Positions 1-21,325 of a stretch of DNA of 21,325 nucleotides are shown piece after piece. Where the stretch lies: IMG/VR virus record IMGVR_UViG_3300017760_000130, positions 1-21,325 of that record, one strand, 5' to 3'. The notes under the pieces were generated by a model. It did not search any database. It was given only the letters and a program-made list of their open reading frames with translations, and was not told the origin of the DNA. The DNA is from a virus. The position numbers and the translations under genes are program-made. How positions within the stretch are numbered: the stretch's first letter is position 1; every line of letters starts with the position of its first letter.

Positions 1-57
1 ATCTGCGTAAACTTCCTTCGCTGCTACATTCTTCCCTTGTGATTTTAAATTTGCCAT
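1..57 (-). CDS. 5' end of a baseplate gene, possibly gp25
   Basis: Only the first 19 codons are inside the window, starting MANLKSQGKNVAAKEVYAD and running off the left edge. The start follows the gp5 stop by 17 nt and carries an upstream AAGGAG. Position directly after gp5 is where many marine T4-like phages keep gene 25, a small baseplate wedge lysozyme-fold protein. The identity is inferred from position alone, since too little sequence is visible to recognise the family. Confidence 0.4.
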   Translation of the reverse strand, partial: MANLKSQGKNVAAKEVYAD

Positions 58-62
58 ATATC

Positions 63-70
63 TATTTATA
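63..70 (-). promoter_or_regulatory. T4-type late promoter (TATAAATA)
   Basis: Perfect T4 late -10 box TATAAATA on the minus strand, between the gp5 stop and the next start codon. It ends 5 nt before the ATG at 57. Late transcription usually starts about 5-6 nt after this box, so the transcript would begin at or next to the start codon. An AAGGAG just upstream of the box could serve read-through mRNA from gp5. Confidence 0.7.
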
Positions 71-74
71 CTCC

Positions 75-1304
75 TTATTTACCTTTTACTGAAGTATATT
101 TACCTGAACTTGAACCACCTTTGATAGTTGTGTCATGTTTGTGGGTTGCAAGTGTTGGAGAATCTCCAGCAGAAGTTGATATATCTCCTGTTGCATCAAT
201 TGTAGAATCATTTGTCTGAGCACCAGTGATATGAACTGTACCATCAACCTTTAAGTTTGTAGTCATGGTTGTATTCGGTGAAGTGAATGTTGTATCACCC
301 ACTACATCTGCATTTAATGTTCCTTGAATTTGTGCATCAACATTTCCTTTCAATACATTCATATTGACATTACCTGTATCAACTGTTATATTAACATTGC
401 CGTGTCCAACTTGTAAGTCTGCGTTACCAGCAATATACACTTTGTCGTCTTTGAGTATTGCAGTGTAATTGTTGTTTACAATTCTAGTGACTTCTGAACC
501 GTCTGCATGAATCTCGTGGAATGTTCCTGACCTGTGATGAACATTTAGTCTTTCTGCTTTTGGTGTGTCATCAATTTCTAAAACATGTCCTGCCTCGGTT
601 TGCAAAACCTTATTGTAAGGATATACAGGTTTTGCTTGGACATCCACAAAATCTCCTAAAATCTTTTGAGTCACTGGGTGAACCATACCACCATTTATTG
701 CATGGTCTAAAATTCCACCCCTTGCAATAGAAGATAAATCTGATTCTTCCGTATATAAAGGATAGTAAGGCAACATATCTGCAGTCACCTCCAACTCTTC
801 GATAGTAGAACCTGTGTTATCGTAATTAATCTTTAATTCTTTTGGTGTTTTTGGTGCAGTTTCTATTGAACTTGTTAAACCATGAGAACGATTAGGTGCC
901 TGTTCTGGATTCGGTCCATCAGGAGTATCTTTATAGTCATCAACTTTTAATCTTCTTGGGTCATTGAATCCCTTTTCTATATTTCTAGTAAGTAATTCAT
1001 CTTTTGTTGTTTCTTTATAACCATTCTGAGGAATACCAGCAGACACATGTGTAATTACAGGGTCTTGTCTGGTTTCACCATCTCTAAAGAATCCATAGAC
1101 TGTAGAACCTTCTACAAGTCCATGTTGAGTTCCTATTCCAGATAATCCTGCAGAAGTTGTGGGTAATAAAACTTGTGCCCACGGTAAATCAGGAGTTGCG
1201 ATGTATTGTTTGTTTTCAGAATGAATACCATGTATTCTTACACGAACTCTTCCGACCATCAAAGGGTCGTTTCTGTCTTCAACTATTCCATAAAATGTTA
1301 TCAT
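75..1304 (-). CDS. 5: gp5-like baseplate central spike, lysozyme domain absent
   Basis: The membrane-piercing spike at the baseplate centre. The N-terminus (about residues 1-95) reads as the gp5/VgrG OB-fold, with the motif GIVEDRNDPLMVGRVRVRIHG. Residues ~100-215 form a linker rich in Pro, Asp and Thr. The C-terminal ~190 residues show short repeated Val/Gly/Asn/Asp strands typical of the triple-stranded beta-helix (GNVNITV, GNVNMNV, GNVDAQI, GTLNADV). T4 gp5 carries a T4-lysozyme domain between these parts. No such domain is visible here, and 409 aa leaves little room for one. Near the end is THKHDTT, a His-x-His motif like that in metal-binding spike tips of other phages. It overlaps the gp27 stop by 4 nt (ATGA-type coupling). 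Confidence 0.85.
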   Translation of the reverse strand: MITFYGIVEDRNDPLMVGRVRVRIHGIHSENKQYIATPDLPWAQVLLPTTSAGLSGIGTQHGLVEGSTVYGFFRDGETRQDPVITHVSAGIPQNGYKETTKDELLTRNIEKGFNDPRRLKVDDYKDTPDGPNPEQAPNRSHGLTSSIETAPKTPKELKINYDNTGSTIEELEVTADMLPYYPLYTEESDLSSIARGGILDHAINGGMVHPVTQKILGDFVDVQAKPVYPYNKVLQTEAGHVLEIDDTPKAERLNVHHRSGTFHEIHADGSEVTRIVNNNYTAILKDDKVYIAGNADLQVGHGNVNITVDTGNVNMNVLKGNVDAQIQGTLNADVVGDTTFTSPNTTMTTNLKVDGTVHITGAQTNDSTIDATGDISTSAGDSPTLATHKHDTTIKGGSSSGKYTSVKGK

Positions 1305-2740
1305 ACTTCTCTCGGTGTTGCAGTGTTGTCTAATGGTGTTGCAGTTTCTATTTTCTGCATGTAAGATTCTTTAACACATTCCATTGTCATTTTACCTGAC
1401 AATTGTGTTGGGTCACCAACTAACTTCAAATCAGTTATAAGATATCTATCATCGTTTAATTTATCTGATGTGTCTTGTTCTGAAGTTGGTTCTGCAGATG
1501 GCAAAGATAGTTGTACAATCTGACCAACATTCATATCTGTTCTGAAAGGAACCGTCACAATAATTCTATGTTGAGATAAAATTTCTTTAAGTGCAATTCT
1601 TTCTAGTGTTGCATTATCTCTATTTTCTTTTCCTCTAAAAAGTTCATCTGCGTTCAAATCTCCATTGTCATCATATGAATGTCTCATATCAGATGCCTCA
1701 ATGAAAAACGCGTTAAAATGCTGGTTTGGAGGTAAGTCAACATCTAGTTCTGAATATTGTGGTGGTTCTCCTTCACCTACTGAGTTTTCAGCAGTAAATG
1801 TATACTCATATTCACCATTATGAATCATAGGAAAACCAGATAGATGTTTACCTCGTTTCCATGTCTCTTCTATATCATAAACTTCTTCTGATTCTAATTT
1901 ACGCAAAGGGTCATAAACTTTCATATGAGATGCATAAGCACCTCGTAAAGTTCCTTTCAATGTATCAAACATTTGTGGTTTTCTGTAGGAAAATATCTGA
2001 CTATTTAAACCACCAGGTGCATTCAAGTCCATATCTTCTGTTGGAGATGAATTTCTAGGTTTCATACTGAATGAAACAGGAAATTCTTGTTCAAACATTT
2101 GGTCAATTGATTTAAATCTAAACCCACCATTTAGTGTTTGAAAGAAGAACATACCATTTCTATAGTTTGTATCACCACCAATGTTTGCCTCTTTTGTACA
2201 GTAGTCTAAAATCTTATTAACAGTCCAGTTAGGAACAATGAATTGATGATTATCAGGTTTAGTTTCTTCCCAATGGTCAAATTCTTCCATAGGAATCTTT
2301 GCTTCATTTACTAAAACATTCTCTAACATGTCATCATAAGAACCCCTCAATGTTCTACTTAATCTAGTTCTATTGAGATTGAAGAGTCTTGGTTCACATA
2401 GACTTAACATGTATGATTGAATCTTTTCTGATGGTCTTGAAATGTTATCTGCTTTGAATACTCTAAATGTTTTATCGATACTATACAATGCATCTGCAGT
2501 ATCTCCCATTCCTTCTTTTTGTTTTACTGAGATACGAATAAACTCCTGTCCAGTAAAACGATAGTTCTTCAGTAGATTAAGACCGTCAACAATACCAACG
2601 ACACCTGATACAAACTTCCGATATATACTTTCTGACATCTCAAATTCACCAACAACACCTGAAATGTCCAGTGTTTCACCGAATTGATTTATTAATGCGA
2701 GAGATTCTACTAAAAACTCTCCTTGTTTTAATGCGCTCAT
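1301..2740 (-). CDS. 27: gp27-like baseplate hub protein
   Basis: Hub protein that holds the spike and forms the first ring on the tail axis. It has 479 aa against about 391 in T4. The N-terminus (FLVESLALINQFGETLDISG, then FEMSESIYRKFVSGVVGIVDG) matches the style of the gp27/gpD tube-like domain. The C-terminal part (MNVGQIVQLSLPSAEP, then DRYLITDLKLVGDPTQLSGKM) looks like the closing beta domain of hub proteins. The assignment also rests on its place between gp53 and gp5 in a 4-nt-overlap operon. No enzymatic motif is seen. Confidence 0.8.
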   Translation of the reverse strand: MSALKQGEFLVESLALINQFGETLDISGVVGEFEMSESIYRKFVSGVVGIVDGLNLLKNYRFTGQEFIRISVKQKEGMGDTADALYSIDKTFRVFKADNISRPSEKIQSYMLSLCEPRLFNLNRTRLSRTLRGSYDDMLENVLVNEAKIPMEEFDHWEETKPDNHQFIVPNWTVNKILDYCTKEANIGGDTNYRNGMFFFQTLNGGFRFKSIDQMFEQEFPVSFSMKPRNSSPTEDMDLNAPGGLNSQIFSYRKPQMFDTLKGTLRGAYASHMKVYDPLRKLESEEVYDIEETWKRGKHLSGFPMIHNGEYEYTFTAENSVGEGEPPQYSELDVDLPPNQHFNAFFIEASDMRHSYDDNGDLNADELFRGKENRDNATLERIALKEILSQHRIIVTVPFRTDMNVGQIVQLSLPSAEPTSEQDTSDKLNDDRYLITDLKLVGDPTQLSGKMTMECVKESYMQKIETATPLDNTATPREV

Positions 2741-3447
2741 GATGCCATTACTTTTTCAAATTCTGATACAACTCTTCTTATGTATTCAGGTCTAATAACT
2801 TTTATTTTTCTATTTGTTTCGTTTACTTCGTAATCATGTGTGTAATATGTGACAGGTGTAAAACCTGTGTCAATTGTATTTCGTCTGAGTCCTTCTGAGT
2901 TAACATAATGGTCAATACCATCTGGACCTGAAACTACAGAACTTACAGTAAATGATTTACCACTCACTTTGCCTGTGACTACATCATTTACATTCCAAGT
3001 TCCACCTGCAACTCCTATCCTGTTAAATGTAGGTTGAACTGAGATGACATTACCTGATTGTTGAGATGTTTCAATGATTTCTCCCAACAACCATTTATCA
3101 TCCTTTGATACTATGTCTGTTGAACGATTTGAAATTAACCAATATTCAGGATACATCTCTTTGAGTTGATTTTCAAATGTCGTCTGGTCTTTGTACCACT
3201 GATAGTAGTTATCCATATCATTGACTAAGAAGAATGTCCAATGCAAATCACTATCACCATATAATCTATCTGCAACTACATCTGGTCTTTCACCATCTTG
3301 TATTTCATAGAATGTATATGAGATAACACTGTTAACAGAGTCTTGTTCAATTGTAGACTTTCTAAAGAAGTCTTTAATGGTAACAATTTTACCTGTTGAT
3401 AAAGTATATTGTATTTCTGGAAAGTTTTTAAATAATTGATTTGACAT
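2737..3447 (-). CDS. 53: gp53-like baseplate wedge protein
   Basis: Wedge component joining neighbouring baseplate wedges. The 236-aa product has the conserved N-terminal block YTFYEIQDGERPDVVADRLY, then GDSDLHWTFFLVNDMDNYYQ. This is the LysM-like pattern I associate with the T4 gp53 family. The second half is a Gly/Ser/Val-rich beta region ending with VIRPEYIRRVVSEFEKVM. The start has AAGG about 7 nt upstream, and the stop overlaps the gp27 start by 4 nt. T4 gp53 is of similar size (about 196 aa). Confidence 0.82.
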   Translation of the reverse strand: MSNQLFKNFPEIQYTLSTGKIVTIKDFFRKSTIEQDSVNSVISYTFYEIQDGERPDVVADRLYGDSDLHWTFFLVNDMDNYYQWYKDQTTFENQLKEMYPEYWLISNRSTDIVSKDDKWLLGEIIETSQQSGNVISVQPTFNRIGVAGGTWNVNDVVTGKVSGKSFTVSSVVSGPDGIDHYVNSEGLRRNTIDTGFTPVTYYTHDYEVNETNRKIKVIRPEYIRRVVSEFEKVMAS

Positions 3448-3455
3448 ATTTTACC

Positions 3456-4640
3456 TTATGGATTTTTCTTACCAGATGCATTTTCTTTGACTGCGTTTTC
3501 TGCCGCTGCACCTGCTTCAATATTCGTTGTATCACCTGTTGCATTTTGGTCAATAATACTAGGCATAGATTTAAGTCCTGATGCCTTACCATTTGGGTGA
3601 GCAGTAATTTCTTGGTAAGCTTCTTGTGTAAGTATTTTAAGTTCAGTGAATTGTAAATCCATTTTAATACTTGTTGGTTGACCGTCTTCATAGTAAGTCA
3701 TTGATGTTGAATCTCCCTCATATGTGACTTTACACCCCTTTAAAACCATAGGAAGATATCCGTCAACTTTCTCTGCAATCGGTCCTTCTAAGATTGCTTC
3801 CCATGTATTTGGATAGTTAAAGAATCCTTCTGCATCTGATGAACCAGCACCTAATGCCGGATATGTATCAGGCAACATTGCAGTCTTAAAATAGTATATT
3901 ATTTCGTTTATCATATCTGCTTCTTCTTTTGATGATGGAGACATTGTATATGAAAACGATAGTTCTCTAAAGTCGACACCTTCTAATGCCATTTCTTGCA
4001 TAGGGTTGACTGCTTTACCTTGCATGATAAACATTGCATTACCAGTCATACTGTTTAACATTTTTTGAGCTGCTTGTGATAGACCTTGAACCATACCTGA
4101 AATAAATCCACCAGCACCACCTTGTTGAACTCCTCTTGCAAGGGCACCAACATCTTTTTTACTATACTGAACGGCAGCTTCTTGTTCTAATGTTAAAGGA
4201 ATGTGTAATGCAATTTCTACTTGTGAATCTGCAGTATTCATCAAAGATGCTCTATTTCCATCTTTACTCAAACCAACACCAGTTGCCTGTTTCATTTTAC
4301 CGTCTTCACTTCTTCTTTGACGATTGATTCTTTGTCTACTACTGAATACGATATAGTTATCGTGTTCTTCGTTTAAAGGATATTGCAATTCTATTGGTGC
4401 ACCTTCTGGAGATTTCTTTGCCTTGTTCTTTGATAGATTGTTTGCGTTCAAAGACTTTTCAAGTGAAGTTCTTCTTTTGTCTAAAGTCTGTTTTGCAACT
4501 TCTGCCTGTGCTTCTAACTCATTTGAGTTGATTACTGAAGTATAATTAATCTGAGATAGTTTGGATTTGATTCCTTTTGCACTTGATATAGCAGATTTTG
4601 CCTGGTTGACTTTACTTAAAATTTTGTTAATATTGGGCAT
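3456..4640 (-). CDS. 48: gp48-like baseplate tail-tube cap protein
   Basis: Starts tail-tube polymerisation on the baseplate. It has 394 aa against 364 in T4. The N-terminus is polar and helical. The core includes NPMQEMALEGVDFRELSFSY, then TMSPSSKEEADMINEIIYYFK, a signature-like stretch of the gp48 family. The C-terminus (SIKMDLQFTELKILTQEAY) is the expected last strand of a tube-type domain, followed by an Ala/Asn-rich tail. AAGGAT lies 7 nt before the ATG. First gene of the leftward late operon, driven by the late promoter at 4671-4678. Confidence 0.83.
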   Translation of the reverse strand: MPNINKILSKVNQAKSAISSAKGIKSKLSQINYTSVINSNELEAQAEVAKQTLDKRRTSLEKSLNANNLSKNKAKKSPEGAPIELQYPLNEEHDNYIVFSSRQRINRQRRSEDGKMKQATGVGLSKDGNRASLMNTADSQVEIALHIPLTLEQEAAVQYSKKDVGALARGVQQGGAGGFISGMVQGLSQAAQKMLNSMTGNAMFIMQGKAVNPMQEMALEGVDFRELSFSYTMSPSSKEEADMINEIIYYFKTAMLPDTYPALGAGSSDAEGFFNYPNTWEAILEGPIAEKVDGYLPMVLKGCKVTYEGDSTSMTYYEDGQPTSIKMDLQFTELKILTQEAYQEITAHPNGKASGLKSMPSIIDQNATGDTTNIEAGAAAENAVKENASGKKNP

Positions 4641-4647
4641 ATAAATA
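4640..4647 (+). promoter_or_regulatory. T4-type late promoter, rightward
   Basis: Perfect TATAAATA on the plus strand. Its first base is also the first base of the gp48 start codon on the other strand. Predicted transcription start is about 4653, giving a ~23-nt leader before gp4. One half of a divergent promoter pair. Confidence 0.75.
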
Positions 4648-4670
4648 TCCTTAAACGAGTTATATACATC

Positions 4671-4678
4671 TATTTATG
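4671..4678 (-). promoter_or_regulatory. T4-type late promoter, leftward (CATAAATA)
   Basis: On the minus strand the box reads CATAAATA (7 of 8 to consensus). It overlaps the gp4 start codon (4676-4678). Predicted transcription start is about 4665, giving a ~25-nt leader with AAGGAT before gp48. Mirror image of the promoter at 4640-4647. Confidence 0.65.
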
Positions 4679-5107
4679 TCATACAGTGGTAAGTTCAAAC
4701 CAAAGAATTACAAAAAATACAAAGGAGACCCAACAAAAATCTTCTATCGTTCGCTATGGGAACGCAGATTCATGGTTTACTGCGATAATAACGAAAATGT
4801 CATTGAATGGGGAAGTGAAGAAGTCATAATTCCTTATAAATCACCTTTAGACAAGAGAGTTCATCGTTATTTTCCCGATTTTTACATAAAATATGTAAAT
4901 TCCTCTGGTCAAACAGTAAGAGAGGTCATCGAAGTCAAACCAAAGAGACAATTACTGCCTCCGAAACCCCCAAAACGACAAACTAAGAGATATCTTAACG
5001 AAGTTGCTACATATGCCGTAAATCAAGCAAAATTTAAGGCAGCAGAAGACTTTTGTAAAGAAAGAAGACTAAAATTTCGAATTTTAACTGAAGACCACCT
5101 TACATAA
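4676..5107 (+). CDS. 4: gp4-like head completion protein
   Basis: Head completion protein of the T4 gp4 (50/65) family, which acts after DNA packaging so that tails can join. The 143-aa size fits T4 gp4 (about 150 aa). Motifs include KIFYRSLWERRFMVYCD, VIEWGSEEVIIPYKSP, then HRYFPDFYIKY and EVIEVKPKRQ. The E...D...ExK arrangement (FPDF then EVK) resembles a TnsA/PD-(D/E)XK nuclease fold; whether it cuts DNA is not known from the sequence. First gene rightward of the divergent promoter pair. Only a weak GAG lies upstream as a ribosome site. Confidence 0.85.
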   Translation: MSYSGKFKPKNYKKYKGDPTKIFYRSLWERRFMVYCDNNENVIEWGSEEVIIPYKSPLDKRVHRYFPDFYIKYVNSSGQTVREVIEVKPKRQLLPPKPPKRQTKRYLNEVATYAVNQAKFKAAEDFCKERRLKFRILTEDHLT

Positions 5108-5109
5108 TA

Positions 5110-5117
5110 CATAAATA
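5110..5117 (+). promoter_or_regulatory. T4-type late promoter (CATAAATA)
   Basis: CATAAATA sits in the 16-nt gap between gp4 and the next gene and ends 6 nt before the ATG at 5124. The expected transcription start is at or one base before that ATG, so a transcript from this promoter would be nearly leaderless. No Shine-Dalgarno sequence is visible in the gap. Confidence 0.6.
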
Positions 5118-5123
5118 GTATGT

Positions 5124-5699
5124 ATGTTAGACTTACTTGAAAGAATACAAGGTGAAACTCCGTTAGAAACAGAGAAACGAAGTCAGGAAAGTTTAGAGTG
5201 GTTTAAAGGAAGACTTAGAAAGATAAGACAACCTGTAAATAAACTAATTACAGACGATGATTTTCCTGTTGTTAGCAAACCAGAGTTGGGTAGAATGTAT
5301 ATGTATCGTTATGATGCAAAATACCAAGATGTTCTGCCTTATTGGGATAAATTCCCACTCACTATTGTGTTTGAGTTTCTTACAGACGGTTTTATGGGCA
5401 TAAATTTACATTACATTGCACCAAGGTATAGAACACCATTACTTTTAAGTCTCTATGAGATAGCAACTGATAATGAACAAGATGAAGAACGAAGAGTTAT
5501 GTTATCATATCAGTTAATTAAGACTGTTTCTGGTCTTAGATATGCAAAACCATGTGTAAAGAGATATCTTTATGCACATATCGATTCTAGGATAGCAGAA
5601 GTGCCTATGGATTATTGGGATATGATGGTGATGTTACCGTCACAACAATTTAATGTTAATGCAAACAAAGTATATGCAGATAGTAGAGAGAAATTTTAA
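5124..5699 (+). CDS. conserved T4-like phage protein, probably structural or assembly
   Basis: 191 aa, no signal peptide or membrane segment. The central block MYMYRYDAKYQDVLPYWDKF, then PLTIVFEF, GFMGINLHYIAPRYRTPLL, is one I recognise as conserved among marine T4-like phages, but I cannot attach a T4 gene number with confidence. T4 gene 2 (DNA end protector) neighbours gene 4, as this gene does, but that is position only. It overlaps the next gene through TAATG, so translation is coupled to the gp54-like gene. Its own late promoter lies just upstream. Confidence 0.7.
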   Translation: MLDLLERIQGETPLETEKRSQESLEWFKGRLRKIRQPVNKLITDDDFPVVSKPELGRMYMYRYDAKYQDVLPYWDKFPLTIVFEFLTDGFMGINLHYIAPRYRTPLLLSLYEIATDNEQDEERRVMLSYQLIKTVSGLRYAKPCVKRYLYAHIDSRIAEVPMDYWDMMVMLPSQQFNVNANKVYADSREKF

Positions 5700-6385
5700 T
5701 GGATATTAATAAACTAAAATCAAATTTCGATGCAGGTGCATTGAATAACTATTTCCAAGTCAACATGTTTTGTCCTCAATTGGGATTCAACATAGAAGGT
5801 GTTAGATGTGAAGCAACAAGTCTTCCAGGAAGAAGTTTAGCAACCAAAGATTTTTATACAACAGGAACAAATACAAAAAAAGTCACACAGGTTAACAACA
5901 CAAATGAAGTTGATTTTACCTTTATATGTGATTCAAGTTTCTTTGATAGATACATTATCGAAGCATGGCAATCGTCTATCTTTACTGCAGAAGATGGAAA
6001 TAGTATTAAACCAATCTTAATGTATCCAAAAGATTATTATGGAACAATAGAAATAGAACAATTTAGAAGAGACTCATCAATGGCACTAAAATATAAATTT
6101 TATGATGCATTTCCAGTCTCTTACGAACCAATGTCACTCTCAATGGGTGAAAGTGCATTGTTAAAATTTACATGCAAATTTGCATTTAAAACATTTGATA
6201 CTGAATATGGGGATGCACCTCAACTTTCGGTACTAAATAAAGGAAGACGATATCTTGATTTAGCAAGAGAGAGTCTTACAGTTGCAAGTAGGTTTAGTAG
6301 TAAATCTAAAGACATGTTAGGGAAACTTAACAAATTAGATTCTGCTGGGTCAAGACTTAGCAATTTACTAGGTGGTGGCATCTAG
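5699..6385 (+). CDS. 54: tail-tube-fold protein, gp54-like
   Basis: 228 aa. It contains the pattern typical of T4-like tube proteins: a start such as NYFQVNMFCPQLGF, then RCEATSLPGRSLATKDFYTT, later FTFICDSSFFDRYIIEAWQS, YYGTIEIEQFRRD, and YKFYDAFPVSYEPMSLSM. It is longer than T4 gp19 (163 aa) and shorter than gp54 (320 aa). Two roles are possible: the baseplate tube initiator gp54, or a tail-tube protein. The gp54 role is favoured because the gene lies among baseplate genes near gp48. The C-terminal tail is Ser/Gly/Leu-rich. The start overlaps the previous stop (TAATG). Confidence 0.65.
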   Translation: MDINKLKSNFDAGALNNYFQVNMFCPQLGFNIEGVRCEATSLPGRSLATKDFYTTGTNTKKVTQVNNTNEVDFTFICDSSFFDRYIIEAWQSSIFTAEDGNSIKPILMYPKDYYGTIEIEQFRRDSSMALKYKFYDAFPVSYEPMSLSMGESALLKFTCKFAFKTFDTEYGDAPQLSVLNKGRRYLDLARESLTVASRFSSKSKDMLGKLNKLDSAGSRLSNLLGGGI

Positions 6386-6407
6386 TAATAACATTATGGA
6401 GTAAATT

Positions 6408-7112
6408 ATGGGATTACCAATCCAATCAGCACCGACATATAAAACGGTGCTACCAAGTGATGGTCGTGAAGTAAAGTTTCGACCTTTTCTTGTTAAAGAA
6501 CAAAAGGTTTTACTTTTAGCTAAAGAGAGTGAGGATAAAAAAGAATCACTCGAAGCAGTAAAGACGATGATTAATAATGTGACCTTTGGGGAGATTAATG
6601 CAAATGAACTTGCAACAATCGACTTAGAATGGTTGTTTATTAAGATTCGTGCTGTATCAGTTGGAGAAACTACCACTGTTAAAATGAAATGTCAAGAAGA
6701 TGACTGCTCAGGAACAGGAGATGTTTCAATCAATTTTGATGATGTTGAAGTTAAAGGTGAACTGATTGATAATACTGTGATGATTAGTGATGATGTTGGT
6801 GTAGTTCTAAGATTACTTAGAGTACAAGACACTACTGAAATAGAAGATAGTGTGGATGAAAATGAATCCATATTTAAACTTCTGAATAAGTCAATAGATA
6901 GAATCTTTGATGCAGAAAGTGTTTATGAAAGAAATGATATATCTGACGAAGATGTTGATGAGTTCATTGAGAACTTAACAATAGGTCAGGTTGAAAAGTT
7001 AACAGATTTCTTTCAAAGTGCTCCAAGACTGGAACATGATGTTGAGTTCAAATGTGAAGTTTGTAATTCTCAACAGACGAGAAAACTACAGGGATTAGCA
7101 AATTTTTTCTAA
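6408..7112 (+). CDS. 26: gp26-like baseplate hub/assembly protein
   Basis: 234 aa. The N-terminus (YKTVLPSDGREVKFRPFLVK, then EQKVLLLAKES) is the hallmark of the T4 baseplate hub family that includes gp26. Two cysteine pairs, C95/C100 and C216/C219 (FKCEVCNS), could together bind zinc, a feature not usually described for T4 gp26. TGGAG precedes the start. The last codons, GCA AAT TTT TTC TAA, contain a slippery heptamer, and the -1 frame stays open past the stop (see 7100-7106). The gene lies upstream of the tape measure, the classical place of tail assembly chaperones. Confidence 0.8.
   Translation: MGLPIQSAPTYKTVLPSDGREVKFRPFLVKEQKVLLLAKESEDKKESLEAVKTMINNVTFGEINANELATIDLEWLFIKIRAVSVGETTTVKMKCQEDDCSGTGDVSINFDDVEVKGELIDNTVMISDDVGVVLRLLRVQDTTEIEDSVDENESIFKLLNKSIDRIFDAESVYERNDISDEDVDEFIENLTIGQVEKLTDFFQSAPRLEHDVEFKCEVCNSQQTRKLQGLANFF
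7100..7106 (+). promoter_or_regulatory. putative -1 ribosomal frameshift site (A AAT TTT)
   Basis: In the gp26 frame the codons are GCA-AAT-TTT-TTC-TAA. This gives a textbook X XXY YYZ heptamer, A AAT TTT, two codons before the stop. After a -1 slip the ribosome reads TTT CTA ATC GCC and continues for 62 codons into the gp51-like frame. Neither candidate start in that frame has a good ribosome site. Predicted fusion is about 295 aa. Confidence 0.55.
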
Positions 7113-7294
7113 TCGCCCTTTCTCACGAGTCGGTGTTTAATTATTATAACACCAACTTTCAGATGATGCAACATCACAATTATTCATTAACAGAATTAGA
7201 GGATATGATGCCGTGGGAAAGGGAGATTTATGTTAATCTTCTCTTAAACTACTTAGAACAAGAAAAGCAGAGACAACAGAATAGTAAACAATAA
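7106..7294 (+). CDS. 51: gp51-like frame, probable frameshift extension of gp26
   Basis: An open frame, -1 relative to gp26, of 62 codons ending with TAA at 7292-7294. It reads FLIALSHESVFNYYNTNFQ, then a block beginning MMQHHNYSLTELEDMMPWER. The PWEREIYVNLLLNYLEQEKQ helix is the recognisable part of short gp51-like proteins in marine T4-like phages. The first ATG is 7163, which would give only 43 aa, lacks a ribosome site and would cut off the conserved-looking SHESVF segment. A GTG at 7133 is the other candidate. I favour expression as a gp26 fusion. T4 gp51 itself is far longer (about 249 aa). Confidence 0.6.
   Translation, partial: FLIALSHESVFNYYNTNFQMMQHHNYSLTELEDMMPWEREIYVNLLLNYLEQEKQRQQNSKQ
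7132..7153 (+). other. small hairpin downstream of the slippery site
   Basis: GGTGTT (7132-7137) pairs with AACACC (7148-7153) around a 10-nt AT loop. It begins 25 nt after the slippery heptamer, further than the usual 5-9 nt of a frameshift stimulator, so its role is uncertain. Confidence 0.3.
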
Positions 7295-7337
7295 TCTTTA
7301 TTATGTATGCCGTGATTAACAATATGGAGTTATTAAA

Positions 7338-7718
7338 ATGGCAGAAGAAACTAAAGACATGTCAAGCAATGAGGTGGAGATTGATTTAGATAAGTACATG
7401 GCACTTATCGAAAAACTTGACGAACAGGAAGATGTAATCCGAGAAATGAAAGAAGATGCCATTAAGGCAAAACGAGGATTAGAACCACCAAAAAGAAAGT
7501 TTATAGACTTGTTCTTAGACGACAACGATTTGAATGAGAAAGCAATCATCGGATTTATCTCATTCTTTTTAATGATGTGTTTCGGTATAACAGACCTAGT
7601 CACAGCACTAGTTTGGGATATAGACTTAAAAGTCTCTGAAACAATCTATACATCATTTGTAGTAGTCACACTAGGTGCATTTGGAATATCCGAAGCAGGA
7701 AAAGCATTCGGTAAATAA
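7338..7718 (+). CDS. two-TM membrane protein upstream of the tape measure
   Basis: 126 aa. The N-terminal ~60 residues are acidic and helical (possible coiled coil). Two hydrophobic segments follow: roughly 69-92 (AIIGFISFFLMMCFGITDL) and 103-120 (TIYTSFVVVTLGAFGI), ending SEAGKAFGK. The layout would suit a holin-like protein. In T4 the membrane-associated hub protein gp28 is encoded just before the tape measure gene 29, so a gp28 counterpart is the other idea. No sequence motif decides between them. TGGAG lies about 10 nt before the ATG. Confidence 0.65.
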   Translation: MAEETKDMSSNEVEIDLDKYMALIEKLDEQEDVIREMKEDAIKAKRGLEPPKRKFIDLFLDDNDLNEKAIIGFISFFLMMCFGITDLVTALVWDIDLKVSETIYTSFVVVTLGAFGISEAGKAFGK

Positions 7719-7729
7719 AGGAAAATTTA

Positions 7730-9859
7730 ATGGCAGACGAACTAGATAAAAGAGTTAGTGAACTAGACAAACAACTTACCAAGGCTGCAAAAACCTTAGA
7801 AGATAATGTTAAACTCGAAGGAGAAAGAAACAGAGCAATTGCATCTTCTACTAGTGAACAGAAAGAATCATTTAAAAATTTAATTAATGATTTAAAAGAG
7901 GTTAGACCTGAAACTGCTAAAATCGTTGCAGATTTTAAAAGTGCTGGTGATGATACACTCAAAGGTGCTCTCTTAAATAAGAAAATGTCCGTTGCCATTG
8001 AAGCAGCAACCATTGCTACAACAGAAGGAATGGATGCTTTAACTGAAGAACAGTCAAAGGCACTAAGTCAAATTTTTGGAGATACTACAGAAAAACTATC
8101 TGAAGTTCTAGGACCTATTGCAAAACTTACTGAAGAGATAGCATCAACAGAAGAAGAAATTGCAAGGACAAAAGATTCTATATTTGAATTTGAATCTGCC
8201 ATTGCAAGTACCGAAAAAGATATCGCAGACCTTGTACTCAGAGAAGCAGAGTATAAGAAAGCAATTATTGCCCAAGAAAAACTTATGGCAGAACTTGATG
8301 CGAAGATGTCCGAAGAAGTGCATGATAATAATAAAAGAACTCATGCATTGCAAATAGCGGCAATCCAGGATAAAATTAACGCTGCTGTTGAAGAAAATGC
8401 TTTAGAAAAAGCAAATATAGATTCTATGTCTGCAAACAGACAAGAGTTATTAGAGACTCAACAATCTCAGTTAAGTATTGAAAAAAATATACTAAACAAT
8501 AACGAAATCACTCTACAAGAAAATTCAGATAAACAAGAATCTCTAATGAAACAAGAGACTGCTATCCGTGAAGAAATGTCTGCAAATATGGAACAGGCAA
8601 AGAATGACCAGTTATCAGGTCTTACTGACTTCTCTGACGGATTAAAAGGTCTTACAGGTTTCGACCTTATAGGTCAATTAGATGATGCCGTTAAGATGTT
8701 CAACAATGCACAAAAGGTTATGAGTGGAGTTGCACAAGGTTTCTCTAAAGGTGTTGAGTATATGAAAGGTATCAGTATAGAAGGTATGACTGAGAAATTC
8801 AATAATGTAATGGGTACAGTTCAGAAAGGTTTCAACTTTGCAAAAACAGGTCTTACAAAGATGGCCAAAAGATTCATGGTGACCATGAGTACATTCTTTA
8901 CATCAATGGTAACATTCTTAACACCTGTTATGATTGCAGCGGCAGGATTACTCATGTCAGCGGCACCTTGGATTCTATTAGGTCTTGCAGTAGTAGGAAT
9001 AGTCTTAGCAGGTATGAAACTATATGAAGAGTCTGAAGGATTTAAAGCAGCGATTGATACAGTCATAGGGTATTTTATGGATATCAAAGACTCAATCTTT
9101 AGAATCTTTGGTGGATTCTTTGACTTCTGGAAAGGTCTATTCACAGGAGACTTCGACTTAATGTTCTCTGGTCTTAAAGATGCATTTGGTGGAATATGGG
9201 ATTTAATCTCGGCACCATTCAAAGCAATCGGTGATTTCTTTAAGAATGTATTTGGTATTGATATCATGGCAAAACTAAAACAAATGGCAAAAGCAATATT
9301 GCCAGGTGTAGTTTACAGAGCATTATTCGATGATGATGTACCTGAAATGAATGAGAAAATGAAAGAGAAAGGATTAGATGCTGCTGAAGAGTCTGGTCTA
9401 TATGAGAAGAAGGGAATTGGTAGAGCATCAGTTGTTAATCCTGATATGATTATCACTGCACCTAATAATCAGTTGAACGCAATTCTTGCTGATGATGATA
9501 TTGGTGATGAAACTAAAGAGTTAATTATAAAAGAACTAGAGGCAAGAAAATCAATTATTGCAAGTTATAATGAGGCAAAAACTGCCTTAGATGCTGGTCA
9601 AACCAATCTAGCAGATGGTTCTGATGCAGAGACAATTATGGAATTTGCAGAAGAAGACATGGCATTGAGACGAGGTGCTCAAATCGATACTGCAACACAA
9701 GAGGCAAGACCAGATATTAATGCCGCGGCAAATGCAGTTGCTTCAGTTGTCCAACAGAATAATAATAACTCACAATCAACAACCAATGTGATGAACACTA
9801 AAGATTCTGCAAGGGATGAGAACGATAGATATTATGACGATATTATGGTTGGTGTCTAA
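7730..9859 (+). CDS. 29: tail tape-measure protein (gp29 counterpart)
   Basis: 709 aa, the longest protein in the window. Residues 1-300 are charged and strongly helical with heptad-like Glu/Lys/Leu/Ile repeats (long coiled coil). Residues ~380-435 are very hydrophobic (TFLTPVMIAAAGLLMSAAPW, then ILLGLAVVGIVLAG). A second amphipathic stretch follows (~455-540, with FGGIWDLISAPFKAIGDFF). Such coil-plus-hydrophobic layout and length fit a tape-measure protein, which sets tail length inside the tube. T4 gp29 has 590 aa. It follows the gp26/gp51 and two-TM genes. Its last 17 nt overlap the 3' end of the opposite-strand gene. Confidence 0.8.
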   Translation: MADELDKRVSELDKQLTKAAKTLEDNVKLEGERNRAIASSTSEQKESFKNLINDLKEVRPETAKIVADFKSAGDDTLKGALLNKKMSVAIEAATIATTEGMDALTEEQSKALSQIFGDTTEKLSEVLGPIAKLTEEIASTEEEIARTKDSIFEFESAIASTEKDIADLVLREAEYKKAIIAQEKLMAELDAKMSEEVHDNNKRTHALQIAAIQDKINAAVEENALEKANIDSMSANRQELLETQQSQLSIEKNILNNNEITLQENSDKQESLMKQETAIREEMSANMEQAKNDQLSGLTDFSDGLKGLTGFDLIGQLDDAVKMFNNAQKVMSGVAQGFSKGVEYMKGISIEGMTEKFNNVMGTVQKGFNFAKTGLTKMAKRFMVTMSTFFTSMVTFLTPVMIAAAGLLMSAAPWILLGLAVVGIVLAGMKLYEESEGFKAAIDTVIGYFMDIKDSIFRIFGGFFDFWKGLFTGDFDLMFSGLKDAFGGIWDLISAPFKAIGDFFKNVFGIDIMAKLKQMAKAILPGVVYRALFDDDVPEMNEKMKEKGLDAAEESGLYEKKGIGRASVVNPDMIITAPNNQLNAILADDDIGDETKELIIKELEARKSIIASYNEAKTALDAGQTNLADGSDAETIMEFAEEDMALRRGAQIDTATQEARPDINAAANAVASVVQQNNNNSQSTTNVMNTKDSARDENDRYYDDIMVGV

Positions 9860-10046
9860 ACTTAGACTTTCTTGGAATAACTTTTGTTTTATCTTTGTGC
9901 ATCTGAGTAGATGCGTGTGAAGGAGTTTCTTTACGAGACTTCAACTCTGGTTTTGGTTTACCAAAGATTTTCTCCCAATTATCAGCATAGAGTTCTTCAT
10001 TTGAGTTCCTTCTTTTAGAACCTTTTCCCCCATGCCAGTTGCTCAT
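9843..10046 (-). CDS. small conserved phage protein (GKGSKRR family)
   Basis: 67 aa, highly basic and Lys/Ser/Arg-rich. The N-terminal pattern [20 protein letters not shown], then ADNWEKIFGK, recurs in short hypothetical proteins of many marine phages. Function unknown; the basic composition would allow nucleic acid binding. Its ATG overlaps the bS21 stop through TAATG, so the two are translated together. The stop lies inside the tape-measure gene on the other strand (tail-to-tail overlap). Confidence 0.75.
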   Translation of the reverse strand: MSNWHGGKGSKRRNSNEELYADNWEKIFGKPKPELKSRKETPSHASTQMHKDKTKVIPRKSKFRHQP

Positions 10047-10279
10047 TATCTCGGTCTATAACCTTTAGTGGACGCTCTCTTTGCATCAAGTTTCTTTCTT
10101 CTTTTGATGTCTTGATTCTTTTGATTCTTGGTGGTATTAGGTTTCTCGTAATACTGTCTATCACGAACCTCTTGAACTATACCTGCCCTCTCACATTGTT
10201 TCTTAAATCTCCTAAGCATTCTATCGAAAGGTTCCTCTTGTCGATTCTTAGGGTTGATTTTTGGTCTCACTTCTGGCAT
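10046..10279 (-). CDS. rpsU: phage-encoded ribosomal protein bS21
   Basis: 77 aa. The block [20 protein letters not shown], then [13 protein letters not shown], is the core of bacterial bS21, a small-subunit protein near the mRNA exit and anti-Shine-Dalgarno region. The tail ([19 protein letters not shown]) is basic as in bS21. ACAGGAG sits 6 nt before the ATG. Several marine phages are known to encode bS21; it is thought to join host ribosomes and bias translation to phage mRNA. A structured RNA region precedes it at 10302-10456. Forms a two-gene unit with the downstream 67-aa gene. Confidence 0.9.
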
Positions 10280-10301
10280 AATTCTCCTGTTTAAAATAAA
10301 T

Positions 10302-10456
10302 GTATAGTCGCCCCACGCTTTACAGCATCCCGCTCTATACCGATTATTCCGCTATTAGCTAATAATCTTTCCCTTACTTGGTGCCCCCATTTTTGTCCAC
10401 GGTCCAAGTCTGCCCTTGTTCTTGCATCACTTATACATAATATAAACACAAGGGCA
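10302..10456 (-). ncRNA. hairpin-rich leader RNA of the bS21 gene (putative)
   Basis: A 190-nt gap between gp32 and bS21 that is visibly richer in G and C than the rest. On the minus-strand RNA four stems can be drawn. UGCCCUUGU/ACAAGGGCA has 9 bp (10448-10456 with 10411-10419). ACUUGG/CCAAGU has 6 bp (10404-10409 with 10376-10381). GAUUAUU/AAUAAUC has 7 bp (10361-10367 with 10342-10348). GUAUAG/CUAUAC (10335-10340 with 10302-10307) encloses AUGCU-GUAA-AGCGU, a 5-bp stem with one wobble capped by a GNRA tetraloop. After the last stem comes an AU-rich stretch and the bS21 ribosome site. No known RNA family is recognised. An r-protein leader is the inference. The minus strand also holds an open frame of ~60 codons with no ATG. 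Confidence 0.5.
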
Positions 10457-10466
10457 CCCAACTCAA
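10437..10466 (-). promoter_or_regulatory. possible sigma-70 promoter for the bS21 leader
   Basis: Minus strand TTGAGT (10461-10466), 18-bp spacer, TATTAT (10437-10442). Transcription would begin near 10430, after the 5' arm of the first (9-bp) stem. Only read-through transcripts from gp32 could then form that stem. Confidence 0.4.
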
Positions 10467-10469
10467 AAA

Positions 10470-11369
10470 CTAGCTATCTTCGGCCAGTTTTTTGAAGTAA
10501 TCCATCGCGTCGTCACCATTGCTTGACTGTTCAGACGATGATTCTGCTGATGCGATTACAGGTTCACTAGCAACACTTTCAGTGTTCACATTTGACCATG
10601 GCACTTCTTCCTGGTCTTCTGCAATACTTTCTGCTGTGCTACCTGATATTGCACCTGATAGACCTAATACTCTATCAAGTTTCTCTTTGAGTTCGTCATA
10701 AGACTTAAACTCATCTGGAGAGATTACTTCACTTAGAGAATGAACTTGACTAAATGTAGAGTTAATCATTGCTTCATCACCTAATGGAGATGTAGAATCA
10801 AACTCTGATTTGTCATAGTTCCAGTAACCATCAACTTTTCTAATTTTGATTTTGAAGTTTGCACCTTCAGTCATATCAAATGGGTTGATTGCACTTTCAT
10901 CCTCAAATGCTGGAGAGATTGCCTCTTTGAGTTGTTCAAAGATTTTCTTTCCAAATCTGTATTTGAAAACTCTTCCTTCATTGTCTGGATTCTTAGGGTC
11001 TGAAACAACATAAACATTTGAGACATAGTGAAGTCTACGCTTCTGCTTTCTCGCTTGTTCTTTGTTTGCTTCGATACCTGAATTCCACAATGTAGTATTG
11101 TATTCAGACACAGGGTCTTTTTTATTAAGAGTCGTTAAAGACTTCTCAATATACCACCCACCAGGTCCTTGAAAACCATGGTCCCAATATGAAACCCACG
11201 GCATTTCTTCTCCTTGTGGTGTTGGTAAAAAACGAACTACTGCATAACCGTTACCTGATTTATCAAGTTCTGGTTTCCACATAGTATCGTCATTGTAGGA
11301 TTTTTTCTCACCTTGTGCGGGTGAAGCAGTTTCCATCGCTGCTCTTAGCTTATCTAATGATGCTGACAT
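10470..11369 (-). CDS. 32: gp32-like single-stranded DNA-binding protein
   Basis: Coats single-stranded DNA in replication, recombination and repair and recruits gp59. The 299 aa match T4 gp32 (301 aa). The core includes GYAVVRFLPTP, MPWVSYWDHGFQGPGGWYIE, then NEGRVFKYRFGKKIFEQLKE, all gp32 hallmarks. The C-terminus is acidic and Ser-rich, ending DDAMDYFKKLAEDS, as for the protein-interaction tail. There is no cysteine in the whole protein, so the T4 zinc site (C77, C87, C90 with His64) is missing; the region reads DPVSEYNTTLW. AGGAG lies upstream. The leader has regulatory features listed separately. Confidence 0.93.
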   Translation of the reverse strand: MSASLDKLRAAMETASPAQGEKKSYNDDTMWKPELDKSGNGYAVVRFLPTPQGEEMPWVSYWDHGFQGPGGWYIEKSLTTLNKKDPVSEYNTTLWNSGIEANKEQARKQKRRLHYVSNVYVVSDPKNPDNEGRVFKYRFGKKIFEQLKEAISPAFEDESAINPFDMTEGANFKIKIRKVDGYWNYDKSEFDSTSPLGDEAMINSTFSQVHSLSEVISPDEFKSYDELKEKLDRVLGLSGAISGSTAESIAEDQEEVPWSNVNTESVASEPVIASAESSSEQSSNGDDAMDYFKKLAEDS

Positions 11370-11404
11370 TGTATTCTCCTATTGTATTCGTATAACATTG
11401 TATT
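11368..11404 (-). promoter_or_regulatory. three AATACAAT repeats over the gp32 ribosome site
   Basis: Minus-strand AATACAAT occurs at 11397-11404, 11381-11388 and 11368-11375; the last copy overlaps the ATG. The AGGAG site lies between the second and third copies. The stretch is AU-rich with no obvious pairing. T4 gp32 represses its own mRNA by binding an unstructured AU-rich stretch over its start, next to a pseudoknot. This layout suggests the same type of operator. Confidence 0.5.
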
Positions 11405-11415
11405 TGCATTTTATT

Positions 11416-11441
11416 AATCAGTACAAACCTATGCACTGACT
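11416..11441 (-). other. 5'-terminal hairpin of the gp32 mRNA leader
   Basis: AGUCAGUGCA (11441-11432) pairs with UGUACUGAUU (11425-11416) around the 6-nt loop UAGGUU, giving a 10-bp stem with two G-U pairs. The promoter at 11447-11475 would start transcription at about 11440, so the hairpin would be at the very 5' end of the mRNA. The repeated operator-like region follows. Confidence 0.55.
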
Positions 11442-11446
11442 AGTCC

Positions 11447-11475
11447 ATTATAAGACTTACATAGTGTCCTGTCAA
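11447..11475 (-). promoter_or_regulatory. perfect consensus sigma-70 promoter for gp32
   Basis: Minus strand TTGACA (11470-11475), 17-bp spacer, TATAAT (11447-11452). Both boxes are a full match and the spacer is optimal, so strong early use by host RNA polymerase is expected. Confidence 0.85.
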
Positions 11476-11505
11476 CCAGGTTTTCTGTAAATCTTATAAA
11501 GTCCT

Positions 11506-11521
11506 GGGTATATTTATACCC
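11506..11521 (-). promoter_or_regulatory. late promoter inside a dyad (GGGTATAAATATACCC)
   Basis: The minus strand has TATAAATA (11511-11518) within a 7-bp inverted repeat GGGTATA/TATACCC. It lies 10 nt after the gp59 stop and 136 nt before gp32. It would add late transcription of gp32 to the early promoter downstream. The dyad has no U-run after it, so it is not a standard terminator. Confidence 0.6.
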
Positions 11522-11531
11522 AAAATCGGTA

Positions 11532-12122
11532 TTACTCACACAAATCTATTAATTTTGATTTGTATTTCACTCGGTTGAATTCCACGAATGATTTGTATTT
11601 GTTTATTTTGACATGAATTCCAGGATAAATGATTCTCTCTGATATCAATCTATCCCAATCTTTAGTAAATTCTATAATCTCATCCATAATACAGATTGTT
11701 TCTAAAGATACTTTCTTTGCCATAAACTCTTTTAAAAGAATAGGGTGTTGTCCGTTCTTCACTTCTAACACCTTTTGTATATTCTTCTTTCGAAGTAAAT
11801 CACTTACTTCTGTTTCGAATAGATAAGTCAACTTTTGGTTATTCTTCTTCCATTCTTTGTAAACTTTAGCACACTCATCACTCAATAAATCTCCTGCCCA
11901 CAAATCCTTTTGAGAAAGGTTTGCAATATAGAAATCCTGTAGTTCGTGTTTATATGTTCTAAACAGTTTACCAAAATGATACTTATCCTTTCGTTTAAGA
12001 AAGGACTTTATATCTGCTTTGACTTTGCCATTATACTTAACAAAGTCATACTCGTTAGAATAGAAGTGTAGTTTTATACCGAGGTATAAAGTGTATGCAT
12101 CATATCCTTCACGACTGGTCAT
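11532..12122 (-). CDS. 59: gp59-like helicase loader
   Basis: Loads the replicative helicase gp41 onto gp32-coated forks. It has 196 aa (T4 217 aa). The N-terminal pattern YDAYTLYLGIKLHFYSNEYD, then FVKYNGKV, RKDKYHFGKLFRTYK, and NLSQKDLWAGDLLSDECAKV, aligns well by eye with T4 gp59 (KLYLMIKQH, YDVIKYN, RRDKYFFQKL, NQDAWIGDIS). All-alpha and basic, as in the family. It lies directly upstream of gp32, as in T4. The start overlaps the previous stop. Confidence 0.88.
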   Translation of the reverse strand: MTSREGYDAYTLYLGIKLHFYSNEYDFVKYNGKVKADIKSFLKRKDKYHFGKLFRTYKHELQDFYIANLSQKDLWAGDLLSDECAKVYKEWKKNNQKLTYLFETEVSDLLRKKNIQKVLEVKNGQHPILLKEFMAKKVSLETICIMDEIIEFTKDWDRLISERIIYPGIHVKINKYKSFVEFNRVKYKSKLIDLCE

Positions 12123-12418
12123 TAAGTAATGATTTTCTTTTCTGCTGGTGTTTGAATTAAAGGTTCACCTTTAACTGCAGTTGTATATGCTTCTTCAACA
12201 CCTTCATTAACTTCAGATACAAAGACATAAGTTTGCAAGACCATTGATTCAGGATTTTCTTTTCCTGTAACCGCAACTCCTTTTGCAAATCCCATATTAC
12301 CATTTTCTGCTCTAACAATCATCTTTGGATTCTTTAGAGTTAATGGTTCAGATTTTACAAGTTCACCTACATATTCTCCACTAAAAGTCACCACTGTGAC
12401 TATATCACCTTTTTTCAT
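12122..12418 (-). CDS. small unknown protein between gp33 and gp59
   Basis: 98 aa. The N-terminal half (MKKGDIVTVVTFSGEYVGEL, then VKSEPLTLKNPKMIVR) looks like a small beta-barrel of the SH3/Sm/KOW type. The second half is acidic then Lys-rich. No family assigned. AAGGAAAAATT precedes the ATG, and the stop touches the gp59 start, so it belongs to the replication operon. Confidence 0.7.
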   Translation of the reverse strand: MKKGDIVTVVTFSGEYVGELVKSEPLTLKNPKMIVRAENGNMGFAKGVAVTGKENPESMVLQTYVFVSEVNEGVEEAYTTAVKGEPLIQTPAEKKIIT

Positions 12419-12427
12419 AATTTTTCC

Positions 12428-12670
12428 TTATTTTTTTGTGTCAAAGAAACCTGATAAGGTTGCTTGACTATTTGTTCCACGATTTACCATGTTTAAACCT
12501 GTTGCCTCTGCTTCTAACTTCTCCTTTAAAGGTGGAGATAAAAGTCTTTTGGCACTTTCAGGTTCTAACATGTTTTGTTCACATACTTTCAGTATAGCAG
12601 ACATTACATCTGACTTGCCATAACGGCATAGTTTCTCTACCTTTTCTGTAAATTCTTTTTTAGATATCAT
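12428..12670 (-). CDS. 33: gp33-like late transcription coactivator
   Basis: In T4, gp33 links RNA polymerase to the sliding clamp gp45 and, with gp55, drives late transcription. The 80-aa product (T4 112 aa) starts MISKKEFTEKVEKLC, then AILKVCEQNMLEPESAKRLL, PPLKEKLEAEA, which fits the gp33 core of marine T4-like phages. The end is QATLSGFFDTKK: residues 69-76 match the PIP-box pattern QxxLxxFF used to bind sliding clamps. The neighbourhood 33-(unknown)-59-32 is the T4 order, which supports the call. The stop is followed by a 9-nt gap to the next gene. Confidence 0.75.
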   Translation of the reverse strand: MISKKEFTEKVEKLCRYGKSDVMSAILKVCEQNMLEPESAKRLLSPPLKEKLEAEATGLNMVNRGTNSQATLSGFFDTKK

Positions 12671-13008
12671 GCTATTGGTGCTCCTTCGTGTTCTATTTCG
12701 AAGTTCTCAATCCAATCCATCATAACTCTATAGTAGGCATAGTATGTCTCACTATGACTATCTGTACCACCATATCCGGCACCACCTTCTGAATAAGGTG
12801 TTTCTAAGTAATCAATAAGTGCATGACACTCATCTAAGTGGACTTCTGTAAGTTCGTCTTCACTTCCTATTTCCAGATACTCCATCATATGTTCGTATGC
12901 ACTGTCGTATGCTTGTTGATGAATCCAATCATCTGATTTGTAAATTATTTTACTCCAGTTCCAATCCTGTTTTAGAGTAAACTTATCTTCTTCATAAAAA
13001 TTTGCCAT
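12667..13008 (-). CDS. unknown acidic phage protein
   Basis: 113 aa, acidic and rich in Tyr, Trp, Glu, Asp and His. Contains a Gly-rich patch (SEGGAGYGGTDSHSETYYAYY). No recognised family, no signal or membrane segment. It overlaps the gp33 start by 4 nt and the previous stop by TAATG, so it is a cotranslated operon member. Function unknown. Confidence 0.7.
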   Translation of the reverse strand: MANFYEEDKFTLKQDWNWSKIIYKSDDWIHQQAYDSAYEHMMEYLEIGSEDELTEVHLDECHALIDYLETPYSEGGAGYGGTDSHSETYYAYYRVMMDWIENFEIEHEGAPIA

Positions 13009-13445
13009 TAAAATATCTCCCTTGTTGATTCTTCGACCACAATCGGTCCATAAAATAGATATTCACAATCTGCGGAATCAAATCCGTTATCAAAGAAATA
13101 TCCTGTTCCCTCTTCTTCGATACTTTCGACAAGAGATTCTTTCTCCTCATCTGTACCTTCGAATTCTAATAACTCAACATCGAATGAACAACCATCCCAA
13201 CATTCTTGGAATTCATTCTCTTCGAATACTTGTGGTTCAAACCAATCAGTATCTTCCTGATTCATAGCATCTGTTAACCATTCGACCTCTTCTTCGTCTT
13301 TTGGTTTAATTAACCACTCACCATTTCTCCACATAGTTTCTGTTTTGATTCTGGTACCTGATTCATCAGTCCAATATTCTAACTCATAGACACTCTTCTT
13401 ATTTGCACAAGATACTTCATATGTCTTTCCAATTTCAATATTCAT
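13008..13445 (-). CDS. unknown very acidic phage protein
   Basis: 145 aa from ATG at 13445 (MNIEIGKTYEV). This start is chosen because GGAG lies 6 nt before it and it sits one base after the preceding stop; a longer frame from 13463 would lack a ribosome site. About a quarter of residues are Asp or Glu. Such acidic small proteins in phage early operons are sometimes DNA mimics or inhibitors, but nothing specific is seen here. Function unknown. Confidence 0.7.
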   Translation of the reverse strand: MNIEIGKTYEVSCANKKSVYELEYWTDESGTRIKTETMWRNGEWLIKPKDEEEVEWLTDAMNQEDTDWFEPQVFEENEFQECWDGCSFDVELLEFEGTDEEKESLVESIEEEGTGYFFDNGFDSADCEYLFYGPIVVEESTREIF

Positions 13446-13446
13446 A

Positions 13447-14127
13447 TTATACTCCATAAACATTTTTATATTGTTTTCTTAACTGAACCAAATCATCAAT
13501 GTAGTCTAAAGGATTACATGTAAACAATTGAAATGCATTAAGTCCTTCTACTGCAACTAGAGCAACACATTCTTGTACTGCTTGTCCTGTTAACTCTTCT
13601 ACCATAAGTGCATATGCAGTCATTTGAATAAACCATGGTTTTGCCATATACTCTTCTTTATACTTACTACTTGTTTTGAAATCTATAATACATAATTGTT
13701 CATCGAAGATACCAACACAATCAACACGACCTGCCATTTCCAGATTTGGTGAGAACAAAGGTGCCTCTAAAGCAAGAGGTATAATTTCATCTAAAACAGG
13801 TTGCATTGCATTAAACATGCCTCGTTGTAAATCATTCTCTATAATAATATCTTTCTCAGCACGAAGATAGTCTTCTACTAATTGGTGGAAGTTTGTTCCT
13901 CGTTTTGTTGCTGATGCTGTAATCTTGTTTGCAGTCTCTTCACCAACTCGTTTTCTCCAGAGTTTGATGTGTTCTCTATTTAAGAGACCTGTTACCGTGG
14001 TTACTGAAGGATACTTTGCTTCCATACCCTCGAACTGATACATTCTTTTACCGTCTTCACTTACGGTCTTTGCTTGTAGATTTTCTAAATCTGTTATTTC
14101 TATAAAATTTTGCATTTGTTTATACAT
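13447..14127 (-). CDS. PD-(D/E)XK nuclease, RecB/Cas4-like
   Basis: 226 aa from ATG at 14127; AGGTG lies 6 nt upstream, and the longer frame from 14181 has no such site. Motifs in order: KRGTNFHQLVEDYL (~94-107; RecB-type G-x-x-x-H helix), MAGRVDCVGIF (D126), CIIDFKTSSK (D139, K141) and IQMTAYALM (Q158, Y162). This is the full D...DxK...QxxxY set of RecB/Cas4-like nucleases. Likely a DNA exonuclease in host DNA breakdown or recombination. There is no Cys4 Fe-S signature as in Cas4. Marine T4-like phages often encode such a nuclease. Confidence 0.85.
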   Translation of the reverse strand: MYKQMQNFIEITDLENLQAKTVSEDGKRMYQFEGMEAKYPSVTTVTGLLNREHIKLWRKRVGEETANKITASATKRGTNFHQLVEDYLRAEKDIIIENDLQRGMFNAMQPVLDEIIPLALEAPLFSPNLEMAGRVDCVGIFDEQLCIIDFKTSSKYKEEYMAKPWFIQMTAYALMVEELTGQAVQECVALVAVEGLNAFQLFTCNPLDYIDDLVQLRKQYKNVYGV

Positions 14128-14134
14128 TATACAC

Positions 14135-14467
14135 CTATTTCTTTGTTTTGGATAGTCTGTTTTTGGTTTGCATGTCAACATGTTTATTGACTATCTCTCT
14201 GGTCTTAATGTCTTTTGCAGTTTGAACACCAGAAATTTTATCTGCCATGGGAGAAAGTTTATGACCAGATGCAATCTTATTCAGAACATCTTTAAATCCT
14301 TGGTCTGTCTTAACTCTATCTCCATGCCCACCGACAATATTTGGTGTTCCTAAGATTACTTGTTTGAGGTGTGGATTGTCTTCTTTGAATTGGTCTAACT
14401 TAGTATAAGACATGTTGTGTTCTTCCACTTCACCAGTTTCATTATTTAAAAAATCATATAGGGGCAT
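14135..14467 (-). CDS. small phage protein, degenerate FmdB-like start
   Basis: 110 aa from ATG at 14467 (MPLYDFLNNETGEVEEHNMS). The start resembles zinc-ribbon FmdB-type proteins, but the cysteines are absent. Later it has FKEDNPHLKQVILGTPNIVG and GFKDVLNKIASG, a pattern seen in short marine phage proteins. Function unknown. The start lies 2 nt after the upstream stop. The stop codon TAG overlaps the ribosome site of the nuclease gene. Confidence 0.7.
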   Translation of the reverse strand: MPLYDFLNNETGEVEEHNMSYTKLDQFKEDNPHLKQVILGTPNIVGGHGDRVKTDQGFKDVLNKIASGHKLSPMADKISGVQTAKDIKTREIVNKHVDMQTKNRLSKTKK

Positions 14468-14469
14468 AA

Positions 14470-15006
14470 TTAACTCATCATAAATTGTGGAATATCTCGT
14501 TGAGTCCACTTTGCGAAATCTTTTTTGTATTCGCGGTAGTATTTATGATATGCCTCAATAGAGTTTCCTGGAACTTTGACATCTTCAGGCATACATTGAG
14601 GTGGTTCTGACCAAGTACCCAATGTGATATTATCAGGTAAACAATTAAGAATGTTTCTAAGTTTAGTATCAGTTAGGTGTTCTCTCTCATATCTGTATGT
14701 GTATTCATCACACAATGCAGTAAACATATCGAATGCATATTGATATTGAATTGCATTCTCACGCACCCACCTGGTAGAAGGATGATTGATATGTGATGCC
14801 TTGTATAAGATATCTTCTCTATCGTAATCTAATCTCCACCTTTGAATTCTACGACCACTAGATGCATCAGTGTATTGTTCACCGTCTAACATTCTATGTG
14901 CGGTGGATAACATTTGTGCATACTCGATAATCATCTTAACTACATGTTTATCACAATGTAGTTTTGCACTGACTTCGGGTTCTTCGTGTAAGTAAAATAA
15001 GTTCAT
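14470..15006 (-). CDS. conserved phage protein with HCDKHVVKM motif
   Basis: 178 aa. The start MNLFYLHEEPEVSAKLHCDK, then HVVKMIIEYAQMLSTAHRML, and later ASHINHPSTRWVRENAIQYQ, LCDEYTYRYEREH, CMPEDVKVPG, EAYHKYYREYKKDFAKW form a conserved set I know from many phage hypothetical proteins. The conserved His, Asp, Lys, Arg and Trp residues suggest an enzyme or nucleic-acid-binding role, not proven. The start overlaps the upstream stop (ATGA). Confidence 0.75.
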   Translation of the reverse strand: MNLFYLHEEPEVSAKLHCDKHVVKMIIEYAQMLSTAHRMLDGEQYTDASSGRRIQRWRLDYDREDILYKASHINHPSTRWVRENAIQYQYAFDMFTALCDEYTYRYEREHLTDTKLRNILNCLPDNITLGTWSEPPQCMPEDVKVPGNSIEAYHKYYREYKKDFAKWTQRDIPQFMMS

Positions 15007-15290
15007 AGTTCCTTAATCTCTTGTAGAATAGATTCTACATTATTCCATGCAAGGTGTCCAACGACATCTTGTGTTATAGGAGTATGGTATGTTATTGCAC
15101 CTGATTTGTCAACCGTAAAATCTAAGACTGCAAGTTCCCATAATCCATTTTTACCACCATAACTGAAATCGTGTTTTACTACTGAAGCACCATAATCATT
15201 ATTGAACTTATAACGATGTTGAACACCATTATTAATATAGTCCGTGTTTAAGAGAAACTCTCTATGTTGTTCAATTGGTTTATCATACAT
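15003..15290 (-). CDS. small unknown phage protein
   Basis: 95 aa, mixed alpha/beta, rich in Asn, Tyr and Val (QHRYKFNNDYGASVVKHDFS, then YGGKNGLWELAVL). Similar short proteins occur in marine phages. No membrane segment or cysteine. It overlaps genes on both sides, so it is firmly in the operon. Confidence 0.7.
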   Translation of the reverse strand: MYDKPIEQHREFLLNTDYINNGVQHRYKFNNDYGASVVKHDFSYGGKNGLWELAVLDFTVDKSGAITYHTPITQDVVGHLAWNNVESILQEIKEL

Positions 15291-15652
15291 TATACTAACT
15301 CCTTAATAATACTAACTAATACATTGCCGTATTGTGCAAACCAACCTTTTTCTTCAGTTAAAGCAATACCATATTGGTCTGCTATAAGAAGTGCAGTTGG
15401 TGTTTCTAAAAACAAATTACCTGCAAGTGTAAAACCTGCAACACTAATCAATAGTATCATATGGTCATTTGTTTTAAAACTATGTATCATATATCCAAAA
15501 CAACCTATCATCACTGACGATAGACTATAGATTTCCATATGAAAGTTGCCACTCATTGCAAGTGTAAGTCCAACAAACACAAATACTGTTGAAATGATTT
15601 TCAGACCAGTAAGAAACGCATTTGTTATTTTTATTTTTTGTCTCTTAGTCAT
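15290..15652 (-). CDS. small membrane protein with three predicted TM segments
   Basis: 120 aa. The N-terminus is basic (MTKRQKIKITN). Hydrophobic segments lie at about 13-33 (FLTGLKIISTVFVFVGLTLA), 43-57 (SLSSVMIGCFGYMIH) and 65-80 (ILLISVAGFTLAGNLF). The tail is amphipathic. Function unknown; inner-membrane location is likely. AGGAG lies 8 nt before the ATG. It could contribute to lysis or superinfection exclusion, without any specific motif. Confidence 0.7.
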   Translation of the reverse strand: MTKRQKIKITNAFLTGLKIISTVFVFVGLTLAMSGNFHMEIYSLSSVMIGCFGYMIHSFKTNDHMILLISVAGFTLAGNLFLETPTALLIADQYGIALTEEKGWFAQYGNVLVSIIKELV

Positions 15653-15664
15653 AATATACTCCTA

Positions 15665-16198
15665 TTAATAGTTCCTCGAAAATTTAATATCACCTTTATA
15701 ATTTCTTTGATAATGTATTGCACCAACCAAAAACCCAACAGGAAATCCGTGAGTATTACCAGTGCCTAAATTAATAATTTCTTTTACATCACCATATTTC
15801 ATAACTGCTTGGTCGTTACCTTTTGATTTGAACAATTTAGAAAAAGGCACAAACATCACAACATTGTCTGCAACTTCAAATGCCTTATCTAAAAAATCAT
15901 CAAATATACTGTAAGGTGGATTAGTAATTATCCAATCAACCTTGCCATTGTAATCAAAGAAATCTTTACCTTCTGATATTTCACACCAATCAACATCATC
16001 ATCTTCTACAGATAAACCTTTGGTTGCAAGATTATATTCTTGCATTGCTGTATAGAAGGCACTATCACCACGACAAGGTTCTAACATTTTGCCTTGTGGT
16101 TCGAAGTGTTCAACTATCCATTTTGCTGTATGATATGGTGTCATGACAACATCTTGTTTTGTTGATTGACCTGTCTTATTAGAATTAGTTGGTTTCAT
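15665..16198 (-). CDS. N6-adenine DNA methyltransferase-like protein
   Basis: 177 aa. Contains MLEPCRGDSAFYTAM (~38-52, the S-adenosylmethionine pocket) and WIITNPPYSIFDDFLDKAFE with NPPY at 93-96, the catalytic motif of N6-adenine and related amino methyltransferases. Near the end is GFPVGFLVGAIHYQRN. There is no target-recognition domain of the usual size and no restriction gene next to it, so it would be an orphan enzyme, possibly protecting phage DNA. The start overlaps the endolysin stop by 4 nt. Confidence 0.83.
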   Translation of the reverse strand: MKPTNSNKTGQSTKQDVVMTPYHTAKWIVEHFEPQGKMLEPCRGDSAFYTAMQEYNLATKGLSVEDDDVDWCEISEGKDFFDYNGKVDWIITNPPYSIFDDFLDKAFEVADNVVMFVPFSKLFKSKGNDQAVMKYGDVKEIINLGTGNTHGFPVGFLVGAIHYQRNYKGDIKFSRNY

Positions 16199-16710
16199 TT
16201 GTAAAAGATATGGTCGGTAATTTGTACTGTTTCATTCAATGTTTCTGCCCAATAAGGTTCGACCATAATTGAATGATAGTGTGTTGCACCCTCTGTAATA
16301 TCTGGATACTTGCCCATAATTACATCTTGTGCAATGAGATACGATTCAAAGAATGTATCAGTGTCTAAAGGTTCATCTGACTTACCATCACAGAACCAAC
16401 TGAACTGACATTGATTCCTAATTGGAACTAAATTGCCTTTCCAGTTTTCTCTATACTTTGCATCGTATACAACACCACAAATATCTTTTGGATATGCAGA
16501 ATGTTCCATACGATTGAATACAACTTGTGCAACTGCAACTTTACCTGCAAGTGGTTGATTACCTGACTCGAAGTAAATGTTTTTTGCAAGACAAACTGTC
16601 TCACCGTTTTCGTCTGACGCATGAACAAGACTCGGTAATAACATGATAAACATCAGTAATGCACCGAATCCCATGCCGACTAAAAATGCTCTATAAGATT
16701 CACTCATCAT
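16195..16710 (-). CDS. SleB-like cell wall hydrolase (endolysin)
   Basis: 171 aa. The N-terminus has a hydrophobic segment (~8-29, FLVGMGFGALLMFIMLLPSL) followed by VHASDE, a signal or signal-anchor sequence. The catalytic domain shows CLAKNIYFESGNQPLAGKVA, then VAQVVFNRM, YPKDICGVVYD, CQFSWFCDG, and GATHYH, the pattern of the SleB/cell-wall hydrolase family with the presumed catalytic Glu in NIYFES. A lysis role with Sec export is likely. A 36-aa membrane peptide gene overlaps its start. Confidence 0.85.
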   Translation of the reverse strand: MMSESYRAFLVGMGFGALLMFIMLLPSLVHASDENGETVCLAKNIYFESGNQPLAGKVAVAQVVFNRMEHSAYPKDICGVVYDAKYRENWKGNLVPIRNQCQFSWFCDGKSDEPLDTDTFFESYLIAQDVIMGKYPDITEGATHYHSIMVEPYWAETLNETVQITDHIFYK

Positions 16711-16810
16711 CTTTCTCCCATGGAAAAGGTTTGTTGATATGCAACCCTACAAAAACCATACTAAACATAATAACCATTAGTAAGGTGCCTCCTAAAAATC
16801 CTATTTCCAT
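16700..16810 (-). CDS. 36-aa single-TM peptide next to the endolysin
   Basis: Short ORF: MEIGFLGGTLLMVIMFSMVF, then VGLHINKPFPWEKDDE. It begins one nt after the preceding stop and its 3' end overlaps the endolysin start by 11 nt. The peptide has one hydrophobic helix (~4-23) and a charged C-terminus. Tight coupling supports expression. The position suggests a lysis accessory (mini-holin or anti-holin), but size and motif do not prove it. Confidence 0.55.
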   Translation of the reverse strand: MEIGFLGGTLLMVIMFSMVFVGLHINKPFPWEKDDE

Positions 16811-16811
16811 A

Positions 16812-17015
16812 TTAGCACCCACTCGTCATATGTGCATATGCATCTGGACAATTCAATTCACCACACATACACAAATTACCCTCTTCGATTGGGTCTGGTG
16901 CAAAGTCCATGGCATTGGTTGTTCCGTAAAGTGCAAGATTTATAACATCTTCTGCTGATAACTTTCCGTCTGTTTGTTGTGCAATCAGTTTTGCACTTTC
17001 GTAATTAAGCGACAT
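16812..17015 (-). CDS. small Cys-rich phage protein
   Basis: 67 aa from ATG at 17015 (MSLNYESAKLIAQQTDGKLS), chosen because GGAG lies 8 nt upstream. The C-terminus has CMCGELNCPDAYAHMTSGC, with four cysteines that could bind metal. The mid part (SAEDVINLALYGT) is helical. Function unknown. It overlaps the upstream gene by 11 nt and ends one nt before the 36-aa membrane peptide. Confidence 0.65.
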   Translation of the reverse strand: MSLNYESAKLIAQQTDGKLSAEDVINLALYGTTNAMDFAPDPIEEGNLCMCGELNCPDAYAHMTSGC

Positions 17016-17394
17016 ATCTTTCTCCGTTGTGGTTCTCACCGTTTCTATTGAAATTATCAAGTATCATGTCAACAACATCTGTTGCCCATATTGATTTACC
17101 ACCAACATGCCATTGATACTCTTCAGTAGGAATTCTACCGTCTTTCCAATTATAAATTGTAACCGTCTCATAGTTCCAGTCGTCATAGTCAATCTCATCA
17201 ACAGTATTTGCATCATACCATTTAGTATCTAAGTACCACTCACAATTGACCTTATCATATGGGTCTGCACTTGTGAATGTTGGTGGACCTAAAACTTGAC
17301 ACAACCTGTCATAGGTTGTTGTCTTATATCCTTGCAATGAAGTCCCACCTGATGTCATATCAGGAGAACATACTTCGTAATCTTTTATTATCAT
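17005..17394 (-). CDS. conserved small phage protein, GGTSLQGY family
   Basis: 129 aa from ATG at 17394, with AAGGAG just upstream; the longer frame from 17502 crosses the promoter repeat and is unlikely. Blocks TSGGTSLQGYKTTTYDRLCQ, then VTIYNWKDGRIPTEEYQWHV and GGKSIW form a pattern seen in many phage hypothetical proteins. No catalytic motif is identified. First gene after the promoter at 17424-17453. Confidence 0.72.
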   Translation of the reverse strand: MIIKDYEVCSPDMTSGGTSLQGYKTTTYDRLCQVLGPPTFTSADPYDKVNCEWYLDTKWYDANTVDEIDYDDWNYETVTIYNWKDGRIPTEEYQWHVGGKSIWATDVVDMILDNFNRNGENHNGERYVA

Positions 17395-17400
17395 ATTAAG

Positions 17401-17459
17401 TCTCCTTTTTTCACTATAGGTATATGGTATCAAAAAGTGATACGCATTGTCAAGCCCTA
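17401..17459 (-). repeat. promoter repeat, copy 1
   Basis: This 59-nt block is nearly identical to 18036-18092. The two differ by one T in a run and a few substitutions. Both carry the same promoter boxes and end at the ribosome site of the next gene. It holds a perfect GTATCA/TGATAC inverted repeat with a 5-nt spacer. Confidence 0.75.
17424..17453 (-). promoter_or_regulatory. early-type promoter (copy 1)
   Basis: Minus strand TTGACA (17448-17453), 18-bp spacer, TACCAT (17424-17429) preceded by TGA, as in an extended -10. The spacer contains the dyad GTATCA-CTTTT-TGATAC, a possible operator. Drives the leftward gene starting at 17394. Confidence 0.6.
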
Positions 17460-17651
17460 TCGTGGATAAATTGTAAATGTTGTTGCATACTCTTTGATGC
17501 AATGATGAGGTGCTCTCCTATAAACACCTGGTATTGATTTGCCTCTATATCTAACCCTCGAAGGATTATTCTTTAGAAAGTCTAAAACAAATTTATGGTT
17601 CCTCACAGTCATGGGAAGATTGGCATATTTAATATCGTATAAGTTATCCAT
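17457..17651 (-). CDS. small unknown phage protein
   Basis: 64 aa from ATG at 17651 (MDNLYDIKYANLPMTVRNHK); this start follows the upstream stop by one nt, with GGAGG 11 nt upstream. Basic (Arg/Lys-rich), with one short helix. Function unknown. The gene ends just before the -35 box of the copy 1 promoter. Confidence 0.65.
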   Translation of the reverse strand: MDNLYDIKYANLPMTVRNHKFVLDFLKNNPSRVRYRGKSIPGVYRRAPHHCIKEYATTFTIYPR

Positions 17652-17652
17652 C

Positions 17653-18030
17653 TTAAACAAACCCTCCGTCTCTTGGAGTTCCTGCAATTGCACCTGAACA
17701 ATAACCAGGTCCGTACATGAATCTATCACCCATTTTAAGAACAGGATAACCCTCTATTAGATTACCTCTTGCTTTATTAAGAGCAGGTGAATTCCACCCA
17801 GCAGAGAGAAGAACATCTCCCTCTTTGAAATTTGGATTTGCTTTGTTGATGAAACCCCATACAGAAGCACCACCACCATTTGAATTATCATAAGATATTA
17901 TTTTAATATACTTACGACCCGCTTTAGCACCATAATAAGCACCATCTTCGGCACAATGAGGCCACCTTTTGTTTTTAACTTCAGTCAATTCTGCACAAAG
18001 TTGGTCTACATATTCGTTTAAGTCTTTCAT
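17653..18030 (-). CDS. conserved small phage protein (GRKYIKI family)
   Basis: 125 aa from ATG at 18030, with AAGGAG upstream. Blocks AGRKYIKIISYDNSNGGGAS, then VWGFINKANPNFKEGDVLLS, AGWNSPALNKARGNL recur in many phage proteins of unknown function. The C-terminus is Gly/Tyr-rich (GDRFMYGPGYCSGAIAGTPR). First gene after the copy 2 promoter. Confidence 0.72.
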   Translation of the reverse strand: MKDLNEYVDQLCAELTEVKNKRWPHCAEDGAYYGAKAGRKYIKIISYDNSNGGGASVWGFINKANPNFKEGDVLLSAGWNSPALNKARGNLIEGYPVLKMGDRFMYGPGYCSGAIAGTPRDGGFV

Positions 18031-18035
18031 AATTA

Positions 18036-18092
18036 TCTCCTTTTTCATTATAGGTATATGGTATCAAAAAATGGTACGCATTGTCAACCCCT
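18036..18092 (-). repeat. promoter repeat, copy 2
   Basis: Partner of 17401-17459. The inverted repeat is imperfect here (one mismatch: GTACCA vs TGATAC). Distance between copies is about 635 nt, and each sits directly before a gene. Confidence 0.75.
18058..18087 (-). promoter_or_regulatory. early-type promoter (copy 2)
   Basis: Minus strand TTGACA (18082-18087), 18-bp spacer, TACCAT (18058-18063) with extended-10 TGA. Same layout as copy 1. Drives the gene starting at 18030. The preceding ~100 nt (18093-18192) holds no gene that I can support; a CAAACA-CGA-TGTTTG hairpin is there. Confidence 0.6.
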
Positions 18093-18192
18093 AGAAAACT
18101 GGTGGGATGGGAACTCAAACAAACATCGTGTTTGAAATTGTAGATTTTGTTTCTATCGTTCCCTGTCCCTACCCGAGGTTATTAACCCCCTA

Positions 18193-18369
18193 TTATATTT
18201 CGTATGGTAAATGGTCTTCTACTATCTCTTTGACTTTCTTTTCAGAGTACCAAAGACCACTGAACATTGATTCAGTTCCATCTTCCCATTGAACATAGTA
18301 TCTCTTATAACCGAATGGTCTATCTGAAAAGATTTTAATAGTTCCGTATGATTCTACTAATACTCTCAT
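18193..18369 (-). CDS. 58-aa unknown phage protein
   Basis: A short gene starting MRVLVESYGTIKIFSDRPFG, then YKRYYVQWEDGTESMFSGLW and ending DHLPYEI. The ATG overlaps the stop of the upstream gene (ATGA). The protein is compact, aromatic and mixed-charge, probably a small beta-rich domain. Function unknown. Confidence 0.65.
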   Translation of the reverse strand: MRVLVESYGTIKIFSDRPFGYKRYYVQWEDGTESMFSGLWYSEKKVKEIVEDHLPYEI

Positions 18370-18599
18370 GCAAGTAATCCCTCATTTAAATCTAAGAACT
18401 CTAAAACAACCTCTCGTTCATTGGTCTTCAGGTCTTTAACACTCTGTAAACCCCATGTAGTTCCGATAGTTGTGAGTCTATTGCCGGCAACGACACAAGT
18501 ATTCCACTTTGCATCATCTTTAGCAAAGACTTTGTTCTCTTCTGCTTGTGTAATCATTTCACGACCTAGTTTGACCAACTTCATTGTTGTTTCGTCCAT
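18366..18599 (-). CDS. 77-aa unknown phage protein
   Basis: 77 aa, starting MDETTMKLVKLGREMITQAE, mostly helical, with no known motif. GAGGAG lies 8 nt upstream. First gene after the promoter at 18634-18663, and coupled to the 58-aa gene by a 4-nt overlap. Function unknown. Confidence 0.65.
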   Translation of the reverse strand: MDETTMKLVKLGREMITQAEENKVFAKDDAKWNTCVVAGNRLTTIGTTWGLQSVKDLKTNEREVVLEFLDLNEGLLA

Positions 18600-18633
18600 G
18601 CTAAACTCCTCTGTTTATTATTTAACAGTGTCT

Positions 18634-18663
18634 AGTATACTAAAAAGTGGAGGGTAATGTAAA
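18634..18663 (-). promoter_or_regulatory. early-type promoter (third)
   Basis: Minus strand TTTACA (18658-18663), 18-bp spacer, TATACT (18634-18639). The spacer shares CACTTTTT with the copy 1 promoter, and the -10 box lies inside the palindrome TAGTATACTA. Confidence 0.6.
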
Positions 18664-18669
18664 GGGGGT

Positions 18670-18918
18670 TTATAAACTTTTTTGAATTTCGTCTAATTCT
18701 TTTAGTTTCTTGTTGATGATATCCACTCTATTTGGCCAATAGATATAATCCTTATCTGAATCCTTTGCAAGATTCTCCAACAATGGTCTTACAAAGTTAT
18801 CCAATTTGTTGATTACATCCGTTGCAGTTGTAGTCTTCTCAATTATCTTTGTATCAATGGCAGCAAGTTCATCTGCATCCATCGCGGTAAAACCGAAATC
18901 GTTATATTCTGTAGTCAT
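18670..18918 (-). CDS. small conserved phage protein (YIYWPNR)
   Basis: 82 aa, helical and acidic. The end DSDKDYIYWPNRVDIINKKL resembles a conserved short phage protein in T4-like cyanophages. The start is MTTEYNDFGFTAMDADELAA. Function unknown. It lies 4 nt after the SDR-like gene and may be cotranscribed with the radical SAM cassette. Confidence 0.7.
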   Translation of the reverse strand: MTTEYNDFGFTAMDADELAAIDTKIIEKTTTATDVINKLDNFVRPLLENLAKDSDKDYIYWPNRVDIINKKLKELDEIQKSL

Positions 18919-18922
18919 ACTA

Positions 18923-19504
18923 TTATTTAGTAAATCTTTCCATGTCCCTTAGAGTTTCTTTATCACTTTGTACTGACTGGTAGTTTGCATGTGCCTGTAG
19001 GGTTACATCTGCAATCTCGTAATCTGGATAAGATGTAATCAGTTTGTAAATCAGACCTGCAACATCTTGGTGTTTGACACTAGGTAAACTTTCGTCATTA
19101 AGAAGACCAAGATTAAGTGTGGTCATTTTATATCTCTTATTGGAATTGTATTGTAGATTGTTTGCAAGGTGATTGAGTTGTGCTTTCTCACTTGCATACA
19201 TATAACCTTTTGATATGTTTGGTTGACTTGCACGACTGGAGATATTGATAATGTATTTTGTCTTCTCACCTTCCCACGCTTCATGTGCAATGGATAGAAT
19301 CTTTGCTTGGTCTTCATGTGCAAGATTGATTAGAACATCAGCAGGTTCATAACCACCGAATACCCAACAGTTTCTTCCATTCATTGTTATGTCTTCACAT
19401 CGAATCGGGTCTACTCTAAAGGTGTTCCCTAAATGTGGTGTTGCTTCTAGTGTGTCTTTAATTATCTTTGCAAGACCACTACTTCCTGTTATTGCTATTC
19501 TCAT
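18923..19504 (-). CDS. SDR/NAD(P)-dependent epimerase-like protein
   Basis: 193 aa, shorter than typical SDR proteins (about 250). The N-terminus MRIAITGSSGLAKIIKDTL has the Rossmann Gly motif. Middle: YIINISSRAS (Ser) and YMYASEKAQLNHL with the YxxxK pair Y103/K107, the catalytic set of short-chain dehydrogenases and nucleotide-sugar epimerases. The C-terminal substrate domain appears reduced. It overlaps the radical SAM gene by 26 nt, which suggests the two act in one pathway. Substrate unknown. Confidence 0.75.
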   Translation of the reverse strand: MRIAITGSSGLAKIIKDTLEATPHLGNTFRVDPIRCEDITMNGRNCWVFGGYEPADVLINLAHEDQAKILSIAHEAWEGEKTKYIINISSRASQPNISKGYMYASEKAQLNHLANNLQYNSNKRYKMTTLNLGLLNDESLPSVKHQDVAGLIYKLITSYPDYEIADVTLQAHANYQSVQSDKETLRDMERFTK

Positions 19505-20414
19505 AATATTCCTTAACTATATCAAATGACGGTTTTCCAAATAGTGAACCGTCTACACTACATTTATTACAAGGTGAATGACTTCTATCACCTTTCATTA
19601 ATCTCTTACGAATCTTTGTCATAGGTTTAGAGAACCATACATCATGTAAAGATTGTTGTAAAAGATTACCTACAACATGTTCTCTTCCCCAATCGTTAGA
19701 ACAGAACAATACATCTCCGTTCCAATCGACAAACATTTTATAGAATGGGTAATGACATGGTTTGCCTTTTAGATTCTCTACAGTATCATCTTCAACACCA
19801 ACCCAATCTACTACACCACTTCTATTATTTAGTATGAGTCCGTGTTTCTCAAAATCTCCCCAATGCATTCTGAACTTATACTTATCTGTCGGTATATCTG
19901 CCCACAATAACATGTCTTCAAACTTATCCATCTGTTCTATACCATCGTACAGATTAATATAGATTAAATCTAAACCTGAATTGTGTATAAGTCCTTCAAG
20001 GTATTTGTGGTCAAGTTTATCTCCGTTAGTATTACACTCTAATGTTGCATAGGGTAATTCTGTTCTGAATATCTTTACTATCTCTATGAAGTCTGGATTA
20101 AGGAGATTCTCTCCGAATCCACTGAATGATATCTTACCTTGAAAGTTATTCTCTCCTAATTCTTCTGCAATGATTAATGCACCCTTAGTTGTAAGGTGTA
20201 GATTTCTATTAGGGAATACTTTAGGGTCATGTCGAGGACAAAACACACAGGTTCTATTACAAAGTTCTGTTGTGTTTATCTCTACAGTGAGAATAGAATC
20301 TAAAGGTTCACTTGTCTTAACTTTATCCCAATGTTTCTTTTCCTGTTCTCTTCTATGTTCCAAGAAATCATATTGGTCTACTGCCTGAATCGGAATGTTT
20401 CTATTATCCGACAT
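19479..20414 (-). CDS. radical SAM/SPASM enzyme
   Basis: 311 aa. The Fe-S motif CNRTCVFC (C52, C56, C59; CxxxCxxC) is followed by SGFGENLLNP (~98-107). The C-terminal SPASM-like domain carries C220, C238, C282 and C285 (FCSNDWG; SPCNKCSVDG), enough for an auxiliary Fe-S cluster. SPASM enzymes modify peptides, sugars or other substrates by radical chemistry. The substrate is not evident. The start overlaps the upstream gene by 11 nt and only a weak ribosome site is seen, so expression is likely coupled. Confidence 0.87.
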   Translation of the reverse strand: MSDNRNIPIQAVDQYDFLEHRREQEKKHWDKVKTSEPLDSILTVEINTTELCNRTCVFCPRHDPKVFPNRNLHLTTKGALIIAEELGENNFQGKISFSGFGENLLNPDFIEIVKIFRTELPYATLECNTNGDKLDHKYLEGLIHNSGLDLIYINLYDGIEQMDKFEDMLLWADIPTDKYKFRMHWGDFEKHGLILNNRSGVVDWVGVEDDTVENLKGKPCHYPFYKMFVDWNGDVLFCSNDWGREHVVGNLLQQSLHDVWFSKPMTKIRKRLMKGDRSHSPCNKCSVDGSLFGKPSFDIVKEYYENSNNRK

Positions 20415-20874
20415 GAACTTCTAAATATCTTTCTGTATCTGGTTGGTCTTCTGGCACATATTGAAACTCTACAGTATCACCATTATCTAAATTACACCAG
20501 TCTTGTGGTAATAGAATAAATTGTGGGTCGTCTTCTCTGTTGATAAGACAAGACCTAGGGTCTCCGTTCTCTTTGTAATTATAGAGTAGAACTTCTCGTG
20601 CCTCTAATGTCTCATTGATACGAGAACAAGGATAAGATATTGCACTGATGTAGAAGTTCTCTTTCTTCTTACTATCTAACTTCTTAAATAGATATGCTGA
20701 TTCTCTGAATTGTAAACCAAGAAAGATTGTAAGGTCTTCTGGTAAATTGAACCTGAGCAGATTCTCTTCAAAGTTTTTCTCTGAATAGATTCTGCTTACT
20801 TGGTCTTTATTGAATTGTGAAACTGTATACTTTCGTTTAGAAGTATCCACCGTCTCTGACATCATCATCACCAT
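20404..20874 (-). CDS. unknown protein of the radical SAM cassette
   Basis: 156 aa from ATG at 20874, chosen because GGAG lies 7 nt upstream; the longer frame from 20985 overlaps the upstream gene much more. Starts MVMMMSETVDTSKRKYTVSQ and ends VEFQYVPEDQPDTERYLEVH. Mixed alpha/beta, with no known family, membrane segment or enzymatic motif. It overlaps the acidic gene by 38 nt and the radical SAM gene by 11 nt. It could be a partner or carrier, which is unproven. Confidence 0.65.
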   Translation of the reverse strand: MVMMMSETVDTSKRKYTVSQFNKDQVSRIYSEKNFEENLLRFNLPEDLTIFLGLQFRESAYLFKKLDSKKKENFYISAISYPCSRINETLEAREVLLYNYKENGDPRSCLINREDDPQFILLPQDWCNLDNGDTVEFQYVPEDQPDTERYLEVHVG

Positions 20875-21325
20875 CTTTTTTCTCCTCATCACTTCGAGTA
20901 TTGTCTGTTTCAGATGCACTGATGAAATCACCGTCTTCTTGCAATGATGCAATAAACGATTCTGTTTGTTCTTCGAACTGGTCAATCATTTCTTCTTTAG
21001 TACCAGATAATTCGAAACCTAACTTATCACCCTCTTCTTGCACTTCTGCTTTAGAACTGTTTTCTAATTCTGACCTTGAAGGAATTGTAATCTCTTCATA
21101 CTCTTCCTCTGCTTCATCTTCTATGATGTTGACTTTTGCATTAACTGATGCTAGAAGTTCTTCTTCAGTATCAAAGGTTGGAATAGTTTTCTTCTCTTCT
21201 TCTACTGGTGCAACAATGTTTTCAGGTTCACTTACTTGTGCCTGAATGTTTGGTGCATTACCACCTGAGATAACAGGTTTAGATGTGACTTGTCCTGTAG
21301 AAGGAACTGGTTCTGAATCCTCTAA
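20837..21325 (-). CDS. acidic low-complexity protein, 5' end outside window
   Basis: 163 codons are visible, ending at 20837, with the 5' end beyond the right edge. The sequence is rich in Glu, Asp, Ser and Thr (TFDTEEELLASVNAKVNIIE, then DEAEEEYEEITIPSRSELEN) and ends KKDGDDDVRDGGYF. Probably largely disordered. No domain is recognised. It overlaps the next gene. The frame is open throughout with no internal ATG, so the real start lies upstream. Confidence 0.7.
   Translation of the reverse strand, partial: LEDSEPVPSTGQVTSKPVISGGNAPNIQAQVSEPENIVAPVEEEKKTIPTFDTEEELLASVNAKVNIIEDEAEEEYEEITIPSRSELENSSKAEVQEEGDKLGFELSGTKEEMIDQFEEQTESFIASLQEDGDFISASETDNTRSDEEKKDGDDDVRDGGYF

Follow-up and report, generated by a model that had tools for sequence, protein, structure and literature searches.

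The gp26 locus

The window analyzed here is the whole 21,325-base virus record IMGVR_UViG_3300017760_000130, which carries T4-like tail and head genes. Its minus strand also encodes a radical SAM-like protein (19479-20414) and, at 16195-16710, an endolysin-family cell-wall hydrolase. The following features were located at and around the gp26-like gene:

5699-6385, plus strand: tail tube protein, the upstream context of gp26 (phrog_45 tail tube, E 1.9e-27)
6408-7112, plus strand: gp26-like protein of 234 aa, the putative short form or TAC-N (PF12322, phrog_150, AlphaFold2 model)
7090-7093, plus strand: SD-like AGGG, probable stimulator, 9 nt 5′ of the slip heptamer (spacing counts, GAG bias)
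7100-7106, plus strand: A_AAT_TTT heptamer of the initial annotation, whose use would yield an identical product; not conserved (33/241 loci)
7103-7109, plus strand: putative slip heptamer T_TTT_TTC, the conserved one (247/248 tail-bearing loci)
7110-7112, plus strand: gp26 stop codon TAA, directly 3′ of the heptamer (sequence)
7109-7294, plus strand: gp51-like tail in the -1 frame (TAC-C), 61 codons and a stop (phrog_634, phrog_150 C-terminus, end of T4 gp51)
7127-7158, plus strand: predicted hairpin 3′ of the slip site, possible stimulator (fold of the window, covariation in 26 close relatives)
7338-7718, plus strand: 126-aa ORF with hydrophobic segments (membrane-type), separating the tail from the presumed tape measure gene
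7730-9859, plus strand: presumed tape measure protein of 709 aa (position and character only)

The gp26 ORF ends in GCA AAT TTT TTC TAA. Its product matches PF12322 (T4_baseplate / gp26 family) with E 3.1e-54 and 184.4 bits, against a curated cut-off of 24.5, over profile positions 2-218 of 219, and phrog_150 (baseplate hub) with E 1.2e-59. The initial annotation had described a -1 frame that continues past the gp26 stop and holds a PWEREIYVNLL block, and both are present: the frame is open from 7067 to 7291, with 61 codons (7109-7291) beyond the slip. This tail matches positions 59-116 of 121 of phrog_634, 'baseplate hub assembly catalyst' (gp51), with E 1.8e-26. It also matches the C-terminus of the gp26 family phrog_150 (E 1.8e-5), which indicates that some members of that family already carry the tail. 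The predicted long form would have 234 + 61 = 295 residues whichever of the two overlapping heptamers is used.

The gene pair had been placed upstream of the tape measure gene. Its position fits, although the 126-aa ORF intervenes and the tape measure protein is named by position and character: a PHROG search with it gave nothing at E<=1, and BLASTP against the tape measure protein of Cr30 gave E 0.52 only. The best PHROG match of the 126-aa ORF was no better than E 0.038. In S-PM2, Cr30 and phiM7, the proteins encoded after the chaperone do touch tape measure families.

Conservation of the tail and of the putative slip heptamer

We collected 270 further loci from viral contigs and annotated phages and located gp26-family ORFs in all 271 sequences by profile search. 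Out of 273 such ORFs, 248 had a tail match downstream; 16 without a tail match, six truncated ORFs (L040 among them) and three T4-type gp51 genes were dropped. The 16 consist of 12 T4-type gp26 genes and those of Mendera, Vibrio 207E48.1, RC-2014 and Se-J, where a -1 tail missed by the profile is seen by eye; of these four, only Mendera has the heptamer T_TTT_TTN. The loci examined take in S-PM2, Syn19, KVP40, Aeh1, Cr30, pf16, phiM7, a Desulfovibrio phage and Cronobacter phage LPCS28. Included in the 248 are the window, a copy with an identical protein (L001) and second copies of KVP40 and S-PM2, which occur in two collections; clustering at 80% identity lessens this duplication and gave 115 clusters, 114 of them with the heptamer.

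The tail lies in the -1 frame in all 248 tail-bearing loci. An in-frame fusion or a +1 frame was sought among them and found in none (0/248), the three 'same ORF' cases being the T4-type gp51 genes.

Two heptamers overlap before the gp26 stop, A_AAT_TTT and T_TTT_TTC; T_TTT_TTC fits the X_XXY_YYZ pattern in the 0 frame. The initial annotation had chosen the former, which is indeed present and in frame; we rejected it as the slip site since it occurs in only 33 of 241 loci, U_UUU_UUN being conserved instead. An in-frame T_TTT_TTN was found within the last eight codons in 241 of the 248 loci and, with six more sites after the search was widened, in 247, Erwinia phage Bue1 being the sole exception. 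The -1 frame is open across the heptamer in 247/247 of these. Conservation of the heptamer and of an open -1 frame in related genomes, named beforehand as a check on the frameshift, was thus found for T_TTT_TTN (247/248, with the -1 frame in 248/248) and not for A_AAT_TTT. Heptamer types were counted, like A_AAT_TTT, in the 241 loci: 174 sites read TTTTTTC, i.e. have six T's only. Six T's are invariant in an alignment of 21 loci hand-picked for spread (A3).

At the slip site codons, and not residues alone, are conserved. The first Phe codon is TTT in 114/114 cluster representatives compared with 768/1164 elsewhere in the genes, and heptamers were seen in 112/112 cases where about 44 were expected from codon use given the amino acids; both comparisons are uncorrected for kinship, and because the loci are related the counts are not independent events. 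Among the other Phe-Phe pairs within these genes 9 of 107 are slippery, a count likewise uncorrected for kinship.

A need for Phe-Phe in an AT-rich phage might by itself have preserved the T-run, the tail being a decaying remnant. Phe-Phe is kept in 8 of the 12 T4-type gp26 proteins, and F233 is invariant in an alignment of the window, 62 of 75 listed representatives and L101 (A1; left out were the window copy L001, ten loci of the annotated collection, and L108 and L134, which have a late gp26 stop). These same eight T4-type genes, however, write Phe-Phe as TTC TTT, and both the rarity of slippery Phe-Phe pairs elsewhere and the excess of heptamers over expectation speak against this explanation, as does a tail that is protein-like and conserved across families. 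We regard its probability as negligible.

Possible independent start of the tail

The records of S-PM2, KVP40, phiM7, Mendera and Cr30 contain a separate CDS for the tail, which could accordingly be a small protein in its own right, the annotated gp51, with translation beginning by termination-reinitiation or at an internal start codon. The gp26 stop overlaps an ATG in 10 of 114 representatives, so a restart is possible in these. The window, however, has no start at the stop, and its internal candidates, GTG 7133 and ATG 7163, are present as initially annotated with no SD nearby. Neighbouring genes do have SDs, as illustrated by ggagttattaaaATG at 7338. Among the representatives a tail start with an SD-like sequence was found in 3/114, while 78 have no ATG, and 51 no ATG, GTG or TTG, in the stretch from the slip site to the conserved block. 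A separate protein would also leave unexplained both the conserved T_TTT_TTN codons and the fusion of the tail to a gp26-like body in T4 gp51 (see below). We consider this explanation very unlikely, and a -1 frameshift on U_UUU_UUN remains the preferred one.

Annotation of the tail varies among S-PM2, Syn19 and Sf-CH1b (L082, L083, L091): it is called a separate gp51, listed as a truncated hypothetical protein or omitted, and is never joined to gp26.

Candidate stimulatory elements

An AGGG ending 9 nt before the heptamer is present in 57 of 114 representatives, and GAGG at 10 nt in 48. The Glu codon at this SD-like site is GAG in 48 of 72 cases (GAG:GAA 48:24) versus 677 of 2458 (677:1781) elsewhere in the genes, uncorrected for kinship. 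Pairing with the anti-SD averaged -6.45 kcal/mol versus -5.19 in synonymous shuffles (n=114); only 25% of single loci ranked within the best 10% when set against their own shuffles.

Predicted RNA structure, calculated in 60-nt windows, was strongest from +5 nt past the heptamer (mean z -1.82, 39% below -2); eight sampled upstream windows gave z of -0.02 to -0.81. For the hairpin at 7127-7158 we aligned 26 of the 51 distinct sequences with an immediate stop, picked by rank of gp26 similarity (A4). In these close relatives 80.0% of cells were paired as against 57% or less when the model was slid, and one pair is A-U in 13 sequences and G-C in 9. Over all 51 sequences the values were 62.7% and 40-55%. 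The hairpin model was taken from the window's own fold, which favours that structure in both pairing counts. RNAalifold returned no consensus structure for the 21 diverse loci of A3. The usual spacing between heptamer and structure is 5-9 nt, and the hairpin of the window, beginning 17 nt after the heptamer, lies farther away. Overall, the SD-like element is a likely stimulator on the strength of its spacing, codon bias and pairing. The hairpin is a possible one, graded lower because of its window-derived fold, the narrower difference over the 51 sequences and the RNAalifold result.

These elements also bear on whether the long form could arise by transcriptional rather than ribosomal slippage. 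RNA polymerase can slip on runs of T's; typical runs of this kind are longer than six, and 174 of the 241 sites have only six. The SD-like sequence and the downstream structure peak, moreover, point to the ribosome. Slippage of the polymerase thus appears extremely improbable as the source of the long form, and ribosomal slipping is the explanation retained below.

Ackermannviridae and other exceptions

Ackermannviridae (L092, L093, L094, L100, L272-L286, L287-L289) have a gp51-like tail in the -1 frame and lack T_TTT_TTN. Their junctions contain a T_TTY step and often TAATG. In Kuttervirus and relatives the junction reads ATT TTC ATT TAA; in Vibrio Ackermannviridae it is CTT TTT CG[G/C] TAA, CTT TTC AAG TAA or GCT TTC ATG TAA, and several Ackermannviridae have TAATG. 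These phages may use single-tRNA slipping or a restart. A scan with a gp26 of a Vibrio member of the family found no relative.

Two records contain a gp26 gene with 100% and 98.9% identity to a protein of a Salmonella kuttervirus, namely OR844944.1 (13585-14385, Enterococcus phage Efm 3-10) and MN871475.1 (116068-116871, Pseudomonas phage Pa-sanjiao). They are probably mislabelled or mixed records.

T4 genes 26 and 51

Bacteriophage T4 was used as a control. Its genes 26 and 51 are divergently transcribed and have no slip site. PF12322 spans the full length of both gp26 (E 8.8e-64) and gp51 (E 3.9e-52), the two proteins match each other in BLASTP with E 2e-6, and gp51 additionally aligns with phrog_150 as far as position 280 of 282, and with phrog_634. 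From these alignments T4 gp51 is read as a gp26-like body with the tail in frame, and gp26 and gp51 as paralogues. The C-terminus of T4 gp26 is GLKEFFELL. None of the 12 complete T4-type gp26 genes has T_TTT_TTN, and in eight of them Phe-Phe is encoded there by TTC TTT; judging from these genes, a separate gene for the long form goes with loss of the slip site.

T4 thus resembles the window in that both of its proteins are full-length PF12322 members and gp51 ends in the same tail as the -1 frame of the window. It differs in having two genes and no slip site, whereas the window has one gene with a predicted slip. The initial annotation was correct that T4 has separate genes 26 and 51; gp51, however, is not the tail alone but a full gp26 paralogue with the tail attached. 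Separate gp51 genes without a heptamer, which were expected to speak against a frameshift, do occur in T4-type phages, yet they support the fusion because T4 gp51 encodes the long product outright.

The gp51 gene of one T4-like contig (L189, 2501-3246) has an apparently broken frame, perhaps through sequencing error; it was excluded from the gp51 alignment owing to stops in its translation. According to PMC3004832, T4 gp51 is needed for assembly and is not in the final particle.

Fold of gp26 and proposed relationship to tail assembly chaperones

The AlphaFold2 model of the window gp26 had a pLDDT of 93.8, and that of gp51 a pLDDT of 87.5. In VIA-align, residues 1-85 of the gp26 model matched 2ob9, the tail assembly chaperone of HK97, best of all, with Z 7.3 over 84 residues and an rmsd of 4.0. 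A Z under 8 can reflect a common arrangement; the match is made more telling by the gap to the next row (Z 4.8) and by the function of the protein matched. A Foldseek search of the model against the PDB gave nothing at E <= 0.001, the HK97 chaperone having E 3.4 and probability 0.33. Searching PDB sequences with gp26 yielded a single match, with E 0.094, and did not return the HK97 chaperone; the same search with T4 gp51 gave no match.

The chaperones of lambda (gpG/gpGT), P2 and HK97 are made as a short form and a -1 frameshifted long form and are encoded in the tail region. The window would share the short form and the -1 long form, the latter being predicted here, and the HK97 protein is the top structural match of the N-terminal domain of gp26. 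Compared with these chaperones gp26 is longer and has paired Cys motifs, located in the middle and in the C-terminal portion of the protein. By analogy, the arrangement of the window locus would be that of lambda G/GT.

Discussion

We are highly confident that a -1 frameshift joins gp26 to the gp51-like tail in the fashion of tail assembly chaperones, so that one gene of this marine relative of T4 would give a short and a predicted long form. This was the proposal of the initial annotation, and it is the best reading of the data once the slip site is moved to U_UUU_UUN. The sequence basis is the conserved heptamer, the conserved -1 tail, the paralogy of the T4 proteins and the resemblance in fold; the slipping and its rate, what the stimulators do to it, and any action on the tape measure protein we infer. 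In the proposed mechanism gp26 would be the short tail assembly chaperone (TAC-N). A fraction of ribosomes would slip back one base on U_UUU_UUC just before the gp26 stop, probably aided by the upstream SD-like sequence and perhaps by the downstream hairpin. These ribosomes would bypass the stop and append the 61-residue tail (TAC-C), so that the long form (TAC-NC) has 295 aa. Both forms would coat and fold the tape measure protein and help to initiate the tail at the baseplate hub, in the manner of lambda gpG/gpGT. T4 obtains both products from two paralogous genes, 26 for the short form and 51 for the long.

In their Virology article of 2022, Vladimirov, Gautam and Davidson are said to have found frameshifting apparently conserved in several T4-like groups, the T4 group using separate genes. 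PMC10885494, citing Vladimirov, Gautam and Davidson (Virology 2022, 566:9-15), states that some T4-like phages dispense with frameshifting and have a short gene plus a longer, fused one, and PMC12846349, citing the same work, describes slip signals of the polyT type in T4-like TAC-N genes. As these two sources present them, the T4-like TAC-N/TAC-NC of Vladimirov et al. 2022 are the same genes and the same idea as in the window. The kind is therefore known, and the window is a further member. The view that T4-like hub proteins join the chaperone logic of other phages is supported, but on these accounts the link had already been published. Relative to the accounts in PMC10885494 and PMC12846349, the data on stimulators and the heptamer-less Ackermannviridae are additions. 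PMC12846349, on phage Adele, also describes for Vandenendeviridae/Andersonviridae a polyT -1 site that is conserved where TAC-N ends, with the tail open in the -1 frame; this likeness is by description, and the motif (GTTTTT) and the phage lineage are different.

We suggest more tentatively, and short of thinking it probable, that a three-part signal (SD-like sequence, U_UUU_UUN and hairpin) has been kept over very distant phages. Ackermannviridae would have lost the double-slip heptamer; since they keep the -1 tail they would need another route, a U_UUY single-tRNA slip or a TAATG restart. On this view the two genes of T4 would represent a third way to obtain a short and a long form.

The 'gp26' and 'gp51' genes annotated separately in the genomes of marine T4-like phages most likely represent a single frameshifted gene. 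The single-gene marine phages offer a direct test of the ratio of short to long form in a T4-type tail.

Follow-up and report, generated by a model that had tools for sequence, protein, structure and literature searches.

The window analysed here, a stretch of 21,325 nt from a virus (IMG/VR record IMGVR_UViG_3300017760_000130), carries the genes for gp32 and bS21 on either side of a gap. An earlier note, made from the sequence alone, described this gap as hairpin-rich and GC-rich and read it as a leader RNA by which bS21 could control its own synthesis. The locus raises two questions, namely whether the gap encodes a conserved structured RNA and, if so, with which gene that RNA is associated.

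Structure of the RNA in the gp32-bS21 gap

All four stems proposed in the earlier note are present at 10302-10456 (-), and the G+C content of the gap is indeed elevated, at 0.41 compared with ~0.35 in its surroundings. The gap with 12 nt of bS21 folds with an MFE of -54 kcal/mol (z = -3.4), a value equalled by 1 of 200 shuffled sequences. Model R1 scores the window at 166 bits (E 4.5e-39), a score obtained by construction because the window sequence sat in the training alignment. The coordinates of the features are listed in Table 1.

Table 1 Features of the gp32-RNA-bS21 locus in the window
Feature	Coordinates	Strand	Remarks
TATAAATA, T4-type late-promoter motif	11511-11518	(-)	exact match, 142 nt before gp32
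gp32, ssDNA-binding protein	10470-11369	(-)	PF08804, E 1.5e-40
gp32-bS21 gap	10280-10469	(-)	
Structured noncoding RNA core, type 1	10295-10463	(-)	model R1, 168 positions
P1, 9 bp	10456-10448 with 10419-10411	(-)	
P1 5' arm, TGCCCTTGT	10448-10456	(-)	covarying column pairs
P1 loop, 28 nt, with TATATTATG	10447-10420	(-)	
P1 3' arm, ACAAGGGCA	10411-10419	(-)	
P2, 6 bp, 5' arm ACTTGG with 3' arm CCAAGT	10409-10404 with 10381-10376	(-)	
J2/3 linker, AAGGGAAA	10368-10375	(-)	conserved single-stranded purines; invariant columns
P3, 7 bp, 5' arm GATTATT with 3' arm AATAATC	10367-10361 with 10348-10342	(-)	
P4, 6 bp, 5' arm GTATAG with 3' arm CTATAC	10340-10335 with 10307-10302	(-)	
P4 continuation, 2 bp	G10333-C10310 and C10332-G10311	(-)	
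Apical hairpin in P4, ATGCT-GTAA-AGCGT, 5-bp stem, GUAA loop	10315-10328	(-)	type 1 only
bS21 gene	10046-10279	(-)	PF01165, E 1.5e-14; 3' neighbour of the RNA in type 1 only
orf67, WHGGKGSKRR small protein	9843-10046	(-)	last gene of the type-1 operon

The loop of P2 contains invariant CGUGGA...GGGG, the J2/3 linker is part of the near-invariant AGUA[AG]GGGNAA, and the loop of P3 has a conserved GCGG. A large internal loop breaks the pairing of P4. In the apical hairpin, UGCU and UAA are near-invariant; the hairpin is absent from the two type-2 matches displayed (type 2 is introduced below), and it is weakly tested because its pairs change on one side only. The Shine-Dalgarno sequence of bS21 (AGGAG, 10288-10284 (-)) lies 3' of P4 and is unpaired, in agreement with the ribosome site that had been placed after the last stem. 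No intrinsic terminator, defined as a GC-rich hairpin directly before a T-run, is found in the window's gap. The small protein encoded by orf67 is conserved and has no Pfam match. Elsewhere in the window, positions 19479-20414 (-) encode a protein of 311 aa that appears radical SAM-like, by eye only, from a cysteine motif of the CxxxCxxC type (CNRTCVFC).

Covariation and absence of coding conservation

A bS21 query of IMG/VR returned 80 loci, and a motif scan of the same collection returned at least 119 stretches, partly from the same contigs; the pooled loci hold at least 92 distinct RNA core sequences, designated type 1. In the gp32-bearing loci of the bS21 query, the gap is either 181-227 nt or ~1,058-1,076 nt long and begins with the same RNA.

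Covariation was evaluated on a MAFFT alignment of 56 distinct, diverse marine sequences that was fitted to no structure. Standard pairs fill 86.8% of the pair cells, compared with 33-42% when the partners are slid. The covariation score is 0.522, compared with 0.184 +/- 0.008 for shuffled alignments (0 of 500 reach the observed score) and 0.07-0.10 for slid partners, which serve as the sole control for relatedness in place of a tree-based null such as R-scape. The covarying pairs that the earlier note had proposed to seek in marine relatives are thus found, far above controls.

The four helices differ in how they vary. Specifically, P1 is an exact inverted repeat of 5-9 bp in 77 distinct regions (7-9 bp in nearly all), and its letters change almost freely across these sequences. 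Two pairs of P2 covary, taking three and four pair types, and neither is broken in any of the 56 sequences; the other four are invariant. P3 shows double changes at six of its seven pairs, with 94% of cells paired. In P4, 98% of the outer and 97% of the inner pairs are formed, and the pair of G10333 undergoes a double change from GC to AU in 18 of the 56 sequences; covariation is seen at nearly every pair of P3 and P4. An alignment of 84 distinct sequences fitted to the model gives higher covariation figures, as expected of fitting, and in a scan of all its column pairs, each of the 18 top-ranking pairs by APC-corrected MI belongs to the structure. The loops and linkers of type 1 contain 39-51 invariant columns.

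Three further candidate features were rejected. An extension of P2 by two pairs is partly off register, and columns 77-106 never pair; the column-pair scan gives no strong additional covarying pairs of the kind a pseudoknot would leave; and, as judged by eye, the J2/3 and L3 motifs do not preserve the GGA triplet of a CsrA decoy.

The pattern of substitution also bears on whether the element acts as RNA or as DNA. A DNA-level element, for example a replication origin whose G-rich transcript would serve as an R-loop primer, would fit the G-clusters, the location at the replication gene cluster and the promoter motif just upstream in type 2. Nevertheless, compensatory change in four helices, G-U pairs included, indicates a folded RNA, and we consider a DNA-level element very unlikely.

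Each of the three forward frames is broken by stops in 80-84 of the 92 sequences, and the variable segments show no preference for lengths in multiples of three, all residues modulo 3 being represented. The protein-coding conservation that would have spoken for the open frame on this strand is therefore absent; the window's open frame is accidental, and the gap is noncoding. Covariation and the absence of coding conservation together bear out the view of a functional, conserved structured RNA. A comparison with the ribosomal-protein leaders of Rfam, also suggested at the outset, yielded no family: Rfam 15 gives no match at gathering level, none at E<=5 for the window or the gap and none at E<=1 for eight relatives. 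R1 matches exactly once in seven of eight large contigs (86-151 kb), the eighth being a contig of subtype 2a that R1 missed.

Gene order in type 1

Among the matches listed, gp32 lies directly 5' of the RNA in 197 of 197 loci (92 distinct sequences), and in all type-1 relatives the gp32 stop is within ~18 nt of the start of the RNA model. Because the contigs are related and some of those in the 197 were fetched twice, such locus counts are not independent events. Downstream, bS21 is the next of the genes tested for in all 189 type-1 loci with enough DNA, again among the matches listed. The distance between RNA and bS21 is ~800-900 nt in 37 type-1 loci, and there the RNA remains beside gp32. 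In the loci inspected of these 37, L024 (2112-2999) and L207 (5608-6495), the inserted gene has 295 codons and is methyltransferase-like by its TCPPYG methyltransferase-type motif.

A TATAAT-like promoter sequence is seen between the RNA and bS21 in six loci (L033, L034, L057, L064, L071 and L072), which suggests that bS21 may be expressed separately there.

Distant homologues behind gp32

In a query with a gp32 alignment, loci whose gp32 is only 54-61% identical gave weak, positioned R1 matches behind gp32 (24.2 bits in L287 and 22.8 bits in L294). A pattern derived from loci of this kind retrieved 76 contigs, designated type 2; wherever gp32 is on the contig (71 of 71), its stop is followed by the motif at a distance of 121-139 nt. 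With R1, 22 of the 46 type-2 loci that were tested are recovered at E<0.2, each time behind gp32, with best E values of 3.6e-4 (L486) and 4.7e-4 (L469) in 385 kb. A second model, R2, built on subtype 2b, reaches all 14 loci of subtype 2a that were tried (E 1.5e-11 to 3.4e-5) and gives no score against type 1 at E<10. The core motifs GGNAAG, GCGG, GCGGG and GGGGC are common to both types. Homology between the two types is therefore supported by CM scores that are modest (<=26 bits), by identical position and by shared motifs. The 2b alignments covary themselves, with double changes in 21 of 48 predicted pairs; folding of single type-2 sequences is often no better than that of shuffles, and the case there is carried by covariation.

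The surroundings of the type-2 RNA are different on the 3' side. bS21 is located ~2.65-3.2 kb upstream in 45 contigs (before gp59, where checked) and downstream in 0 of 76. In 2a, a homologue of orf67 is usually directly 3' of the RNA. In 2b, a minus-strand coding sequence follows immediately in ~30 loci and there is no co-directional gene, so the RNA ends the operon. A convergent gene alone follows the RNA in about half of the type-2 contigs, and in these no mRNA is therefore left to regulate.

This gene order decides against the leader proposed in the earlier note, in which bS21 would bind the RNA in its own 5' UTR and repress its own translation. The constant order in type 1, with bS21 next or next after the methyltransferase-like gene in the 189 loci listed, is what such a leader would show, and bS21 is known to bind another structured noncoding RNA, OLE (PMC12054373). 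However, the RNA tracks gp32: it persists where bS21 lies ~2.7 kb upstream and never downstream, and it stays by gp32 where a gene is inserted between it and bS21. In addition, the Shine-Dalgarno sequence of bS21 is outside the structure, and no CCUCC that could mimic an anti-Shine-Dalgarno is found in 92 type-1 or 54 type-2 sequences. We reject the leader on account of the type-2 gene order and the type-1 insertions, and consider it quite improbable.

A riboswitch-like element, which would bind a ligand and act on whichever gene follows, is extremely unlikely for related reasons. Many invariant bases are unpaired, and in types 1 and 2a the gene directly 3' of the RNA is bS21, the methyltransferase-like gene or orf67, as such an element would require; but 2b has no same-strand gene downstream, the downstream genes share no function, and the window has no expression platform, with no terminator and a free Shine-Dalgarno sequence. 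With high confidence, we conclude that the RNA in the gap belongs to a new structured family, linked to gp32, and is not a bS21 leader.

Late-promoter motif in type 2

The consensus of T4 late promoters, TATAAATA, occurs exactly once within 90 nt after the gp32 stop and ahead of the RNA core in each of the 54 distinct type-2 sequences that include gp32. Its position after the stop is 6-10 in thirty 2b sequences, 32 in one 2b sequence and 27-28 in all 2a sequences; a reading of the latter places it in the first hairpin's loop. In the first 60 nt after the gp32 stop of L432-L506, most 2b sequences have the motif within an inverted repeat, GTTATAAATACTATAAC.

By contrast, the motif is present in 0 of 84 distinct type-1 sequences from the end of gp32 through P1. 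The difference (54/54 compared with 0/84) suggests a stand-alone transcript in type 2 and leaves one unsupported by this motif in type 1, in which the RNA may be only a UTR. The window has three matches to the motif, no more than expected by chance. The match before gp32 is a possible source of a gp32-RNA-bS21 transcript; of 84 distinct type-1 loci, however, only 24 have the motif in the ~350 nt preceding gp32.

A promoter in or near the first stem had been suggested from the window. The suggestion holds in type 2, through the late-promoter motif, and is weak in the window itself, where the putative promoter in the P1 loop (TTGAGT...TATATT or TATTAT) has 9 of 12 matches and its -35 element is limited to the window's closest relatives. 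A sigma-70 promoter in P1 was rejected as a family feature, as a -10-like hexamer is present in only 35 of 77 distinct P1 loops.

Other carriers and the region behind gp32

Host or prophage copies were sought by scanning 84,980 species genomes with a pattern; the 62 matches obtained are scattered. Among these, only L207 is strong with R1, and four others score 15.7-23.1 bits. L207 (JAAXIF010000105.1) is a 121-kb contig in a Sphingobacteriales MAG with gp59, gp32, the RNA, the methyltransferase-like gene and bS21. The genes around the RNA are those of this phage. L207 is therefore a phage contig that was binned with a bacterium, and a host or prophage RNA was rejected.

No isolate phage record carrying the RNA was found by blastn with the window or a type-2 RNA, and R1 gives nothing significant in HTVC008M, Melnitz-3, S-SKS1, S-SM1 or RB14; HTVC008M has bS21 at 91,228 without this RNA. 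In term searches, papers on pelagimyophages and viral bS21 (PMC7029224, PMC6375957, PMC8163748, PMC9723584) showed no mention of a gp32 RNA or bS21 leader. A text search of the open-access literature returned no description of the RNA, an absence that is not proof.

An ordinary intrinsic terminator (GC hairpin and T-run) comes after gp32 in HTVC008M and in the OM43 phage Melnitz-3, and the same is seen by eye in many RNA-less gp32 relatives (among L290-L351). These terminators bear on the main rival explanation, in which the RNA would be a cis-acting element of the gp32 mRNA 3' UTR that stabilises, processes or ends the transcript, replacing the intrinsic terminator. The fixed location directly behind gp32, the terminator at the same place in RNA-less relatives and the lack of a separate late promoter in type 1 are all consistent with such an element. 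However, the invariant loop and linker columns exceed the need of a stabiliser or terminator, the window's gap has no terminator-like hairpin, and in type 2 the late-promoter motif comes after gp32 and before the RNA core, so that a transcript from it would contain the RNA but not gp32. We regard action in cis as possible, with the balance of the evidence leaning against it.

Comparison with known RNAs

In Flavobacteriales, rpsU is controlled through an extended Shine-Dalgarno sequence (PMC9976891). As in this system and in bacterial ribosomal-protein leaders, the phage RNA lies beside a ribosomal-protein gene, that of bS21, in type 1 only. Unlike them, it follows gp32 and is retained where bS21 lies upstream; in 2b no gene is left for it to control, and no Rfam leader matches it. 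OLE RNA is likewise a highly structured noncoding RNA associated with bS21 (PMC12054373), an association that for the phage RNA is one of genome company only. OLE is ~600 nt long and its bS21 site is a Shine-Dalgarno/anti-Shine-Dalgarno mimic with CCUCCU (PMC12054373), whereas the phage RNA is ~170 nt long. CCUCC occurs in 0 of 92 type-1 and 0 of 54 type-2 phage RNAs, which also lack an Rfam match to OLE.

GOLLD, HEARO and IMES are orphan structured RNAs from metagenomes or phages, mostly environmental, that were found by covariation. The phage RNA is like them (see also PMC2864571) in being found by covariation and mostly environmental; it differs in having no Rfam 15 match, in its fixed gp32 neighbourhood and in the late-promoter motif of type 2.

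The stable RNAs C and D of T4 are noncoding RNAs of a T4-type phage as well, but they are located in the tRNA cluster, and R1 is blank in the genome of RB14, a T4-type phage. T4 gene 32 has a translational operator pseudoknot upstream of the gene, in its own leader. Both the operator and the phage RNA are RNA structures at gene 32; the phage RNA is located downstream instead.

Proposed role of the RNA

The reading that we favour, with slightly better than even confidence, is that the element is a gp32-linked late noncoding RNA of marine T4-like phages that would act in trans. In type 2, the RNA would be made as its own late transcript, as the TATAAATA motif suggests. In type 1, including the window, it would form the 3' portion of the gp32 transcript, which may also carry bS21, and would perhaps then be processed. 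The RNA, stable in late infection, would offer its conserved loops (CGUGGA...GGGG, AGUARGGGNAA, GCGG and CGGG...GGGG) to a protein or ribonucleoprotein. The near-invariant parts are mostly single-stranded and G-rich and are carried on freely varying helices, so the RNA is probably read by a protein or ribonucleoprotein and not by pairing with a target.

A candidate partner is the ribosome that carries bS21, since this bS21 is also present on RNA-bearing contigs with enough flank, an association that may reflect shared ancestry only. A complex of this kind has a precedent in the binding of bS21 to the structured noncoding RNA OLE in Halalkalibacterium (PMC12054373), although the mimic used there is absent from the phage RNA. 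Phage bS21 is expressed late in other phages (PMC9723584). A more specific version, in which the late RNA and phage bS21 (or the bS21-substituted ribosome) would form a phage RNA-protein machine that redirects host translation, is rather unlikely. If that version were true, a noncoding RNA and a ribosomal protein, both viral, would act jointly on the ribosome.

The RNA would represent a widespread, previously unrecognised family of ocean-phage noncoding RNAs whose core is strongly conserved. It occurs as a single copy in the large contigs that were tested, and in type-2 phages it is apparently a late gene in its own right. To our knowledge, few phage noncoding RNAs are this conserved, and almost none has an assigned function. 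The link to gp32 and the company of phage bS21 provide concrete partners to test. Gaps behind T4-like replication genes, usually blank in annotation, can hold RNA genes.

Behind gp32 in L266 (3377-3583; Melnitz-3), L297, L299 and L325, all without this RNA, ~80-130 nt of noncoding sequence precede the terminator; these stretches may contain other structured 3' regions.
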